Source: Bacteroidia bacterium (GTDB lineage Bacteria > Bacteroidota > Bacteroidia > UKL13-3). Taken from it: a stretch of DNA of 64,000 nucleotides. The stretch covers positions 1 to 64,000 of the forward strand of contig JAIOYZ010000002.1 of assembly GCA_021740845.1 (NCBI GenBank), given 5' to 3'. Of this stretch, positions 1 through 64,000 are shown one piece after another. A program made the translations under genes and the position numbers. The notes below the pieces were generated by a model, which made no database searches, had not been told where the DNA came from, and was given only the letters and a program-made list of their open reading frames with translations. Each line of letters starts with the position of its first letter. Position 1 is the stretch's first letter.

Positions 1-486
1 TGACCATGGTCGTTTTGCGGTTTGTTTATGAACCACTTTGCAAGCCTGTAATGCAATTTTATAACAAAAACTTAAGCCTATTAAAAATAACAAAATACTT
101 AATGGAAAATAAAAGTGTGTTAGGGAAACTCCTTGAAACAACTAACTCAAAAACAATTGGAGACTCGGTGCAATTAAAAATAATTGCTAAATACTGTTGT
201 TATGAAAAAAGGGTTAAAAGGATTAATTATATGCAGGAAAGCGAGATGTCGATTCCTTAAGTTGACGCGTATGCCCGCTGGGGTCGTTTAAAAAGTAGTT
301 ATATTTTTCCCTCTTGGCCTTTGTGGTTAATTTTATCCATCCTTGAATTTTCATGCCTCAAATTCGAGCAAAATTATTCACTCAAGGCCAATTCTACTAT
401 GGACAATGGACTTTGGTCAATCGACAAAAACCTACCACTTCTATGCCAACAGCTAATAGCCAACATCTAAAAACAAAACTCCCAAC
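1..486. other. Intergenic stretch at left edge, no supported gene
   Basis: No convincing gene is visible here. Two open frames exist (6-260 and 353-691, plus strand), but neither resembles a known family, and the second runs antisense into the phosphoesterase gene. The right part (about 397-482) has a seven-base periodic, low-complexity composition that is listed separately. The metallophosphoesterase gene ends at 487, and no strong terminator was seen behind it. Confidence 0.6.
397..482. repeat. Degenerate seven-base repeat tracts
   Basis: Two adjoining tracts read as imperfect heptamers: CTATGGA, CAATGGA, CTTTGGT, CAATCGA from 397, and then, in a different phase, AACAGCT, AATAGCC, AACATCT from 448. 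The unit drifts from copy to copy but the period of seven is kept. A tract of the same style lies at 16324-16378. No function is known. Confidence 0.45.
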
Positions 487-1746
487 CTACGCACTTTTCC
501 TCAACTCAATAACCGTAATCTCCGGCCAAATGCCAACTCGGCCGCTAAAGCCAAGAAACCCAAATCCGCGGTTTATGTGTAAGTATCGGTTATTTTCTTG
601 GTACAAACCTGCCCATTTTTTATACCTCCACTTTACCGGACTCCATTTAAACCAAGGCAAATCAATACCCATTTGCATTCCGTGTGTATGACCAGATAAA
701 GTTAAATGAATATGAGTATCGTGGTTCTTTACTTCGTGCTCAAAATGGGTTGGGTCGTGAGATAATAATATTTTAAATCCGGTTTGATCCAAGCCCGATA
801 ATGCTTTAGATAAATCTCCAATTTTGGCAAATCCATGTCCCCAATTTTGTACTCCAATTAAATGGATTTTTTGATTGTCTTTTTCTAGTTCTATGCTTTC
901 GTCTTGCAACAACCGAAAGCCAATATCTGCTTGGTGTTGTTTTAAATTTTCTAAATTTTGAGCCTTGTGCTGCACACTTTCCCATGCAACATAATCGCCA
1001 TAATCGTGGTTGCCTAAAACAGAAAACTGTCCAAATGGAGCGCGAATGGTGCTAAATAATTTTTTCCAAGGTTCAAATTCAGAAGCCAAATTATTTACCA
1101 AATCACCTGTAAATAAAAACAAATCTGAATTTTGTTTTTTAATCATTTCAACTCCCTTTGTCACCGCTTTTTCATTGTCAAAACTACCCGAATGCACATC
1201 CGATATTTGGGTAATTTTAAATCCATCAAATGCCTCAGGTAAATCTGGGAAAGAAAGTACATGTTTGTGAACCTTGTATTTGTATTTTCCTTTAATCATT
1301 CCATAAACAAAGTATCCAATCATAAAAAGTGCAAGAGCAATTCCTATCCAGGCGCTTGCTAGCAAATAGGTTTGGTTCGAACCAAAAGGTATTTCTGGAA
1401 CCCCAATTATTGCGGAACTTGCCGAACTCATTAGAGCAATTAATTTGCTAATTCCTTTTACAAATATTAGGGAAAGCATTACAAAAAATAGAGTGATTAA
1501 ACTATTGAAACCAAGGTTCCCTAAAAAGCCCAAACCATTTTTTAATTGCATTTTTCTTAAGCCATAAAGAGTTAAAGCCAAACTCAAATAGGGGATGGTC
1601 CAGAATAAAAATAGAAAGGATTTCAACGCAAAAACACTGCTGATGCCAGACAAAATTGGCTGAAGAGTGCTTAAAGCCAGTTTGTTCATAAAGTAAATAA
1701 GAAAACCTATTAAGGTAAAAGGAATTAAAGCTTTAATGCCGTTCAT
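487..1746 (-). CDS. Membrane-anchored calcineurin-like metallophosphoesterase
   Basis: This 419-residue protein has a hydrophobic N-terminal part (about residues 1-155) with several predicted membrane segments, followed by a calcineurin-like phosphoesterase domain. The dimetal-site motifs appear in order: ISDVHSG, FTGDLVNN, LGNHDYGDY, LLSHDPTHF and SGHTHGMQ. The organisation matches YkuE-like enzymes, whose substrates are phosphoesters or pyrophosphate-linked lipids, but the substrate here cannot be told from sequence. The domain is expected on one face of the inner membrane. The gene is separated from rpsA upstream by a terminator and has an ATG start. The sequence TTTGGTTCGAACCAAA at 1371-1386 lies inside the reading frame. 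Confidence 0.88.
   Translation of the reverse strand: MNGIKALIPFTLIGFLIYFMNKLALSTLQPILSGISSVFALKSFLFLFWTIPYLSLALTLYGLRKMQLKNGLGFLGNLGFNSLITLFFVMLSLIFVKGISKLIALMSSASSAIIGVPEIPFGSNQTYLLASAWIGIALALFMIGYFVYGMIKGKYKYKVHKHVLSFPDLPEAFDGFKITQISDVHSGSFDNEKAVTKGVEMIKKQNSDLFLFTGDLVNNLASEFEPWKKLFSTIRAPFGQFSVLGNHDYGDYVAWESVQHKAQNLENLKQHQADIGFRLLQDESIELEKDNQKIHLIGVQNWGHGFAKIGDLSKALSGLDQTGFKILLSHDPTHFEHEVKNHDTHIHLTLSGHTHGMQMGIDLPWFKWSPVKWRYKKWAGLYQENNRYLHINRGFGFLGFSGRVGIWPEITVIELRKSA
1374..1383. repeat. Perfect-palindrome copy of the iterated GGTT-NN-AACC motif (coding)
   Basis: The sequence GGTTCGAACC lies inside the phosphoesterase gene. With its flanks it forms the 16-bp perfect palindrome TTTGGTTCGAACCAAA. 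It belongs to the dispersed family described in the findings. Confidence 0.8.
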
Positions 1747-1889
1747 GATTTTGTGTTTTTAATTGGATATACATCCAAATCCTGCACAAAGGTGAAACAA
1801 TTATAAAGCCTGAATAACATTTGTCGATGAATGTTAGCAATGCATCGCTCAAAGCAAACTTATTAAGCCTAGGCGATAAAAATTTGCAT

Positions 1890-1926
1890 AAAAAAATCCC
1901 CCTTCACTTTCGTGAAGAGGGATTTT
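1890..1926 (-). terminator. Rho-independent terminator of rpsA
   Basis: On the minus strand a hairpin with arms AAAATCCC-CTTCAC and GTGAAG-GGGATTTT (one C-A mismatch, TTTC loop) is followed by seven U residues (A-run at 1890-1896 on the plus strand). It lies 20 nt behind the rpsA stop codon. Confidence 0.88.
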
Positions 1927-1945
1927 CTATAATTGAATGGTAATA

Positions 1946-3745
1946 TTATTTACCTTCTAATTTAGCTTTTAATTCAGCTAAGCCACCAACATCAGCAAAT
2001 GTTGATTTCTCAGTTCCTTCGTTGATTTTCTTAGCAGCTTTAGCTACTTTTTCTTTCTCAACTTCTTTAGTTTTAACTTCAGCATCTTTCTTCACAATTT
2101 CTTCTTCTCTCCAAAGAGCAGTATGTGAAAGAACGATTCTGCGGTTTTCTTTATTGAACTCAGTTACTTTGAAAGTAAGAACCTCATCTTCTTTAGCGGT
2201 TTTCTTATCTTCTTTTTGTAATTGTTTCAATGGAGCATAACCTTCAACACCGTATGGTAAAGCTACGATTGCACTCTTATCTTCAATTTTCAAGATAGTA
2301 CCTTCGTGCTCTGATCCAACAGAGAATAAAGTTTCAAAAGCTTCCCAAGGATTTTCGTCTAATTGTTTATGGCCTAAGCTCAAACGACGATTTTCTAAGT
2401 CAACTTCTAATACCAATACGTCTAATTCTTGATTTACTTTTACGAATTCGTTTGGATGTTTGATTTTCTTAGTCCAGCTCAAATCTGAAACGTGAACCAA
2501 TCCGTCAACACCTTCTTCTAATTCTACAAATAAACCGTAGTTAGTCATATTACGTACAATACCTTTATGACGAGAGTTCAAAGGATATCTTTCTTGGATA
2601 TTAACCCAAGGATCTGCCTTCAATTGTTTTACGCCAAGAGACATTTTACGTTCTTCTTTGTCTAAAGTTAAGATAACTGCTTCCATTTCGTCACCCATTT
2701 TCAAGAAATCTTGAGGTGAACGCAAATGTTGACTCCAGCTCATTTCACTTACGTGAATTAAACCTTCTACACCAGGAGCAATTTCTAAGAATGCACCGTA
2801 ATCAGCTATGTTTACGATTTTACCAGTTACTTTAGCTCCAACAACTAAGTTTTCAGCTAAAGAATCCCAAGGATGTGCACCTAATTGTTTTAAACCTAAT
2901 GAAATACGTTTCTTCTCATCATCAAAATCTAATACCACAATATTGATCTTTTGATCCATTTGCAATACTTCTTCTGGATGATTGATACGTCCCCATGAAA
3001 TATCAGTGATATGTAACAAACCATCTACACCTCCAAGATCGATGAACACACCAAATGATGTCATGTTCTTCACAGTACCTTCCAATACTTGACCTTTTTC
3101 TAATTTAGATAAGATGTCTGATTTTTGTTTTTCGATGTCCTCTTCAATCAATACTTTATGTGAAATTACCACATTTTTGAAAGCATGATTTACTTTTACC
3201 ACTTTAAATGGCATGGTTTGGCCAACGTAAACATCGTAATCTTTAATTGGCTTAGTGTCGATTTGTGAACCAGGTAAGAAGGTATCGATACCGAATACTT
3301 CTACCACTAAACCACCTTTGGTACGAGTTTTAACGTAACCATTAACGATTGTATCGTTTTCCTGAGCCTGCAGGATGTTTTCCCAAGCTCTTTCGCTAAC
3401 CGCTTTTTTGCGACTAAGAATAAGCTGTCCGTTGGGATCTTCTTTGGTTTCTAACAATACTTCAACTTCATCGCCAATTTTCAAATCCGGCATATCGCGG
3501 AATTCTGTACGAGCAATTAGGCCATCAGATTTGAAACCGATGTTAAGAACTACTTCCTTTTCGGTAAAACCTACTACGGATCCCTTTACGATTTCCTTCT
3601 CATTGAAGGCGTTTAAGGTGTTTTCATAAAGAGAGGCTAACGTTTGGTGTTCCTCTTGCGAGCGGCCGCCAAATCCGGCTTTGTCCATACTCCAATCAAA
3701 ATCCTGATCGGGAGTTGGTGTGTTTTTGTTAATGATGTTTGACAA
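1946..3745 (-). CDS. rpsA: 30S ribosomal protein S1
   Basis: Ribosomal protein S1 binds mRNA on the small subunit. The 599-residue product shows a run of S1 (OB-fold) repeats; four successive ones carry the recurring G-x-FV/LE/DL-x-GV-G-L-H-S/D-S-W pattern (for example FGVFIDLGGVDGLLHITDISW and YGLFVELEEGVDGLVHVSD). Two more divergent repeats precede them and one follows. The C-terminus is a lysine/glutamate-rich tail. Length fits S1 of this phylum. The only plausible start is TTG at 3745, supported by the strong Shine-Dalgarno at 3754-3762 and by the promoter at 3778-3807. The next in-frame Met is about 20 codons in. A terminator follows, so the gene is probably monocistronic. Confidence 0.96.
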   Translation of the reverse strand: MSNIINKNTPTPDQDFDWSMDKAGFGGRSQEEHQTLASLYENTLNAFNEKEIVKGSVVGFTEKEVVLNIGFKSDGLIARTEFRDMPDLKIGDEVEVLLETKEDPNGQLILSRKKAVSERAWENILQAQENDTIVNGYVKTRTKGGLVVEVFGIDTFLPGSQIDTKPIKDYDVYVGQTMPFKVVKVNHAFKNVVISHKVLIEEDIEKQKSDILSKLEKGQVLEGTVKNMTSFGVFIDLGGVDGLLHITDISWGRINHPEEVLQMDQKINIVVLDFDDEKKRISLGLKQLGAHPWDSLAENLVVGAKVTGKIVNIADYGAFLEIAPGVEGLIHVSEMSWSQHLRSPQDFLKMGDEMEAVILTLDKEERKMSLGVKQLKADPWVNIQERYPLNSRHKGIVRNMTNYGLFVELEEGVDGLVHVSDLSWTKKIKHPNEFVKVNQELDVLVLEVDLENRRLSLGHKQLDENPWEAFETLFSVGSEHEGTILKIEDKSAIVALPYGVEGYAPLKQLQKEDKKTAKEDEVLTFKVTEFNKENRRIVLSHTALWREEEIVKKDAEVKTKEVEKEKVAKAAKKINEGTEKSTFADVGGLAELKAKLEGK

Positions 3746-3753
3746 TAAAATAA

Positions 3754-3762
3754 TCTCCTTTC
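3754..3762 (-). promoter_or_regulatory. Strong Shine-Dalgarno of rpsA
   Basis: The minus strand reads GAAAGGAGA with the AGGAG core nine bases before the TTG start. Ribosome binding sites this strong are uncommon in Bacteroidota, where the anti-Shine-Dalgarno is largely sequestered. It fixes the unusual start codon of rpsA and may allow autogenous control. Confidence 0.72.
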
Positions 3763-3777
3763 GCTTAAAAAAGCCTG

Positions 3778-3807
3778 CAAATATAAGGCTAAATAATTGA
3801 TGTGCAA
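3778..3807 (-). promoter_or_regulatory. Bacteroidota-type promoter of rpsA
   Basis: On the minus strand a -33 TTG (plus-strand 3805-3807) and a -7 box TATATTTG (3778-3785) are separated by exactly 19 bases, matching the phylum consensus TTTG-N19-TAnnTTTG. Transcription would start near 3772, giving a leader of about 27 nt that contains the Shine-Dalgarno. Confidence 0.75.
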
Positions 3808-3859
3808 GGGAATTATTCTGTTTTTAAGTCAATTTTCTCATTTATTTTTCACCTATTTT

Positions 3860-3869
3860 GGTTCGAACC
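3860..3869. repeat. Perfect-palindrome copy of the iterated motif (intergenic)
   Basis: GGTTCGAACC lies within the 16-bp perfect palindrome TTTGGTTCGAACCAAA (3857-3872), between rpsA and the downstream membrane-protein gene. A second family member lies only 33 bp away at 3902. Confidence 0.85.
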
Positions 3870-3901
3870 AAATTAAAAAAATAAAATTGCATTCTTTCTT
3901 T

Positions 3902-3911
3902 GGTTCAAACC
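3902..3911. repeat. Iterated motif GGTTCAAACC (intergenic)
   Basis: This copy has the full preferred context TTTGGTTCAAACCGAA. It lies eight bases beyond the stop codon of the four-helix membrane protein gene. Confidence 0.85.
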
Positions 3912-3919
3912 GAACCTTA

Positions 3920-4591
3920 CTATTTATCTTCTACACTAGATTTTAACAATAAAATCATAATAAGAAATAAAGAAATAATAAATAGCCCAATTACAATTAA
4001 TGCCAACCAAAATAGATATTGATTAACTAATTGAGTGATTTGGTTTTTCTTGCTAATTTCTGAATCAAGTTTAATTGCATTTTCTCTAACAAGGATGGAG
4101 TAATCTTTTTGAAAATGGAAAAACTCGTTTACGCTAACTGTCAATTGGTTCAAAAAAAACTTCTTAGCTTCTGTGTTTTTTTCGTTTTGAACCAACTCAA
4201 TAAAAATATTTCTATCAGCAATCAACCTTTTTCTGGCATTTTCTAATGATTTAAATTGATCTTTTTGTTCTTCACTTTTTGCTTCCTTTTCCAAGGATTG
4301 CATCAAAACCTCATTTTCTGATTTAATAGAGTCGAGCGCTGTTATGGCTTCTTTCAAATCAGATTCCTCATTAGAAATTATCAATTGATAACATTTCTGC
4401 ATGCCCAAAGCGGTGTTTACTGCTGCTTGTGTTAAGGCATTAGAATTTCTCAACGAACTTTCTACCATGTCCGTGTTTGCTTCGCTCTTTGATAGAAAAT
4501 TAGTAGTGTTATAAGCTATTAATCCAATGAAAAAAGCTACAAAAAGAATTAAGAAAAACACGGTGATTTTTGTAGACTTTTTAGTTTTCAT
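3920..4591 (-). CDS. Orphan four-helix-bundle membrane protein (MCP sensor-like)
   Basis: The 223-residue protein has an N-terminal membrane helix (about 10-30), a long polar alpha-helical region (about 35-190) and a second membrane helix (about 193-216), then only a few cytoplasmic residues. This is the topology of the periplasmic four-helix sensor of chemoreceptors and some kinases, but no HAMP, kinase or signalling domain follows. Sequence assignment to that superfamily is my inference from pattern, not a firm match. The gene sits 10 nt downstream of the amidohydrolase gene and is probably cotranscribed with it. A partner protein could supply the output. Confidence 0.6.
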   Translation of the reverse strand: MKTKKSTKITVFFLILFVAFFIGLIAYNTTNFLSKSEANTDMVESSLRNSNALTQAAVNTALGMQKCYQLIISNEESDLKEAITALDSIKSENEVLMQSLEKEAKSEEQKDQFKSLENARKRLIADRNIFIELVQNEKNTEAKKFFLNQLTVSVNEFFHFQKDYSILVRENAIKLDSEISKKNQITQLVNQYLFWLALIVIGLFIISLFLIMILLLKSSVEDK

Positions 4592-4601
4592 GGTGTTGAT
4601 T

Positions 4602-5792
4602 TTATTTCTTTAATTCCTCAATAGCTGCATAAGCCATAAGCCCAGCACCAATTTCTAATGCATTTTCATCGATATCAAAAGTTGGCGTGTGAACACCAGA
4701 TACAATTCCTTTTTCTTCATTTCTTGTGCCTAGCCTATAAAAACAGGCAGGAGCAACTTGCGAATAATAAGAGAAATCTTCTGCTGCCATCCAAATATCC
4801 AAATCCACAACATTCTCCTTACCTAAATAATCAATTGCAGCTTGTTTAGCTCTAGCTGTAATTTCTGGGTCGTTTTTTAGAAAGGGATATCCTTTTCTAA
4901 TTTCAAATTCAACTCTTCCTCCAAGTCCTTCTGCAATGCTATTTGCTGTTCTTAACATTATTTCATGTGCCTTGCTTCTCCAATTTTCATCTAATGTTCT
5001 AAAGGTTCCTTCCAGATAAACTTCATTTGGAATTACATTGGTGGCTCCATTGGCTATAACTTTTCCAAATGTTAAAACACTAGGTATAATTGGATTTGCA
5101 CTGCGACTAACAACTTGTTGCAACGCAACTATCATTTGTGCCGTAATTGCTATTGGGTCGATGCATAAATGTGGCATTGCTCCATGTCCGCCTTTTCCTA
5201 TAACTTTCACGTAAATTTCATCTGTGCTGGCCATGTATAACCCACTTCTAAATCCTACTTTTCCTACTGGTATTAATGGCATTACGTGCTGACCCAATAT
5301 ACTGTTAACCTTTGGATTTTCAAGGATTCCTTCCTTAATCATTAAAGAAGCTCCACCTGGCAATTTTTCTTCGCCTGGTTGGAAAATTAGTTTAAAGGTT
5401 CCTTCAAATTCATCTTTTAAGGAATGTAATATTTGCGCAACTCCTAATAAACATGTAGTATGTACATCGTGTCCGCAGGCATGCATTACACCTGGGTTTT
5501 GAGATTTATAGCTTACTTCATTCGCCTCCACAATTGGCAGCGCATCCATATCTGCTCTTAATGCAACTACTTTTTTACTCGGGTTCTTTCCTTCAATTAA
5601 AACTTCTAATCCCGTGTTAGCCATTGGTTTTATTTGGGAAATCCCTATAGCGTCCAATTGAGCTTTTACATAGGCCACTGTTTCAAATTCTTGAAAAGAT
5701 AATTCGGGATGACTATGAATATGCCTGCGAATGGCAATTAGATTATTACTAAGGCTTTTGGCTTTTTCTTTTATTTTTTGGAGATGACTCAT
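4602..5792 (-). CDS. M20 family amidohydrolase (N-acyl amino acid / hippurate hydrolase type)
   Basis: This is a zinc-dependent M20D aminoacylase-type peptidase of 396 residues that hydrolyses N-acyl amino acids. Motifs in order are HSHPELSFQEFET, DMDALP, MHACGHDVHTT (metal Cys/His), QPGEEKLPGGA (catalytic and metal Glu), the dimerisation-domain GKGGHGAMPH and the C-terminal metal His region MAAEDFSYY. Length is normal and the ATG start is unambiguous. Relatives act as N-acetyl-diaminopimelate deacetylase, hippurate hydrolase or auxin-conjugate hydrolase, and the real substrate cannot be told. It leads a two-gene unit with the four-helix membrane protein. Confidence 0.93.
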   Translation of the reverse strand: MSHLQKIKEKAKSLSNNLIAIRRHIHSHPELSFQEFETVAYVKAQLDAIGISQIKPMANTGLEVLIEGKNPSKKVVALRADMDALPIVEANEVSYKSQNPGVMHACGHDVHTTCLLGVAQILHSLKDEFEGTFKLIFQPGEEKLPGGASLMIKEGILENPKVNSILGQHVMPLIPVGKVGFRSGLYMASTDEIYVKVIGKGGHGAMPHLCIDPIAITAQMIVALQQVVSRSANPIIPSVLTFGKVIANGATNVIPNEVYLEGTFRTLDENWRSKAHEIMLRTANSIAEGLGGRVEFEIRKGYPFLKNDPEITARAKQAAIDYLGKENVVDLDIWMAAEDFSYYSQVAPACFYRLGTRNEEKGIVSGVHTPTFDIDENALEIGAGLMAYAAIEELKK

Positions 5793-5800
5793 ATCACTAG

Positions 5801-5832
5801 CAAATGAAAACTATATCTTGCATTTTACCAAA
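5801..5832 (-). promoter_or_regulatory. Likely promoter of the amidohydrolase gene
   Basis: On the minus strand TTTG (plus 5829-5832) is followed after 20 bases by TTCATTTG (5801-5808), one mismatch from TAnnTTTG. The -7 box ends only eight bases before the ATG at 5792, so the transcript would be almost leaderless. Confidence 0.5.
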
Positions 5833-5944
5833 GACTGACAAATATCAATGCTTTTCAGAAAAGGAATTGCTAATATTCGTCATCTAATTGTTTAAACCTT
5901 CTGCATAATTTTTTATCTATGCAAATGGTTTTTAGTTGTTTTTC

Positions 5945-5954
5945 GGTTTGAACC
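5945..5954. repeat. Iterated motif GGTTTGAACC upstream of the PqqD operon
   Basis: Full context TTCGGTTTGAACCAAA, 14 bases before the PqqD-like start codon, in the leader of the six-gene operon. It could be a binding site here, but the same sequence also occurs inside genes. Confidence 0.85.
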
Positions 5955-5968
5955 AAAAATTTTTCATT

Positions 5969-6217
5969 ATGAAATTAAATAAAAATATTGCTGTAAGTGA
6001 GAATGGATTTATTTTTAATCCTTTGAGCGGTGATTCATTTTCTACAAATCCTATAGGACAAGAAATAGTGCGGTTGATGAAGGAGGGAAAAGAAAGAAAG
6101 GAAATTGTTTCTGCTTTGATGGATAAGTATGCAACCGATGAAGCCACCATTGAAAAGGATTTGAGCGATTTTTTTCAAATGTTGTTTTCCTACCAATTGA
6201 TTAACGAACATGAATAA
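5969..6217 (+). CDS. PqqD-like peptide-binding (RRE) protein
   Basis: This 82-residue protein has the pattern of PqqD-family domains: an N-terminal beta-rich part (MKLNKNIAVSENGFIFNP then a DSFSTNPIGQEIVRLM segment) followed by helices with ERKEIVSALMDKYATDEATIEKDLSDFF. PqqD domains bind leader peptides and hand substrates to modifying enzymes. The frame extends 11 codons upstream, but the ATG at 5969 gives the typical start, and the upstream part overlaps the GGTTTGAACC repeat. The stop overlaps the ATP-grasp gene start by 8 nt, so translation is probably coupled. No canonical precursor-peptide gene was seen nearby. Confidence 0.8.
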   Translation: MKLNKNIAVSENGFIFNPLSGDSFSTNPIGQEIVRLMKEGKERKEIVSALMDKYATDEATIEKDLSDFFQMLFSYQLINEHE

Positions 6218-7259
6218 GCGCAAAGTTTGTGTTGCCGTTTCTGGACTAAATAATATTGATAGTCCTGGGCCCGGAATTCCTGTTATTCGTGCTTTAAAGG
6301 AAAGTGCAGAGTTTGATGTTCGCATAATCGGTTTGTCGTACGAAAACCTAGAACCGGGTTTGTACATGCACGATTTGGTAGATAAATCCTACAGCATTCC
6401 ATTGCCTTCTTCTGGCATGGATAGCCTTCTACAACGTTTGGCTTATATTCATTCTATAGAAAAGTTAGATATGATTATTCCCAACTTCGACGCAGAATTG
6501 CATAGCTTTATCAAATTAGGTTCAAGACTAAAAACAGAATTTGGCATTGCTACCTTTATGCCAGATCTAGAAACTTTTGAATCACGACACAAATCTGTAT
6601 TGTTTGAATTTGGCGAAAAAAATGGGGTAATCGTTCCTAAAGCCAAAATGATTTATACCCCAAATGAAATTTATAAAGTTGGTCAAGAATTGGGTTATCC
6701 TTTAGTAGTAAAAGGTAAATATTATGATGCTAGTATTGCTGCAACTCCAGAACAAGCCGTAAACTATTTTCATAAGATTTCTAATAAATGGGGTTTGCCA
6801 ATTATTCTTCAGGAGTTTGTTTCTGGCAACGAAGTAAACGTAACTGCAATTGGTGATGGCAATGGAAATTGCATTGGCGCAGTACCCATGAGAAAATTAT
6901 ACATCACAGATAAAGGCAAGGCTTGGGCGGGAATTTCCTTACTAGACGAAGAACTAATTGATATCACCAACCGCGTTATTGGTAATTCTAAATGGCGTGG
7001 TGGTTGTGAGTTGGAATTTATAAAAACCAAAGAAAATAAATACTACTTATTAGAAATGAATCCTCGCTTTCCTGCTTGGGTTTATCTAGCTGTTGGCTGT
7101 GGTCAAAACCACCCAGAGGCTTTGGTGAAAATGGCTTTGGGATTAGAGCAAAAGCCTTTTGAATCCTATGAAAGTGGAAAGTTATTTGTTCGTTATAGCT
7201 TCGATCAAATTGTTAGTCTTTCTGAGTACGAAAAAATATCAACCTTGGGAGAATTGTAG
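6210..7259 (+). CDS. ATP-grasp ligase, CarB/PylC-like
   Basis: ATP-grasp enzymes activate a carboxylate as acyl phosphate and join it to an amine or thiol. The 349-residue product has an N-terminal Rossmann-like part (VCVAVSGLNNIDSPGPGIPV), a lid/lysine region (YPLVVKGKYYDASIA), the hinge IILQEFVSGNEVNVTA and the metal-binding pair CELEFIKT and EMNPRFPAW, whose Glu and Asn coordinate Mg. The overall shape is closest to carbamoyl-phosphate-synthase large-chain or PylC-type proteins. It overlaps the PqqD gene by 8 nt and precedes the decarboxylase by 45 nt, which suggests that it works on the same substrate. The substrate is unknown. Confidence 0.86.
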   Translation: MNKRKVCVAVSGLNNIDSPGPGIPVIRALKESAEFDVRIIGLSYENLEPGLYMHDLVDKSYSIPLPSSGMDSLLQRLAYIHSIEKLDMIIPNFDAELHSFIKLGSRLKTEFGIATFMPDLETFESRHKSVLFEFGEKNGVIVPKAKMIYTPNEIYKVGQELGYPLVVKGKYYDASIAATPEQAVNYFHKISNKWGLPIILQEFVSGNEVNVTAIGDGNGNCIGAVPMRKLYITDKGKAWAGISLLDEELIDITNRVIGNSKWRGGCELEFIKTKENKYYLLEMNPRFPAWVYLAVGCGQNHPEALVKMALGLEQKPFESYESGKLFVRYSFDQIVSLSEYEKISTLGEL

Positions 7260-7304
7260 TTCTTCATTATCATTTAAAAGTATAAAAATATTTAAAATAG
7301 TATC

Positions 7305-8663
7305 ATGGTTAAATTAAGTTACGAACGTCCAGTTATTCAAAAGTTGAATACAGGATCGATGAATAAATTTGGTACCCGAACAGAATATGCTCCTTTTACA
7401 CATATCGATAATGTGGCGGTAAAAGATTTAATAAAGGATTATGGTTCACCTCTTTTTGTAATAAGCGAACAACAAATTCGTAAGAATTACCAGCAAGCAA
7501 ATCGTGCCTTCAGAACTCGCTACCCTAAGGTTCAATTTGCTTGGAGCTATAAAACAAATTACCTAAATGCCGTTTGTAAAGTCTTTCATCAAGAGGGTGC
7601 TTGGGCCGAAGTGGTTTCCATTTTTGAATATAAAAAGGCATTAGGAAATGGGGTTCCAGGAAATAAAATTATTTTCAATGGTCCAGATAAAACAGAGGAA
7701 GATTTAGAATTAGCAGTGAACAATAATTCTTTAATTCATATCGATCATTTTGATGAGTTGTATATGTTGATTGAACTATTGCAACGCATCAATAAAAAGG
7801 CATCTGTTGCCATTCGTGTGAATATGGATACTGGCGTTTATCCTATCTGGGATAGGTTTGGATTTAATTACGAAAATGGTCAAGCTTGGAATGCCATTAA
7901 CAAAATTATGAGTCATCCCGAGTTGGAGCTTAACGGCTTGCATTGCCATATTGGAACCTATATGCTTAGCGCGGGTGCCTACGGAATTGCAGCTTGGAAG
8001 CTTTGTGATTTGGCGGTTAATATTAAAGCCAAATGGAATAAGGTTATTGATTACATCGATTTGGGTGGTGGATTTGCTTCAGCCAATACTTTAAAAGGTA
8101 GCTATTTGCAAGGCTCTGATATTATTCCAACCATGGAAGAATATGCAGATATCATTTCAAATACCATTCTTAATTTTGGGTTCAAACCGGATGAATTACC
8201 TACCTTATTTTTAGAAACTGGTAGAGCTTTAATTGATGATGCTGGCTACTTATGTGGTTCTGTTATTGCCAATAAACGCTTGAGTGATGGCCGCCGCGCA
8301 ACCATTATGGATTTTGGCGTGAACCTTTTATTTACCGCTTTTTGGTACAATCATAAAATAACACCTGCCCAAGAATTTTCTCACCACACAGAAGATATGG
8401 TAGTTTATGGTCCGCTTTGCATGAACATAGATTGCATTCGCGAGAGCATTAACTTGCCTTTACTTAACAAAGGAGATCAAGTGGTTGTGCATAGGGTAGG
8501 AGCATACAACATGACTCAATGGATGCAGTTTATTCAAATGCGCCCCAATGTGGTGATGATTGATACCAATAGCAAAGTGCATTTAATTCGCGATAAAGAA
8601 TCTTTGGAAACCATGCTGCGTTACGAAAAATTGCCGCTGCATTTGGAGAAGATTGATTTGTAA
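7305..8663 (+). CDS. PLP-dependent fold-III decarboxylase (LysA-like) with leader-like N-terminus
   Basis: This 452-residue fold-type III enzyme resembles diaminopimelate/ornithine decarboxylases. The PLP lysine is Lys83 in AWSYKTNY. Other motifs are LNGLHCHIGTY, DLGGGFAS (phosphate binding), LETGRALIDDAGYL and YGPLCMNIDC with the catalytic Cys. The C-terminal part (GAYNMTQWMQFIQMRPN) replaces the usual GAY-x6 motif of LysA. About 35 residues precede the barrel. They include Y6-E-R-P9-V-I11 followed by KLNTGSMNKFG, which resembles peptide leaders bound by PqqD domains. The gene lies third in the PqqD operon. A biosynthetic LysA role is possible but less likely given this context. Confidence 0.85.
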   Translation: MVKLSYERPVIQKLNTGSMNKFGTRTEYAPFTHIDNVAVKDLIKDYGSPLFVISEQQIRKNYQQANRAFRTRYPKVQFAWSYKTNYLNAVCKVFHQEGAWAEVVSIFEYKKALGNGVPGNKIIFNGPDKTEEDLELAVNNNSLIHIDHFDELYMLIELLQRINKKASVAIRVNMDTGVYPIWDRFGFNYENGQAWNAINKIMSHPELELNGLHCHIGTYMLSAGAYGIAAWKLCDLAVNIKAKWNKVIDYIDLGGGFASANTLKGSYLQGSDIIPTMEEYADIISNTILNFGFKPDELPTLFLETGRALIDDAGYLCGSVIANKRLSDGRRATIMDFGVNLLFTAFWYNHKITPAQEFSHHTEDMVVYGPLCMNIDCIRESINLPLLNKGDQVVVHRVGAYNMTQWMQFIQMRPNVVMIDTNSKVHLIRDKESLETMLRYEKLPLHLEKIDL

Positions 8664-8703
8664 TATTGCCAGTATCAAAAATAATTTGTAAGATGTGCCA
8701 CTT

Positions 8704-10887
8704 ATGCAATTGACTTTAAAAGATAAAGAGTTTTGGAACTATTGGATAGATGCCAATCTGCATAGTTATAGCCAAATCTTTTTTTCTTTAAATAAATTTT
8801 TTGCTGCCACAATTTTAGCGGTCACTTTTTTTAATCCTAGTGTTGGAATATTTGGTTTGCTAGCCGTTTTTATTACCAATTTATTGGCCTATGTTTTTGG
8901 TTTTAACCGACAAGAAATTAAGGAAGGGATTTATGGTTTCAATGCCTTGTTATTGGGCTTGTCTTTAGGATTTGCGTATGAGGTAAGTGGTGCTTTTTGG
9001 TTATTATTTATCATTGCATTGTTTTGCTTATTGGTATTAACAGCTGTTTTTAAAGGAACTTTCTCCAAGTCTAATTTACCATTCCTGAGCTTTCCATTTC
9101 TTATTTGTTATTGGATGATTTCTTTGGCAGCTTCCGAGTTGCAAGAAATTCATCCAAGAGTTTTAGGTCTGTTTGAACCTAATTCAGGTAGTCTTTTAAA
9201 TACATTGCAACACAGTTTGGATCAAACCGAAATGCCAGTTTTATTGGTTACATTTTTTAAAACCTTAGCTGCAACATTTTTTATACAATCTGTTTTAGGT
9301 GGAATGCTCATTGCTATTGCCTTATTCCTTTTTTCTAGAATTACTTTTTCATTGGCATTTTTAGGCTTCATTTCTGCCTTTTTTGTGTATGCTTTATTTG
9401 GCGCCAATACAAATGATTTGTCAGCTAATTTAGTTGGTTCAAACTATATCTTTTTTGCTATTGCCATTGGTGGCTTTTACCTTATACCCAATACCTTTTC
9501 TTATCTCGCAAGCATCTTACTCATTCCTGTTTTGATGTTATTGCATATTGCATTAGAGAAATTAATGAAGGGTTTAGAGCTAAAAACATTCACCTTGGCT
9601 TTTAGTTTATTAACTACATTTTTCTTATACGCGCTTCACCATCGCTGGTTACATAGGTTTTTGCATTTAGTAACATGGCAATATTATTCTGCAGAGAAAA
9701 CAGTTTACAAATACCTTAATTCTATTTCTAGGTTCAACCAAGCCCACCTTAAAAAAATTACTTTACCTTTTTGGGGTGAGTGGCAAGTAAGCCAAGGTTA
9801 CGATGGTAATATAACCCACTTGGGCGATTGGAGTAAGGCACTTGATTTTGTAATTCAAGATGAAGAGAAAAAAACTTACTCTTCAGTGGGAATTCATTTA
9901 AGCGATTTCTATTGTTATAACAAACCTGTTTTAGCTCCTGCAGATGGGTATGTTTATGAAATTATTAATCATGTTGAAGACAACCAAATAGGAGAGGTAG
10001 ATACAACTCAAAATTGGGGAAATACCATTGTTCTAAATCATTTGGATGGTGTTTATACTCAATTAAGTCATATCAAAAAAGATTCGTTTAAAGTGGCTGT
10101 TGGAGATTTTGTAACTAAGGGGACTATTCTCGCAACCTGCGGCAGTAGCGGCCGTTCTCCAGAGCCGCATTTGCATTTTCAAATTCAAAACTCCCCAAAA
10201 GTTGGAGCAAAAACTGTAGATTATCCTTTGGCTTATTTTTTAGAAGTAAAGGATAATAAATCCCTCGAGCTTAAATTATACCAAGTGCCCAAGGAGGGAA
10301 GTGTTATCTCAAATGTTGAACCCAATAAATTAATTTCTCATGCTTTTAATTTGGCACCAGGTAAAAAATTGTCTTTCTTTAAAGTGGAGAAACAAGAAAT
10401 AATTTCATGGGAGGTTTTTACAGATGAATGGAATAGGTTATATCTGTTTGAACCTAAAACACAATCCTATGCATACTTTATTTGTGATGGTACACGCTTT
10501 TATTTTACAGATTTTGAAGGAACAAAAAAGAGTGATTTGTTTCAGTTTTATAGTGCTTGTTACAGTATTTTATTGGGTGCCTATCCTCAAATAAAAATGA
10601 AAGATCAACTGCCTTTAATTCACTTTAATTTTCCATTCCTAATTTGGATTCAAGATGTGCTTTCTCCATTTAAATTGTTTACTCAGGTGCAATACCAAAG
10701 TGAAATTTCTCAAATGGATCCAAGTATTTCTATGCAGTATATTCATATAAAAAGCAGTGTTCAGGCTATCTTACTTCAACAAAAATTGAGTAGCTCTTCT
10801 TACCTTATTAAACTCAATACAAATGGCATCCAGGAAATAGAATTACAAACTAGTAATGGAAAGGAGCAATGGATTTGTCAAAATTAG
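8704..10887 (+). CDS. Urea-transporter-like membrane domain fused to M23 peptidase
   Basis: The N-terminal half (about residues 20-330) is a polytopic membrane domain with the urea-transporter signature GIYGFNALLLGLSLG and a second PF-rich segment. A periplasmic M23 (LytM/lysostaphin) domain follows at about 350-515. It has the THLGDWSKALDF segment (metal His and Asp with a spaced form also seen in related M23 proteins), the HLDGVYTQLSHI strand and the GRSPEPHLHFQI HxH site. A beta-rich C-terminal part of about 200 residues follows. M23 enzymes cleave peptidoglycan cross-bridges. GTG at 8695 is an alternative start. The end overlaps the YaiO gene by 19 nt, so the operon continues. Transported substrate is unknown. 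Confidence 0.84.
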   Translation: MQLTLKDKEFWNYWIDANLHSYSQIFFSLNKFFAATILAVTFFNPSVGIFGLLAVFITNLLAYVFGFNRQEIKEGIYGFNALLLGLSLGFAYEVSGAFWLLFIIALFCLLVLTAVFKGTFSKSNLPFLSFPFLICYWMISLAASELQEIHPRVLGLFEPNSGSLLNTLQHSLDQTEMPVLLVTFFKTLAATFFIQSVLGGMLIAIALFLFSRITFSLAFLGFISAFFVYALFGANTNDLSANLVGSNYIFFAIAIGGFYLIPNTFSYLASILLIPVLMLLHIALEKLMKGLELKTFTLAFSLLTTFFLYALHHRWLHRFLHLVTWQYYSAEKTVYKYLNSISRFNQAHLKKITLPFWGEWQVSQGYDGNITHLGDWSKALDFVIQDEEKKTYSSVGIHLSDFYCYNKPVLAPADGYVYEIINHVEDNQIGEVDTTQNWGNTIVLNHLDGVYTQLSHIKKDSFKVAVGDFVTKGTILATCGSSGRSPEPHLHFQIQNSPKVGAKTVDYPLAYFLEVKDNKSLELKLYQVPKEGSVISNVEPNKLISHAFNLAPGKKLSFFKVEKQEIISWEVFTDEWNRLYLFEPKTQSYAYFICDGTRFYFTDFEGTKKSDLFQFYSACYSILLGAYPQIKMKDQLPLIHFNFPFLIWIQDVLSPFKLFTQVQYQSEISQMDPSISMQYIHIKSSVQAILLQQKLSSSSYLIKLNTNGIQEIELQTSNGKEQWICQN

Positions 10888-12188
10888 TATGCCTTCTTTT
10901 TATTGTTTTTTGGAGCAACAGTTCCTTTGCTTTAAGCTACAAGGAAGTAGATAGTTTAACCTATTTTCATTATCAAAATGCAAACTATAAATTGGTTCAA
11001 ACCATAGGTAAAGAAGCGTTAAAGGAGAATATAGATTTTTATTATTTGAGAGTTCGATTAGGTCTTTCTTATTATTTTGAGAGCAATTTTGAAAATGCTT
11101 GGCCACACTTATTAAAGGCTGTAGATATGAATCCTTCTGATAAGGAAATTCTGAAATATACGTATCAAAGTTTGGTACTTACTTCACAAAACGAAGTTGC
11201 CAATGAGTTCTTGGTAAAATATCCTCAAACCAATAATGAAATAAAACCTTTGTCAAAGGGCTTAAATAAAATTGAGTTTGAATCTGGAAATATTTTTTCA
11301 AATAATGAAAAGGAATTTTACGGGAAACCTTTATCAGAAATAGGAAATTATTACGAGGGTAATTTCTTTTCAAATATGAAAATTATAAGGGTTTATTTGG
11401 AAGGGAAAATTAGTCCAGATTTATCCTATTCTTTAGGTGTAAATTTGTTTGAAACAACTCATCTTTCCAAGTTTAAATTTAGCACTCAAGATATTGAAAC
11501 CTATCACCAAAACGACAATTATCAATTTAATGCTGGGGTATCAAAACTGTTTAAATCAAATGGGAAACTAGGATATTCTGTTGCCTATTACCGCCAGAAT
11601 TTCTCCTATCCTTATACCATTTCCAGAGCCTCATCTGTGCCGCCATTGCCTGTAATGATTAGAGATAGCATAGAAAAAACTTCTGAGCTTTCTATGAGTT
11701 TGTTTTACTCTAAACGTATGAAATTTATTGAGCCCATAATATTTCTAAACTATGGAACCTTCGATTTATCAGATAACCTTCAGGCAGAATTAGGCCTAAC
11801 TTATTTTCCTTTGGGTCACGATAGATTGTATGCTTATTCGAGCGTTTCTTATTTAAATAATTCCATTAATACAGGCTTTGCCTTTAATCAGAAAATTGGG
11901 TTCGGTTTGAACCAAAAGTTTGCGCTAGAAGCTAATTTTTTAGGTGGGAAACTTGGAAACTATATGGGCTCTGCTGGTTTCATAACATTGAATACTTTTG
12001 ATCCCATAAATTACTCTACTGGTTTAAACCTTAGCATTAATACTCCTAAAGTTAGCATCGTGCCTTCCTATAGATTTCAAATGCGCGAAATGGAATATTT
12101 CACAGAAAACTCACCTGGGAATTTTGTTTCCCATACACACAACTATTATTCACATTTATTTTATATAACATTAAGATGGAAACTATAA
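10869..12188 (+). CDS. YaiO-family outer-membrane beta-barrel with N-terminal TPR
   Basis: The 439-residue protein begins with a signal peptide (LVCLLFIVFWSNSSFALS), then has a TPR-like helical region (about 25-120) and a beta-barrel (about 150-439) that ends in the outer-membrane type terminus YITLRWKL. The layout matches YaiO-family barrels. It is presumably exported to the outer membrane, where it could take up or release a product made by the upstream enzymes. The gene overlaps its neighbours on both sides (19 nt and 13 nt), which strongly supports one operon. Confidence 0.76.
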   Translation: MDLSKLVCLLFIVFWSNSSFALSYKEVDSLTYFHYQNANYKLVQTIGKEALKENIDFYYLRVRLGLSYYFESNFENAWPHLLKAVDMNPSDKEILKYTYQSLVLTSQNEVANEFLVKYPQTNNEIKPLSKGLNKIEFESGNIFSNNEKEFYGKPLSEIGNYYEGNFFSNMKIIRVYLEGKISPDLSYSLGVNLFETTHLSKFKFSTQDIETYHQNDNYQFNAGVSKLFKSNGKLGYSVAYYRQNFSYPYTISRASSVPPLPVMIRDSIEKTSELSMSLFYSKRMKFIEPIIFLNYGTFDLSDNLQAELGLTYFPLGHDRLYAYSSVSYLNNSINTGFAFNQKIGFGLNQKFALEANFLGGKLGNYMGSAGFITLNTFDPINYSTGLNLSINTPKVSIVPSYRFQMREMEYFTENSPGNFVSHTHNYYSHLFYITLRWKL

Positions 12189-12784
12189 AAAAAACAATCT
12201 TGCTTTGCTTTTTACTGCTTGCAATTAATGCCCATTCGCAAACCTTAACCGAGGCTTTTGCTAAAAGTTATGCTACCGAAAAAGTAGGAAATTACAAAGA
12301 TGCTATTGCCGCAATTCAAACCAAATACGAACCCAATTCTTATGAAATGAACTTGCGTTTAGGTTGGCTTTTTTATCAGGATAAAAAATACCCAGAATCT
12401 ATTTCTTATTACCAAAAAGCAAAAGCCATTTTTCCTAATTCCACAGAGCCATTATGGGGAATGATTTACCCTTTAAGCGCGCAAGAAAAATGGAATGGCG
12501 TGGATCAAGTTTATAAAGACATTCTAAAATTAGACCCAACTAATTCAAAAGCCAATTACTATCTAGGTTCAATCTTTTATTATAGAAAAGACTATAACCA
12601 AGCCAAGAAATATTTTATAGAAGTGGTTAAACTTTATCCTTTCGATCACGACTCTAATTTGCTTTTAGCTTGGTGTCAATATTTTTTAGGTAATAAAACA
12701 GAAGCCAAGGGTTTGTTCACTAGAGCTTTATTGAACCAACCTACTGATGCATCGGCCTTGGAAGGACTTTCTTTGATTAAATAA
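12176..12784 (+). CDS. Periplasmic TPR protein
   Basis: The 202-residue product has a signal peptide (ILLCFLLLAINAHS) and about four tetratricopeptide repeats, such as YYLGSIFYYRKDYNQAKKYF and LLLAWCQYFLGNKTEAKGLF. TPRs are protein-protein scaffolds. It is the last gene of the PqqD operon and starts 13 nt before the barrel gene ends, so it may form a complex with the barrel, whose own N-terminus is TPR-like. Confidence 0.8.
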   Translation: METIKKTILLCFLLLAINAHSQTLTEAFAKSYATEKVGNYKDAIAAIQTKYEPNSYEMNLRLGWLFYQDKKYPESISYYQKAKAIFPNSTEPLWGMIYPLSAQEKWNGVDQVYKDILKLDPTNSKANYYLGSIFYYRKDYNQAKKYFIEVVKLYPFDHDSNLLLAWCQYFLGNKTEAKGLFTRALLNQPTDASALEGLSLIK

Positions 12785-12814
12785 AGATTTCCAAACTTTG
12801 TTTATCTTTCTGCC

Positions 12815-13204
12815 GTGAAAGATTTCAAAAAATATTATGTAATTCCGGCTCCGCCAGAGGAGGTTTATTTAGCTCTTACAAATGAGGCAACAATTATGCT
12901 GTGGACTGGTGATCAGGCCACATTTACAGCAGAAGTTGGTTCTGAATTTTCCCTTTGGGATGGAAGCATTGTTGGCAAAAATTTGGAGTTTGAGCCCGAC
13001 AAAAAAATAGTTCAAGAATGGTTCTTTGGTGAAGAGCCAACAGAAACACCAAGCATTGTTACGATTAAATTGCATCAACATAACCAAGGCACTTCCCTAG
13101 AAGTTAGGCATACAAATATTCCAGATGAGGCCTTTGATGAAATTGCCGATGGATGGTCAACAGAATATATAGATTCTTTGGTTGATTTTTATACCGATAA
13201 TTAA
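12815..13204 (+). CDS. SRPBCC (AHSA1/START-like) domain protein
   Basis: A 129-residue cytoplasmic protein with the helix-grip pattern: YYVIPAPPEEVYLALTNEATIMLWTGDQATFTAEVGSEFSLWDGSIVGKN is abbreviated here as an N-terminal ligand-cavity segment, followed by the strand VQEWFFGE and a C-terminal helix ending in WSTEYIDSLVDFY. Members bind small hydrophobic ligands or act as Hsp90 co-chaperones. The start is GTG at 12815, only four bases after the -7-like box TATCTTTC (12803-12810). Confidence 0.83.
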   Translation: MKDFKKYYVIPAPPEEVYLALTNEATIMLWTGDQATFTAEVGSEFSLWDGSIVGKNLEFEPDKKIVQEWFFGEEPTETPSIVTIKLHQHNQGTSLEVRHTNIPDEAFDEIADGWSTEYIDSLVDFYTDN

Positions 13205-13209
13205 TTTTG
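13177..13209 (+). promoter_or_regulatory. Promoter of the YciI-like gene, probably leaderless
   Basis: TTTG at 13177-13180, a 21-base spacer and TAATTTTG at 13202-13209 form a full Bacteroidota promoter that overlaps the end of the SRPBCC gene. The ATG of the next gene (13213) comes three bases after the -7 box, so the mRNA should begin at or next to its start codon. Confidence 0.6.
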
Positions 13210-13212
13210 GCT

Positions 13213-13674
13213 ATGAAAAACCTTCTTCTACTTTTCGCTTTTTCTTTATTTTTTTCAAGCATTTCCTTGGGTCAAAACAACAGAAAAGAATATGATTCTA
13301 CACTAGCCAAAACCTTTGGTGGCGACGAATATGGAATGAAGATGTATGTTTTTGTTGCCTTGAAAACTGGCAGCTATAAACCAAAAGATAGCCTTGAATC
13401 CAAATCCCTTTTTATGGGTCATATGGGCAATATCGTTAAACTCGCAAAAGAAGGAAAATTAATTGTTTCAGGTCCTTTTGGTTCAAACCAATTAAGCTAC
13501 CGTGGATTATTTATTTTGGATGTGCCTACCATTGAAGAAGCCAAAAAATTGGTTCAAACCGACCCTGCCATTAAAATTGGTTTATTTGATGTGGATTTAA
13601 TTCCTTGGTATGGCTCTGCCGCTTTACCAGCCTATTTACCAATTCACGATAAAATTCAAAAGAACGATTTCTAA
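13213..13674 (+). CDS. Secreted YciI-like protein
   Basis: The 153-residue protein has a signal peptide (LLLLFAFSLFFSSISLGQ) followed by a YciI-like ferredoxin-fold domain, with the recognisable segments HMGNIVKLAKEGKLIVSGPF and GLFILDVPTIEEAKKLV. YciI proteins include dehydrochlorinases and putative degradative enzymes, but most have no known role. An in-frame TTG lies six bases earlier at 13207; the ATG is preferred because it gives a clean signal peptide and follows a promoter. The gene converges on ung, and the two stop codons overlap by 3 nt. Two copies of GGTTCAAACC lie in the frame (13480 and 13551). Confidence 0.82.
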   Translation: MKNLLLLFAFSLFFSSISLGQNNRKEYDSTLAKTFGGDEYGMKMYVFVALKTGSYKPKDSLESKSLFMGHMGNIVKLAKEGKLIVSGPFGSNQLSYRGLFILDVPTIEEAKKLVQTDPAIKIGLFDVDLIPWYGSAALPAYLPIHDKIQKNDF

Positions 13675-14354
13675 GGTTTTGGAAACGCCCATTCAATGCC
13701 TGGTATTTCATTTTCCTCCAAATACTTATTGCATTGAGAAAAATGTTTGCACTCAAAAAAACCTCTATGTGCAGAAAGTGGCGAAGGGTGAACAGCCTTT
13801 AATACCAAGTGTTTGCTGGAATCTATCATGTTGGTTTTACTTTGCGCATAAGCTCCCCAAAGCATAAAAACCAAATGAGTTCGTTCCAAACTCAACATAC
13901 GAATTACCTCATCTGTAAATTCTTCCCATCCCTTTTTCTGATGCGATCCTGCCTCATTAGCTCTCACTGTTAAAGTAGCATTTAATAACAAAACACCTTG
14001 CCTTGCCCAATGGGTTAAATTGCCATATTTTGGAATTTCATATCCCGGATAATCTACCTGCAAAGCCTTAAAAATATTCTTCAACGATGGAGGAAATGGA
14101 ACTCCATCATTCACCGAAAAGCTCAATCCATGCGCTTGTCCGGGTCCATGATAAGGATCTTGACCCAACAAAACTACCTTCACTTTATCAAAAGGTGTTT
14201 GGTTAAATGCTTCAAAAATTTGGTTTCCTGCTGGGTAGTAAATGTGTTTGGCAGCTTTTTCTACTAAAAGAAATTGTTTCAACTGAGCAAAACTCTTTTG
14301 GTGAAAGGCTTTGTCTAATGGCCCTTTCCAACTATCCTCTATTTGTATGCTCAT
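13671..14354 (-). CDS. ung: Uracil-DNA glycosylase (family 1)
   Basis: Removes uracil from DNA as the first step of base excision repair. The 227-residue product has the catalytic water-activating motif GQDPYHGPGQAHG (Asp66), FPPSLKNIFKAL, the uracil-binding segment GVLLLNATLTVRANEAGSH and the DNA-intercalation loop HPSPLSAHRGFF. All family signatures are intact and the length is standard. The ATG at 14354 is chosen over a start 15 codons upstream, because that extension runs through the GGTTTGAACC repeat and does not belong to the family. Confidence 0.96.
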   Translation of the reverse strand: MSIQIEDSWKGPLDKAFHQKSFAQLKQFLLVEKAAKHIYYPAGNQIFEAFNQTPFDKVKVVLLGQDPYHGPGQAHGLSFSVNDGVPFPPSLKNIFKALQVDYPGYEIPKYGNLTHWARQGVLLLNATLTVRANEAGSHQKKGWEEFTDEVIRMLSLERTHLVFMLWGAYAQSKTNMIDSSKHLVLKAVHPSPLSAHRGFFECKHFSQCNKYLEENEIPGIEWAFPKP

Positions 14355-14365
14355 TTTTTTTATTC

Positions 14366-14375
14366 GGTTTGAACC
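14366..14375. repeat. Iterated motif GGTTTGAACC in the ung/dapD divergent region
   Basis: Context TTCGGTTTGAACCAAC, 11 bases upstream of the ung start codon on the minus strand. Confidence 0.8.
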
Positions 14376-14454
14376 AACAAAGTAATAAAACATAGCCAAA
14401 GGTTTCTAATTTTTTTGATTCCTTCTAACCTTTATTTCTGGATTAAACATTTCA

Positions 14455-14486
14455 TTTGGATTTATCCTAGAAGCAGGTCACTTTTG
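14455..14486 (+). promoter_or_regulatory. Likely dapD promoter, near-leaderless
   Basis: TTTG (14455-14458), a 20-base spacer and CACTTTTG (14479-14486, one mismatch from TAnnTTTG) precede the dapD ATG by only four bases. Confidence 0.55.
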
Positions 14487-14490
14487 CAGC

Positions 14491-15303
14491 ATGGATCACA
14501 AAAATATAATTGAAAGTGCTTGGGAAGACCGCTCTTTATTAGCTACAGAAGCCACCCAAAATGCGATAAATGAAGTTATTGAATTATTAGATAAAGGAAA
14601 ATTGCGCGTTGCAGAGCCAACTGCCAACGGCTGGCAAGTAAACGATTGGGTGAAAAAAGCGGTAATTTTATATTTCCCAATCCGTAAAATGGAAACCATT
14701 GAAGTTGGTCCTTTTGAGTTTCATGATAAAATGGCTTTGAAGAAAAATTATGCAGAACTTGGTGTTCGTGTGGTGCCTCATGCAGTTGCTAGATATGGTG
14801 CTTACTTGAGCAAAGGAACTATTTTAATGCCTAGCTATGTAAATATTGGTGCGTATGTAGACGAAGGTACCATGGTTGATACTTGGGCAACTGTTGGTAG
14901 CTGTGCGCAAATTGGAAAGAATGTGCACTTAAGCGGTGGTGTTGGAATTGGCGGCGTTTTAGAACCCGTACAAGCAGCTCCTGTAATCATAGAAGATAAT
15001 TGCTTTATTGGTTCAAGATGCATTGTTGTAGAAGGCGTAAGAGTAGAATCCGAAGCAGTTTTAGGTGCCGGTGTTACCTTAACCATGAGCACCAAAATAA
15101 TTGATGTAACTGGTCCTGAACCTATCGAATACAAAGGCGTGGTTCCTCCTCGCTCAGTTGTTATTCCGGGGTCTTATACTAAAGAATTTGCAGCTGGTTC
15201 TTTTCAAGTACCATGCGCATTAATCATTGGAAAACGCAAAGCAAGTACCGACCTAAAAACTTCTCTTAACAATGCTTTAAGAGATTATGATGTAGCAGTA
15301 TAA
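14491..15303 (+). CDS. dapD: 2,3,4,5-tetrahydropyridine-2,6-dicarboxylate N-succinyltransferase
   Basis: DapD transfers succinyl from succinyl-CoA to tetrahydrodipicolinate in lysine and meso-diaminopimelate synthesis. The 270-residue protein has the N-terminal helical domain and then a left-handed beta-helix of hexapeptide repeats (GAYVDEGTMVDTWATVGSCAQIG region, IIEDNCFIGSRCIVVEGV region), ending in RSVVIPGSYTKEF. Length and motifs are typical. It stands alone behind its own promoter and is divergent from ung. The stop codon lies six bases from the convergent end of moaCB. Confidence 0.95.
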   Translation: MDHKNIIESAWEDRSLLATEATQNAINEVIELLDKGKLRVAEPTANGWQVNDWVKKAVILYFPIRKMETIEVGPFEFHDKMALKKNYAELGVRVVPHAVARYGAYLSKGTILMPSYVNIGAYVDEGTMVDTWATVGSCAQIGKNVHLSGGVGIGGVLEPVQAAPVIIEDNCFIGSRCIVVEGVRVESEAVLGAGVTLTMSTKIIDVTGPEPIEYKGVVPPRSVVIPGSYTKEFAAGSFQVPCALIIGKRKASTDLKTSLNNALRDYDVAV

Positions 15304-15308
15304 TTTTA

Positions 15309-16220
15309 TTATTCGTGTTTGCCACCTTCCATTATCCTAAATATATGCAGGATAGCAGGGAAGATGGCATCCATTGATTCTGCTGCTCCTTTGGTAGAAC
15401 CTGGCAATGCCAATACCAATGTATTTCCAATTAATCCTGCCACACTTCTAGATAACATGGAATAAGGCGTACGCTGCTGTCCATAGTTTCTTATGGCTTC
15501 TTCAATGCCTGGAATTTGTCTATCCAACAAAGGCAAAATAGCTTCTGGTGTCACATCTCGTGGCGATAAGCCTGTTCCTCCTGTTAGAATAACCATTGAG
15601 ACTCCTTGAGCACAATAGGATTTCACCTTTTCTTGAATGGTGGTTTTTTCGTCAGGAATAATGATATAATCTTTAAGCAATACGGATTGTTTTTCTAATT
15701 TTTCTATTATTGCCTTTCCTGCACTATCTTCCTTTTTTCCTGCCGAAATACTATCCGAACAAACAATTACTGCTGCCGAATATTCTCTTATTTTCTTTTC
15801 TTTATAATCAGACTTTCCACCTTTCTTATTCACCAATCTGATATTCCTAATTTCAATTTCTTTGTCGATGGGCTTTAACATATCATACAAGGTTAAGGCT
15901 ACCACAGAAACTCCATGCATAGCTTCTACCTCAACACCTGTCTTGTAAATAGTGGCAACTTCCATTTGTATTTTAATTTCCAATCCTTCTATTTCGTATT
16001 GAACCGAGGTATATTCAATTGGCAAAGGATGACAATCAGGAATAAGATCACTGGTGCGTTTAACAGCAAATAATCCTGCTGTTTTGGCCATTTCAAACAC
16101 ATCACCTTTGGGAACCATTTTATTTATAATGGCTTCAATTGTTTCTTCTTTACTAACCTTAACAATTGCCTCCGCAATAGCCTTCCTATACGTACTCGAT
16201 TTATGCGTAATATCAATCAT
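15309..16220 (-). CDS. moaCB: MoaC-MoaB/MogA fusion, molybdopterin synthesis
   Basis: A bifunctional 303-residue protein. Residues 1 to about 150 are MoaC, which converts the GTP-derived 3',8-cyclo intermediate to cyclic pyranopterin monophosphate ([40 protein letters not shown]). Residues about 155-303 are MoaB/MogA-like, which adenylylates molybdopterin ([32 protein letters not shown]). The fusion occurs elsewhere in Bacteroidota, so it is not an assembly artefact. It is the last gene of the cofactor cluster, separated from moaE by 151 bp of repeats. Confidence 0.93.
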
Positions 16221-16237
16221 AATAATTTCATTTAAAA

Positions 16238-16316
16238 CCCATGGCTGAAGCCATGGGCTAATTTTTTTATTTAATCTTCAAATTTATTAATGGCTGAAGC
16301 CATGGGCTAATTTTTT
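16238..16316. repeat. Two direct copies of a GGCTGAAGCC hairpin with T-run
   Basis: A 27-bp unit beginning ATGGCTGAAGCCATGGGC and ending in TAATTTTTT occurs at 16241-16267 and identically at 16290-16316. Each forms a hairpin (CCATGGCT/AGCCATGG in the first copy) followed by T residues on the plus strand, against the direction of the surrounding operon. The element looks like a small dispersed intergenic palindrome. No transposase lies nearby. Confidence 0.75.
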
Positions 16317-16323
16317 GTTTTGT

Positions 16324-16378
16324 CTAGATTCTAGACTCTAGACTCTTTTTCTCGCTTCTCGTTTCTCGTCTCTAATTC
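16324..16378. repeat. Heptamer-periodic tract between moaCB and moaE
   Basis: Consecutive seven-base units read CTAGATT, CTAGACT, CTAGACT, a six-base CTTTTT, then CTCGCTT, CTCGTTT, CTCGTCT and CTAATTC. The last unit enters the 3' end of moaE. Each unit begins with CT and drifts gradually, as in the tract at 397-482. Confidence 0.6.
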
Positions 16379-16821
16379 TTATTCACTTTCCAAGCAAAAT
16401 CATCCCCACCAAACAACTCTTTCCCCCAAATAGGAACTTCCTTTTTTATTCGTTCAACCAAATAACTACAAGCATCTGTTGCCGCTGCTCTGTGTTTAGA
16501 AGATGTAAATACAAACAAACATATTTCTCCAACTTCTACCATTCCCAAACTATGGTAAACATGCAAACAACTCAATGGATATTTCTCAAAACAATTTTCC
16601 CTTATTTCATGCAATTTCTCTTCTGCCATTTCTTGGTAGCAACTGTATTCAATTCCTTTCACTTCCTGGTTTTGGATCAAATCATTTCTTACTTGTCCTA
16701 AAAAAATACTGTGTGCTCCAATATCTTTTTTGCTGCTATGTTTGGCAATAGAATCCGCAATAAAAGTAGGGGAGATGGCTCCTTCCATAAATACCTTTTT
16801 CCTTTTTTTTTCTTCTGCCAT
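16372..16821 (-). CDS. moaE: Molybdopterin synthase catalytic subunit MoaE
   Basis: MoaE, with thiocarboxylated MoaD, inserts two sulfurs into cyclic pyranopterin monophosphate. The 149-residue product shows GAHSIFLGQVRND, IEYSCYQEMAEEKL, HSLGMVEVGEICLFVFTSSKHR and the catalytic lysine region IKKEVPIWGKELFGG. The ATG start lies three bases after the ferredoxin stop codon, so the two are cotranscribed. The stop falls inside the heptamer-repeat tract, so the C-terminal codons are of recent or unstable sequence. Confidence 0.94.
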   Translation of the reverse strand: MAEEKKRKKVFMEGAISPTFIADSIAKHSSKKDIGAHSIFLGQVRNDLIQNQEVKGIEYSCYQEMAEEKLHEIRENCFEKYPLSCLHVYHSLGMVEVGEICLFVFTSSKHRAAATDACSYLVERIKKEVPIWGKELFGGDDFAWKVNKN

Positions 16822-16824
16822 TGC

Positions 16825-17052
16825 CTACAATTTTATAATATCAATAATATGAACTGGACAATTTATTTGTGCCCTTTTGTTTTCTTCCAACTCCCAATCA
16901 GGAATGTTTACATTAAACATGCCTCGTTTATTAACTCCGCCAACTAGGGTTGATTTTCCGTCCAATCTACTTACTACCCATCGTTGTGGTGCCGCTTCTA
17001 CACAGGCATTACAGCCAATGCATTTGTTTCTTTGTTGAATAATTTTATACAT
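16825..17052 (-). CDS. Single-cluster [4Fe-4S] ferredoxin
   Basis: The 75-residue protein has Cys11, Cys14 and Cys17 in KCIGCNACVEAAP and a fourth ligand, Cys65, in INCPVHII, which fits one [4Fe-4S] cluster of the Fer4-type fold. It would carry single electrons in the cytoplasm. It overlaps the U32 gene by 8 nt and ends three bases before moaE. Its closest functional partner is therefore probably the U32 protein, which should itself be an iron-sulfur protein, rather than the molybdopterin synthase. Confidence 0.87.
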   Translation of the reverse strand: MYKIIQQRNKCIGCNACVEAAPQRWVVSRLDGKSTLVGGVNKRGMFNVNIPDWELEENKRAQINCPVHIIDIIKL

Positions 17053-18304
17053 CTTGTGCGTCTACAATCTTGTATAACTTATCCGAATTTCTAACTTTTT
17101 GTGGCAAGGCTAATGAGAAAATATCTCCCATATTTACTTGCTCAACAGTCTTATCATCTACCCTCAATTCTTCAACCATTGTTTCTTGATAGCCGCTGCT
17201 TGGGCCAAGTACAATCACCTTATCACCAACTTTTAATTGGTGACTCTCCGCTTTAAATTCTGCTATTCCAATTTTAGAAAAGTAATTCATTCCTTTTCCA
17301 ATATACACTTTTCTTTGGGTGGCTTTAGAACCATAAATATCGTTCCATTCGCCCATTTTTCTGCCTAAATAATATCCGTCCCAAAATCCTCTATTGAATA
17401 CTGTTGCCAAGCTGTTTTTCCATTCCACTACCTTTTCTTCGCTAAAGGTTTTATCGTAATGGGCATCAATAGCTTCTCTATAGCATTTGGTAACTGTATA
17501 CACATAATCTGCCGCTCTTCCTCTGCCTTCAATTTTCATTACCTTAACACCAGCATCTATAATTTTATCAATAAAATCAATGGTGCAAAGGTCTTTTGCC
17601 GACATAATATACTCATTGTCGATTTCAAATTCTATTCCTTCTTCTTTGTCGGTTACAATGTAATTTCTTCTGCAATTTTGTATGCATGCTCCTCTATTGG
17701 CTGATGCATTGTGTGAGTGTAAACTCAAATAACATTTGCCAGATACAGCCATACACAAAGCTCCATGCACAAATATTTCAATTTCTATTAAATTGCCTTT
17801 TGGACCTCTAATATCTTTCCTTTTTATTTGAGTGCAAATGTCGGCAACCTGCTTTAAAGTTAGCTCTCTTGCCAATACAACTACATCTGCAAAATTGCTA
17901 TAAAACTCTACTGTTTCAACGTTGGATACATTGGCTTGGGTAGAAACATGCACTTCAACACCTTCTTTATGTGCGGCCATTATTGCTGCATGATCTGCCG
18001 CTATTATTGCAGTGATGCCTGCTTTTTTTGCCGCCTTTACTATATCTTTCATCAATCGAATATCATGGTCGTAAAGAACTGTATTGATGGTTAAATACGT
18101 TTTTACACCATGTGTTCTGCCAATTTCAGCAATCTTATCCAAATCGTTTAAGGTAAAATTATTGGTAGAACGAGCACGCATATTCAATTGTTCTACCCCA
18201 AAATAAACCGAATTACTGCCGGCCTGAATAGCCGCCATCAAGGCTTCATAAGAGCCAGCTGGAGCCATTAATTCTATAGGAGCTGGTGTTTTACTTTCTG
18301 TCAT
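17045..18304 (-). CDS. U32 family protein, TrhP/YegQ-like (tRNA 5-hydroxyuridine synthesis)
   Basis: A 419-residue member of the U32 group, once called collagenase-like peptidases. It has the TIM-barrel N-terminus (IELMAPAGSYEALMAAIQAGSNSVY, cut here for length), VHVSTQANVSN, and four conserved cysteines in HGALCMAVSGKCYLS and NRGACIQNCRR that bind an Fe-S cluster in characterised relatives. A beta-barrel C-terminal domain (about 330-419) matches TrhP/YegQ in layout. TrhP-type proteins make 5-hydroxyuridine at tRNA position 34 and are known to depend on prephenate. It overlaps moeB downstream of it by start-stop proximity and ferredoxin by 8 nt. The RNA target here is inferred. Confidence 0.86.
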   Translation of the reverse strand: MTESKTPAPIELMAPAGSYEALMAAIQAGSNSVYFGVEQLNMRARSTNNFTLNDLDKIAEIGRTHGVKTYLTINTVLYDHDIRLMKDIVKAAKKAGITAIIAADHAAIMAAHKEGVEVHVSTQANVSNVETVEFYSNFADVVVLARELTLKQVADICTQIKRKDIRGPKGNLIEIEIFVHGALCMAVSGKCYLSLHSHNASANRGACIQNCRRNYIVTDKEEGIEFEIDNEYIMSAKDLCTIDFIDKIIDAGVKVMKIEGRGRAADYVYTVTKCYREAIDAHYDKTFSEEKVVEWKNSLATVFNRGFWDGYYLGRKMGEWNDIYGSKATQRKVYIGKGMNYFSKIGIAEFKAESHQLKVGDKVIVLGPSSGYQETMVEELRVDDKTVEQVNMGDIFSLALPQKVRNSDKLYKIVDAQDV

Positions 18305-19334
18305 AAATTTTCTTTTGTTCTGTTATCGATTCTTGGTGAATAAGTGAGAATATTTGCTCTATATACTCCTTGCTTATGCCCAAGTTTTCTGCTTCTAATA
18401 AACGTTTTTCTAGGCTTGTTTTCCATTGTTCGGGTTGAACCAAACCTAAGTTTAAAGCAATTTTTGGTTCAGCAAGCTTAGAAACTAGGGTATTTCTTTT
18501 AACCAATAATTGCATCAATTGAACATCTAATTCATTTAAATCTGTTCGTAAATTATCTAATAAACCACTTGGATTCTCAAATGTATCTTCTCTTTTAACT
18601 TCACTTTGGTTCAAACCGATTTTTGTCTCATAAAACCGATTGAATAATGAATGATAAGTGAGTAGTTTATTGGCCAAAGGAGTGCCCAAGCCTGTTATAA
18701 TTTTTATAGCCTCATTGGCTTGCAAAGTGCCAATAATACCAGGCAAAACGCCTATTACGCCTGCTTCTGCGCAATTCAAAATACTTCCTTCTTTTGGTGG
18801 AGTGGGAAACAAATCTGTATACAAACTTTTTGTTCCGTTTTTATCTGGGTAGTTAAACACTGCAACCTGACCTTCAAACCTGGATACCGAACCATAAACC
18901 CATGGCTTATTTAATTGCTGGCAAACTTCATCAACCAAATAACGAGTAGTAAAATTATCACTGCCATCAATTACTAAATCATAGTTGGAAATTAGCTCAA
19001 ATGCATTGGATTCTTGAAACAAAAAAGGATAACTAATTATCTTTGAATCTGGAAACTTTGCACTAAGTTTTTGTTGGGCTATTTCTGTTTTTAATATACC
19101 AATATCATTTGGTTCAAACAGAATTTGACGATGCAAATTGCTTTCTTCAATAGTATCAAAATCTATAATGCCAATCTCTCCAACGCCAGCAGCAGCAAGG
19201 TAAAGTAGGGCAGGGCAGCCCAAACCTCCTGCGCCAATTACCAATATTTTTGCATCAAAAAGTTGTTGTTGTTTCGCTTGCCCAAATCCGGGTAAACTTA
19301 TTTGCCTTTGGTATTTCTTAAACGACTTTTCCAT
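18291..19334 (-). CDS. moeB: MoeB/ThiF E1-like adenylyltransferase fused to a chorismate-mutase-like domain
   Basis: Residues 1 to about 250 form a ThiF/MoeB adenylyltransferase: VIGAGGLGCPALLYLA (nucleotide loop), ESNLHRQILF, DGSDNFTTRYLVDE and AGVIGVLPGIIGT. It would activate the C-terminal glycine of MoaD. The usual zinc Cys pairs are not evident. The last 85 residues (NLRTDLNELDVQLMQLLVKR ... IFSLIHQESITEQ) match an AroQ-type chorismate mutase. The expected Arg in the family's QxxRW segment is Gln in VQPEQW. ATG at 19334 is preferred to an in-frame TTG three codons earlier. A GGAGG sequence at the end of moaD can act as its ribosome site. Confidence 0.87.
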   Translation of the reverse strand: MEKSFKKYQRQISLPGFGQAKQQQLFDAKILVIGAGGLGCPALLYLAAAGVGEIGIIDFDTIEESNLHRQILFEPNDIGILKTEIAQQKLSAKFPDSKIISYPFLFQESNAFELISNYDLVIDGSDNFTTRYLVDEVCQQLNKPWVYGSVSRFEGQVAVFNYPDKNGTKSLYTDLFPTPPKEGSILNCAEAGVIGVLPGIIGTLQANEAIKIITGLGTPLANKLLTYHSLFNRFYETKIGLNQSEVKREDTFENPSGLLDNLRTDLNELDVQLMQLLVKRNTLVSKLAEPKIALNLGLVQPEQWKTSLEKRLLEAENLGISKEYIEQIFSLIHQESITEQKKIYDRK

Positions 19335-19339
19335 TCCTA

Positions 19340-19573
19340 TCAACCTCCAGAAAAAGGCGGTAATAAAGCAACTTCACAGCCATCGCTAAGTAAGGCACCA
19401 TCCTTGCTAATTTGTTTATTTATAGAAAATACAAACGAAATTTCTTTCAATGCAGGATAGTCATTCCATAACTTTTCCTGAAGTTGATTTAAGTTCAAAA
19501 TTCCTTCTTCTTCCCAACTATCCTTTTGAGTAATGTCTAAGATTTGTCCAAATGCAAGTACCTGTATTTTCAT
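19340..19573 (-). CDS. moaD: Molybdopterin synthase sulfur carrier subunit MoaD
   Basis: A 77-residue ubiquitin-like protein that ends in the diagnostic Gly-Gly (LLPPFSGG), which is adenylylated by MoeB and then thiocarboxylated. The N-terminus MKIQVLAFGQ is typical of the fold. The stop codon lies five bases before the moeB ATG, and the GGA-GGT codons for the terminal glycines double as a Shine-Dalgarno-like sequence. An in-frame GTG lies three codons upstream. Confidence 0.91.
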   Translation of the reverse strand: MKIQVLAFGQILDITQKDSWEEEGILNLNQLQEKLWNDYPALKEISFVFSINKQISKDGALLSDGCEVALLPPFSGG

Positions 19574-19635
19574 TTTCACCACGAATTTATTGGTTCAACC
19601 CGAATTGCATTGCTTTTTTTCTAAAACATTTTTAT

Positions 19636-20370
19636 TTAGACAAATAATAATTTAGCAGATGCTATTACTAAAACTAATGCCAATAGCCACTTTAGGCTTG
19701 CTAAATTTAATTTATGAGCGCCCAAAAATGCTCCTAAACCTCCACCAATAATTGCTAATCCTGTTAGCAACCAAATACTGGAATCTAATGCTTCTAACTG
19801 ATGAATATTTCCTGCTAAACCAGCAATAGAATTTACGGTTATAAATAGTGCACTTATGGCTGCAGTTCCTTTTAAATCGGCCCAACCCAAAAGCAAAATA
19901 ACCGGCGATAATATAATTCCACCGCCAATTCCTATCAAGCCAGATAAGAAACCAATGCCAGCTCCAATTGCCAATACCAATGGAATACTAAAGGGTTTAA
20001 GAATTTTTTCTTCAGGCTTATAAAAACCAATTAATCTAATAATAGGCAATATTAAAAGAGCACCCAAAATTGGTCGATAAATTTTGCTTTCTAAATTTAA
20101 CATGCCTCCAAAATAGGCGGCAGGCACGCTGGCAACTATCAAGAGTAAGAACAATTTCCAATTTATTTTGCTGCGTTTGTGGTATTGGTAAAAGGCTAAA
20201 AAGGAAACAAATATATTTAAGACAAGCGCTGTAGGTCGCATGCTTTCTGGGGCAAATCCCAATAACGACATTAATGCTAAATACCCGCTAGCTCCACCAT
20301 GTCCAACCGAGGCATATAAAAATGAAACGATGGGTAACAGTAAATAAAACAAATAATTGCTGAATTCCAT
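19636..20370 (-). CDS. TauE/SafE family membrane exporter
   Basis: A 244-residue polytopic protein with about seven to eight hydrophobic segments and the family's duplicated layout. The first repeat has SVGHGGASGYLALMSLLG and the second GLIGIGGGIILSPVILLLG. Members export sulfite, sulfonates or other organosulfur anions. It sits between moeA and moaD in the cofactor cluster, which suggests sulfite handling next to a molybdoenzyme such as sulfite dehydrogenase. No such enzyme is visible in the window. Confidence 0.86.
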   Translation of the reverse strand: MEFSNYLFYLLLPIVSFLYASVGHGGASGYLALMSLLGFAPESMRPTALVLNIFVSFLAFYQYHKRSKINWKLFLLLIVASVPAAYFGGMLNLESKIYRPILGALLILPIIRLIGFYKPEEKILKPFSIPLVLAIGAGIGFLSGLIGIGGGIILSPVILLLGWADLKGTAAISALFITVNSIAGLAGNIHQLEALDSSIWLLTGLAIIGGGLGAFLGAHKLNLASLKWLLALVLVIASAKLLFV

Positions 20371-20423
20371 GGTAAAAATCGAATGGATTGAAAATCAAAA
20401 AACGTGGTTTCTTCTCTAAAAAA

Positions 20424-21620
20424 CTAATGCCAACAATCTTTAAAGGCATGAATTCTAACCAAATCATTTTCTTTTAAAATTTCTTGCTCTGCCTCAATTC
20501 TAACCAAACAATCGCTATCGGTATAGGCATTTAATTTATACGATTCTTGCGCGCCACTTAAATATACTTTGCCATTAGATATCTTGCCTTTTAAGAAATT
20601 TGTTAAGGTGCCTTTTTTAAATGTATCATGACCCAAAGGCAAATAATTTTCACCATATGGGTTCATTTCCATTCCCATCATCAATCGAATGCATGGAACT
20701 ACATATTCATAATAACAGCTTAAAACAGACGATGGATTTCCAGGCAAACCAAATACCAACTTATCTTCTAATTTGCCATAGAATAAAGGCTTTCCAGGCT
20801 TTTGTTTTACTTTATGAAACAGCTCTTTTACACCATTATTTAAAAATCCTTGCTTCACAAAATCATAATCGCCAACAGAAATTCCACCTGTTACCAAAAC
20901 CAAATCGCATTTGCTTAATGCCTTTTCAATTGCTTTTGTAATTTCTTGCTCAGTATCCAATGCTAAATCAACACTTATTGGAGCAATATTACCATCTCGC
21001 AATGCTGCTTTTAACATGATAGAATTACTTTCAAAAACCTGCCCATGCAACAAATCTTCACCTGTTTTCACTAACTCATTTCCAGTAACTAAAATCCCAA
21101 TTTTGGGTTGAGGAAAAACTTCCACCTCATAAATTCCTAATCCTGCCAAATAGCCTATAACTCCCGCTGTTAGCTTAGTCCCAGCTTTTACAGCCAAATC
21201 TCCTTTTGCAATTTGAGAGCCTTTTAAGCGTATATTTTGTCCTTCAACAACACTTTGGTTTTGCAATAAAATAGTTTCGGTTTGAACCAAAACATGTTCT
21301 TGAATTAGTATAGTATCTGCTCCATTTGGAATTGCAGCTCCAGTGAAAATTCGCATCGCAGTTCCAGCTTTCAAGGATTTAATTTCAGTTTCTCCCGTAA
21401 CACAAGTTCCCGAAACAAAGATTGGTTCAGACAGATTGGTGCTTGAATAATGAATGACATAACCATCCATTGCCGATTGATGAAAAGGAGGGGAGAAGCT
21501 TGGTGATATTAGGTCTTTAGCCAAAACTAAACCCATTGCATCCTGCAAATTTAATAGCAATGGTGCTAATCGTTTAGAATGGTTTTCAATGGTTTTTAAA
21601 GCCTCATCTACTGAAATCAT
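20424..21620 (-). CDS. moeA: Molybdopterin molybdotransferase MoeA
   Basis: MoeA inserts molybdate into adenylylated molybdopterin. The 398-residue protein has the N-terminal SPPFHQSAMDGYV segment, GAAIPNGADTILIQE, VTGNELV, LVTGGISVGDYDFV and GLPGNPSSVLSCYYEYV, followed by the small C-terminal beta domain. Length is standard. It lies six bases after moaA and 53 bp before tauE. One copy of GGTTTGAACC falls in the frame at 21279. Confidence 0.95.
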   Translation of the reverse strand: MISVDEALKTIENHSKRLAPLLLNLQDAMGLVLAKDLISPSFSPPFHQSAMDGYVIHYSSTNLSEPIFVSGTCVTGETEIKSLKAGTAMRIFTGAAIPNGADTILIQEHVLVQTETILLQNQSVVEGQNIRLKGSQIAKGDLAVKAGTKLTAGVIGYLAGLGIYEVEVFPQPKIGILVTGNELVKTGEDLLHGQVFESNSIMLKAALRDGNIAPISVDLALDTEQEITKAIEKALSKCDLVLVTGGISVGDYDFVKQGFLNNGVKELFHKVKQKPGKPLFYGKLEDKLVFGLPGNPSSVLSCYYEYVVPCIRLMMGMEMNPYGENYLPLGHDTFKKGTLTNFLKGKISNGKVYLSGAQESYKLNAYTDSDCLVRIEAEQEILKENDLVRIHAFKDCWH

Positions 21621-21626
21621 GTTGGT

Positions 21627-22607
21627 TTATCCTCCAATGTGAATCATACTTCGATTCACTATTTTATTGGCATCCGTTTCTCCATAAGTAGAGGCAAACT
21701 GTCCGCCTTGTTTCCATTTCTTTTCAAGGATAGATTTCTTAATAACTGAAATTACCTCTTCTCCATTTCTATATTTTCCAAGCAAATCAGATTCTTCTCT
21801 AGAAAACAAACAGTTCTTAATTTTTCCATCTGCTGTAAGTCGAATTCTATTGCAATCACCGCAAAAAGGTTCGCTCATGGTTGTTATAATAGCAAAGGTT
21901 CCAAGATGTTTTTTTACCTGATATTTCTTAGCAGTTTCATGCTTTTCATCCACCAATTTTACGTAATCATATTCAGTTGCAACAAGTCCCAAAATTTCTT
22001 CTTTGGTCATTACTTTACTTTTGTCCCAATGGTTTCCGGTAAAAGGCATAAATTCTATAAACCTTACGTGAATAGGCAATTCCTTGGTTAAAGCCACAAA
22101 TTGATTGACCTCATTTTCGTTCTCACCTTTCATCAAAACTACATTGAGTTTTACATGAATCTTCTTAGAAAGAAGTAATAAAATACTCTCCCAAACTTTA
22201 TTGAAATCGTTTCTTTGGGTCAGCTTAAAAAACTTATTAGAATCCAAAGAATCTAAGCTAATAGTTGCCGACTTAATTCCAGCATCTAGTATATTTTGCA
22301 GATACTTTGGTACTAAAATTCCGTTGCTTGTAAAGGTTAATTCTACTGGTAATTGGGATAGATTCTGAAGTATTTCTGGAAAGTCTTTGCGTAATAAAGG
22401 TTCTCCACCTGTTAACCGAATTTTGTTTATTCCTAAAGATACAAACTCCTTTGCTATATGGGCAATTTCTGTTGCCGACATTAACCCAGAACTAGGCAAG
22501 AATTCCATTTGTTCGTTTGGCATGCAATACAAACACCTAAAATTACATTGATCGGTTAATGAAATTCTAAGATAGGAATGTGGTCTATGAAAGGAATCAT
22601 GAAGCAT
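21627..22607 (-). CDS. moaA: GTP 3',8-cyclase MoaA (radical SAM)
   Basis: Catalyses the first step of molybdenum cofactor synthesis. The 326-residue protein has the radical-SAM cluster motif CNFRCLYC near the N-terminus, TGGEPLLR, and the C-terminal second cluster ligands in CGDCNRIRLTADGKIKNCLF. It ends in the catalytic Gly-Gly (IHIGG). ATG at 22607 is preferred to the TTG three codons upstream. It is the first gene of the minus-strand cofactor cluster. Confidence 0.96.
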   Translation of the reverse strand: MLHDSFHRPHSYLRISLTDQCNFRCLYCMPNEQMEFLPSSGLMSATEIAHIAKEFVSLGINKIRLTGGEPLLRKDFPEILQNLSQLPVELTFTSNGILVPKYLQNILDAGIKSATISLDSLDSNKFFKLTQRNDFNKVWESILLLLSKKIHVKLNVVLMKGENENEVNQFVALTKELPIHVRFIEFMPFTGNHWDKSKVMTKEEILGLVATEYDYVKLVDEKHETAKKYQVKKHLGTFAIITTMSEPFCGDCNRIRLTADGKIKNCLFSREESDLLGKYRNGEEVISVIKKSILEKKWKQGGQFASTYGETDANKIVNRSMIHIGG

Positions 22608-22656
22608 GGCAGTCAAAAAGTAAAACTGTTAACGTATCCGTTTTTGAGCCAAACGT

Positions 22657-23337
22657 TTAAGGCCTTTTCTTAAAGTTCTTAAAGTTTCTATTCTTATTGA
22701 ACTTATTTCTATTTTGGTTATTATTTCTATTGTTGTTGTTACTGTATTTGTCTTCACCAATAGTAGTAACTTTTCTTTGTTGCATGTTCTTAAACTGCAA
22801 ATCTTCACTTTCGCTAATGGCAATTTTTCCGTTACTCAAACTTTCCAAATGCGCCATTACTTCGTCATCATTTAGCATTTCTAAATTCCATGCTTTAGAA
22901 CTCATTTTCATAAATGAGCCAATAGCATTAATATAGGCAGTTCTGTAGGGACCTTCTTCCAATTCAGCTACTTTCTGAATCATCTGAGGAACAATTTTTC
23001 CGTAAAATCTAAACTTAATTCTTGATTGAGAATAAGCCATTGGTTCAGGCTTGGCCTTAATGGTTTCTCTACTTGGAATTGGATAAGGTGAATCAACATC
23101 CAATTTAAAATCACTCATAACAAACAAGTGATCCCATAACTTATGCTTATAATCGGCTACATCTCTCAAATGTGGATTCAATTGCCCCATTAGTTTTATA
23201 ACTTCATTGGCAATACTTTGGCGTTTCTCACGATTGGTTTCTGCAACTGCAACGGCAATCATCTTTTGAATGATTCTGCCATACTCCGAAATAAGGAGCT
23301 TTCCTCTTTCGGTATTGTATTCTAAACTTAAACTCAT
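22657..23337 (-). CDS. DUF4290 domain protein
   Basis: A 226-residue protein whose first 180 residues match the Bacteroidota family DUF4290 (LEYNTERGKLLISEYGR, NPHLRDVADYKHKLWDHLF, MAYSQSRIKFRFYGKIVPQM). The C-terminus is a low-complexity tail rich in Asn, Arg, Lys and Phe, which suggests nucleic-acid binding or disorder. It lies 26 bp after recN on the same strand, in likely cotranscription. The function of the family is unknown. Confidence 0.87.
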   Translation of the reverse strand: MSLSLEYNTERGKLLISEYGRIIQKMIAVAVAETNREKRQSIANEVIKLMGQLNPHLRDVADYKHKLWDHLFVMSDFKLDVDSPYPIPSRETIKAKPEPMAYSQSRIKFRFYGKIVPQMIQKVAELEEGPYRTAYINAIGSFMKMSSKAWNLEMLNDDEVMAHLESLSNGKIAISESEDLQFKNMQQRKVTTIGEDKYSNNNNRNNNQNRNKFNKNRNFKNFKKRP

Positions 23338-23363
23338 TACTTGTGCGGCAAGATAATTTTTTT

Positions 23364-25028
23364 TTATGGATTCTCAATTAATTCGCGTGCTGCTGCTAAA
23401 ACCTTATCCGACGGATTTTCTCCACTTAGCATTCTAGCAATTTCTTCAACTCGCTCGTTGGGGTTCAAACTCCTAATTCCTGTTTGAGTTTGTTCTGTAT
23501 CATTGGTTTTATAAACGTACAAATGTTGGTCGGCTTTACCTGCAATTTGTGGCAAATGCGTAATGGCAATAACTTGATGACCTCTAGCATGGTTGCGCAT
23601 AACACCTGCAACTTTTTGGGCTGCATCGCCAGAAATACCAGTATCAATCTCATCAAAAACAATGGTTGGCAATTTCACCTTATCTGCAATTAATGATTTA
23701 ATACAAAGCATCAATCGGCTTAATTCACCGCCGCTTGCAACCTTATCAATAGGCTGTGGCGTAAATCCTTTATTGGCAGAAAATAAGAAAACCACTTCAT
23801 CCATTCCTTGTTCACGGGCTTTTTCAAATGGCAATTCTTTAAAACCGATCTCAAAATGCGCATTTGGCATAGCAACCTGTGCAAGCAATTCGTTCACTTT
23901 AAACTCTATCGTTTTTATTGCGGCCTTTCTCTTGTCTCTTAATTTATTTCCGGCGGTTTGAACCAAACTCTGTTGCGTTAAAAGTTTTGATTCATACGAC
24001 GCAATTTGTTCTTCCAATGAACCTAATTCCTGAAACTGATTCTCAAAATTTTCTTTTAGTAGAATCAATTCTCCAACAGTTAAAACGCGATGCTTCTTAA
24101 GTAAATTGTATAAAACTTGAAGGCGATTTTCTATACTTGCTAATGTTGTTGGGTCAGCCAAGGTTTTTTCTGCAATCATGCTCAATTCATTGGCAATATC
24201 CTTAATATCTAAAATATTACTATCCAATCTAATTAGCAGTTCATTTACATTGCTCTGGTGTTTGGCGGCTTGAACCAAAATAGATTTGGCTTCACGAAGC
24301 ATATCCGAAATAGCGTTCTCTGAACCGTCTAATAAATTACTAACTTGAGAGGATGCATTTTGTATGGTTTCTGCATGACTCAATTCATCCAATTGCTTTT
24401 CTAAAATTTCTTGCTCGTCTTCCTTAGGATTGAATTCATTTAATTCGTTCAAAACAAATCGAAGGTAATCCTCATCCTGCCTGCTTTTAGCTTCTCTATT
24501 ATGAAGGTCTTGCAATTCCCTTTTTGTTTGAAGATACTCCTTAAAATGGCTAGTATATTCCTTCTTTTCATTAACTAATTCAGCAACCGCATCCAATACA
24601 TCCAACTGAAATTGTGATTCGTTTAATTCCAGAGTTTGATGCTGCGAAACAATATCAACTAGGTTCAAACCGAGTTCTTTTAAAATGGGCAGGTTTACAG
24701 GTGTATCATTAATAAACGCCCTAGATTTTCCAGTAGCAGTAAGCTCTCTTCTAACTATGCAAATCGGTTCGTAATCCAATTCATGGTTCTTAAAAAAGCT
24801 CTTTAATTGGTATGCTTCTATATCAAAATGTGCTTCCACTACACATTTATCTGTTCCTTCCAAAATCACTTTTGAGTCGGCTCGCTCACCTAAAATCAAG
24901 CCCAAGGCTCCCATTAATATGGATTTACCTGCGCCTGTTTCGCCCGTAATTATGCTTAATCCTTGGTGAAAATTAATTTCACTTTGCCTAATGATGGCGT
25001 AATTCCTGATTTTTAAACTTTTTAACAT
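23364..25028 (-). CDS. recN: DNA repair protein RecN
   Basis: An SMC-like ATPase acting in double-strand break repair. The 554-residue protein has Walker A GETGAGKSILMGAL, a central coiled coil (about 150-370), the ABC signature SGGELSRLML and Walker B TIVFDEIDTGISGDAA, followed by the H-loop ITHLPQIA. Two GGTTTGAACC-type repeats fall in the frame (23955 and 24662). The ATG start is clear. Confidence 0.96.
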   Translation of the reverse strand: MLKSLKIRNYAIIRQSEINFHQGLSIITGETGAGKSILMGALGLILGERADSKVILEGTDKCVVEAHFDIEAYQLKSFFKNHELDYEPICIVRRELTATGKSRAFINDTPVNLPILKELGLNLVDIVSQHQTLELNESQFQLDVLDAVAELVNEKKEYTSHFKEYLQTKRELQDLHNREAKSRQDEDYLRFVLNELNEFNPKEDEQEILEKQLDELSHAETIQNASSQVSNLLDGSENAISDMLREAKSILVQAAKHQSNVNELLIRLDSNILDIKDIANELSMIAEKTLADPTTLASIENRLQVLYNLLKKHRVLTVGELILLKENFENQFQELGSLEEQIASYESKLLTQQSLVQTAGNKLRDKRKAAIKTIEFKVNELLAQVAMPNAHFEIGFKELPFEKAREQGMDEVVFLFSANKGFTPQPIDKVASGGELSRLMLCIKSLIADKVKLPTIVFDEIDTGISGDAAQKVAGVMRNHARGHQVIAITHLPQIAGKADQHLYVYKTNDTEQTQTGIRSLNPNERVEEIARMLSGENPSDKVLAAARELIENP

Positions 25029-25085
25029 GTTTCAGGAGCGAATATAGGATTTGAAATTCTCGCTTTTTCCACAAGAAATTTTTCT

Positions 25086-26657
25086 TTATTCCAAAATTAA
25101 ACGTTGGGTCAAAACAGATTCTTTTTGTTTGATTTCTATAAAGTATAATCCTTTTGGAAGTTGCCCTACCGAAATACCTGTTTCACTGCTTGGTAAGAAG
25201 GTATTAGAGTATACTTGTTCTCCCAAAATACTATAAATTTTAACAGATGCTGGAGTCAAATTTTCCATATTTATCTGCAGAAAACTTTTTGCAGGATTTG
25301 GGAAAATACTTGCAAAAGGCTTTTCCTCGATGCCTTTTAATCCAGTTGCCCAAACCTGAATATAGTCTGTTTTCTTATGGGTATTTGTTGCTCCTGCATT
25401 TGAGGCTCTTAATGAAACAGAATAGTTTCCAGGAACTATAAATTGTAATTGCGGATTTTGGCTAATACTACTAGTTCCATTAACATAGATAAATCCTGTT
25501 GCTGGTGTAAAAGACCAAAGGTAAGATGTAGGATTTCCAGTACTTGATTCAGTAAAAGTAACTGTTTCGCTTAAGGCAGGATGGATATTGCTAGCTTCAA
25601 AATTTGCTACTATACTTTCAGCAATTTTAATATAATTGGTTTTTAAAGTATCGTCCGAGGCCCCTTCATAGGTAACACTTAGCTTAATAGAATAATTGCC
25701 CGTGGCAGAAAAAATAACTTTTGGACTTGCGCTTGTTGCATTAGATCCAGATGCATAAGTAAATGTAGCTGGCGTAATTTGCCAAGCATATGTTTTTGGT
25801 TTGCCAAAAGAGTTGTCACTTAAGGTAATTGTATCTCCAGGCTTACCAGTCAATCTACTAGCGCTAAAGTTGCAATTGTTTACATAAGCCTCTGGTCTGT
25901 AAATATCTTTATATTTTGTGCTTGTAACAATACCAGTTAATGTATTTACTATTACTTCTAAAATCGGGTATTTTTCTCCTTTTGCCAACCATGTATAAAC
26001 AGTGCTATTATTGGGAATAGGTATACCAAAACCATTAAAAACAATACTATCAGTTTCGGTAATCTCAGATTTCACACGAATACAATCAAAGGTTCCGTAA
26101 GGTGTGGTAATAGATCCCCAACCGTCAACCAAAGTATGGCGGTTGCCTACTTGTTTCAAGGTTCCCAATCCTGTTAAACCCGCTTCCCCTAAATAATTAC
26201 CACTGTATTCCATGCCATAAGTCAGTGGGTATTTAAAAACAGTATCACGAAGGGAGTAAACAATTCCCAATGGCAAACTTTGAACTGTTGCTCCTCTGCC
26301 TAAAATTACTTGGGCAGTATTGCTAGTTTTATAAAAAGCATAAATATTTGATGCAATTCCTCCCGCCTGACTCAAAGCTTGGCCTGTTTCTGGAATCCCA
26401 TAAGTAGCGCTTAAGAATTGCAATAAATAAGGTGTTTGAAGTGGAGACGTAAAAGTTTGAACGTCCTGGTTGCTAACAACTATATTAGAAAAATCCCAAG
26501 TGTAATTTTCACCTGTAGAATCCAAATTAATTTTTGTGGTGGTGGTACTATACCTCAAAGCATCATTAACTTTAGGCATGTCAGCATTCAATATGCTAAT
26601 TTGAGCTTGGGCAAATAAATTACTTAGTAAGCAAAAAAGTAAAACTTTTATTTTCAT
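25086..26657 (-). CDS. Secreted PKD-repeat protein with T9SS type A sorting domain
   Basis: The 523-residue protein has a signal peptide (IKVLLFCLLSNLFAQAQ), an N-terminal domain of unknown type (about 20-265), two PKD-like Ig-fold repeats (about 270-440, with TYAWQITPATF and SYLWSFTPATG) and a C-terminal sorting domain beginning SIFPNPAKSFLQINM and ending GLYFIEIKQKES. The sorting domain routes it through the type IX system to the cell surface. No catalytic motif was recognised, so adhesion or structural use is plausible. Confidence 0.84.
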   Translation of the reverse strand: MKIKVLLFCLLSNLFAQAQISILNADMPKVNDALRYSTTTTKINLDSTGENYTWDFSNIVVSNQDVQTFTSPLQTPYLLQFLSATYGIPETGQALSQAGGIASNIYAFYKTSNTAQVILGRGATVQSLPLGIVYSLRDTVFKYPLTYGMEYSGNYLGEAGLTGLGTLKQVGNRHTLVDGWGSITTPYGTFDCIRVKSEITETDSIVFNGFGIPIPNNSTVYTWLAKGEKYPILEVIVNTLTGIVTSTKYKDIYRPEAYVNNCNFSASRLTGKPGDTITLSDNSFGKPKTYAWQITPATFTYASGSNATSASPKVIFSATGNYSIKLSVTYEGASDDTLKTNYIKIAESIVANFEASNIHPALSETVTFTESSTGNPTSYLWSFTPATGFIYVNGTSSISQNPQLQFIVPGNYSVSLRASNAGATNTHKKTDYIQVWATGLKGIEEKPFASIFPNPAKSFLQINMENLTPASVKIYSILGEQVYSNTFLPSSETGISVGQLPKGLYFIEIKQKESVLTQRLILE

Positions 26658-26832
26658 GGGTTTATAGAAAAATGGAAATGTTAACGCAATTTAACTTAAT
26701 TTGGTTCAAATAAAATTACGACAAAATAATTTTCCAACTTATGACAAGAGCCAGTAATGAAGCACTTGTTAACATGAGATTAATTTTTGTGGAAAGCTTG
26801 TGGAAAGAGCATTGGACACAATTTCTTAATTT

Positions 26833-28281
26833 GTGGGAGTAAAAATAGAAAACGTGGAGTTGAAAGGACCTATCATTTGGCAATTTATTAAGCACTACCT
26901 GCACAAGCATAATGAGTTATGTATTGTGGGTTTTGGCCGTTTTGCTGCTCAGGTTCACGAATTCAATATAGACCCCGTTGCCAAGAAAGTAATACCATCC
27001 TTTAGAAAAATATATTTTCAGCCCGGTGAGTTCGATACTTCAATAGAATTTGTTGAGTTTTTGGCCTCTTCCCTAGAAATGCCTTCTATAGAAATTGTGG
27101 ATAAACTTGGCCTATTTGTAAACGGTTTTCAGAACCATGTTTCTACTGCTCAAAAAGTAGAAATTGAAGGTTTTGGCTTGTTTAAATTCAATGTAATGGG
27201 CGAATTGGAGTTTGAATCTGCCTTAAGTTCCAATTTTGATGATATTAGTTTTGGGTTGAAACCAATCCATTTTGCTGCTAATCTTTTAAAAACAAAAAGA
27301 ATTGTTGTAGATAAAGTAGATACCGAAGAGGAGGAAGAGCTAACACAAATGCGCGAATCCGCTCTTAAGGAACTAAAAGTTTTATTAGATTCTGCAAGAA
27401 TTGCTGATAGCGAAAAACAAAAGAAATCTTCAAAGGTATTTCCAATAATTGCAACTGTTCTTACTTTAATACTTGTAATAAATTTAGGTTTCTTCTTGTT
27501 TAAAGGTCCAGTAGATCAGTTAAAGCAGCAAATTTCTAAAATGAGTACTTTGGGTCAGACCGAAGCTATTATTGATAGCCAATTTGCCAAACCAACTCCT
27601 GAAATTATTGCTGAACCAATTGCAAAAGAAATAGATGTTGTTAAGCCTGAACCTAGCAAAGAGGAGATAATTATTGAATCAACTCCAGCGCCAGCGTTAG
27701 AAACTCCCAAAAAGGATTTAACCATTTCTCCAGATATTAAGAAAGAAATAATTCTGTCTGAACCGAAAATAGAAACCCCAATACAAAAAGAGATTGAACC
27801 AACTGATATCTTTAAACGTAGTGGTGGATTTGATTTTGATAGCACTTTTTATACTCAAATTTCTGTTGAATCCATTCCAACTCCTACACCAATTATTGAT
27901 GTAGAAATTCAATCAACTCCATTTGTTAAAGAAACCCCTTTGGTTCAAACCGAAACAGAAAAATACGAACCTATTACAGAAGTTGCTGTAGAAGTTGAAA
28001 CCTACGATATGCCAAATATGGTAAACGTAGATGCTAAATCAAATGGAATTGAAAAGGGATTTTATGTAATAGCTGGAGCATTTAAGGTGCCTGCTAATGC
28101 TAATAAATTTAAAGAAAAATTGGTGAAAAATGGCGATAGTCAAGCTGTGGTCTTTAAACCAAAATCGCATCCTTATTTTTTAGTTGCCTATAAAAAAGGA
28201 GAAACTCTAAACCAGGCTCTAAATCTCCTAGAAAAGAAAGAAGACAAAAACCCTTCTATTTGGGTTTATTGCGCTTACTAG
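26833..28281 (+). CDS. HU-CCDC81/SPOR domain membrane protein
   Basis: A 482-residue protein with an N-terminal pair of HU-CCDC81-like regions (about 10-150, with KVEIEGFGLFKFN), a single membrane helix (about 197-217, IIATVLTLILVINLGFFLF), a long Pro/Glu-rich linker and a C-terminal SPOR domain (about 400-482, KGFYVIAGAFKVPANANKF). SPOR domains bind glycan strands that lack stem peptides at the division site, so the protein probably links a cytoplasmic platform to septal peptidoglycan. The start is GTG at 26833. The TAG stop overlaps the stop of the adenosyltransferase gene in a shared CTAG. Confidence 0.87.
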   Translation: MGVKIENVELKGPIIWQFIKHYLHKHNELCIVGFGRFAAQVHEFNIDPVAKKVIPSFRKIYFQPGEFDTSIEFVEFLASSLEMPSIEIVDKLGLFVNGFQNHVSTAQKVEIEGFGLFKFNVMGELEFESALSSNFDDISFGLKPIHFAANLLKTKRIVVDKVDTEEEEELTQMRESALKELKVLLDSARIADSEKQKKSSKVFPIIATVLTLILVINLGFFLFKGPVDQLKQQISKMSTLGQTEAIIDSQFAKPTPEIIAEPIAKEIDVVKPEPSKEEIIIESTPAPALETPKKDLTISPDIKKEIILSEPKIETPIQKEIEPTDIFKRSGGFDFDSTFYTQISVESIPTPTPIIDVEIQSTPFVKETPLVQTETEKYEPITEVAVEVETYDMPNMVNVDAKSNGIEKGFYVIAGAFKVPANANKFKEKLVKNGDSQAVVFKPKSHPYFLVAYKKGETLNQALNLLEKKEDKNPSIWVYCAY

Positions 28282-28832
28282 ATTCTTGGTCGCCACAAAA
28301 TTTCTACATCTTTATTTTCGTGAACAATCATTCTTGATAACACAAAAAGAAAATCGCTCAATCTGTTAAGGTAACTCAAGACTTTTTCATTCAATGGCCC
28401 GTTCTCCCCAATAATTACTACATATCTTTCTGCTCTTCTGCATATGCAACGAGCTACATGGCAATGTGAGGCTAAAATATTTCCTCCAGGCAAAATAAAA
28501 CTTTTCAAAGGAGGCAAAACCTCGTTCATTAAATCTATTTCTTGTTCTAGGCGCTCAATATCGCTTTCGTGCAAATCTGGAATTTTCATCTTAGATTTTT
28601 CTGGATCGCTAGCAAGGTCTGAACCAATTGTAAATAACCGGTCTTGAATTTCACGAATCAAATCTATTCTAGATGGTAGATGAGTTAAATCGGCAATTAT
28701 CCCAAGATAAGAGTTTAGCTCATCTACCGTTCCGTATGCTTCTATTCTAACATGTGCTTTTGAAACTCTAACTCCTCCAATTAAAGAGGTTTCACCTTTA
28801 TCTCCGGTTTTAGTATATATCTTAAACGACAT
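28278..28832 (-). CDS. ATP:cob(I)alamin adenosyltransferase, PduO type
   Basis: Transfers adenosyl from ATP to cob(I)alamin to make coenzyme B12. The 184-residue protein has the N-terminal ATP loop YTKTGDKGETSLIGG, EAYGTVDELNSYLG, ILPGGNILASHCHVARCICRRAER (cut, residues about 110-135) and VLSYLNRLSDFLFVLSR. All PduO signatures are intact. It converges on the SPOR gene, with a 4-nt overlap of stop codons, and lies 17 bp downstream of the DUF3078 gene. Confidence 0.94.
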   Translation of the reverse strand: MSFKIYTKTGDKGETSLIGGVRVSKAHVRIEAYGTVDELNSYLGIIADLTHLPSRIDLIREIQDRLFTIGSDLASDPEKSKMKIPDLHESDIERLEQEIDLMNEVLPPLKSFILPGGNILASHCHVARCICRRAERYVVIIGENGPLNEKVLSYLNRLSDFLFVLSRMIVHENKDVEILWRPRI

Positions 28833-28849
28833 GTTTTTATATTAGTTTA

Positions 28850-29752
28850 TTAATCTCTTGAAATGGAATATACCAAGCCAATTGAAAGTACTTGCGACCA
28901 TTGAATATCGTGTGATTGGTCGTAATCTTTAATGATATTAACCTGGAAATTTGTACTTAAATATTTTGTGGCCTTTAAAGTTAAATTGGCATTGAATAAT
29001 TGTACAAAAGCATTTGGCTTTCCAGATTTAAAATAATCGTAATTTAAAGTATACCTAGATTTAAAGTTTACGTTTTTGTTTAAATCTTTATCAAAATTAA
29101 AAATATACTGCAATACAAATTGGTTTCTTAATTTATCTCCCGGTTTTTCTAAACCATACAATTGTTGTTGGGAAAGGCTTTCGTTCAAAACAAATGTTTG
29201 GCGCAAAGTTCCAACGCCAAAACGCATCCAGGCATAACTTAATGGCTTGTATTCCAATCCTACAGAACTAGTTAAATAGGCAGGCGACATAAACGAAGAA
29301 ATTAAAGGTAATGAATCCTGAGTTGGGTCAAGCACACTTTTTATTGCCTTGTCAAATCCATCCGTAAATTGTGAAAGGAAGTTTAGGGAGCCAAATGCAT
29401 TCCAATGCTTACTTAAAATAAAACCTGCTTTTGCATCATAAAAAATTCTATCTGCATTCTTCTTTCTTGTTTCACCTTGGTTATCTACATAACCCAACTG
29501 AAGCTGTAAATCACTATTAAAATCCCAATTTTTATTTTTATACTTTACCAAGTAATTGGCATACCAGCCAAAGGCAAAACTATTTAAACTTCCCGCATTC
29601 CAATTATCACTAAATGAGGATTGGTTAATATTCATACCTGCTTGTAAACTGTGTTTAACAGGATGAACTTTAGGGGCCTGAACCGAATCAGTTTGGGCCA
29701 TTAAAACATTGATGAAAAGTAGGGATAATAGGAGTAAGGAAAGTTTTTTCAT
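28850..29752 (-). CDS. DUF3078 outer-membrane protein
   Basis: The 300-residue product has a signal peptide (LSLLLLSLLFINVLMAQ) and matches DUF3078: GMNINQSSFSDNWNAGS, NWDFNSDLQLQLGYVDNQGE and DAKAGFILSKHWNAFGSLNF. The alternating aromatic strands suggest a beta-barrel. The family is common in Bacteroidota and uncharacterised. It lies 15 bp after the cysteine desulfurase gene in the same direction. Confidence 0.86.
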   Translation of the reverse strand: MKKLSLLLLSLLFINVLMAQTDSVQAPKVHPVKHSLQAGMNINQSSFSDNWNAGSLNSFAFGWYANYLVKYKNKNWDFNSDLQLQLGYVDNQGETRKKNADRIFYDAKAGFILSKHWNAFGSLNFLSQFTDGFDKAIKSVLDPTQDSLPLISSFMSPAYLTSSVGLEYKPLSYAWMRFGVGTLRQTFVLNESLSQQQLYGLEKPGDKLRNQFVLQYIFNFDKDLNKNVNFKSRYTLNYDYFKSGKPNAFVQLFNANLTLKATKYLSTNFQVNIIKDYDQSHDIQWSQVLSIGLVYSISRD

Positions 29753-29767
29753 AAAGTATATTTGAGT

Positions 29768-30907
29768 TTAATTATTTGCTTGTGATGGATAAATTTCAAC
29801 CATTTTCTCAACTACATAATCAATCTCTTCTTTGGTATTTTGTTTGCCAAATGAAAACCTAACACTAGGTCTATCTGCTGGCACTTTTAAGGCAGTTAAA
29901 ACGTGAGAACCCACATTAGAACCCGATGAACATGCACTTCCGCCAGAGGCCGAAATACCTGCAATATCTAATTTAAATAAAATCATTTCTGCATAAGGAC
30001 TAGGAGGGAAGTTGGCATTTAAAACTGTGTACAATGAACTACCTTCTGCATCTCCATTAAATTGTATTCCTGGAATATTTGCCCTTAGTTTATCCAACAT
30101 ATAGGTTTTTAATCCCTGAATATGCGCCTTTTCAGATTCAATATTTGCATATGCTAACTCCAATGCTTTCGCTAATCCAATTATTCCATAAACATTTTCT
30201 GTTCCACCTCGCATATTTCTTTCTTGCGCACCACCTGTGATATAAGGTGAAATTTTAGCTTCGTGGTTAATGTAAATAAACCCAACGCCTTTTGGCCCAT
30301 TAAATTTATGTGCACCACAGGCTAAAAAATGAACATGTGTTTTTTTTGTATCCAAAGCATAATGTCCCATGGTTTGCACTGTGTCGCAATGGAAGTAAGC
30401 CTTGAATTGCTGGCATAGTTCACCAACTTTATCAATATCTAATAAATTTCCAAGTTCATTATTGGCGTGCATTAAACTTACTAATGCATGTTCATTGTTA
30501 GCAAGTAATTCTTCTAAATGAGTTAAATCTACATGCCCATTAGTTAGCAAATTTACCAAATGCATTTTCACTTTACCTTCATGAGCTAACTCTTCAATTG
30601 TATGTAAAACTGCATGGTGTTCAATTGGCGAGGTAATTATATTTTTTACCCCTAAATCCAATACAGATTTACGAATGGCCATATTATCTGCTTCGGTTCC
30701 ACCACTAGTAAAAAATATTTCGCCTGGTGTGCAATTCAACAAATGAGCAACTTTCTTTCGCGCCTCTTCAATAAGGGTTCTTACCACTCTACCATGCGAA
30801 TGTGTAGAGGATGGGTTGCCAAATTCTTCACTCATAACCTTTGTCATGGCCTCAATTACTTGTGGATCCATTGGTGTAGTGGCTGCATTGTCTAAATAAA
30901 CTCTCAT
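29768..30907 (-). CDS. Cysteine desulfurase (NifS/IscS family)
   Basis: PLP enzyme that takes sulfur from cysteine for Fe-S clusters, thiolation or cofactors. The 379-residue protein has LDNAATTPMD, the PLP lysine Lys201 in CGAHKFNGPKGVGF, and the persulfide-forming Cys in ASGGSACSSGSNVGS. The rest of the fold matches class I desulfurases. It sits 26 bp downstream of map. One GGTTTGAACC repeat lies in the gap. A link to sulfur supply for molybdopterin is possible but not shown by position. Confidence 0.92.
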   Translation of the reverse strand: MRVYLDNAATTPMDPQVIEAMTKVMSEEFGNPSSTHSHGRVVRTLIEEARKKVAHLLNCTPGEIFFTSGGTEADNMAIRKSVLDLGVKNIITSPIEHHAVLHTIEELAHEGKVKMHLVNLLTNGHVDLTHLEELLANNEHALVSLMHANNELGNLLDIDKVGELCQQFKAYFHCDTVQTMGHYALDTKKTHVHFLACGAHKFNGPKGVGFIYINHEAKISPYITGGAQERNMRGGTENVYGIIGLAKALELAYANIESEKAHIQGLKTYMLDKLRANIPGIQFNGDAEGSSLYTVLNANFPPSPYAEMILFKLDIAGISASGGSACSSGSNVGSHVLTALKVPADRPSVRFSFGKQNTKEEIDYVVEKMVEIYPSQANN

Positions 30908-30917
30908 AAATTGTTTC

Positions 30918-30927
30918 GGTTTGAACC
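30918..30927. repeat. Iterated motif GGTTTGAACC between map and the cysteine desulfurase gene
   Basis: Context TTCGGTTTGAACCTAA, 11 bases upstream of the desulfurase start in a 26-bp intergenic gap. Confidence 0.8.
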
Positions 30928-30933
30928 TAAAAA

Positions 30934-31740
30934 TTAAAATACGGATTCTGGAATTTCAAATTCGTTGGAAATATCGGTTAATACGAAAGGTTTTCCTTTG
31001 GTTATGCAAATGGTATGCTCAAATTGTGCGGATAATTTTCCGTCGATGGTTCTTGCTGTCCAACCATCTTTGCGGTCTATTTTACACCTTGCTTTTCCAG
31101 CATTAATCATAGGCTCAATTGTAAAAATCATACCTGGCGCTAAAATAGGCCCTGTATTCTTATCTGCAATATGGCAAACTTCTGGTTCTTCATGAAATTT
31201 TATTCCAACTCCATGTCCGCAAAACTCATAAACCGTACTGTAGCCATGGGCAGTTGCATGTTTATTAATTTCGTAACCAATATTATTTATAGGTGTTCCA
31301 CTTATACATTGGTTAATTCCAATTGCTAAACATTCCTTGGTAACTTTTACTAATTTTTTTGCGTGCTCGCTAACTTCTCCTACTAAATACATTCTAGAAG
31401 TATCACCAAAAAAACCATTTAAAATAGTGGTAACATCTATGTTAACGATATCACCATCGCGTAATTCGTATTTGCCAGGTATGCCATGACAAACAACATC
31501 ATTTACAGAAATACAAGATTCTTTTGGATACCCATTATACCCTTTTGTGGCTGGAATAGCCTTATTAGCCAACATAAAATCTGCACAGATTTTATTAAGA
31601 AAATCAGTAGTTACTCCTTGCTTAACATAGGGTGCAACAATTTCTAGGGTTTGAGCCGCTAAAATGCTACTTAATCTTATCCCTTCAATCTGTTCAGGGG
31701 TTTTGATAATTATTTTACTTTTAGTGTCGCGAAATGCCAA
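30934..31740 (-). CDS. map: Type I methionine aminopeptidase
   Basis: Removes the initiator methionine. The 268-residue protein has the five metal ligands: the Asp pair in NIDVTTILNGFFGDTS, His in CGHGVGIKFHEEPE, Glu in FTIEPMIN and Glu in FEHTICIT. The frame begins at TTG (31740), with no ATG nearby that would keep the family N-terminus KIIIKTPEQIEGIR. The TTG is therefore taken as the start. It probably heads a unit with the desulfurase, DUF3078 and adenosyltransferase genes. Confidence 0.95.
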   Translation of the reverse strand: MAFRDTKSKIIIKTPEQIEGIRLSSILAAQTLEIVAPYVKQGVTTDFLNKICADFMLANKAIPATKGYNGYPKESCISVNDVVCHGIPGKYELRDGDIVNIDVTTILNGFFGDTSRMYLVGEVSEHAKKLVKVTKECLAIGINQCISGTPINNIGYEINKHATAHGYSTVYEFCGHGVGIKFHEEPEVCHIADKNTGPILAPGMIFTIEPMINAGKARCKIDRKDGWTARTIDGKLSAQFEHTICITKGKPFVLTDISNEFEIPESVF

Positions 31741-31816
31741 TAGTTAAAAATTAGACAGCGAAAGTATGACTTTCAAATAAAATAATAAAACTTGAGGCTA
31801 TTTTAGGCGCAGCTTT

Positions 31817-31826
31817 GGTTCAAACC
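31817..31826. repeat. Iterated motif GGTTCAAACC upstream of map
   Basis: Full context TTTGGTTCAAACCGAA in the 166-bp gap between map and the Hpt gene. Confidence 0.85.
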
Positions 31827-31906
31827 GAACCCATAATATTTGAGAAAATACAATTAATATATTACTGGAAACGCAGGAAATAAAGGTGTGAAACTTGAAA
31901 TCTTAA

Positions 31907-32254
31907 TTACAATGTATCTAATATTCCTCTAATTTCAACAATAGATTCTGCCACCAATGATTTAACCTTATCAATAAGTTGAGGCATTTCATCTAAGTGC
32001 GAACCTTCTTTTCCATAATGCTCCAAATTGCGAATAGTTTGAAACAATTCATTTGCACCTAACATTTGTATAGGAGCCTTCATTTTATGTGCTAAATGCC
32101 CAATTCCTTCGTAATCACGAGAATTCAACATTTCTGTATACAAATCCGCTTCTGTAGCTGTAGTATTAATATATAACTCAAGCATTTCTTTTATGAAGCT
32201 ACTATCTCCACCAGAAATCTCATTTAAATAGCTTAAATCAATAATCTTTGACAT
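31907..32254 (-). CDS. Stand-alone Hpt (histidine phosphotransfer) protein
   Basis: A 115-residue helical protein with the phosphotransfer motif GHLAHKMKAPIQMLGANEL, where His56 is the likely phospho-site. It ends in a helical Asp/Glu/Val-rich tail. Hpt proteins relay phosphate between hybrid kinases and response regulators. ATG at 32254 is chosen; the open frame extends 46 codons upstream through a divergent gene's promoter region and does not look like Hpt. It is divergent from the NlpC/P60 gene. No kinase is adjacent. Confidence 0.9.
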   Translation of the reverse strand: MSKIIDLSYLNEISGGDSSFIKEMLELYINTTATEADLYTEMLNSRDYEGIGHLAHKMKAPIQMLGANELFQTIRNLEHYGKEGSHLDEMPQLIDKVKSLVAESIVEIRGILDTL

Positions 32255-32314
32255 AATGATAATTTGACCACAACTATACGAATATTTTATTTTAATTGCA
32301 TGAAAATTCATGAT

Positions 32315-33091
32315 ATGAAAAAAGGTGTTTGTCTCATAAGCCTTATTCCTATTCGGTCTGAACCAATTAGCAAAAGTGAATTGGTTTCTCAATTATTGTT
32401 TGGCGAAACTTACGAAGTTTTGGAAATGCAAACAGATTGGGTAAAAATTAAAACAGAAAACGAGGAATACGAAGGCTGGATTAGCCAAAATCAATTTCAT
32501 TCTTGGGATGGTAATTTTTTGAATTTTAAAATTGTAAATAAGTTCCCATTTACCAAAGTAATAAACCAAATTAGCAATCTTCCAGTGTATATTTTGCCTG
32601 GTAGTTTACTACACCAAGTTGAAGTAAATTCAGTTGGAGAATCCTTCTTTACTATTAATAACATTCGGTATTCCGGCAATTTTACAGAAGGAGACCTGCT
32701 TCCAATAGCCAAATCTCAAATAGGAATTTTGGCAACAGAGTTTTTAAATTCGCCCTATTTATGGGGAGGCAAAACTATGTGGGGCATAGATTGCTCGGGT
32801 TTTACCCAATTACTTTTTAAATTAATGGGCATACAATTGCCTAGAGATGCCTACCAACAAGCAGAAATAGGAACTGATATTGCATTTGCTAACGAAGCAA
32901 TTTTAGGTGATTTGGCTTTTTTTGAGAACGATAACGGAAAAATAACTCATGTTGGAATGGTTCTCGAACCTGGTGAAATTATTCATGCTAGCGGTAAGGT
33001 AAGAATAGATATTTTAGATAGTTACGGTATATTTAATTCTAAACAAGGTACACATACACATAAACTAAGAAGGATAAAACGGATTATATAA
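32315..33091 (+). CDS. NlpC/P60 (C40) cell-wall peptidase with SH3-like N-terminus
   Basis: A 258-residue protein with one or two SH3-like repeats at the N-terminus (ISLIPIRSEPISKSELVSQ, WVKIKTENEEYEGWIS) and a C-terminal NlpC/P60 domain. Catalytic Cys is in WGIDCSGFTQ, the first His in KITHVGMVL and the third position in EIIHASGKVRID. Such enzymes cut gamma-D-Glu-DAP bonds of peptidoglycan. No obvious signal peptide is present. ATG at 32315 gives the usual family start; 32300 is an alternative. Confidence 0.9.
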   Translation: MKKGVCLISLIPIRSEPISKSELVSQLLFGETYEVLEMQTDWVKIKTENEEYEGWISQNQFHSWDGNFLNFKIVNKFPFTKVINQISNLPVYILPGSLLHQVEVNSVGESFFTINNIRYSGNFTEGDLLPIAKSQIGILATEFLNSPYLWGGKTMWGIDCSGFTQLLFKLMGIQLPRDAYQQAEIGTDIAFANEAILGDLAFFENDNGKITHVGMVLEPGEIIHASGKVRIDILDSYGIFNSKQGTHTHKLRRIKRII

Positions 33092-33195
33092 AGTAATTCT
33101 GTTTGAACCAACTAAAAAAAATGAAACAAAATACCATTAGTGCTGTTTATTTTCTCGAATATTGTTTTTGAAATCACTTTATAAAATAACCAAAT

Positions 33196-33663
33196 ATGTC
33201 ATTAAAAAAAGGAGATAAAGCTCCATCATTTAAACTTATTGATACCGATAAAAAAGAAGTATCCCTTGAAGATTTTAAAGGTAAAAATCTAATTGTACAT
33301 TTCTTCCCAGCTGCTTTTACTGGTGTTTGTACAACCCAATTGTGTACTGTTAGAGATGCAATTAGCATGTACCATAACGACAAATGTGATGTGGTGGCAA
33401 TTTCAGTTGACCTTCCATTTACATTAGGTAAATTCAAAGAATTGCAAAATCTTAATTTTACTTTGCTTTCCGATTTTAATAAAGAAGCAATTACTGCTTA
33501 TGGTGCTATTTATGAAAATTGGATTCTTGGCTTAAAAGGTGTTGCTAAACGTTCGGCATTTGTTATTGATGCAGAAGGTACTATCCAATATGCAGAAGTT
33601 TTGGAAAGTGCTGGCGATTTGCCAAATTTTGAAGCAATCAACGAAGTATTGGCAAGTTTATAA
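33196..33663 (+). CDS. Peroxiredoxin (AhpC/TSA-Tpx-like)
   Basis: Thiol peroxidase of 155 residues. The peroxidatic site is the P-x3-T-x2-C motif in FPAAFTGVCTTQLC, with Cys45 peroxidatic and Cys50 close behind as a possible resolving Cys. Further support comes from VAISVDLPFTLGKF and SAFVIDAEGTIQYAEV. Length and fold fit a small cytosolic peroxiredoxin that reduces H2O2 and organic peroxides. It stands alone, and a terminator follows at 33761. Confidence 0.92.
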   Translation: MSLKKGDKAPSFKLIDTDKKEVSLEDFKGKNLIVHFFPAAFTGVCTTQLCTVRDAISMYHNDKCDVVAISVDLPFTLGKFKELQNLNFTLLSDFNKEAITAYGAIYENWILGLKGVAKRSAFVIDAEGTIQYAEVLESAGDLPNFEAINEVLASL

Positions 33664-33760
33664 TTTTTGAATAAAAAAGATATTTGAAAATCTAATGCTA
33701 AATTCCTTTTGGAATAAGGCTTTGGAAGAGAAAAAATATTTTTATTTCACTGTTTAACAG

Positions 33761-33788
33761 ATGGGTTCAGAAAAAAATCTGAACCCAT
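33761..33788 (+). terminator. Rho-independent-like terminator after the peroxiredoxin gene
   Basis: An 11-bp perfect stem ATGGGTTCAGA/TCTGAACCCAT with a six-A loop, followed by TTGTTTA. The U-run is short, so termination may be partial. The arms contain GGTTCAGA, a half of the iterated motif. Confidence 0.7.
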
Positions 33789-33818
33789 TTGTTTATTAGG
33801 CTTGAATCACTACATTTG
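33788..33818 (+). promoter_or_regulatory. Promoter of the tRNA-Arg/tRNA-Leu unit
   Basis: TTTG (33788-33791), exactly 19 bases, then TACATTTG (33811-33818), a perfect match to the Bacteroidota consensus. It lies 12 bases before the first tRNA and overlaps the end of the preceding terminator. Confidence 0.82.
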
Positions 33819-33830
33819 CACCCCACAATT

Positions 33831-33907
33831 GGTTTCGTAGCTCAATTGAATAGAGCATCTGACTACGGATCAGAAGGTTACAGGTTTGAATCCTGTCGAG
33901 ACCACCA
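33831..33907 (+). tRNA. tRNA-Arg (anticodon ACG)
   Basis: A complete cloverleaf: acceptor arms GGTTTCG/CGAGACC, D-loop region AGCTCAATTGAATAGAGC, anticodon stem TCTGA/TCAGA with loop CTACGGA (anticodon ACG), T arm CAGG-TTTGAAT-CCTG. The 3' CCA is encoded (33905-33907). The A34 would be read as inosine and so decode CGU/CGC/CGA. Confidence 0.96.
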
Positions 33908-33920
33908 ATACCAATTGAAT

Positions 33921-34000
33921 GCCCAGATGGCGGAATTGGTAGACGCACTAGTCTCAAACACTAGCGAGAAATCGTGCCGGTTCGACTCCGGCTCTGGGTA
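33921..34000 (+). tRNA. tRNA-Leu (anticodon CAA)
   Basis: A class II tRNA with acceptor arms GCCCAGA/TCTGGGT, D arm GGCGGAATTGGTAGACGC, anticodon stem CTAGT/ACTAG with loop CTCAAAC (anticodon CAA, reads UUG), a short variable arm (CGAGAAATCG) and T arm GCCGG-TTCGACT-CCGGC. CCA is not encoded. It is 13 nt behind tRNA-Arg and shares its promoter and terminator. Confidence 0.96.
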
Positions 34001-34001
34001 C

Positions 34002-34040
34002 AAAAGCCCCTGAAGACATCAAGTTTTTAGGGGCTTTTTT
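34002..34040 (+). terminator. Rho-independent terminator of the tRNA unit
   Basis: A 10-bp perfect stem AAAAGCCCCT/AGGGGCTTTT with a 17-nt loop and a run of T (34035-34040), just behind tRNA-Leu. Confidence 0.92.
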
Positions 34041-34148
34041 ATTAGTAGCAAAAATTGCCTTTCGCACGTTTTTTTATTAATCCCATTTTTTTTAGACAAA
34101 TAATTATACTTTTGATATTAAGTTAAATAGTAAATCATATAAAATCCT

Positions 34149-34472
34149 ATGAATATTACCCTAAATTATATAACTTTAATTGGAATAGCCCTGGCAATAT
34201 ATAGTTTACTTTTATTTTTGTTTCCACCAAAATTTGGAAATATTTATTTAGGCTTTAATACCCTAAAAATAAATTCATCAGAAAAGGTATGGTTTCAAGG
34301 CCAAAGGTTAATGGCCTTAGCTTTAATATTTATGGCATTTTTCTTTATCCTTATGGGAAACCTAAAAAGTGAATTCCCAATTGGTAATTACTTTGTTTTT
34401 TATTTTATCCTTCTTTGGAAATTAAGCAAATTTAGTATCGAAAAATATTTGATTAGCAAAGCTTCTTATTAA
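34149..34472 (+). CDS. Small membrane protein, possibly SdpI-like
   Basis: A 107-residue hydrophobic protein with about three membrane segments (about 8-28, 52-70, 77-96). Between the first two is the polar loop KFGNIYLGFNTLKINSSEKVWFQGQRL (abbreviated: G-F-N-T ... S-E-K-V-W-F-Q-G-Q-R), which resembles the G-x-R-T ... W loop of SdpI-type proteins. That family includes the immunity protein to the SdpC toxin, but the similarity here is weak. It is a single gene, and its function is not known. Confidence 0.6.
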   Translation: MNITLNYITLIGIALAIYSLLLFLFPPKFGNIYLGFNTLKINSSEKVWFQGQRLMALALIFMAFFFILMGNLKSEFPIGNYFVFYFILLWKLSKFSIEKYLISKASY

Positions 34473-34592
34473 ACCAATTTCCTGGCTAATTATGCTCCTA
34501 ATCGAAATAAATTAATGAATATTCAATTTTTGAAGTAGCACAAACGATAGGCAATTTTACAATCACTAACATTTCCCCAGAGTAAATTCAAT

Positions 34593-35105
34593 TTACTTCC
34601 CCTCATAACTTTTTGAATCTAGAGCTCTGGGATTCCAAGCTTTTAAAAAGGCCATAATTTTAGCTTTGTTATAACTGCTTCCTTCCTCTAAATAACTAGA
34701 ATTTTCAGTATGAATCCTCTCCCCATTTTGGTTTAAAACAACAAATACTGGAAAACCAAATCTTTGCGGAAATCCATATTGAGATAAGATTTCTAAGTTT
34801 TTGTTTTCTTTGCTATAGTTCAAATGATAAACTACATAATCGGCCTGAACCATTGAATCTATTTGTGAATCACTTTTGCAAAATCGGTTAAATTCAATAC
34901 ACCACTTGCACCAATTTCCTCCTATTTGAACCAATATATGCTTGTTTTCATTTTTTGCTTTTAAAATAGCATTTGCTAAGTCATCCTTGGCATTAGCATT
35001 TGGATTATACAAATCTTTATGACTGTTCTGTCCATTTGAAATCACTGAAAATAAACTCAAACATAGGATCAAAACATATCGGTTCAAACCAACAATTTTA
35101 TTCAT
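34593..35105 (-). CDS. Exported thioredoxin-like protein
   Basis: A 170-residue protein with a signal peptide (RYVLILCLSLFSVISNGQ) and a thioredoxin fold of the Thioredoxin_7/DUF255 type with the redox-active pair in GGNWCKWCIEFNRF. The cis-proline region is FGFPVFVVLNQNGE. It should act in the periplasm in disulfide reduction. GGTTCAAACC lies in the signal-peptide codons (35081-35090). Confidence 0.88.
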   Translation of the reverse strand: MNKIVGLNRYVLILCLSLFSVISNGQNSHKDLYNPNANAKDDLANAILKAKNENKHILVQIGGNWCKWCIEFNRFCKSDSQIDSMVQADYVVYHLNYSKENKNLEILSQYGFPQRFGFPVFVVLNQNGERIHTENSSYLEEGSSYNKAKIMAFLKAWNPRALDSKSYEGK

Positions 35106-35174
35106 ATGATTACAATGTTTAGATTAATAAACTACTCTCCGAATATACACTTATATCAATGAATTCATCCAAAA

Positions 35175-35256
35175 TAAATGCAAGAAACCGGATTTGATTT
35201 CACACAAATCTATACGTTTTTCAAATGAAAATCTGTCCTTTGTTTTCCTATGAAAC
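35175..35256. repeat. 82-bp direct repeat, left copy
   Basis: This segment matches 36431-36512 at 72 of 82 positions without gaps, by hand alignment. In the right copy it is the leader plus first codons of the phospholipase gene. Here the equivalent ATG (35250) opens only nine codons before a stop. The two copies bracket the DUF1016 nuclease gene. Confidence 0.85.
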
Positions 35257-35319
35257 CCTATCCAAGTCTCATTTTTTAAGGTCAACTTAAAATATGCCTT
35301 GGAAATAATTAAAAAGAAA

Positions 35320-36408
35320 ATGAGTGAAAGACAAGAATTCCTAACCATCATCTCCCTTATCAAACAGGCCAGAATTCAATCAATTAGAGCCGTTAACACC
35401 GAATTAATAAACTTATACTGGAATATAGGTTCATACCTGGATCACCAATTAAAAAATGCGAAATGGGGAGAAAAAACCGTTGATGAATTAGCCGATTTTA
35501 TTAAAAAAAGCCATCCAGAACTTAAAGGTTTTAACCGCCGTGGACTTTATAGGATGAAACAATTTTATCAAACTTATGCTGATTCTTTAATTGTGTCATC
35601 GCCGATGACACAATTACAACCAATTGGTTATAAAGGACATAAAATTGTGTCATCGCCGATGACACAATTTCCTTTAAGCGATATTCGGTCAACCATTTTA
35701 ACCAAAATTAGTTGGACAAATCACCTCGCAATTTTCGGAAAATGTAAATCCCCTGAAGAAAGACCTTTCTACCTTAATCTTTGTTCAAAAGAGAATTATT
35801 CTGTTAAAGAACAAGAGCGCCAAATAAATAGCAGTTCATTTGAACGAACTCTTTTAGGAAATTCAAGATTAGGAAACCTTCCTGAAGATATTTTGGCTAT
35901 TTCAGAGAAAGTTTTTAAAGAAAATTATGTATTCGAATTTCTCAATCTCCCTGAGCCATATTCAGAAAAAGATTTACAGAAAGAATTGACCAAACAAATG
36001 AAGAATTTTTTACTCGAGCTGGGAAAAGATTTTTTGTTTTTAGACCAAGAATTTCGCTTGCAAGTTGGCAACAAAGATTACCGTATCGACTTACTTTTTT
36101 ATCATCGTAATTTGCAATGTTTGGTTGCCATAGAGCTAAAAACCGTGGATTTTGAACCAGAGCATTTAGGTAAACTTAACTTTTATTTGGAAGCTTTGGA
36201 CAGAGATATTAGGAAGCCTCATGAAAATCCAAGCATAGGAATATTACTCTGTAAAAGTAAAGATGATGAGGTTGTTGAATATGCAATGAGTAGAAATATT
36301 TCACCTGCATTAATAAGTCAATACACAATTGCATTACCCAATAAACAGCTTTTGCAAGCTAAACTTAATGAATTATATGAAATTTTTGAACGGGAAATTC
36401 AGGAATAA
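35320..36408 (+). CDS. DUF1016 / PDDEXK nuclease domain protein (YhcG-like)
   Basis: A 362-residue protein with the DUF1016 N-terminal domain (INLYWNIGSYLDHQL, FNRRGLYRMKQFYQTY) and a C-terminal PD-(D/E)xK nuclease fold, in which YRIDLLFYHR and VAIELKTVDFEPEHLGKLNFY (cut) supply the D and E-x-K residues. YhcG-type proteins are often next to restriction or defence genes, but none is present here. An 18-residue duplication containing VSSPMTQ lies in the linker at about residues 91-117. ATG at 35320 is preferred to TTG at 35299. The gene is flanked by 82-bp direct repeats, which suggests acquisition. Confidence 0.9.
   Translation: MSERQEFLTIISLIKQARIQSIRAVNTELINLYWNIGSYLDHQLKNAKWGEKTVDELADFIKKSHPELKGFNRRGLYRMKQFYQTYADSLIVSSPMTQLQPIGYKGHKIVSSPMTQFPLSDIRSTILTKISWTNHLAIFGKCKSPEERPFYLNLCSKENYSVKEQERQINSSSFERTLLGNSRLGNLPEDILAISEKVFKENYVFEFLNLPEPYSEKDLQKELTKQMKNFLLELGKDFLFLDQEFRLQVGNKDYRIDLLFYHRNLQCLVAIELKTVDFEPEHLGKLNFYLEALDRDIRKPHENPSIGILLCKSKDDEVVEYAMSRNISPALISQYTIALPNKQLLQAKLNELYEIFEREIQE
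35589..35669. repeat. Two in-frame copies of a 27-bp palindrome in the nuclease gene
   Basis: A 27-bp inverted repeat (arms TTGTGTCATCG and CGATGACACAA around a single C) lies at 35589-35615 and again, identical, at 35643-35669. The period is 54 bp, so 18 codons are duplicated in frame. Each encodes the peptide VSSPMTQ. Confidence 0.9.
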
Positions 36409-36430
36409 TTTTATAGCCCAAATAATAAAT

Positions 36431-36512
36431 TAAATGCAAGAAACCAGATTTGATTTCGCCTAAATCTATACGTTTTTAAAAGTAAAATCTGTTCTTTGTT
36501 TCCTTATGAAAC
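36431..36512. repeat. 82-bp direct repeat, right copy
   Basis: Right partner of 35175-35256. It carries the leader and the ATG (36506) of the zinc phospholipase gene, and the sequence CTTTGTTTCCTTATG resembles a promoter -7 region close to the start. Confidence 0.85.
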
Positions 36513-37477
36513 TAATACCCAAAATCACTCTAATTGCATGTTTGCTCTTAACACTTTTTCCAAAGTCTAATAAAGCTTGGGGTTTTTACGCTCACCAACA
36601 AATTAACAGGTTGGCTGTATTTTGCTTGCCTCAAGAAATGTTTGGCTTTTACAAAAGCCATATAGATTTCATTTCTGAACATGCTGTAGACCCAGATAAG
36701 CGTCGCTACTTGGTAGAAGGAGAAGGAGTGAAGCATTTTATCGACATAGATTATTACGAAAAGGCATTGCCATTCGACACCATACCTCGACTTTACCATG
36801 AGGCCGTTATCAAATTTTCAAAGGACACCTTACATACCTATGGAATTGTTCCTTGGAATATTCAATGGATGCTCAAATCCCTAACCCAAGCTTTTCTGGA
36901 GAAAAATAAAGCAAATATTTTAAAATATTCGGCAGAAATTGGCCATTATATTGGAGACGCTCATGTGCCTTTACATGCTACTTCTAACTACAATGGCCAA
37001 CAAACTAATCAACATGGAATTCATGGATTTTTTGAGTCGCGTTTGCCTGAATTATTTTCTAACCAATACGATTTCTTTTTGGGTCAAGCCACTTACATAG
37101 CAAAACCAAATGATGCAGCTTGGGAAGCAGTTGAGGGAAGTTTTTCTTGTTTGGATTCTGTATTTTGGTTTGAACGCTACTTGCATGAAAACTATTTGGA
37201 TCAGGCAAAATATGTGATGGAATGGAAGGGGAGTACTTTGCAAAAAATGTATAGCAAAGAATTTTCTGAGGCATATCACCTAAAACTACAAGGAATGGTT
37301 GAGCGTAGGATGCAAGCTGCAACCATTTGTATTGCATCTTTCTGGTACACTGCTTGGGTTAATGCTGGTCAGCCTAATTTATTGGACCTTAGTGTTTCAG
37401 TTCCTTTGGATTCTAGCCTATTTGAAAAATTCCCCACTATCCTGCCCACAACAATAATTGGGCGACCAGAATATTAA
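36506..37477 (+). CDS. Secreted zinc-dependent phospholipase C / S1-P1 nuclease-like protein
   Basis: The 323-residue protein has a signal peptide (TLIACLLLTLFPKSNKA) followed directly by Trp in WGFYAHQQINRLA. In the PLC/S1-P1 fold the mature N-terminal Trp binds zinc. Further metal ligands are seen in KHFIDIDYYEKA, AEIGHYIGDAHVPLHATSNYNG (cut) and QHGIHGFFES. It is expected to be exported and to act on phosphodiesters, either lipid or nucleic acid. The C-terminus gives no sign of a sorting domain. Its leader is duplicated 1.26 kb upstream. Confidence 0.87.
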   Translation: MKLIPKITLIACLLLTLFPKSNKAWGFYAHQQINRLAVFCLPQEMFGFYKSHIDFISEHAVDPDKRRYLVEGEGVKHFIDIDYYEKALPFDTIPRLYHEAVIKFSKDTLHTYGIVPWNIQWMLKSLTQAFLEKNKANILKYSAEIGHYIGDAHVPLHATSNYNGQQTNQHGIHGFFESRLPELFSNQYDFFLGQATYIAKPNDAAWEAVEGSFSCLDSVFWFERYLHENYLDQAKYVMEWKGSTLQKMYSKEFSEAYHLKLQGMVERRMQAATICIASFWYTAWVNAGQPNLLDLSVSVPLDSSLFEKFPTILPTTIIGRPEY

Positions 37478-37523
37478 TTAACTTTTTACTGCAATTCTGA
37501 CCAATTATTGTGCATAACTTGTT

Positions 37524-37554
37524 TTTGCTACTCCATGTGTGGCCTTTATTTTTG
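37524..37554 (+). promoter_or_regulatory. dnaN promoter
   Basis: TTTG (37524-37527), 19 bases, TATTTTTG (37547-37554): a perfect Bacteroidota promoter, leaving a leader of about 75 nt before the dnaN ATG. Confidence 0.78.
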
Positions 37555-37635
37555 TTTGCAAGAGGAAGTGGTGTAAATTCTTTAATTTGCATCGGTTCAT
37601 CCATTAAAAATAAAAAATTAAACTAACCTATACCA

Positions 37636-38757
37636 ATGAAGTTTATTGTAAATAGCAGTGTGTTATTACGTCACTTATCTTATATAGATGGAGTGGTTGT
37701 TGCAAAACCTATTATTCCTATTCTAAACAATTTCCTATTCGATATTAAAGATGGTTTATTAACCATCCATTCTACCGATTTGGAAACTACAATGAATACC
37801 AGCATAAAGGTTGATTCAAAGGAGGATGTATCAATTGCTATTCCTTCAAAAACTACTTTAGAGTTATTAAAAACATTGGCCGATCAGCCTTTGGCTTTTT
37901 CTATCAACGAAGAAAAAGGTTCGGTTGAAATTAAATATGAAAGTGGTAGGTTCAAACTTACTGCTCAAAAAGGAGATGAATTTCCTAAAACTCCTGAAGT
38001 AGATGGCGCAAGTACTTTTGAAATTAGCTCTAAAATCCTTTTAAAAGCAATTAATAAAAGTGTTTTTGCAACTAGTAACGATGAGCTTAGGTTAAACCTT
38101 ACCGGGGTATACCTTCAGTTATTCAAAAACAATATCACTTTTGTTGCAACTGATGCAAATCGTTTGGTTAGGTTTACTAGAAACGATGTTCAACCAGGTA
38201 CTGAAGAGGCCTTGATTTTGCCTAAGAAAGCATTAAGTCTTTTGAAGTCATGCTTGCCTAATGATGAAACCAAAGTAAAAGTGAATTTTAATCGTCAAAA
38301 TGCGTTTTTTCAAATTGGTGATGTAAGTTTAATTTGTCGTTTAATCGACGAAAAATACCCGGATTACAAAGCAGTAATTCCTACAGAAAATCCTAATCAA
38401 TTAACTATTGATAGAGGTGAATTCCTAATGGCTGTAAAACGTGTTGCCATTACATCAAATAAAACCACACATCAAATTCGTTTAAAATTAGCTGGTAGTG
38501 AATTAACAATTAGCGCTGAAGACATTGATTTTGAAAATGAATCTTTAGAAAAATTAACCTGTAACTACTCTGGTGAAGACATGGAAATAGGGTTCAATTC
38601 TAAATATTTATTAGAAATGTTAAATACAATGGATGCTCCTCAAATTGTGCTAGAAATGTCGCAACCAAATAGAGCTGGAGTAATTGTCCCTGCCGTTCAA
38701 GAACCTGATGAAGACATGTTAATGCTAATCATGCCAATGATGCTTAACAGTTATTAG
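37636..38757 (+). CDS. dnaN: DNA polymerase III beta subunit (sliding clamp)
   Basis: The processivity clamp of the replicative polymerase. The 373-residue product shows the three DnaN domains. Recognisable segments are PIIPILNNFLFDIKDG, FKLTAQKGDEFPKTP, LTGVYLQLFKNNITFVATDANRLV (cut), RLIDEKYPDYKAVIPTE and the C-terminal MLIMPMML. Length is normal. The gene is alone, with its own promoter and a shared terminator. dnaA is not in the window. Confidence 0.97.
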   Translation: MKFIVNSSVLLRHLSYIDGVVVAKPIIPILNNFLFDIKDGLLTIHSTDLETTMNTSIKVDSKEDVSIAIPSKTTLELLKTLADQPLAFSINEEKGSVEIKYESGRFKLTAQKGDEFPKTPEVDGASTFEISSKILLKAINKSVFATSNDELRLNLTGVYLQLFKNNITFVATDANRLVRFTRNDVQPGTEEALILPKKALSLLKSCLPNDETKVKVNFNRQNAFFQIGDVSLICRLIDEKYPDYKAVIPTENPNQLTIDRGEFLMAVKRVAITSNKTTHQIRLKLAGSELTISAEDIDFENESLEKLTCNYSGEDMEIGFNSKYLLEMLNTMDAPQIVLEMSQPNRAGVIVPAVQEPDEDMLMLIMPMMLNSY

Positions 38758-38776
38758 TAGATAAAAAATAAGAAAT

Positions 38777-38811
38777 AAAAAGCCCTTGATTGAATTCAAT
38801 CAAGGGCTTTT
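38777..38811. terminator. Bidirectional terminator between dnaN and the barrel protein gene
   Basis: A long nearly perfect palindrome (AAAAGCCCTTGATTGAA/TTCAATCAAGGGCTTTT) with T-runs in both directions, between two convergent genes. Confidence 0.93.
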
Positions 38812-38827
38812 TTATGGAAAAACATAT

Positions 38828-40051
38828 TTAATTAACAGAAATCCTGCCCATTTGCAATCTAGAATTTGCTTTCTTTATTACTTTTCTAAAATCATCAGCA
38901 ATATATCCGGAAGTTTTTATCCTTCTAAAATAATTCATTGGATCTCCTCCAACAAAAATTCCTAAACCATTTGCTCCAGTATTATATGGACTTCCTAGCT
39001 GAATAAATTTTGGATCATAAAAATACAAGCCATAATCTGGTTTATGGGTATAGTCTGATACATCTTCAACAAAGGCTGCTAAAAAATAATTTGTAGTATC
39101 AAAACTTACATTCTCTTTTGGAGACAAATTATCGTCAACAAAAACACCATCAAATTTTCCACGATTAACCTTATTGGCATTGGAGTTCATAAAAAACTCA
39201 ATTTTGCAAAAATCAAAATTTGCTCTAAACTCTTTAATGATATTCAAATTGGTTTGTTCTTGCAGCTTTCTAACATATTTTGCATCGTCAACTTTGTTTT
39301 CATCCACCAATTCCTTAATTAGTTTTTCATCGGGCTCCTCCAACATAATAAGCAAGGTTCCTTGAGCTCTCTTATTCAATTCATCCACCTGAATTTTCTC
39401 AACATCAATAATTTTATCACGTATTCTAATTGCACTTAATTTCAATCCAACTTCAACAGCACTTGGTCTACCGCGAAATTCTGTTGCTGTTGTTTTATTA
39501 GTAAAGCTATGTACATATTTTATTTCAAGACTGGCAATTTCTCCCATACTAATTGATAACCCCAAAACACCAGAAAAATCAATATCTCCTCGTTGATTTA
39601 GATTTTGTGAATCATTATTGATAATGCTGTATTCTCCATAATTAATAATACTTGTGGAAGTATAAGTTAAATAGGAGGGTCTTACTCCAGCAAAAAGTCT
39701 TAAATCATCCGACATACGGTCTGGAACATAATTTAAATATAGACTCAAGTCAATAAAATTACTCTGAAACCTTTTATCACTCGACTTATCTCTAAAACTT
39801 AACCAACTCATTGCCGGTTCAATTGTATAATCCAATCTATTAAAATACCTATTAGTATGATATGGAGTTATTGGTTTCTGAAAAAACACACCAAAACTTC
39901 CTAAACCTCTACCAACAAAATTATCGTAAGCCATATGAACCGTTGTAAAATTGGCACTAGCCACAATACCAAAGTTTGGCTCAAAACTACTTTTCTGACC
40001 CATGGCCGTTAAAGCTATTAGTGAAAATATATAGGTAAAACTTTTTTTCAT
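38828..40051 (-). CDS. Outer-membrane beta-barrel protein with unassigned C-terminal domain
   Basis: A 407-residue protein with a signal peptide (FTYIFSLIALTAMGQ). Residues about 25-215 alternate in the way of a beta-barrel (porT/OmpA-like: FGIVASANFTTVHMAY, SNFIDLSLYLNYVPDRM, SLEIKYVHSFTNKT). A charged, probably helical segment (about 225-285) and a C-terminal domain (about 285-407, with GLYFYDPKFIQLGSPYN and GLGIFVGGDPMNYF) follow. I do not recognise the C-terminal domain. The gene lies four bases downstream of queG on the same strand. Confidence 0.66.
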   Translation of the reverse strand: MKKSFTYIFSLIALTAMGQKSSFEPNFGIVASANFTTVHMAYDNFVGRGLGSFGVFFQKPITPYHTNRYFNRLDYTIEPAMSWLSFRDKSSDKRFQSNFIDLSLYLNYVPDRMSDDLRLFAGVRPSYLTYTSTSIINYGEYSIINNDSQNLNQRGDIDFSGVLGLSISMGEIASLEIKYVHSFTNKTTATEFRGRPSAVEVGLKLSAIRIRDKIIDVEKIQVDELNKRAQGTLLIMLEEPDEKLIKELVDENKVDDAKYVRKLQEQTNLNIIKEFRANFDFCKIEFFMNSNANKVNRGKFDGVFVDDNLSPKENVSFDTTNYFLAAFVEDVSDYTHKPDYGLYFYDPKFIQLGSPYNTGANGLGIFVGGDPMNYFRRIKTSGYIADDFRKVIKKANSRLQMGRISVN

Positions 40052-40055
40052 AAAA

Positions 40056-40985
40056 CTAAGAGTTTAGTAGGAAGTCAATATTTTTCTTTAATCCGTTGTA
40101 TTTGGCTCGTTTTAATGGAGATTTTTTAAATAGTTCTTGAAAAACATCCTCAGTAATTTCTTCCCAGTCCTTTTTTTCAAATGCCAACCAGCTTTCTTTT
40201 GGTTCAAACCTTGGCTCTTCGTGTTTTTTAGAAAAGCGATTCCAAGGGCAAACATCCATACAAATATCGCAACCAAAAATCCAATTTTCCCAAGTTCCCT
40301 TCATTTCTGGTGGAATTGCATCTTTAAGTTCAATTGTAAAATAACTAATGCATTTACTTCCATCAACTTTTTGTGGTTCATAAATAGCCTCCGTTGGGCA
40401 AGCGTCAATGCAGGCGGTGCAGCTACCACAATGATCAGTAACTGGTTTGTCGTATTCCAAATCTAAGTCTAAAATTAGCTCACTCAAAAAGAAATAGCTG
40501 CCTGCCTTTTTATGAATAATATTTCCATTTTTCCCCATCCATCCCAATCCACTTTTTTGCGCCCACGCTTTTTCTAAAATTGGCGCAGAATCCACAAATG
40601 CTCTTCCATTTACTTCACCAATTGTTTCATTAATAAAAAGCATTAACTCCTTAAGTTTGTCTTTTACTACCAAATGGTAATCTTCTCCAAAAGCATATTG
40701 CGAAATTTTATATTGGTTTGAACCAAATATAGGTTCAGGATTATGGTAATTGTATAAAAAACTGATTACAGATTTTGCCCCATCAACCAATAGAGTAGGG
40801 TCGAGGCGCTTATCGAAATGGTTTTCCATATAAACCATCTTTCCATTTCTGCCTTCATTTAACCATTTTTCTAATGCAGCGGCTTCATTCTCTAAAAATC
40901 CAGCCTTGGAGATTCCACAAAAGGAAAACCCTAACCGTTTTGCTTCGGCTTTAATAAGTTGGGAATATTGTTCTTTTAAATTCAA
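40056..40985 (-). CDS. queG: Epoxyqueuosine reductase QueG
   Basis: A cobalamin-dependent Fe-S enzyme that makes queuosine from epoxyqueuosine in tRNA. The 309-residue product has the family N-terminus ([14 protein letters not shown]), the [15 protein letters not shown] segment and two [4Fe-4S] motifs, [14 protein letters not shown] and [12 protein letters not shown]. The frame begins with TTG (40985) and no suitable ATG lies nearby. Two iterated motifs fall in the gene (40201 and 40715). It needs B12, which fits the presence of a cobalamin adenosyltransferase gene in the window. Confidence 0.95.
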
Positions 40986-41060
40986 TTATTCGCAAAATAC
41001 ACTTTTGTAAGATTAGGTGCTTTACAAATTAATGGTAGCCTCTTAAAATTTAGTTTATTC

Positions 41061-41070
41061 GGTTTGAACC
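41061..41070. repeat. Iterated motif GGTTTGAACC next to the rng terminator
   Basis: Full context TTCGGTTTGAACCAAA. It directly abuts the U-run side of the rng terminator and lies 75 bases upstream of queG. Confidence 0.85.
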
Positions 41071-41110
41071 AAAAAAAAATGCGACTAAATTTATTTCATT
41101 TTAGTCGCAT
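41071..41110 (-). terminator. Rho-independent terminator of rng
   Basis: On the minus strand an 11-bp perfect stem (arms at 41079-41089 and 41100-41110, ATGCGACTAAA/TTTAGTCGCAT) is followed by nine U residues (A-run 41071-41079 on the plus strand). Confidence 0.92.
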
Positions 41111-41118
41111 CTTAAATT

Positions 41119-42675
41119 TTATAAAACAACTTCTTCGCCTTTTTCGTCGATAAATTTATAATCAACTAAATGCAAAGCCTGATTTGGACTAACTTTAATC
41201 CATTGTCTATAAGCTTTCCACCATTTAAATCGAGGAGATTTAAACCAACCATCCTTTAAAAAGGCTGCCAAAAACGGATGAACTTCAATGGTGAATCCTT
41301 TTAAATGAAGGTTTTCAATTAAATATTTTACATGACTGTCAATATCATCAACAATGCTAACGCTGCTTTGAATTTCGCCACTACCTAAACAAGTTGGGCA
41401 TTTTTCATTGGTAACAACTGCCATTTCTGGCCTTACGCGCTGACGAGTAATTTGGATCAAACCGAAAGGACTCATTGGCAAAATTTTATGTTTTGCCCTA
41501 TCAGTTTTCATTACTTCCTTCAGCTTTTCATAAACCAATTTGCGGTTTCCAGCGGTCTTTAGGTCAATTAAATCAATAACAATAATTCCACCTAAATCTC
41601 TTAAACGTAATTGGCGTGCTATTTCTTCAACAGCTTCCATATTTACTTTTAAGGCATTTTCTTCCTGATTTTCACCTTTATTAGAAGTATTGCCGCTATT
41701 TACATCAATAACATGAAGTGCTTCGGTATGTTCAATAATTAGGTAAGAACCACCTAGGAAATTAACTTCTTTTCCAAAGCTGGTTTTAATTTGTTTTTCT
41801 ACACCAAAGTTTTCGAAAATTGGAAGCTTACCGTTATAAAACTTAACAATATTCTCCAAATCCTGAGATTTACTCTTTAAGTAATTCTTGATTTTGGTAT
41901 AAAGAAAATTGTCATTAATTTGAATGTTTACATAGGTGTCATTAACCAAATCTCTTACAAGAGTAAGTGTTCTATCGTTTTCACCTAAAACTTTTTGTGG
42001 GGCTGTAGCATCTTTAAGTTGCTTACACATATCGTCCCACTTAGTCATTAATTCCTTTAAATCTGATTGTAAATCTTCTATACTTTCACCTTCTGCATTG
42101 GTTCTAATAATTACACCAAAATGGTCGGGACGAATAGCGTTAACGGCCTCTTTAAGGCGTTTACGTTCCTCTTGCTTTACAATTTTCTTAGAGATACTTA
42201 CAGCATTATCAAAAGGCATCATCACTAAAAATCTGCCTGCCAATGAAATTTCTGAGGTAAGTCGTGGACCTTTATTAGAAATGGGCTCTTTGGTTACCTG
42301 AACCAAAATCTGCTGATTTCTTTTTAGTAACTCGGTGATTTTTCCACCTTTATTAATATCTGCCTCAAGATGTTCTTGAGTAATCAGATTGGTTTTGGGT
42401 CTGCTACTGCGCAATACCCGAGTAAATTTTTGAAGGGATTGGAATTGGGGACCTAAATCTAAGTAATGTAAAAAGGCATCTTTTTCATGACCAACATCTA
42501 CAAAACCAGCATTTAAACCAGCCATTATTTTTCCTACGGTACCGAGATAAATATCACCTACCTGAAAGTTATTGTCTACTTTTTCGTGGTGTAGCTCAAT
42601 TAACTTTTTGTCTTTAAGAATGGCAATATCCACCCCTCCCGATGGGTTTGAATTGATAATTAATTCGTAATTCAC
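41119..42675 (-). CDS. rng: Ribonuclease G (Rne/Rng family)
   Basis: Endoribonuclease for rRNA processing and mRNA turnover. The 518-residue protein has the N-terminal ELIINSNPSGGVDIAILKD, an S1 domain (GDIYLGTVGKIMAGLNAGFVDV, cut), the DNase I-like catalytic Asp pair in HVIDVNSGN and IIVIDLIDLK, and the zinc-link EKCPTCLGSGE. Further support is MSPFGLIQITRQR. The start is GTG at 42675. A terminator follows the gene. Confidence 0.96.
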   Translation of the reverse strand: MNYELIINSNPSGGVDIAILKDKKLIELHHEKVDNNFQVGDIYLGTVGKIMAGLNAGFVDVGHEKDAFLHYLDLGPQFQSLQKFTRVLRSSRPKTNLITQEHLEADINKGGKITELLKRNQQILVQVTKEPISNKGPRLTSEISLAGRFLVMMPFDNAVSISKKIVKQEERKRLKEAVNAIRPDHFGVIIRTNAEGESIEDLQSDLKELMTKWDDMCKQLKDATAPQKVLGENDRTLTLVRDLVNDTYVNIQINDNFLYTKIKNYLKSKSQDLENIVKFYNGKLPIFENFGVEKQIKTSFGKEVNFLGGSYLIIEHTEALHVIDVNSGNTSNKGENQEENALKVNMEAVEEIARQLRLRDLGGIIVIDLIDLKTAGNRKLVYEKLKEVMKTDRAKHKILPMSPFGLIQITRQRVRPEMAVVTNEKCPTCLGSGEIQSSVSIVDDIDSHVKYLIENLHLKGFTIEVHPFLAAFLKDGWFKSPRFKWWKAYRQWIKVSPNQALHLVDYKFIDEKGEEVVL

Positions 42676-42767
42676 AACAATATTTTATTAGGCAATCAAC
42701 CATTATTGGTTGTTGCTAGGTTAGAGGGAGGGTAAAAGGTAGTAACTTAAGAGAATAACAAGAACAG

Positions 42768-42798
42768 AAAAAGAAGTAAGGAAAATCCCTACTTCTTT
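42768..42798 (-). terminator. Terminator after the 29-residue basic protein gene
   Basis: Arms at 42770-42778 and 42790-42798 (AAAGAAGTA/TACTTCTTT) with a short run of U on the minus strand, 12 bases behind the stop codon. Confidence 0.75.
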
Positions 42799-42809
42799 CT
42801 CAATTCAAA

Positions 42810-42899
42810 CTACTTTTTCTTGTGTCTGTTTTTACGAAGACGTTTTTTGCGTTTGTGGGTTGCGATTTTATGACGCTTTCTTTTCTTACCGCTTGGCAT
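42810..42899 (-). CDS. Very small basic protein, AURKAIP1/COX24 domain type
   Basis: An ATG-initiated 29-codon gene on the minus strand. The product starts MPSGKKRKRHKIATHKRK, and 19 of 29 residues are Lys, Arg or His. The pattern matches the short AURKAIP1/COX24 domain proteins of Bacteroidota, related to mitochondrial ribosomal protein mS38, so a small-subunit ribosomal role is likely. The ATG (42897-42899) lies one base after the TPR gene's last codon, so it is probably translated with that operon. A terminator follows the gene. It is too short for standard gene calling thresholds. Confidence 0.86.
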   Translation of the reverse strand: MPSGKKRKRHKIATHKRKKRLRKNRHKKK

Positions 42900-42900
42900 G

Positions 42901-43743
42901 TTAATTAGAATTTTTAAGGTTATTAATACTGATATCGATATTTTTCTTTGCTTCCTCGTCTGGCACCAAGCCTTTAAAGGTTTCGTAAGCTTTTATTGCT
43001 TCATTCTTCTTACCCATTTGAGCATATGCTTCTCCTAAGTAATAATGAAATTCTGCATTCATTGGTTGAATTCTCACAAGAGTTTCAAATCTAGCTGCTG
43101 CTTTATCCACTTGACCGCTGCGCATAGACAACATACCAAGTGTATAATTCGCTTCTAAATTATTTGAATCTCTTTTGGTTACGTCTTTTAACAATTGTAC
43201 ACCCTTCATGATATCTAAATCATTTTGAATATAGCAAATTGCTAAGGCATTTTTGGCATCAACATTATTTTCATTTAAAACAACTACTTTTTCAAAGGCT
43301 TCAATAGCCTGTCTCGATGCATAAATTTGCATAGAAGTGTCTTGGCATGTTGCAGCAAACTCATAGAATTTCAACCCTGAATTATACCAGGAGTTTTCAT
43401 CATTTAGTCTAGATGCTACTTTTGCAAAATAATGCGCGCCAACCAATTTGTAACCCAGAGAATCCCATTTAGCGGATAATCCTGCAATTTCATAAATTCT
43501 AGCTTCTGGTGAATTAGCTTGCTGAGTTTGTTCATTCAAACTTGCCCACATTTCCTCAGAAACTGAATCTTTTAAATGGCTCAAATAATCAGTAAAATCA
43601 AATGCTTTCATTGCTGGTTGTTGAGCCATGCTAGTATCTGGCAATACATCAGGCGTTGAAGATTTGTAGTTTAAATAAACTAAAATCCCTACTAATCCCA
43701 ATAGTACGGCAATAATGATTATTTGAGCTTTGTTAAATTGCAT
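42901..43743 (-). CDS. Membrane-anchored TPR protein
   Basis: A 280-residue protein with an N-terminal membrane helix (IIIIAVLLGLVGILVYL) and TPR repeats over about 120-275, for example NLEANYTLGMLSMRSGQVDKA (cut) and AEFHYYLGEAYAQMGKKNEAI. It probably faces the periplasm as a scaffold. Its start overlaps the HU stop codon by a single base, so the two are coupled, and it immediately precedes the small basic protein gene. Confidence 0.82.
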   Translation of the reverse strand: MQFNKAQIIIIAVLLGLVGILVYLNYKSSTPDVLPDTSMAQQPAMKAFDFTDYLSHLKDSVSEEMWASLNEQTQQANSPEARIYEIAGLSAKWDSLGYKLVGAHYFAKVASRLNDENSWYNSGLKFYEFAATCQDTSMQIYASRQAIEAFEKVVVLNENNVDAKNALAICYIQNDLDIMKGVQLLKDVTKRDSNNLEANYTLGMLSMRSGQVDKAAARFETLVRIQPMNAEFHYYLGEAYAQMGKKNEAIKAYETFKGLVPDEEAKKNIDISINNLKNSN

Positions 43744-44084
43744 TAAGCTTCTTTTAAGGCTTGTTTAGCTTCAGCTTCTCTTTTAGCTGCAGTAGTTTTT
43801 ACAACTTCACTTTTCTTAATTTTCTCAACAAAAGTTTTAGCTGGTTTAAATGATGGAATATAATGCTCATCAATAACCATTGCTGTATTTTTAGAGATGT
43901 TACGTGCTATTTTCTTAGCACGTCTTTTTATGATAAAAGAGCCAAATCCACGAAAATACACGTTTTTGCCTTCTGTCATGTTGTTACGTACTACCTTGAA
44001 GAAAGACTCTACTACTTCCTGCACTTGGTTTTTCTCTACTCCTGTTTTAAGTGAAATCTCTTGGATAATTTCTGCTTTAGTCAT
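43743..44084 (-). CDS. HU/IHF family DNA-binding protein
   Basis: A 113-residue nucleoid protein with the HU fold: MTKAEIIQEISLKTGVEKNQ, the beta-arm base VYFRGFGSFIIKRRAKK and IPSFKPAKTFVEKIK (proline intercalation region). It has a longer lysine/alanine-rich tail than Escherichia coli HU. It heads the operon HU-TPR-small basic protein. A -7-like box lies 70 bases upstream. Confidence 0.92.
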   Translation of the reverse strand: MTKAEIIQEISLKTGVEKNQVQEVVESFFKVVRNNMTEGKNVYFRGFGSFIIKRRAKKIARNISKNTAMVIDEHYIPSFKPAKTFVEKIKKSEVVKTTAAKREAEAKQALKEA

Positions 44085-44152
44085 TGTTAATCTGTGTTAT
44101 ATGAATGAATGATTTGTGCTCTATTTCCCTTTAACCTATTCGTAAGGGGTTG

Positions 44153-44160
44153 CAAATGTA
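44153..44160 (-). promoter_or_regulatory. -7 box of the HU operon promoter
   Basis: The minus strand reads TACATTTG followed by CAACCCC, nearly identical to the tRNA-Arg promoter box (TACATTTGCACCCC). No clear -33 TTTG was found at the usual distance. Confidence 0.5.
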
Positions 44161-44226
44161 TGTATTAGTACTTAAAAAAGGTGTTTTTTTTCTAAAATAT
44201 TTCATTTTTCTTGCCAATCCTTAGAT

Positions 44227-45261
44227 ATGTCAAACAATCAACTATTAAAATGGTACGGTCTGAACCAACGAGATTTACCTTGGAGAAAGTCTACCGACCC
44301 TTATATTATCTGGCTTTCTGAGGTAATTCTTCAGCAAACCAGAGTGCAACAAGGCTTGCCTTATTTTCTGAACTTTCAACAAAAATATCCACAAGTTTAT
44401 GATTTAGCGAATGCATCTGAAGAAGAAGTTCTTAAATTATGGCAAGGTTTAGGTTATTACAGTCGGGCCAGAAATATGCATTATACCGCAAAACTAATTG
44501 TTAGTGAGTTTAAAGGAGTTTTTCCTAATTCCTATTCTGGTTTGATCCAATTAAAAGGCATTGGGTCTTATACTGCTGCTGCAATTGCTAGTTTCGCCTT
44601 CAATGAACCAGTTGCGGTTTTAGATGGAAACGTATTTAGGGTTTTATCGAGGTATTTTGCTCAACCAATTGCGATTAACTCAACAACTGGAAAAAAACTC
44701 TTTGCACAATTAGCTCAAGATTTTTTAAATAAAAAACATCCTGCAACTCACAACCAAGCTATGATGGAATTGGGGTCTCTTGTTTGTACTCCTCAAAATC
44801 CAGATTGTTTAAATTGTCCATTAAATAAATCCTGTTTAGCTCATTCCCTTCAGTCGGAAACCTCATATCCGGTTAAAGATCAAAAAGTAAAAGTGAAGGA
44901 AAGAAAAATGGCCTACCTGCATTTTCAATTGAATGGGAAAATTGCCATTTACCAAAGACCTGCAGGGGATATTTGGCAAAATTTATTCGATCTTCCTAAT
45001 TTAATTTTAGAAAATGATGATTCGATGGATAATATACTTAAAGAATTAATTGATAAAGATTGGATCAAACCAAATGATACTTTAAAATTAGTTTATAGAA
45101 GAAAACATCTTTTAAGTCACCGCAGAATTTTTGCCGACTTTTACCTTATAAATTTGAGTGAAAAGGCAAATTTGGGTTTAAATGAAATTTGGGTCAAACC
45201 ATCTGAATTAACTAAATACGGTATATCTCGACTATTTCAACATTATTTCGAATCTCTTTAA
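44227..45261 (+). CDS. mutY: A/G-specific adenine glycosylase MutY
   Basis: Removes adenine opposite 8-oxoguanine. The 344-residue protein has RDLPWRKSTDPYIIWLSEV (cut), the helix-hairpin-helix LKGIGSYTAAAIASFAF with catalytic Asp nearby in VAVLDGNVFRVLSRYF, the [4Fe-4S] loop VCTPQNPDCLNCPLNKSC and a NUDIX-like C-terminal domain that recognises 8-oxoguanine. It is the first gene of mutY-ssb-gldE-gldD, an order often seen in Bacteroidota. Confidence 0.96.
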   Translation: MSNNQLLKWYGLNQRDLPWRKSTDPYIIWLSEVILQQTRVQQGLPYFLNFQQKYPQVYDLANASEEEVLKLWQGLGYYSRARNMHYTAKLIVSEFKGVFPNSYSGLIQLKGIGSYTAAAIASFAFNEPVAVLDGNVFRVLSRYFAQPIAINSTTGKKLFAQLAQDFLNKKHPATHNQAMMELGSLVCTPQNPDCLNCPLNKSCLAHSLQSETSYPVKDQKVKVKERKMAYLHFQLNGKIAIYQRPAGDIWQNLFDLPNLILENDDSMDNILKELIDKDWIKPNDTLKLVYRRKHLLSHRRIFADFYLINLSEKANLGLNEIWVKPSELTKYGISRLFQHYFESL

Positions 45262-45361
45262 TAGAGTTTGGTTCAGACCTTAAAATAATACTTCCTAAGA
45301 TTTTGAATATTGATTTGTATTTTTGGTCAGTAATAAAATTCGATAAGCAAAAAACAAATAA

Positions 45362-45718
45362 ATGTCTTTAAATAAGGTACTCTTAATAGGAAATTTAGGG
45401 CAAGATCCAAGTGTAAAATTTTTGGAAAATAATAGGGTAGTAGCCCAATTTTCATTGGCAACTCATGAGCAATACAAGGATAAAGAAGGAATTCAAAAAA
45501 TTGAAACAGAATGGCACCAAATTGAGGCTTGGGACCAGTTGGCAAGAGCCATTGATCAATGGAAGTTGAAAGGCTATTTAAAAAAAGGAACTCAAGTTTA
45601 TATTGAGGGTAAAATTCGCACTGAAATGCACAAGGATGCTTCTGGAATTGAGCAACAAAGGAAGAAAATTAAGGTAAATCAAATCCAAATTTTGGGTCAT
45701 ACCAAACCAAATGAATAA
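45362..45718 (+). CDS. ssb: Single-stranded DNA-binding protein, without the acidic tip
   Basis: A 118-residue OB-fold protein: MSLNKVLLIGNLGQDPSVK, VVAQFSLATHEQYKD, TEWHQIEAWDQLA and KGTQVYIEGKIRTEM are typical of SSB. It ends at HTKPNE soon after the fold and lacks the glycine-rich linker and the acidic DDLPF-type tip that binds partner proteins. The stop is followed by A/T-rich sequence with no in-frame continuation resembling the tip. A -7-like TATTTTTG lies at 45318-45325. Confidence 0.9.
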   Translation: MSLNKVLLIGNLGQDPSVKFLENNRVVAQFSLATHEQYKDKEGIQKIETEWHQIEAWDQLARAIDQWKLKGYLKKGTQVYIEGKIRTEMHKDASGIEQQRKKIKVNQIQILGHTKPNE

Positions 45719-45822
45719 TATTTTTTGTTGATTTTTAGGGAAAAATGGACAATCAATCAAGGTTCAATTTCATTTGTCGCTGCTAATCATTACTTTTGTG
45801 AACTAACCATTTAAACAAAATT

Positions 45823-47163
45823 ATGGGCGAACCTCCTCCCGGTAGTAACCTTTTACAAATATTAAACCCTGCATTCAGTTCTGCTGATTCGATTTCAGTG
45901 GTATTTTTTATCATAGCCATCTTGTTGCTAATATTTCTTTCTGCTTGTTATTCTGGTTCAGAAAATGCTTTATTTTCATTAACCAAGGCTCATTTAGAAG
46001 AACTTATGGAAGTGCCTGGAACGAGAGCAAATGCAATTAATTTTTTGTTGAGGTATCCCAAACGCTTATTAGCCACAATTCTTATTGCTAATACCTTTGT
46101 AAACATAGCTATCGTTCTTGTTTTTACACTATTCTTTTCCACCATTTTTAATTTTGCCTCCTATCCATTATTTGGCTTTTTTGTAGAGGTAGTTTTTGTA
46201 ACATTTATTTTGGTCCTTTTTGGAGAAGTTGTTCCCAAAGTTTATAGCTTCCAAAATAATGTTAAGGTTTCAAGGATCTTAGCTGTTCCTCTTTATTATT
46301 CGTATAAAATTTTTCAACCATTGGTTTATGTTTTAGAACATAGTACAACCATTATTGATAAAAGAATAACCAAAAAAGGTCATATACTTTCGGTAGACGA
46401 ATTGAATCATGCAATTGAAATTACCTCCGAAAAAGATGCTCCCAAACAAGAGAAAAACATTCTGAAAAGTGTAGTTAATTTTGGTAATACTAATGTAAAG
46501 CAAATCATGCGTCAACGCATGGATATAATTGGCGTTGAAATAGGAGTTAATTTTAATGAATTAATGCTTCAAATAGTAGATTCGGGCTACAGCCGAGTAC
46601 CAGTTTTTGAAGAAAGTTTGGATCAAATAAAAGGTATTTTGTTTACCAAAGATCTTTTGCCGCATATGAATGAGGGCGATTCTTTTCTTTGGCAATCTCT
46701 AATAAGGCCTGCTTATTTTGTTCCCGAAAGTAAAAAAATTGATGATCTATTAAAGGAATTTCAATTAAAGAGAATGCACCTAGCGATAGTGGTAGATGAA
46801 TTTGGTGGAACAAATGGCTTGGTGAGCATGGAAGATATTGTTGAAGAAATTTTTGGGGAAATTCAAGATGAATTTGATGAAGACGAACATGTTTATACTC
46901 GTATTAACCAATATACTTTTGTTTTTGAGGGTAAAATGCTCATTAACGATATGTGTAAATTCATGGAAATATCTGTAGAAGATTTTGATGATATAAGAAA
47001 TGATGCCGAAACTCTTGGTGGAATGCTTTTAGAATTAAATTCGCATATGCCAAAGATGGGGCAGGAGTTAAAGTATAAGAATTATACCTTTAAAATTGAA
47101 TCGGTAGACTCTAGAAGAATTAAACGCGTTAAAGTTTCTTTTGAACCTAAAACCAATGCTTAA
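45823..47163 (+). CDS. gldE: Gliding motility-associated protein GldE
   Basis: A CNNM/CorC-family membrane protein of 446 residues: N-terminal membrane domain (about 25-210, four segments, SACYSGSENALFSL), two CBS repeats (about 230-360, MRQRMDIIGVEIGV and FVPESKKIDDLLKEF with VVDEFGGTNGLVSMED) and a C-terminal CorC/HlyC domain (about 370-446). GldE partners GldD in gliding and type IX secretion, and can support GldB-like function in Flavobacterium. It overlaps gldD by 8 nt. Confidence 0.92.
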   Translation: MGEPPPGSNLLQILNPAFSSADSISVVFFIIAILLLIFLSACYSGSENALFSLTKAHLEELMEVPGTRANAINFLLRYPKRLLATILIANTFVNIAIVLVFTLFFSTIFNFASYPLFGFFVEVVFVTFILVLFGEVVPKVYSFQNNVKVSRILAVPLYYSYKIFQPLVYVLEHSTTIIDKRITKKGHILSVDELNHAIEITSEKDAPKQEKNILKSVVNFGNTNVKQIMRQRMDIIGVEIGVNFNELMLQIVDSGYSRVPVFEESLDQIKGILFTKDLLPHMNEGDSFLWQSLIRPAYFVPESKKIDDLLKEFQLKRMHLAIVVDEFGGTNGLVSMEDIVEEIFGEIQDEFDEDEHVYTRINQYTFVFEGKMLINDMCKFMEISVEDFDDIRNDAETLGGMLLELNSHMPKMGQELKYKNYTFKIESVDSRRIKRVKVSFEPKTNA

Positions 47164-47740
47164 AATTGTTTTCCATTTATTAATTATTACCCTAGTTTTT
47201 TCTGCTTGCGGTGGCCAAACAAAAGATTCAACTCCTCGCCCTAGAGGTTACCAGCGTATTGATTATCCAGAAAAAAAATACGAAAAGGTAAATTTGGAAG
47301 AATGTAAATATGGGTTCGAAAAACCCGTTTATTCTGAGGTTAAAATAGATCCATATCCTGCTGCAGAAGAATGTTGGTACAATGTAAATTATACTCCATT
47401 TGGGGCAACTCTTCATTTGAGTTATAGAGATATTAAGGATAGAAAAGACTTGTTTAAATTGCTAAATGATTCGCGCGAAATGGTTTTTAAACATGTAATG
47501 CGTGCTGATCAAATTATTGAAAATTATATTAATACCACTAAATTTCATGGCATCTACTATGAATTAGAAGGTAGCACCGCAACAAATGTTCAATTTTATA
47601 TTACAGATAGTACTTCTCACTTTTTAAGAGGGTCTTTATATTTTAATTCAAAAACTAATCAAGATTCTATTGCACCTGTTTTAAAGTTTTTGAAAGCAGA
47701 TATTTTACACTTGATAGAAACCGTAGAGTGGAAAAATTAA
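47156..47740 (+). CDS. gldD: Gliding motility lipoprotein GldD
   Basis: A 194-residue lipoprotein with signal peptide and lipobox (LVFSACGG), then GYQRIDYPEKKYEKVNLEEC (cut) and YTPFGATLHLSYRDIKDR, typical of GldD. It is required for gliding motility and chitin use in Flavobacterium johnsoniae. ATG at 47156 is preferred to the TTG at 47141, because it gives a normal signal peptide. It overlaps gldE and converges on the large CHU_C gene with two bases between stop codons. Confidence 0.9.
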   Translation: MLKIVFHLLIITLVFSACGGQTKDSTPRPRGYQRIDYPEKKYEKVNLEECKYGFEKPVYSEVKIDPYPAAEECWYNVNYTPFGATLHLSYRDIKDRKDLFKLLNDSREMVFKHVMRADQIIENYINTTKFHGIYYELEGSTATNVQFYITDSTSHFLRGSLYFNSKTNQDSIAPVLKFLKADILHLIETVEWKN

Positions 47741-47742
47741 GC

Positions 47743-50700
47743 TTATCTCAATAAGGTGAAGTTTCCTTTTTTAGTATATGCATTTCCATCCCAACCTGTA
47801 TATTCTACGATATAAAAATACACTTCAGATTTAATTTCTTTTCCTTTGTACAAGCTACTAAATCCTTGTTTTTTATCGTGAGTTTCAAAAATTCTTTCAC
47901 CCCAACGATTGTAAATTTGTAGGTAATAATCTTTTACAAATACTGGTACTGTGTGAAATTGATCGTTTAAACCATCGCCATTTTCTGTATAAGCATTTGG
48001 AGCATATAATAAAGGCAACTGTATTAAATCTATGGTATTGGATTGGCTAGTTTGGTTATTTCCAAAAGTGCTTTCATGGGCTAAAATAGTGTATTCATAA
48101 AGTCCATTATCGTAATTCAATTGATCATCTAATTTAACCAAAGGTTTCGAAAATGTGGTAGCAAATAATTGGTCTTGGTAAATTCCAGGTTCAGTTTTTA
48201 ATACTTCATACTTGTTTATTCCATTTTGCCAATAATCATAGGGCAGCCAATTGATTTGATTAGCAAATGGTATAGAATTTCCTTGCAACAAAATGCTACA
48301 AGCTTCTTTGTTATTAACACTTAGGTTGCCACATAAATCCATATTTACAATTCTATAGCAATAACTTTCTTCATCTACTTTTACTTTGATATCAGTTAAT
48401 ACGGTATCGTAAATATTCCCGAACTCCGCAATTTTTTCATAATTTTTACCAAATCGACCCACTCTCTTTTCAACAGTATATCTCCAAAAACTATCTGCAT
48501 TTGCCGATTCCCAAATCAATTTTATTTCTTTATCATCAACAACTGTAGCTGTATAAATACCAAGATTTGGAGCGGGTGTGGAATTGTTTTGTAAACATGA
48601 AAGATTGCTGGTATCTCCAAAATAATTGCAAAAATCTTGTGTACTTAATGCATAACAAACCAAATCAGTTGGATTCCGAGTAAAAACATCCAAATAACTC
48701 ACCGTTTTTAAATCGCTAAATGAGCTTATTAATTCTATTTTTTCATTAACCTTCCTGTACAACCTTAATTCTTTTGTCAATGGTAATGCAGAAATTTCTG
48801 GCCATTCAATTAAAACAGAATCATTATTGATTTTTTTAGGACAATAGGCATTAGGAGAAATCGCTTGTTTGGCTGGGATTATTAAAAACTTAATAAGTTT
48901 ATTCCCTTGTTTAAAATAAGGACAAGTATTATCCCTAACCTGAATTAATAATTCCAATGTATCTCCGGTAATATCATCACAATTAGGTATCCAATTTAAT
49001 AATGTTTTGGCCGAACCTAATCCGTTTTCTGTAAGTATATTCCCCTTATTTAATTGAACCATACTTCCTGTTACTTTTGAGAAAACAGAGTCCTTATTAT
49101 CAGTGTCCGAAATAATAAATGAATTTGAAAAAGTATCAAATGCATGAAGTATAATTAAATCATCTTCTAATCCATTAAAATAGTTTGTGGTAGATGAATC
49201 TTCTTTATACAAACTACATATTACTCTTGAAGAATCTCCAGCCCTCCTGCAACTATTTAGACTTAAGATTTGATAACAATAATTTGTAGTTAAAATATTA
49301 GGTGTTTTAGAATCCTGGTAAGTTGTGGAAAGTTGATTATTTATTGAATCAAACAATACCATTGGCTCATCATTGATTTTCCTATACAATTGGTAGTTTA
49401 AAAAATCACTGTTTGGAGTTCCATTTATCCATTTTAATTTTAGTGTATTGTCATCCAAAACCCCAATACAATCTGGATAGGGCGGACCAATTGGTTCAGA
49501 AATAAGTACAATTTTTATAGTTCCATTTACTTCATTTGGTAATGGGCAAGCATCGTCTAAAACATTAACATCAATTACAATGGTATCGCTTCCAAAATCA
49601 GAGCATTGGGTACTCCAATTTAATGTGGCATTTATTATACCTGGCGAATTCCCATTAATTGTAATTTTAGCTGGATTTACGGTTCTATTTAATACTTCCG
49701 AATTAAAATTAATAGTTAGGTTATCTCCTCCAGCATCATTGGCTGTAAATTGATAGTTTAAATTACTTCCAGCAATAATTGTAATAACAGTATCTTTAAA
49801 GGTTGGAGCTAATATATAAGTCCGCATATCAAACTTAAATAATCCCAAATTACATCCTCCTATACTGGTATTATAGGCTCGTTTTCCCGGGTTTATTCTA
49901 GAATAAGCATTGCTCGTTGTTGGGAAGTCATCCAAGCCTCCACAGCCCGCGCAAACCGCTTGGTAAACTATTCCAGATTTATCAAAGTGACTAGTTCCTC
50001 CATCAACGTGTTCCTGACTTTGAATGCCACCATAAAATGTTGCATACAGTAAGGTGCCAAAATTTGGAGAAAGTGCCATCAAATAAAAGTCTGATCCATC
50101 TGTAGATTTTTGAAATGCATCTGAAGTTGTTGGCAATCCAAAAACATTATCCATCCCATTATGATAGGAGGTATTGGTTCCACCACCCCAACCACTAACA
50201 TAAACTCTTCCACAAACATCCACTAAAAAAGCAGAAGGAGAAATGGAAGGCTCTGTGCCACCCGGTTTTCCAAAAGTTGTAGAAAGTAAAAGAGAGGTTA
50301 AACTAGAATTGTACTTCTGCAAAAATTGTTTGGCGTTATTTACTCCATATGTCCCTAAGGTTCTAGGCATATTTCCTTTGGTCTGCCCCATGGCATAAAT
50401 ATTATTTTGTTCATCGGTTTGAACAAAAAATATTTGGTCATAAAATCCAGTTCCTGTATAAATAACTCGAACTAAAGAGCCGCTACTAGAATATTTGGCA
50501 ATAAAACCGTCAACATCTCCACTGTAAGGAAAATTGCTGCTACCGAAGGGCAAATTTGCACTTGTGGTTCCACCACCAATTATGGGTTCGTTTAAATTAT
50601 TTATACAAACAGAATAGGCAGATTCATTTCCTGATCCGCCAATAAAAGTGCTGAAAATAATATTACTTAAACTATTATTAAGTTTAACAAAATATCCATC

Positions 50701-52089
50701 CTGAAAACCACCACCATAGCTTGTTTGGGCTGAATTTATTAGTGGAATAGCTTGACTTTGATTTGAACGTGTACACGTAGAAACATAAATATTCCCTACC
50801 AAATCTGTAATTACTTCTCCTCTATACCAATCAGCATAGTTATATGGTAAAGAATGTGTTTGTGCTGGAAAGCCAAAATGAGCTTCACCATTAATACCAT
50901 CATCCTGTGTTCCTCCAATAAATGTTGAACCATTTAAAATTGAACCTGCACCATTTAATTTTAAAACAAATAAATCAGACCCTCCATTGTATGTTTTATC
51001 AAAAGCATTATTTGTTACTGGAAAATTTCCTGAATTGGTGGTGCCAAAAACAATAATTTCATTGTTATAAAAAGTTACACTATGCGGTTGTTCATTATCA
51101 CTGCCTCCAATAAAAGTTCCAAATATTAGACTACTTCCATTAGGATTAAATTTCATAATAAATGCATCTCTTGCATATTCATTATTATCTGAGCTTCCTC
51201 CATTAAAACTTACATCAAATGCTCCAGCAGTGTAGGGGAAATTAGCAGCATATACCGTTCCAGCTCCGTAAGCATTTCCGAGATTATCAAAACTTGCTGC
51301 AAATCCAAAATTATCAGCTGCACTTCCAGCATAAGTACCAAAAACTACAGCAGGGTCAATAACCAAAGGCTCTTTCGGGTTGAACCGATCTAATTTATAA
51401 GTAAGAATATTATTGGTCAATTGATACTTGGTGTCTATCATTTCTTGAACCGAATCTTTCATTTGAAAGCTAAAAGGAGATTCTTCTAATAGCTCACCCA
51501 AACTGGTTTGCACATGAAGTTGGTTATTCTTTAAAAACAATTTATCTGCTCCATCGTATTGCACTTTTATTTTATTTGGATCAGCCCCAACTCCTAAAAT
51601 AAAATTAAGTTTAATCCCATCTGGTTGTGCTAGAATTTCTAAATCAATTTGAGGATATAGATTTTTTATTGTCAGTTTTTTATAGGCATAAACTTCCGAC
51701 TTCCAAAATTTTTGTTCACCAACAAAAAAATTATAATAAGCCTCGCTTTTATAATCTTTAATAATTGTAGAATTTGGATTAGCATCTAAAAATTTAACCT
51801 TTACGGAATGAAAATGAATGGCATCAGTTTTTTTGCCATGTTGCATCTCATGCGTAGCCTCTTTGTCTACAAACAAATAAGTTAATTGGTCTTTTTCAAT
51901 AAATAAATTACCAATAGGAATATCCGCTTTAAATAAAAATGGTGCTTCCCATTGTCCTTTATTTTCGGTAAATTGTATGCCTGATTTAGGTATTTCAATT
52001 GCATACAAAAATTGTGTTGAACCCAATAAAAATAATAGGTTCAAACAGAAAATTGCCTTGAGAGCTTGGTATGTAATTTTTACTTTCAA
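47743..52089 (-). CDS. Giant surface protein with SBBP-like repeats and CHU_C (T9SS type B) domain
   Basis: A 1448-residue exported protein. Residues about 10-30 are a signal peptide, about 33-245 an N-terminal domain of the kind found before SBBP repeats (FTENKGQWEAPFLFKA), and about 250-750 repeated beta-propeller units with FGTFIGGSDNEQ, STFIGGSGNESAYSV and similar. Ig/fibronectin-like segments follow. The end is a CHU_C/gliding-motility sorting domain (LYAPNAYTENGDGLNDQFH, IYNRWGERIFET, NFTLLR). The frame begins at TTG (52089), preceded by a stop and T8 tract. Only 25 bp separate it from the divergent sirtuin start. Confidence 0.9.
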   Translation of the reverse strand: MKVKITYQALKAIFCLNLLFLLGSTQFLYAIEIPKSGIQFTENKGQWEAPFLFKADIPIGNLFIEKDQLTYLFVDKEATHEMQHGKKTDAIHFHSVKVKFLDANPNSTIIKDYKSEAYYNFFVGEQKFWKSEVYAYKKLTIKNLYPQIDLEILAQPDGIKLNFILGVGADPNKIKVQYDGADKLFLKNNQLHVQTSLGELLEESPFSFQMKDSVQEMIDTKYQLTNNILTYKLDRFNPKEPLVIDPAVVFGTYAGSAADNFGFAASFDNLGNAYGAGTVYAANFPYTAGAFDVSFNGGSSDNNEYARDAFIMKFNPNGSSLIFGTFIGGSDNEQPHSVTFYNNEIIVFGTTNSGNFPVTNNAFDKTYNGGSDLFVLKLNGAGSILNGSTFIGGTQDDGINGEAHFGFPAQTHSLPYNYADWYRGEVITDLVGNIYVSTCTRSNQSQAIPLINSAQTSYGGGFQDGYFVKLNNSLSNIIFSTFIGGSGNESAYSVCINNLNEPIIGGGTTSANLPFGSSNFPYSGDVDGFIAKYSSSGSLVRVIYTGTGFYDQIFFVQTDEQNNIYAMGQTKGNMPRTLGTYGVNNAKQFLQKYNSSLTSLLLSTTFGKPGGTEPSISPSAFLVDVCGRVYVSGWGGGTNTSYHNGMDNVFGLPTTSDAFQKSTDGSDFYLMALSPNFGTLLYATFYGGIQSQEHVDGGTSHFDKSGIVYQAVCAGCGGLDDFPTTSNAYSRINPGKRAYNTSIGGCNLGLFKFDMRTYILAPTFKDTVITIIAGSNLNYQFTANDAGGDNLTINFNSEVLNRTVNPAKITINGNSPGIINATLNWSTQCSDFGSDTIVIDVNVLDDACPLPNEVNGTIKIVLISEPIGPPYPDCIGVLDDNTLKLKWINGTPNSDFLNYQLYRKINDEPMVLFDSINNQLSTTYQDSKTPNILTTNYCYQILSLNSCRRAGDSSRVICSLYKEDSSTTNYFNGLEDDLIILHAFDTFSNSFIISDTDNKDSVFSKVTGSMVQLNKGNILTENGLGSAKTLLNWIPNCDDITGDTLELLIQVRDNTCPYFKQGNKLIKFLIIPAKQAISPNAYCPKKINNDSVLIEWPEISALPLTKELRLYRKVNEKIELISSFSDLKTVSYLDVFTRNPTDLVCYALSTQDFCNYFGDTSNLSCLQNNSTPAPNLGIYTATVVDDKEIKLIWESANADSFWRYTVEKRVGRFGKNYEKIAEFGNIYDTVLTDIKVKVDEESYCYRIVNMDLCGNLSVNNKEACSILLQGNSIPFANQINWLPYDYWQNGINKYEVLKTEPGIYQDQLFATTFSKPLVKLDDQLNYDNGLYEYTILAHESTFGNNQTSQSNTIDLIQLPLLYAPNAYTENGDGLNDQFHTVPVFVKDYYLQIYNRWGERIFETHDKKQGFSSLYKGKEIKSEVYFYIVEYTGWDGNAYTKKGNFTLLR

Positions 52090-52114
52090 AAAAAATCAGG
52101 TAAATATAACAATA

Positions 52115-52822
52115 ATGATAGACAAAAAGAAACCCCAAATAGTTGTTTTAACTGGAGCTGGAATTAGCGCAGAAAGTGGAATTAAAACATTTAGAGATAG
52201 TGATGGATTGTGGGAAGGCTACAAAATTGAAGAAGTGGCAACTCCTGAGGCTTGGAATGAAGATTTTATTCGTGTACTAAATTTTTACAATGAAAGAAGG
52301 GAAAATGTAAAAATGGCCAAGCCAAATGGAGCACATTTTGATTTGGTTAGCCTAGAATCAGAATTTGAAGTAAGGATAATTACACAAAATGTTGATGATT
52401 TGCACGAACGTGCTGGAAGCTCAACAATTCTTCATTTGCATGGTGAAATAAATAAAAGTAGGTCTACCAGTAACCCCAATCTAGTTTATAATATAGTTGG
52501 AAGCCAACTTAACCCCGGAGATAAGTGTGATTTAGGCTCTCAACTTAGGCCACATATTGTTTGGTTTGGTGAAGAAGTTCCTAACATTGTAATCGCCTCC
52601 GACTGGGTTTCAAATGCAGATATTCTTGTTGTTATAGGTACCTCCTTACAAGTTTATCCAGCTGCTGGTTTGTGCAGGTATTTGCCTTTAAACAAGCCAA
52701 TTATCACAATTGATCCTAAACCATTGCCTTTCATAAGAAGAAATGAAGTTTTCCATATTCAAAAAACGGCAGTGGAGGGTGTAAAAGATTTGTGGCCTTT
52801 GTTGGAAAAATTTCACATTTAA
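52115..52822 (+). CDS. cobB: Sir2-family NAD-dependent protein deacylase
   Basis: A 235-residue class III sirtuin: VLTGAGISAESGIKTFRD (NAD loop), ITQNVDDLHERAG (catalytic His later in LHLHGEINKS), RPHIVWFGEEVP and VIGTSLQVYPAAG. The zinc-binding Cys pairs are absent, as in many bacterial members of this clade. ATG at 52115 is preferred; the open frame extends 46 codons upstream, antisense to the neighbour. The sirtuin, nitrilase and downstream genes run in the same direction. Confidence 0.92.
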   Translation: MIDKKKPQIVVLTGAGISAESGIKTFRDSDGLWEGYKIEEVATPEAWNEDFIRVLNFYNERRENVKMAKPNGAHFDLVSLESEFEVRIITQNVDDLHERAGSSTILHLHGEINKSRSTSNPNLVYNIVGSQLNPGDKCDLGSQLRPHIVWFGEEVPNIVIASDWVSNADILVVIGTSLQVYPAAGLCRYLPLNKPIITIDPKPLPFIRRNEVFHIQKTAVEGVKDLWPLLEKFHI

Positions 52823-52852
52823 TACTTTTCAAAAACCTAATTTGCTCTTGGT

Positions 52853-53644
52853 ATGGAGATGAATCAAGATTTAAAAATTGCCCTTATTCAACAAGATTTA
52901 ATTTGGGAGAACAAATTAGAAAACCTTCAAAAATTTGATCAACTTATTTCTAATATTAAGGAGCCAATCGACCTAATTCTTTTGCCCGAAATGTTTAGTA
53001 CTGGTTTCACCATGCGTGCGGATAAATTTGCTGAAACCATGGATGGAAATGCAGTTTCTTTAATGAAGAAATGGGCAAATGAAAAGCATGTCGCGGTGGC
53101 TGGAAGCCTTATTATTAAAGAAGTTGGTAAGTACTATAATCGTTTTGTATGGGTTGAACCTAATGGTGAAATTCAAACTTATGATAAGGCTCATTTATTT
53201 AGAATGGGAGAGGAGCAATTGCATTTTTCTAAAGGTTTGAACCGAATTATCATTAGTTACAAAGGTTGGAAAATTGCACCTTTTATTTGTTATGATTTGA
53301 GGTTCCCTGTTTGGATCAGAAAATCAAAAAACTTTGATTACGACCTTCTTTTATTTTCGGCAAATTGGCCAGAAAGAAGAAAATTCCATTGGAATTTATT
53401 ATTGCAAGCTAGAGCAATAGAAAACCAAAGTTATGTTGCTGCTGTTAATAGAATTGGTATAGATGGAAATGGTATGAACCATTCTGGCGATTCTCAGATA
53501 ATTAGTCCTTTGGGTGAAGTAATTTATAAACAAGAATACCAGGCTAGCTTAGGAATAATAAATCTTTCTAAGGAGGTTCTTGTAAAATATAGAGAAACTT
53601 TCCCCGTTGGTTTAGATGCAGATACCTTTGAAATCACAAATTGA
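52853..53644 (+). CDS. Nitrilase-superfamily amidase (omega-amidase-like)
   Basis: A 263-residue carbon-nitrogen hydrolase with the triad Glu46 (LLPEMFSTGF), Lys112 (TYDKAHLF) and Cys146 (PFICYDLRFP). The remaining pattern (ARAIENQSYVAAVNRIG, HSGDSQIISPLGEV) is closest to YafV/Nit2-type omega-amidases, which repair or degrade deaminated glutamine or glutathione. A second ATG lies two codons in. It sits 30 bp after cobB. Confidence 0.9.
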   Translation: MEMNQDLKIALIQQDLIWENKLENLQKFDQLISNIKEPIDLILLPEMFSTGFTMRADKFAETMDGNAVSLMKKWANEKHVAVAGSLIIKEVGKYYNRFVWVEPNGEIQTYDKAHLFRMGEEQLHFSKGLNRIIISYKGWKIAPFICYDLRFPVWIRKSKNFDYDLLLFSANWPERRKFHWNLLLQARAIENQSYVAAVNRIGIDGNGMNHSGDSQIISPLGEVIYKQEYQASLGIINLSKEVLVKYRETFPVGLDADTFEITN

Positions 53645-53696
53645 TGCAACGATTTTTAATTAATAATCATCCATGTTAAACACAAGATAAAATAGT

Positions 53697-54851
53697 ATGA
53701 CAAAAAAATATTACGCTTTCTTCTTAACCCTACTTTTTACTTCCATTTTAGTTCAGGGGCAAAACAAAAAACCTGTTTCAAACAAAAAACCTGCAGCAAC
53801 TCAAGAGAAACCAGCTGCAGTTATTGCTCCTGGTGGCAATGGTCATTTAGAATTTGATTATCTTAAATACGATTTTATCAATATAAATGAAAAAGGTGGA
53901 AGAGTTTATCATGATTTTAGATTTGTGAATTTAGGTACTGGTCCAATTACAATAAAAAATGTGCAAACTTCTTGTGGATGTACAAATAGTGATTGGACAA
54001 GAACTCCCGTATTACCTGGTGACTCTGGAATAGTTAGGGCTACTTTTGATCCAAATGGTAGACAAGGTAAATTTGACAAGTCACTTGTTGTTGAAACTGA
54101 TGGCTCACCTGCAAGTATTTCTCTTACAATAAAGGGGCATGTATACCCATCCAAAATGAATTTTGTGGATACTTACAAATATCAATATGGAAATTTGGCA
54201 GTAATAACTAATAGCCTCACCTTTAATAATGTTAAAAATACTGGTTATGATTCTTCTGAAATTGGAATGTATAATTTGAGTAATAAGAAGATATATGTTT
54301 ATAAGATTGAAACGCCTGGAAATATCATGGCCACTAAGCCATACGACAATTTGCCGCCAAATACAGATATGCGAATAAAGGTAAAATATTACCCTAGACA
54401 ACCTATTGAATTTGGGCCAATTCGTCAGGAAATTAAAATATATACAAACGATGATTCTATTCCAATAAAGAAGTTTTATGTTTCGGCAAATGTTGTGGAG
54501 GATTTTAGTAATCTTACCAAAAAAGACCTTAAAAAGGCTGCAAAGTTTAGTGTAAAATCAGCTGAAATTGACCTTGGGAATGTGCCATTATTTAATACAC
54601 CAACTGCAACCTTTACTATTACCAATAAAGGTAAAAAGGATTTAATTATTAGAAAGGTAATTAGAAGTTGTAGTTGTTTAAGTCCAGACCAAAGTTCTAT
54701 GGTTATTCCTAAAGGAAAATCAGCTAATTTAAATGTTGTTTATTCCTTGGCAAATATGGCTGGTACAGACACAAAAACTCTAAAATTAATTACTAATGAC
54801 CCAACTCAAACCGAAATTACTTTAACTATTAAGATTAATGTAACTGAGTAA
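53697..54851 (+). CDS. DUF1573 protein with two Ig-like domains
   Basis: A 384-residue exported protein with signal peptide (FFLTLLFTSILVQGQ), a short low-complexity Lys/Pro/Ala segment and two DUF1573 (ASH/Ig-like) units at about 50-145 and about 280-380, with YHDFRFVNLGTGPITIKNV (cut), CGCTNSDW, FDPNGRQGKFDK and SCSCLSPDQSS. The protein probably sits in the periplasm or envelope. No function is established for the family. Confidence 0.85.
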   Translation: MTKKYYAFFLTLLFTSILVQGQNKKPVSNKKPAATQEKPAAVIAPGGNGHLEFDYLKYDFININEKGGRVYHDFRFVNLGTGPITIKNVQTSCGCTNSDWTRTPVLPGDSGIVRATFDPNGRQGKFDKSLVVETDGSPASISLTIKGHVYPSKMNFVDTYKYQYGNLAVITNSLTFNNVKNTGYDSSEIGMYNLSNKKIYVYKIETPGNIMATKPYDNLPPNTDMRIKVKYYPRQPIEFGPIRQEIKIYTNDDSIPIKKFYVSANVVEDFSNLTKKDLKKAAKFSVKSAEIDLGNVPLFNTPTATFTITNKGKKDLIIRKVIRSCSCLSPDQSSMVIPKGKSANLNVVYSLANMAGTDTKTLKLITNDPTQTEITLTIKINVTE

Positions 54852-54856
54852 ATTTT

Positions 54857-54866
54857 GGTTCAAACC
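54857..54866. repeat. Iterated motif GGTTCAAACC between DUF1573 and htrA genes
   Basis: Context TTTGGTTCAAACCTAT, five bases after the stop codon of the DUF1573 gene and next to the -33 element of the protease promoter. Confidence 0.8.
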
Positions 54867-54868
54867 TA

Positions 54869-54899
54869 TTGACCTCTAAAAGGCAATCTATTATTTTTG
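54869..54899 (+). promoter_or_regulatory. Likely promoter of the DegP-like protease gene
   Basis: TTG (54869-54871), 20 bases, TATTTTTG (54892-54899), with the ATG 28 bases further on. Confidence 0.55.
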
Positions 54900-54927
54900 T
54901 TTTCTTAAAATTTTGAAATAATTTCTG

Positions 54928-56364
54928 ATGAAAAAACTTAATGTTCTACTAATTGGATTTACTGGCGGTATTGCTGGTGCCTTATTAATTGCACAATTTC
55001 AGCCTAAAACTGTATTCCTTGAAACTGCAGATAATGCTGAGAAAATTCAGTATTCTAATATCGATTACAAGGGTACTAAAATGGCTAATGTTGATTTTGT
55101 AAAAGCTTCTCAAGCGTCTACACATTCTGTTGTTTTTATTAAAACTTTAACCAATCAACAAAGTTATCGTGATCCATTTTTCGATTTTTGGAATGGAGCC
55201 GACTTTTTTGGAAGAAGAGGTCCTGTGGCTAGCTCTGGTTCAGGTGTAATTATTACTGAAGATGGCTACATCGTTACAAATTTCCATGTGGTAAAAGGTG
55301 CAAATCAAATTGAAGTTATCCTTAATAATAACAAACAAAGCTATACTGCAAAAGTTATTGGTTCAGACCCTTCAACTGATTTGGCTTTATTAAAAATAGA
55401 GGCAAAGGGATTACAGCATATTGTTTTGGGTAATTCGGATCAAGTACAAGTTGGTGAATGGGTATTGGCTGTAGGAAATCCGTTTAATTTAACATCTACT
55501 GTTACTGCTGGAATTGTTAGTGCGAAAGGTAGAAATATCAATATTGTTAACAACCAATTCCCGATAGAAAGTTTTATACAAACAGATGCGGCTATTAACC
55601 CCGGAAATAGTGGTGGAGCACTTGTAGATTTAGAGGGTAAACTAGTTGGAATAAATACTGCCATAGCCAGTAATACTGGTTCTTATAATGGTTATGGATT
55701 TGCCATTCCAGTGAATATAGTGGCTAAAATTGTTAAAGATTTAGTTGAGTTTAAAGAGGTTCAAAGGGGATTTACTGGCATGGATGTTAAGGACGTAGAT
55801 GCTGCCAACGCCCAGCGATTAAAAATTAATGATAACCATGGAGTTCTTATCCATCAGATTTTAGCCGAAGGTCCTGCCGAGCAAGCTGGATTAAAAGCTG
55901 GAGATTTAATTGTTAAGGTTAACGACAAAGACATGGATAGTAAGGCCAATTTGGATGAACAGATAGCCTATTTGCGACCTGGCGATAAAGTTAAAGTTGT
56001 TTATATTAGAAATGGAAAAGAAGATATTACCACAATTACCTTATTAAATATGGAAGGTACAACTGCTATTATGAAAAAAGGTACCGTGAGTTCTGATATT
56101 TTGGGAGCAGACTTTCAACCCATTTCTAAGTTAGAAAAAGATAGATTAGGCGCTTCTTCTGGATATAGAGTTAGTAGTATTCGCCAAGGTAGAGTGGCCA
56201 GTATGGGAATTCAAGAAGGGTTTATTATTTCAACAATTAATAAGAAGTCTTTTGATAAAGTTGAAGACCTTATTAAAACTTTAGAATCAGCAAGAGGACA
56301 AGTTATTATAGAAGGTTTTTTTGCAAATGGTGGTAGAGGAGTATTTTCATTCTATACTTACTAA
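54928..56364 (+). CDS. DegP/HtrA-type periplasmic serine protease
   Basis: A 478-residue trypsin-like quality-control protease with N-terminal membrane/signal segment (VLLIGFTGGIAGALLIA), catalytic triad His120 (TNFHVV), Asp151 (STDLALL) and Ser228 (NPGNSGGAL), then two PDZ domains (about 275-365 and about 380-470). Domain layout and length match DegQ/DegP. It degrades or refolds misfolded envelope proteins. It has its own promoter and a hairpin downstream. Confidence 0.94.
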   Translation: MKKLNVLLIGFTGGIAGALLIAQFQPKTVFLETADNAEKIQYSNIDYKGTKMANVDFVKASQASTHSVVFIKTLTNQQSYRDPFFDFWNGADFFGRRGPVASSGSGVIITEDGYIVTNFHVVKGANQIEVILNNNKQSYTAKVIGSDPSTDLALLKIEAKGLQHIVLGNSDQVQVGEWVLAVGNPFNLTSTVTAGIVSAKGRNINIVNNQFPIESFIQTDAAINPGNSGGALVDLEGKLVGINTAIASNTGSYNGYGFAIPVNIVAKIVKDLVEFKEVQRGFTGMDVKDVDAANAQRLKINDNHGVLIHQILAEGPAEQAGLKAGDLIVKVNDKDMDSKANLDEQIAYLRPGDKVKVVYIRNGKEDITTITLLNMEGTTAIMKKGTVSSDILGADFQPISKLEKDRLGASSGYRVSSIRQGRVASMGIQEGFIISTINKKSFDKVEDLIKTLESARGQVIIEGFFANGGRGVFSFYTY

Positions 56365-56370
56365 AGAATT

Positions 56371-56410
56371 AAAAAAACAAACCCGATGAATACTAGGATT
56401 CATCGGGTTT
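56371..56410 (-). terminator. Hairpin terminator between the protease and T9SS genes
   Basis: A 13-bp perfect stem (56379-56391 with 56398-56410; AAACCCGATGAAT/ATTCATCGGGTTT) with an A-run at 56371-56377, which makes a U-run only on the minus strand. It can end the transcript of the T9SS gene that stops at 56538 and may also serve the protease gene on the plus strand. Confidence 0.72.
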
Positions 56411-56537
56411 GAAATGCAAAACCTTGAAGATTTCTTTGCCAAATAGTTTTAATATTTTTCTTAAAACATCATTGGTAAATTACTATGCAATTGTAGTATT
56501 ATCTAAATATTTGGTCAACTACAATTTTGCATTGGTA

Positions 56538-59500
56538 TTATTGTTTCATAAACCTTTTGCTAAGGCTTGTTCCTTTTATTTCATCTACAAGCAATAATTG
56601 GTAAACACCTGATTTCAAATCAGACACATTCACTTCTAACTGATTTTCCATTAGGTAATTTCCAATAACTGAACCCTGAATATCCATAATAATCACTTTC
56701 ATTTTCCCTTTGTAATTTAGGTTAATTGTTGTGTTAGCTGGATTAGGAAATATACTAAATGTTTGAGCCAATAATTCATCTATTCCTGTTACAGAAACAG
56801 CATAGCAAGTAGAAGTATCTATACAATCGTTTTTACTAATAATTACACCGTATTCTCCAGTTTCTGTAGCAACATAATCTTTATTTATTGCACCATTAAT
56901 TAGGGTAGGAGTGCTTCCACAAACAAACCATTGATATTGGGCGTTTACCTCTTCAGAACTAAGTGTTGTACCTGCCAAAATAACTTGTGTATTAATAGTA
57001 TTTAATACCAATGCAGTAGTGATGCTACTATCACATCCAGCTTTGGTTTTTAACTTGCTAACATGCACTTCAGATTGCTTGCCTATTGTTCCATCAGGGT
57101 ATTGGTATTCGCCATTTTTACAAATTTGAATACTTTCATTTAAAGAATAATTTGGCAAAATTTTAATACTAATATTTACCAGTGTGTCGCATGCATTCAT
57201 TGATTTTATGGTGTCCAAATAATTGCCTTGCACTTGGTAGTTTTTACCATGGTAGGTAAATATTTCTCCATTGCATATGCTAGCAGAAATAGCTGTTTGA
57301 ACCAATGGATTTATTGTTAATAGAGTAGTAACTATACTATCACATCCTTTACTGCCCAATAGGGTGTCTTTGTAAGTACCGCTAATAGAGTAAGTATGAC
57401 CATTAATAGAATAAGTTTTACCAGCACAAAGTGAAACAATATTTTGAAAATAACTTCTTAAGTTAACCTGTAAATTGGTTATAATTATGCTATCACAACC
57501 CAATAAAGTTTTTAATGAATCAAGGTAAACTCCAGGTTGGCTATAAGACTTGTTGTTAAAAACAAATGTATTTCCTTCACATATTTGTATATTTTGATTT
57601 TTAAAAGTTGGTGTGCAAGGATTTACTGGTGCACCAACACCAACATGGCCATATAATCCAGTGCTTGTGCCTGCAAGCAATTCATCATAATACAAAAAGT
57701 GGATTTCTGTTCCATTTGGATAGGCATATCCCATTGTCCAAGAACTACTTCCCCAAATATACATGTAAATAACATTGTCTACAGCGCAAAAAACAGTATC
57801 CACTCCTAGTGAAACAGCATTTCCTTTCTTTCCAGTAACAAAAGGAAATCCTGAGGTTGTCATTGGTGTCCATTTATTTGTGGAAGAAATTGGTTTGTAA
57901 TAGCAAATAGGATGGTTGATACCAGCATCAGTTCCTACGGCATAAAGGGTATCACCAGTATAACTAACATGAATATCTTCAATTGTTGCAACTATCAAAG
58001 AGCTAGTTGAAGTATTAGTTGCATTCATGTTTTGGGAAGGAGTCCAGGTACTTCCTGATTTCACTATCCTATAAATACTTCTTCCTTGTGGTTTGCTTAA
58101 ATCATATCTTACAGAGGCATAGGCAACTGTATCTGTTCCCTCAATATTAAATGCAATATCAGTAACGTCAACATCTTGCCCAACTGAACTAGCCTCTAAT
58201 AATAATTGGCTCCAACTATTGCCAGCATTTAAGGAATAAAACAATCCTCCTTTTGCGGTATCTTGAATTTCAAATCCAGCAAAAACAATATTGGTATCAA
58301 ATTGACAAACTTCAATGGCATTAGCTATTGTACCTACACCTTGGAAATTATAGGGTGCAGACTCAGGCGTAAAAACTTGAATCCAATGTTTTCCTCCGCT
58401 GTTGGTCTTGTATATTCTTAAATTACCTACATAAACTGTATTGGTATCACCTGTGCTCATAGCAGCCGAATAATAAGGAGAGCCATCGTTATTTGGAAAC
58501 ATTGGTCTGGTCCAAACTGGTGTAGATTGATAATTGCTAACTTTTCTAATTCCAGCTTTAGAAGCTATCCAAGCAGTTTGTTTATCACTAGTCATATCAA
58601 AATCTCTAACTTGCACCGCCTCAATTCCTCGTTCAATATCATACATACTATCACCGCCATTTCTAGATACTGCCAAAGCCAAATCACTTGTTAAATAAAC
58701 TGTATTGGTGTCATTTGGATCCGAAAAAACTGCACCATCATTTGGATGAGTTTCTTGAAAAGTATTACCAAAACTCAACCAAGTGGAACCTTGGTCAGTT
58801 GAATATCCATTAGCAAAATAAGTTCTGTAAGAGCTAGAACTGCCACTAAAGGCAAAAACTTCTGATGAAACTCCTCCCATAATTGGAGTCGAAGTAAACC
58901 ATGTAATTTCATTATCGGTATACCTGAAAATTTTGCCAGGCGACAAAGGATTTCCATACCCTCCTAAAAACAATCGGCCAGAAGGACTAATTCCAAAACC
59001 TGTAAACTCTTTGTTACTTGGTAAGGTACCCATTGAAATACTTGAAAAACTTAAACTTGTTCCTAAATTGTAAAAAGTTAAATTTGATTTGGATAGGCTG
59101 GGGGTTGTTCCTTTATAAAACAAATAAATTAAAAAAGTACTTGGGTGAATATCAAAAGAACTTGGTGCCATAGGACCTGCTAAAAACTTCGGGGAGGAGC
59201 TTGATTTAATATAAATCCCGTTTGCATCCAAAATGCCATAACACAATTGATTTCCCTTTAAATAAATTAATACTGAATCCTTGATTTTCACCCAATTTAC
59301 AGCTCCCGCATCTATTAGGGTACTATTCATTGAATCCGGATGTGTTACATACAAGCCACTTCCGCCTGTTGAAAAAAACAGTTTTCCAGATGCATTGTGG
59401 ATAGCCATTGTGCGAATAGTTCCACCTAAATTCTTACTCGCATCAGCGCTTTTTAAGGATTTAAATTTTTTGAATCTAAACCCAGCTCCTGCTGGATTGT

Positions 59501-59714
59501 AAATATCCGAATAGAAAATTGAATTTGCACTTTCGGTTGAAATAAACAAACGGGTAGTGTCACTCGTTTTTGAATACCCTGTGATGGCATTAATTCTGCC
59601 ACCAAATACTTCTTCTACATTAGGCGCGCTCAACTGCCCAAAAGAGAAAAATGATACTCCCATCATCCAAATTAATAGGATTGCATTTTTTGAGATGTGT
59701 TTACGTGTTTTCAT
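56538..59714 (-). CDS. T9SS type A secreted beta-propeller protein, paralogue 1
   Basis: A 1058-residue exported protein. After a signal peptide (AILLIWMMGVSFFSFGQL), about 650 residues look like a sortilin/photosystem-stability-type beta-propeller (NGGDSMYDIERG, AYFANGYSTDQGSTW-like strands, NSGGKHWIQVFTPE, LNAGNSWSQLLLE). Then come repeated modules of the form C-x-G-x5-Y-x4-G-x-Y-x-D-x6-GCDSI, about four copies, and a C-terminal sorting domain (FSIFPNPANTTINLNYKGK). No catalytic motif was seen. A -7-like TAAATTTG lies at 59737-59744 (minus strand). Confidence 0.86.
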   Translation of the reverse strand: MKTRKHISKNAILLIWMMGVSFFSFGQLSAPNVEEVFGGRINAITGYSKTSDTTRLFISTESANSIFYSDIYNPAGAGFRFKKFKSLKSADASKNLGGTIRTMAIHNASGKLFFSTGGSGLYVTHPDSMNSTLIDAGAVNWVKIKDSVLIYLKGNQLCYGILDANGIYIKSSSSPKFLAGPMAPSSFDIHPSTFLIYLFYKGTTPSLSKSNLTFYNLGTSLSFSSISMGTLPSNKEFTGFGISPSGRLFLGGYGNPLSPGKIFRYTDNEITWFTSTPIMGGVSSEVFAFSGSSSSYRTYFANGYSTDQGSTWLSFGNTFQETHPNDGAVFSDPNDTNTVYLTSDLALAVSRNGGDSMYDIERGIEAVQVRDFDMTSDKQTAWIASKAGIRKVSNYQSTPVWTRPMFPNNDGSPYYSAAMSTGDTNTVYVGNLRIYKTNSGGKHWIQVFTPESAPYNFQGVGTIANAIEVCQFDTNIVFAGFEIQDTAKGGLFYSLNAGNSWSQLLLEASSVGQDVDVTDIAFNIEGTDTVAYASVRYDLSKPQGRSIYRIVKSGSTWTPSQNMNATNTSTSSLIVATIEDIHVSYTGDTLYAVGTDAGINHPICYYKPISSTNKWTPMTTSGFPFVTGKKGNAVSLGVDTVFCAVDNVIYMYIWGSSSWTMGYAYPNGTEIHFLYYDELLAGTSTGLYGHVGVGAPVNPCTPTFKNQNIQICEGNTFVFNNKSYSQPGVYLDSLKTLLGCDSIIITNLQVNLRSYFQNIVSLCAGKTYSINGHTYSISGTYKDTLLGSKGCDSIVTTLLTINPLVQTAISASICNGEIFTYHGKNYQVQGNYLDTIKSMNACDTLVNISIKILPNYSLNESIQICKNGEYQYPDGTIGKQSEVHVSKLKTKAGCDSSITTALVLNTINTQVILAGTTLSSEEVNAQYQWFVCGSTPTLINGAINKDYVATETGEYGVIISKNDCIDTSTCYAVSVTGIDELLAQTFSIFPNPANTTINLNYKGKMKVIIMDIQGSVIGNYLMENQLEVNVSDLKSGVYQLLLVDEIKGTSLSKRFMKQ

Positions 59715-59883
59715 AATTTTTGAAATTTTTATAGCACAAATTTAGTTTCTAATGCCTCGAAGCTTGTCATTAAAAAGGATGATTTGTTGTCATACCTAAA
59801 TAATTAAATGATTATAAATCAAATAATTAAAAACAATTTCGACTTTTCATTCGAATTAACTACAATGAAAAATCCTGTTTTTT

Positions 59884-59893
59884 GGTTCAAACC
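59884..59893. repeat. Iterated motif GGTTCAAACC behind paralogue 2
   Basis: Full context TTTGGTTCAAACCGAA, five bases beyond the stop codon of the second T9SS paralogue. Confidence 0.85.
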
Positions 59894-59898
59894 GAAAC

Positions 59899-62763
59899 TT
59901 ACTTGTTTTTTACTACTGGTTTTACCAAAACATGCCCGTTTGTGATATCCTCCAACCTTATAAAGTAAATTCCTTCCCTCAAATCAGATAAATTTAGGAT
60001 ATAGGAATTCCCTTTACTGTTTTGTTTTTCCATAACTGTTCGGCCTTGTGCATCTATCAATGATATTTCAAAAAGAATTTCTTTAGGTAATTCAATAGTA
60101 ATTAGTTCTTTACTAGGATTAGGAAAAACTTTAATCCAACCATTTTTATCCCATTCTGGCAAATAACTTGGATTGATAAATTGGCATGAAGAGGTATCAG
60201 TACAATTGTCTTTACTAACCCTAACAGCGTAATTACCAGGGAAATCAGGCACAAAAATTTTATTAGTAGCACCAGGAATGGCTTTAAAGCTAGAATCACA
60301 ATACAGCCATTGATAAGTTGAATTTGGTGAATTAGAGCTGAGAGTATCTTTATTTACCAAAATAGAAACGTCTGGTTTATTTACTGTTAAAGTTATTGTT
60401 ACAATACTATCGCAGCCTCCCTTAGATTTTAACAAGCTAATATGAGTTTTGGTACTATCTCCAAAAGTTCCGTCAGGAAACATGAAAATATCTCCATTAC
60501 AAATAGTTGCGGTTCCAAATAAATCGTACCGAGAGTTTAGTATTAGGTTCAAACCAACCATAACACTATCACAACCTTGTTTGGATTTTACTAGGATATT
60601 GTAATTACCTCCTTGCTTAATGTATTGACCATTAAATAAAAAGGAATCCCCTTGGCAAATGGATTCTGTAATATTTGTTGAATAGGCTGGCCTACATAAT
60701 GGACCAGAAGCTGAATGTCCATAAAGACCAGTGCCAGTTCCAGCAAGTAATTCATCGTAATACAAAAAGTTAATTTGTGTTCCATTTGGATAATTATAGC
60801 CGAAGAACCAAATGCTATCTTTCATTGGATGGATATACAAAGTATTATTTATGGCCGCATATAAGGTGTCGTTTCCTAATGAGACTTTGTTTTTAGGAAA
60901 AATACCAGGGGGTAAAAATGGCAATCCAAAACTTGGAATTGTATCCCATTTGTTTGTGTTAGAAATTGCCTTGAAATAAACCTTGTTTGTGTTTGTCGCA
61001 CTAGAGTCTACCCCAATGGCGTAAAGGGTATCGCCAGTTTGGTTGAGTTCTAAATCTGTAATATGTGCAATAATTTCAATCCCCGAAACGGTATTGATAG
61101 GAAGCATGTCTTTATTAGCCAACCAAATTGCTCCAGTTTTCTTAATTTTATAAACACTCCTGGCCGATCCTATGGAAGAATTTAATTCTGCAGATACATA
61201 CGCAATAGTATCTCCACTTTCAATTGTAAAAACCACATCTGTTAAATTTATATCCGATCCAATTCCAGTTCCATTTAATTTAATTTGCCCCCAAGTATTT
61301 CCAGCATTATTACTAAAAAATAAACCTCCCAAATTACTTGGTTGCCCAGCATATGTTACCATAACTATGTTTGTGTCAAAGGGCGCAACTGCAACCTTAT
61401 TAGCAAATAGACCTACTCCAGGAAAATTAAAAGGTGGATTTTCAGGGGTAAAAATTTGATTCCAATTTTTTCCTCCATCATTAGTTTTATAAATTCTATT
61501 ATTACCAGCATAAACTCGGTTACTATCGTTGTTAATGATTGCAACCGTATAGTAGGGGGAGCCATCTCCATTTGGAAAAATTCCTTGCGACCAACTTTGT
61601 AATCCAGTGCCATAATTCAAAACCCTTCTTAAACCAGCTTTGGATGCTAACCATGCCGTTTTTTTATCAGTAGTCATTGAGAAGCCGTTCACTTGCAATG
61701 CTTCAATTCCTGTATTAATATCAAAAACAATGGGACCACGATTGGTTGAAACTCCTAAACCAGCATCTGTGTTTAAATAGACAATATTTGTATCATTTGG
61801 GTCGGCATAGGAATTTCCATCATTTGGGTGTGTTTGGTTGTAAACTTGTCCAAATGAACTCCAAGTATTCCCCTTATTTAAAGAAAAACTACTAGAAAAA
61901 TAAGTAATGTAACTTGTTGAAGCTCCAGCGAAAGAAAACCTATTTGCGCCTCGTCCTGGTATTAATGTGTTAATTTGAGTCCAACTAACCTCGTTATCAG
62001 AATAGGCAATTTTCTTGGTGCTAAAATCAAATCCTCCCAAAAAAATCCTTCCATCAGGCGCAATACCCAAACCTTCCCATGATACCCCAGTATTTAGGCT
62101 AGATAATGAAACCACACTGAAGGTTGTGGTTGATTTTAACTGATTATAATTATCACTAGATTTATATAAAGTAGGTGTATTCCCTCCAAATAATATATAA
62201 ACCTTTAAGTTAATTGGGTTTATTACAACAACCTTTTGTGGGCTAAAAGAACTTCCAAGCACAAAATCAGGAATGCTAGAATTTAGAATGGAAGTGCCAC
62301 TTATTTTCTTATAATTTAGATGATTACCTTGAAGATAAATAACAATAGAATCTTTTAAGCATACAAATTCGGTATTAAAATTATCTGCTTTAAATACATT
62401 GCTTGAATCTGGATGGGCAAAAAATAATCCATTTGGATGTCCAAATACCAACATTCCTGAATTTGGATGCACCGATAAAAATTTAATTCCAGATCCAAAT
62501 CCTGCATTGGAGGATAAGGTTTTTACAACATGAAAACTATCTGGAACAAATGAACTCGTTCCTGTCTTGAAATCTGCATAAAACACCGAATTGGCACTTT
62601 CAGTAGCCACAAACAATCGAGTAGTTGAGGCAGATTTGGCATATCCAACAATATCAGAAATTGTTCCACCATATACACCCTCAACTTTGGGTGTACTTAA
62701 TTGTGCTATTGCAAATTGAAACACAAAAGTGTTTATTGCCAAGGTGAGTAAAAACTTTTTCAT
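59899..62763 (-). CDS. T9SS type A secreted beta-propeller protein, paralogue 2
   Basis: A 954-residue protein colinear with its downstream neighbour: the same N-terminal opening (LSTPKVEGVYGGTISDIVGY against LSAPNVEEVFGGRINAITGY), the same propeller motifs (FTPENPPFNFPGVG, YAGNNRIYKTNDGGKNW), two GCDSI-type modules rather than four, and a sorting domain (VFPNPSKELITIEL). ATG at 62763 (MKKFLLTLAIN) gives a clean signal peptide. The pair arose by tandem duplication. GGTTCAAACC is present in the frame at 60546. Confidence 0.86.
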   Translation of the reverse strand: MKKFLLTLAINTFVFQFAIAQLSTPKVEGVYGGTISDIVGYAKSASTTRLFVATESANSVFYADFKTGTSSFVPDSFHVVKTLSSNAGFGSGIKFLSVHPNSGMLVFGHPNGLFFAHPDSSNVFKADNFNTEFVCLKDSIVIYLQGNHLNYKKISGTSILNSSIPDFVLGSSFSPQKVVVINPINLKVYILFGGNTPTLYKSSDNYNQLKSTTTFSVVSLSSLNTGVSWEGLGIAPDGRIFLGGFDFSTKKIAYSDNEVSWTQINTLIPGRGANRFSFAGASTSYITYFSSSFSLNKGNTWSSFGQVYNQTHPNDGNSYADPNDTNIVYLNTDAGLGVSTNRGPIVFDINTGIEALQVNGFSMTTDKKTAWLASKAGLRRVLNYGTGLQSWSQGIFPNGDGSPYYTVAIINNDSNRVYAGNNRIYKTNDGGKNWNQIFTPENPPFNFPGVGLFANKVAVAPFDTNIVMVTYAGQPSNLGGLFFSNNAGNTWGQIKLNGTGIGSDINLTDVVFTIESGDTIAYVSAELNSSIGSARSVYKIKKTGAIWLANKDMLPINTVSGIEIIAHITDLELNQTGDTLYAIGVDSSATNTNKVYFKAISNTNKWDTIPSFGLPFLPPGIFPKNKVSLGNDTLYAAINNTLYIHPMKDSIWFFGYNYPNGTQINFLYYDELLAGTGTGLYGHSASGPLCRPAYSTNITESICQGDSFLFNGQYIKQGGNYNILVKSKQGCDSVMVGLNLILNSRYDLFGTATICNGDIFMFPDGTFGDSTKTHISLLKSKGGCDSIVTITLTVNKPDVSILVNKDTLSSNSPNSTYQWLYCDSSFKAIPGATNKIFVPDFPGNYAVRVSKDNCTDTSSCQFINPSYLPEWDKNGWIKVFPNPSKELITIELPKEILFEISLIDAQGRTVMEKQNSKGNSYILNLSDLREGIYFIRLEDITNGHVLVKPVVKNK

Positions 62764-62824
62764 ATGCATTTGAGTAACATCTAAATACAATCTTAACCAA
62801 ATGAAAGTAATAATGCAACTGAAC

Positions 62825-64000
62825 TTATTCCTGATGGAGTTGATATCTATTTAAACAGGCAACAGCTTCTGTTCTATTGTTCACCAATAATTTGTCGTAA
62901 ATTCTTCTTGTATGAGTTTTTACAGTGTTTACGCTAACAAAAATTTTTTCTGCAATTTCTTTGTCCGCTAATCCTTCTGCTAAGAATAATAAAACCTCGT
63001 ATTCCCTTTTCGAAAGTGGCACCATGTTTTCAGGAAGAACCTCCTTTTCACCACTATATTTTGAATTTAAATTGATGAGCTCGTTTTCAGTGTTTTTTAA
63101 CTTAATCCTTAGACCATCATTCTCTGATTTTAATTCCTCAATTTGTTTACCAATTGAATAAATATTTTCCTCTAATAACTGGTGTTTTTTTATTCTATTT
63201 CTATAGGCAAACAATATCCCAATTGCAAGAAAAATCAATAATATCAATGCCAAAAAATAATAGGTATTGTTTTCACTTAACTCAGTAATTTCTTGGTTCT
63301 TTATTTCAAGTTGTTGGTCCTTTTTGTTGCTTTGCAAGGTTTGATCCAACTCTAAATACTTTACGTTTTCAGCCACTGTATTTATTTCTTCTTTATAGAT
63401 ATCATATAGCTTTCTATATTCTAAAGCTTTCTCAGTATTTCCTAAAGATTCATATATCCTACTTAAATTTTGAGCAATAATTACCCTAAAGTTTTTGTCG
63501 TTTGCATATTGAGCCAAAGCAATTGCTTTTTCAAGATTTAAAGCAGCTTCCTTATCTTTCTTCTGTTTAATATTTAAGTTTCCTTTATTGTTATATACAA
63601 CAGCTAAATTTTGTTTATCATTAATTAAAATTAAGATTTTTTCAGCCTCATCATAATGTTGCAATGCCACATTTAATTTCCCGCTTTCAGTTAACAAATC
63701 TGCTAAGTTCACGAGTTGTTGTGCATATTCTTTTCTATCGCCTTTTTGTTTGTAAATCTGTGCTGATTCTTGGAAATATTTTGCCGCCTCTTCATTATTT
63801 CCTATCGCCTTATTAGATGCTCCTAATCCATTTAAGGATTGTGCAATACAATCTAAATCACCTACACCTTTACCTAATTCGTAAGCTTCTAGATATGCGT
63901 TTAAAGCTTGCTTATTTTTCTTTTTGGTTAAAAAGCATGACCCTAAATTGCTTAATGTTTTAGATTTAAAAACAGTTTCATCCAACATCTCATAAAGTGA
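62825..64000 (-). CDS. TPR-membrane-LuxR regulator (5' part beyond the window)
   Basis: The frame is open to the right edge of the window, so the N-terminus is missing. The visible part has TPR repeats (over about 230 residues), a membrane helix (YYFLALILLIFLAIGILFAY), a coiled coil and a C-terminal LuxR-type helix-turn-helix (LSKREYEVLLFLAEGLADKEI, cut, and VSVNTVKTHTRRIYDKL). This tethered-regulator layout is common in Bacteroidota. It may regulate the adjacent T9SS paralogues, which are 62 bp downstream on the same strand. That link is inferred from position only. Confidence 0.88.
   Translation of the reverse strand, partial: SLYEMLDETVFKSKTLSNLGSCFLTKKKNKQALNAYLEAYELGKGVGDLDCIAQSLNGLGASNKAIGNNEEAAKYFQESAQIYKQKGDRKEYAQQLVNLADLLTESGKLNVALQHYDEAEKILILINDKQNLAVVYNNKGNLNIKQKKDKEAALNLEKAIALAQYANDKNFRVIIAQNLSRIYESLGNTEKALEYRKLYDIYKEEINTVAENVKYLELDQTLQSNKKDQQLEIKNQEITELSENNTYYFLALILLIFLAIGILFAYRNRIKKHQLLEENIYSIGKQIEELKSENDGLRIKLKNTENELINLNSKYSGEKEVLPENMVPLSKREYEVLLFLAEGLADKEIAEKIFVSVNTVKTHTRRIYDKLLVNNRTEAVACLNRYQLHQE

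Follow-up and report, generated by a model that had tools for sequence, protein, structure and literature searches.

A PqqD-like protein probably docks on a leader-like tail of the adjacent decarboxylase in a conserved Bacteroidota operon

In many Bacteroidota, a system for recognising peptides appears to serve a new purpose, the docking of an enzyme. In the window (the whole stretch of DNA analysed here, 64,000 nucleotides, from an assembly of 4.09 Mb rated 100% complete by a completeness estimate), a PqqD-like discrete RRE probably docks on a FigC-like decarboxylase by way of a leader fused to it, likely bridging that enzyme to an ATP-grasp ligase, with no precursor peptide needed. Docking on the enzyme itself had been proposed from the letters of the DNA alone (the sequence-only reading), and the proposal is supported by the conservation of the motif, the co-occurrence of the two genes, the residues of the PqqD pocket and a paired change between leader and pocket, the binding itself being predicted.

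A six-gene operon conserved in Bacteroidota

Six genes run on the + strand from 5969 to 12784, with the PqqD-like gene first, as had been read, and a TPR gene last. The PqqD-like discrete RRE (82 aa, 5969–6217; PF05402, E 5e-12) lies upstream of both enzymes, its gene overlapping by 8 bases that of the ATP-grasp ligase (349 aa, 6210–7259; PF15632, PF02786 and PF02655 above their cut-offs, nearest PDB entry 2pn1). The decarboxylase ORF follows (452 aa, 7305–8663, ATG start). Its N-terminus reads MVKLSYERPVIQKLNTGSMNKFG, and the protein consists of an N-terminal tail (residues 1–33, 7305–7403) and an alanine-racemase-fold PLP decarboxylase body resembling FigC and FslC (7404–8660; PF02784, 5e-29; K83, C372-M373 and Y401). 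Beyond it are a fusion of a urea-transporter (UT) domain with an M23 peptidase domain (730 aa, 8695–10887; PF03253, 1.3e-53, and PF01551, 2.6e-16), a 439-aa protein with a signal-peptide-like start and, by eye, a beta-barrel-like sequence (10869–12188), and the TPR protein (202 aa, 12176–12784; TPR_2, 5e-18). The 439-aa protein is a conserved operon member with no Pfam match and no PDB match at E 0.1.

The UT/M23 family lies downstream on the same strand in 105/106 loci, and the TPR and 439-aa families are present in 82/106 and 71/106, respectively. The operon is thus conserved in Bacteroidota and apparently undescribed; the open-licence PMC literature yielded neither a PqqD/ATP-grasp/decarboxylase operon nor an RRE leader on an enzyme. 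In the UT/M23 protein, the candidate zinc ligands H375, D384, H492 and H494 are among the columns that are at least 95% conserved (92 rows).

Collection of relatives

A search for relatives kept 80 of 133 loci. For an unbiased search, a profile was built from residues 34–452 of ten aligned members, leaving the motif out. Run against whole genomes, this core profile found the decarboxylase in 34/395 genomes of a phylum sample and 77/395 of a class sample (5 shared between them). Around the genomes with Phe at residue 6 of the decarboxylase (F-type genomes), it found the family in 8/128, 1/98 and 8/78 genomes and, in one family sample, in 36/390. Every match in the phylum sample scored at least 525 bits and the interval down to the 1e-60 limit was empty, which gives the family sharp bounds in that sample; fragments of the gene score lower in the class sample and the one-family sample. 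The resulting 276 loci, which leave out 5 of the 72 new class-sample genomes (G430, G563, G611, G623 and G655) and some family-sample genomes, collapse to 207 distinct sequences and to 113 representatives less than 90% identical.

A conserved leader-like motif ahead of the decarboxylase fold

Residues 6–11 of the decarboxylase (YERPVI, 7320–7337, +) fit [Y/W]xxPx[L/V/I], the motif read by lasso-type RREs, and the Tyr6-x-x-Pro9-x-Ile11 spacing first noticed by eye holds in both residues and positions. The motif also lies ahead of the LysA-like barrel, as had been stated: the Pfam barrel match begins at residue 64, the best PDB alignment covers the protein from residue 29, and the fold starts at about residue 29–34. 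The glycine said to follow the motif was correct in part. A conserved glycine exists (G17, at Y+11), but the consensus of lasso leaders has its glycine at Y+9, where the tail has N15 and so differs from those leaders.

The pattern [YF]xxPx[ILV] is present in 207/207 distinct relatives, with Y in 176 and F in 31 at residue 6, and I in 196, L in 6 and V in 5 at residue 11. Counted by locus it appears in 275/276, many of these being repeats of one genome, and the sole exception (L205) is a decarboxylase gene interrupted by a stop. All 80 loci kept by the search for relatives have it, each with an ATP-grasp gene immediately 5', as do all 34 family-positive genomes of the 395-genome phylum sample, which were found by the enzyme core with the motif excluded. 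Among the 113 representatives, whose pairwise identity has a median of 0.65 and a minimum of 0.44 (2,000-pair sample), P9 is invariant (113), E7 occurs in 111, residue 6 is Y in 108 and F in 5, and residue 11 is I in 105, L in 5 and V in 3. Residue 8 is R in 92, S in 11, K in 9 and G in 1, and residue 10 is free; the variable positions are those left open in the RRE consensus. An alignment of orthologues had been suggested as a check on Y6, P9 and I11, with poor conservation counting against the idea, and conservation proved strong in both the 113 representatives and the 207 sequences. A second block, G17-S-M-N20-K21-F22-G23 (7353–7373, +), is a candidate second contact or acceptor site, with G17 in 110, N20 in 101, K21 in 112 and G23 in 112 of the representatives.

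The segment could also be an ordinary conserved N-terminal arm (for example a dimer-exchange arm) unrelated to PqqD, since the motif is about as well conserved as the barrel and the second conserved block runs on towards the fold. Ranked by conservation among the 452 positions of the decarboxylase, the motif residues stand in the upper part without being outliers (P9 1st, E7 100th, Y6 128th and I11 155th), and 38% of barrel columns have an entropy below 0.5, that is, are conserved as strongly as the motif residues; the conservation of the motif is therefore no proof by itself of a separate role. However, AF2 leaves the tail unfolded. Residues 1–27 have a pLDDT below 50 (36–44 per block) and no secondary structure, with values above 90 from about residue 31 over most of the barrel, although the input held 37 closely related sequences and low pLDDT may also reflect too little information. 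On this model, the tail would be a conserved yet unfolded stretch, as expected of a linear binding motif. All six distant homologues (an own-genome paralogue and five plasmid genes, 24–28% identity), a small and remote control, also lack the motif in the stretch before the barrel, 60 residues at most, and in the 4.3 kb or less examined around these six we found no PqqD or ATP-grasp gene. The spacing and the permitted residues are those of RRE ligands, and the tail covaries with a PqqD residue known to touch that position. With conservation, AF2 model, outgroups and paired change taken together, we consider an ordinary extension very unlikely.

PqqD and decarboxylase occur together

In the phylum sample, the PqqD subfamily (at least 50 bits) and the decarboxylase mark the identical 34/395 Bacteroidota genomes. 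Nine other genomes of the 395 carry weaker PqqD matches only (31.7–40 bits), and one genome (G119) has such a match beside its own strong one. In 261/276 loci a same-strand PqqD gene precedes the decarboxylase. The remaining 15 have less than 1,400 bases of upstream DNA, and PqqD is present for the five of these genes that were read with more. Likewise, among the 80 loci kept by the search for relatives PqqD is upstream in 74, and the other six meet a contig end within 150–973 bases. Equally strong conservation in homologues lacking a PqqD partner had been named as evidence against docking; across the 276 loci, no family member without PqqD was found.

An alternative is that the PqqD-like protein serves a separate, unlinked precursor peptide, with the decarboxylase tail as a secondary or competing ligand. 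Such precursors are the usual ligands of discrete RREs, and our search of the window's own genome was restricted to YE[RKSHNQ]PxI, so other YxxPxL peptides would be missed. This search gave 8 matches, equal to the 8 of a reversed-pattern control, and among them the decarboxylase's alone falls close to the beginning of a long ORF. A scan for M..Y[ED].P.[ILV] ORFs in the 80 relatives' loci and the window gave 12 scattered other ORFs with no shared family by eye; small ORFs with an early Y[ED]xPx[ILV] are thus not recurrent near the operon. In addition, the genome has a single PqqD (one PF05402 match) and a single copy of the tail sequence, and leader and PqqD change together. We give an unlinked precursor little probability. 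The claim of a leader fused to an enzyme instead of a precursor agrees with these results, the motif being on the 452-aa decarboxylase with no motif-bearing precursor found nearby.

The PqqD-like protein has the pocket of a leader-binding RRE

The PqqD-like protein belongs to Pfam PqqD (PF05402, 46.4 bits against a gathering score of 23.4). By profile, its nearest PDB entries are TbiB1 (7.4e-12), TfuB1 (1.8e-7), PbaB1 (5.7e-4) and the PqqD of PQQ biosynthesis (4.7e-3), and the structures of TbiB1 and TfuB1 were both solved with leader bound. Its AF2 model (pLDDT 87) has three strands followed by three helices, and the best Foldseek matches are leader-bound TbiB1 (5V1U and 5V1V, TM 0.83–0.90; 5V1U 0.87–0.90), followed by 6JX3. 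An identity as PQQ-biosynthesis PqqD was rejected (TIGR03859, 20.2 bits against an equivalog cut-off of 46).

In the LppB complex (PMC13381572), the leader Tyr is held by a hydrogen bond from D70, N33 grips the backbone where the Pro makes a kink, the Pro itself sits between V35 and F74, and a second pocket is formed by F74, M78 and L83; binding is almost abolished by N33A and weakened by D70A. An ungapped alignment to PbaB1 (9x90) places N27, I29, D64, F68, L72 and L77 of the PqqD-like protein at these contact positions, with the 9x90 chain numbered 18 above that report, an offset deduced from five of its residues, all fitting. Asn27 (codon 6047–6049, +) is the equivalent of LppB N33 and PbaB1 G42, and Asp64 (codon 6158–6160, +) that of LppB D70 and PbaB1 Q79. 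Across 101 representatives, position 27 is N in 101, position 64 is D in 96 (Y 4, H 1), position 68 is F in 92 (Y 5, L 4), position 72 is L in 97, and position 77 is L in 83, I in 17 and V in 1; Asn27 is further kept in 174/174 unique rows. By these equivalent pocket residues the PqqD-like protein would be a discrete RRE of the YxxPxL-binding kind.

The flexible tail of the decarboxylase would then be a genuine RRE-recognition sequence, which the PqqD-like protein, as a lasso B1-type RRE, would bind as an additional beta strand. The first pocket (Asp64, Asn27, Ile29 and Phe68) would take Tyr6 and Pro9, and the second (Phe68, Leu72 and Leu77) would take Ile11.

Outside the leader pocket, a hairpin (G13-F14-x-F16-N17-P18-x-x-G21-D22-S23) is strongly conserved, with G13, F16 and G21 in 101/101; a second docking face at residues 13–24 is possible. 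No natural PqqD fusions were seen among 75 loci, where the PqqD open frames measure 81–163 aa from stop to stop.

A paired change of leader residue 6 and PqqD position 64

In loci whose leader carries Phe at residue 6, PqqD lacks the Asp that would bond the Tyr. In 193 paired rows, which leave out three loci with the motif YESPTI (L067, L069 and L073), the leader–PqqD combinations are Y-D in 164, Y-N in 1, F-Y in 26, F-H in 1 and F-F in 1. A strict recount over the 207 sequences, of which 12 have no PqqD in the stretch covered and 1 has a cut PqqD (L297), gives Y-D 163, Y-N 1, F-Y 28, F-H 1 and F-F 1, and for 174 unique cores the counts are Y-D 160, F-Y 12, F-H 1 and Y-N 1. Among 846 columns of PqqD, the decarboxylase core and the ATP-grasp ligase, PqqD column 64 follows the leader residue most closely, with a normalised mutual information of 0.919 against 0.813 for the next (ATP-grasp column 283), and it is the sole column in which Y rows and F rows have no residue in common. 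Crystal structures had already singled out this very position. Because the pocket residues and this paired change both point to contact, we favour a direct contact between PqqD and the tail.

All exchanges between Y and F are confined to one clade. On trees built without the tail and PqqD, the later of them a quick tree, the leader changes twice and column 64 three or four times. An independent-pairs test is not significant (p 0.5), because the leader changed independently only twice, within that clade. Two orders and a family near the F-type genomes were sampled in addition, and the number of leader changes remained at two. Inside the clade, 32/846 columns separate the 3 Y rows from the 28 F rows, so a clade-internal test is uninformative. 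The paired change is strong in place and weak in number of events.

Column 283 of the ATP-grasp ligase (6210–7259) is F in Y-leader rows and L or I in F-leader rows, a pattern that might reflect contact or shared ancestry only.

The decarboxylase and a possible role for docking

With PF02784 and PF00278 both above cut-off, the enzyme is an alanine-racemase-fold PLP decarboxylase, and the catalytic residues are largely kept in 202 cores (PLP-lysine motif 191, GPLCM 197, GAY 200). Its best PDB match is 7kh2 (1.4e-60). The best NCBIfam match is FslC (NF041039), at 237 bits against a curated cut-off of 500, which leaves it outside that family, and a LysA identity was rejected on the same kind of comparison (TIGR01048, 215.7 bits against 297.9). 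The genome carries a separate paralogue (G000:C35), the one used among the distant homologues above (L002). The FigC study (PMC7857480) describes a free small molecule, N-citrylornithine, as substrate, and a catalytic loop with Cys354 then Met355, the latter stacking, in a model, against the aliphatic portion of that substrate. The aligned residues of our decarboxylase are C372-M373. By analogy, the C-M loop would favour as substrate an amino acid that is acylated or amide-linked, rather than a free diamino acid, and the ATP-grasp ligase could supply such a compound.

The RRE would most likely be an adaptor that holds the decarboxylase beside the ATP-grasp ligase, so that the ligase can pass its product, an amide-linked amino acid, to the FigC-like enzyme; taken alone, this bridging has slightly better than an even chance of being right. 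The urea-transporter/M23 protein of the inner membrane and two envelope proteins, all encoded in the operon, may then handle what the decarboxylase releases, a step in which we infer transport.

The tail might instead be a carrier, presented by PqqD to the ATP-grasp ligase, which would load the conserved block with an amino acid (at Lys21, for example) for decarboxylation by the same polypeptide or its dimer partner. The second block (G17..N20-K21-F22-G23) does lie beyond the motif in the predicted-flexible stretch with K21 in 112/113, and BtrK is among the nearest decarboxylases of solved structure, as is an entry titled 'L-glutamyl-[BtrI acyl-carrier protein] decarboxylase'. The block could, however, equally contact the ATP-grasp ligase or the barrel. 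FigC, the closest characterised relative, speaks to both sides (PMC7857480), its substrate being an acylated amino acid but also a free small molecule. We regard a carrier tail as improbable, and the same holds for a bolder form, in which a RiPP-type recognition system has become a device for assembling small molecules and the tail combines a leader and a built-in carrier whose own cargo is decarboxylated and released via the urea-transporter/M23 protein.

Relation to known systems

Four known systems come closest to the docking that we favour. With the discrete lasso RREs (TbiB1, TfuB1/FusB1 and PbaB1) and LppB, the PqqD-like protein shares the PqqD fold, sequence and Asn/Asp/Phe pocket residues, and with YxxP/WxxP lasso leaders the tail shares Pro at Y+3 and Ile, Leu or Val at Y+5. 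Unlike in lasso systems, the leader here is on a 452-aa enzyme and not on a precursor peptide; by Pfam, no lasso leader peptidase (B2) or cyclase (C) was found among the six operon proteins, five of which were also compared with NCBIfam. The decarboxylase has the PLP lysine, the catalytic-loop Cys then Met and the GAY tyrosine of FigC and FslC, and differs in its partner, an ATP-grasp ligase in place of an NIS synthetase, and in its extra N-terminal tail.

In butirosin biosynthesis, BtrJ and BtrK are an ATP-grasp enzyme and a LysA-like decarboxylase that act on an amino acid bound to an acyl carrier protein. The pairing of enzymes is the same here, and BtrK is among the PDB matches, whereas no acyl carrier protein was seen in the operon, an RRE standing in its place. 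In borosins and other precursor–enzyme fusions the fused part is a RiPP substrate core. Like borosins, the decarboxylase carries recognition sequence and enzyme on one polypeptide; unlike them, its motif would be read by a separate RRE, and no core was identified.

RREs serve as markers of RiPP clusters, and in the RRE-Finder report almost 8,000 proteins fall under the discrete-lasso model with only about 4,000 co-occurring with lasso enzymes (PMC7470986). The operon offers a concrete job for some orphan RREs, namely docking an enzyme that has its own leader. This would widen the role of leader recognition and caution against taking PqqD as an automatic sign of a peptide product. It would also provide a natural pair of short tag and 82-aa binder, including a natural variant pair in which a Phe leader is matched by Tyr, His or Phe at position 64, and it makes the function of a conserved six-gene Bacteroidota operon testable.

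Variation around the operon

The genes 5' of the operon are variable (for example at L011:6543–8281), with a LytTR response regulator family in 25/106 loci, an acetyltransferase family in 22/106 and a histidine kinase family in 19/106 (names from Pfam, one member each). In two loci, PqqD and the ATP-grasp gene are separated by an additional gene whose product looks secreted (L072:2566–3375 and L117:5929–7923). A phage origin of the operon proteins was rejected, as PHROGs gave for three proteins one weak ATP-grasp match (E 3.7e-7, function unknown), and so was a defence origin, as PADLOC matched none of the six proteins. One genome (G124) has equal-scoring operon copies (L114 and L115) near both ends of contig C1, probably the untrimmed overlap of a circular chromosome. 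Finally, the operon occurs in records titled Kuenenia (L014) and Bifidobacterium (L082) with 75–76% protein identity to the window, and these titles of metagenome bins are probably wrong.
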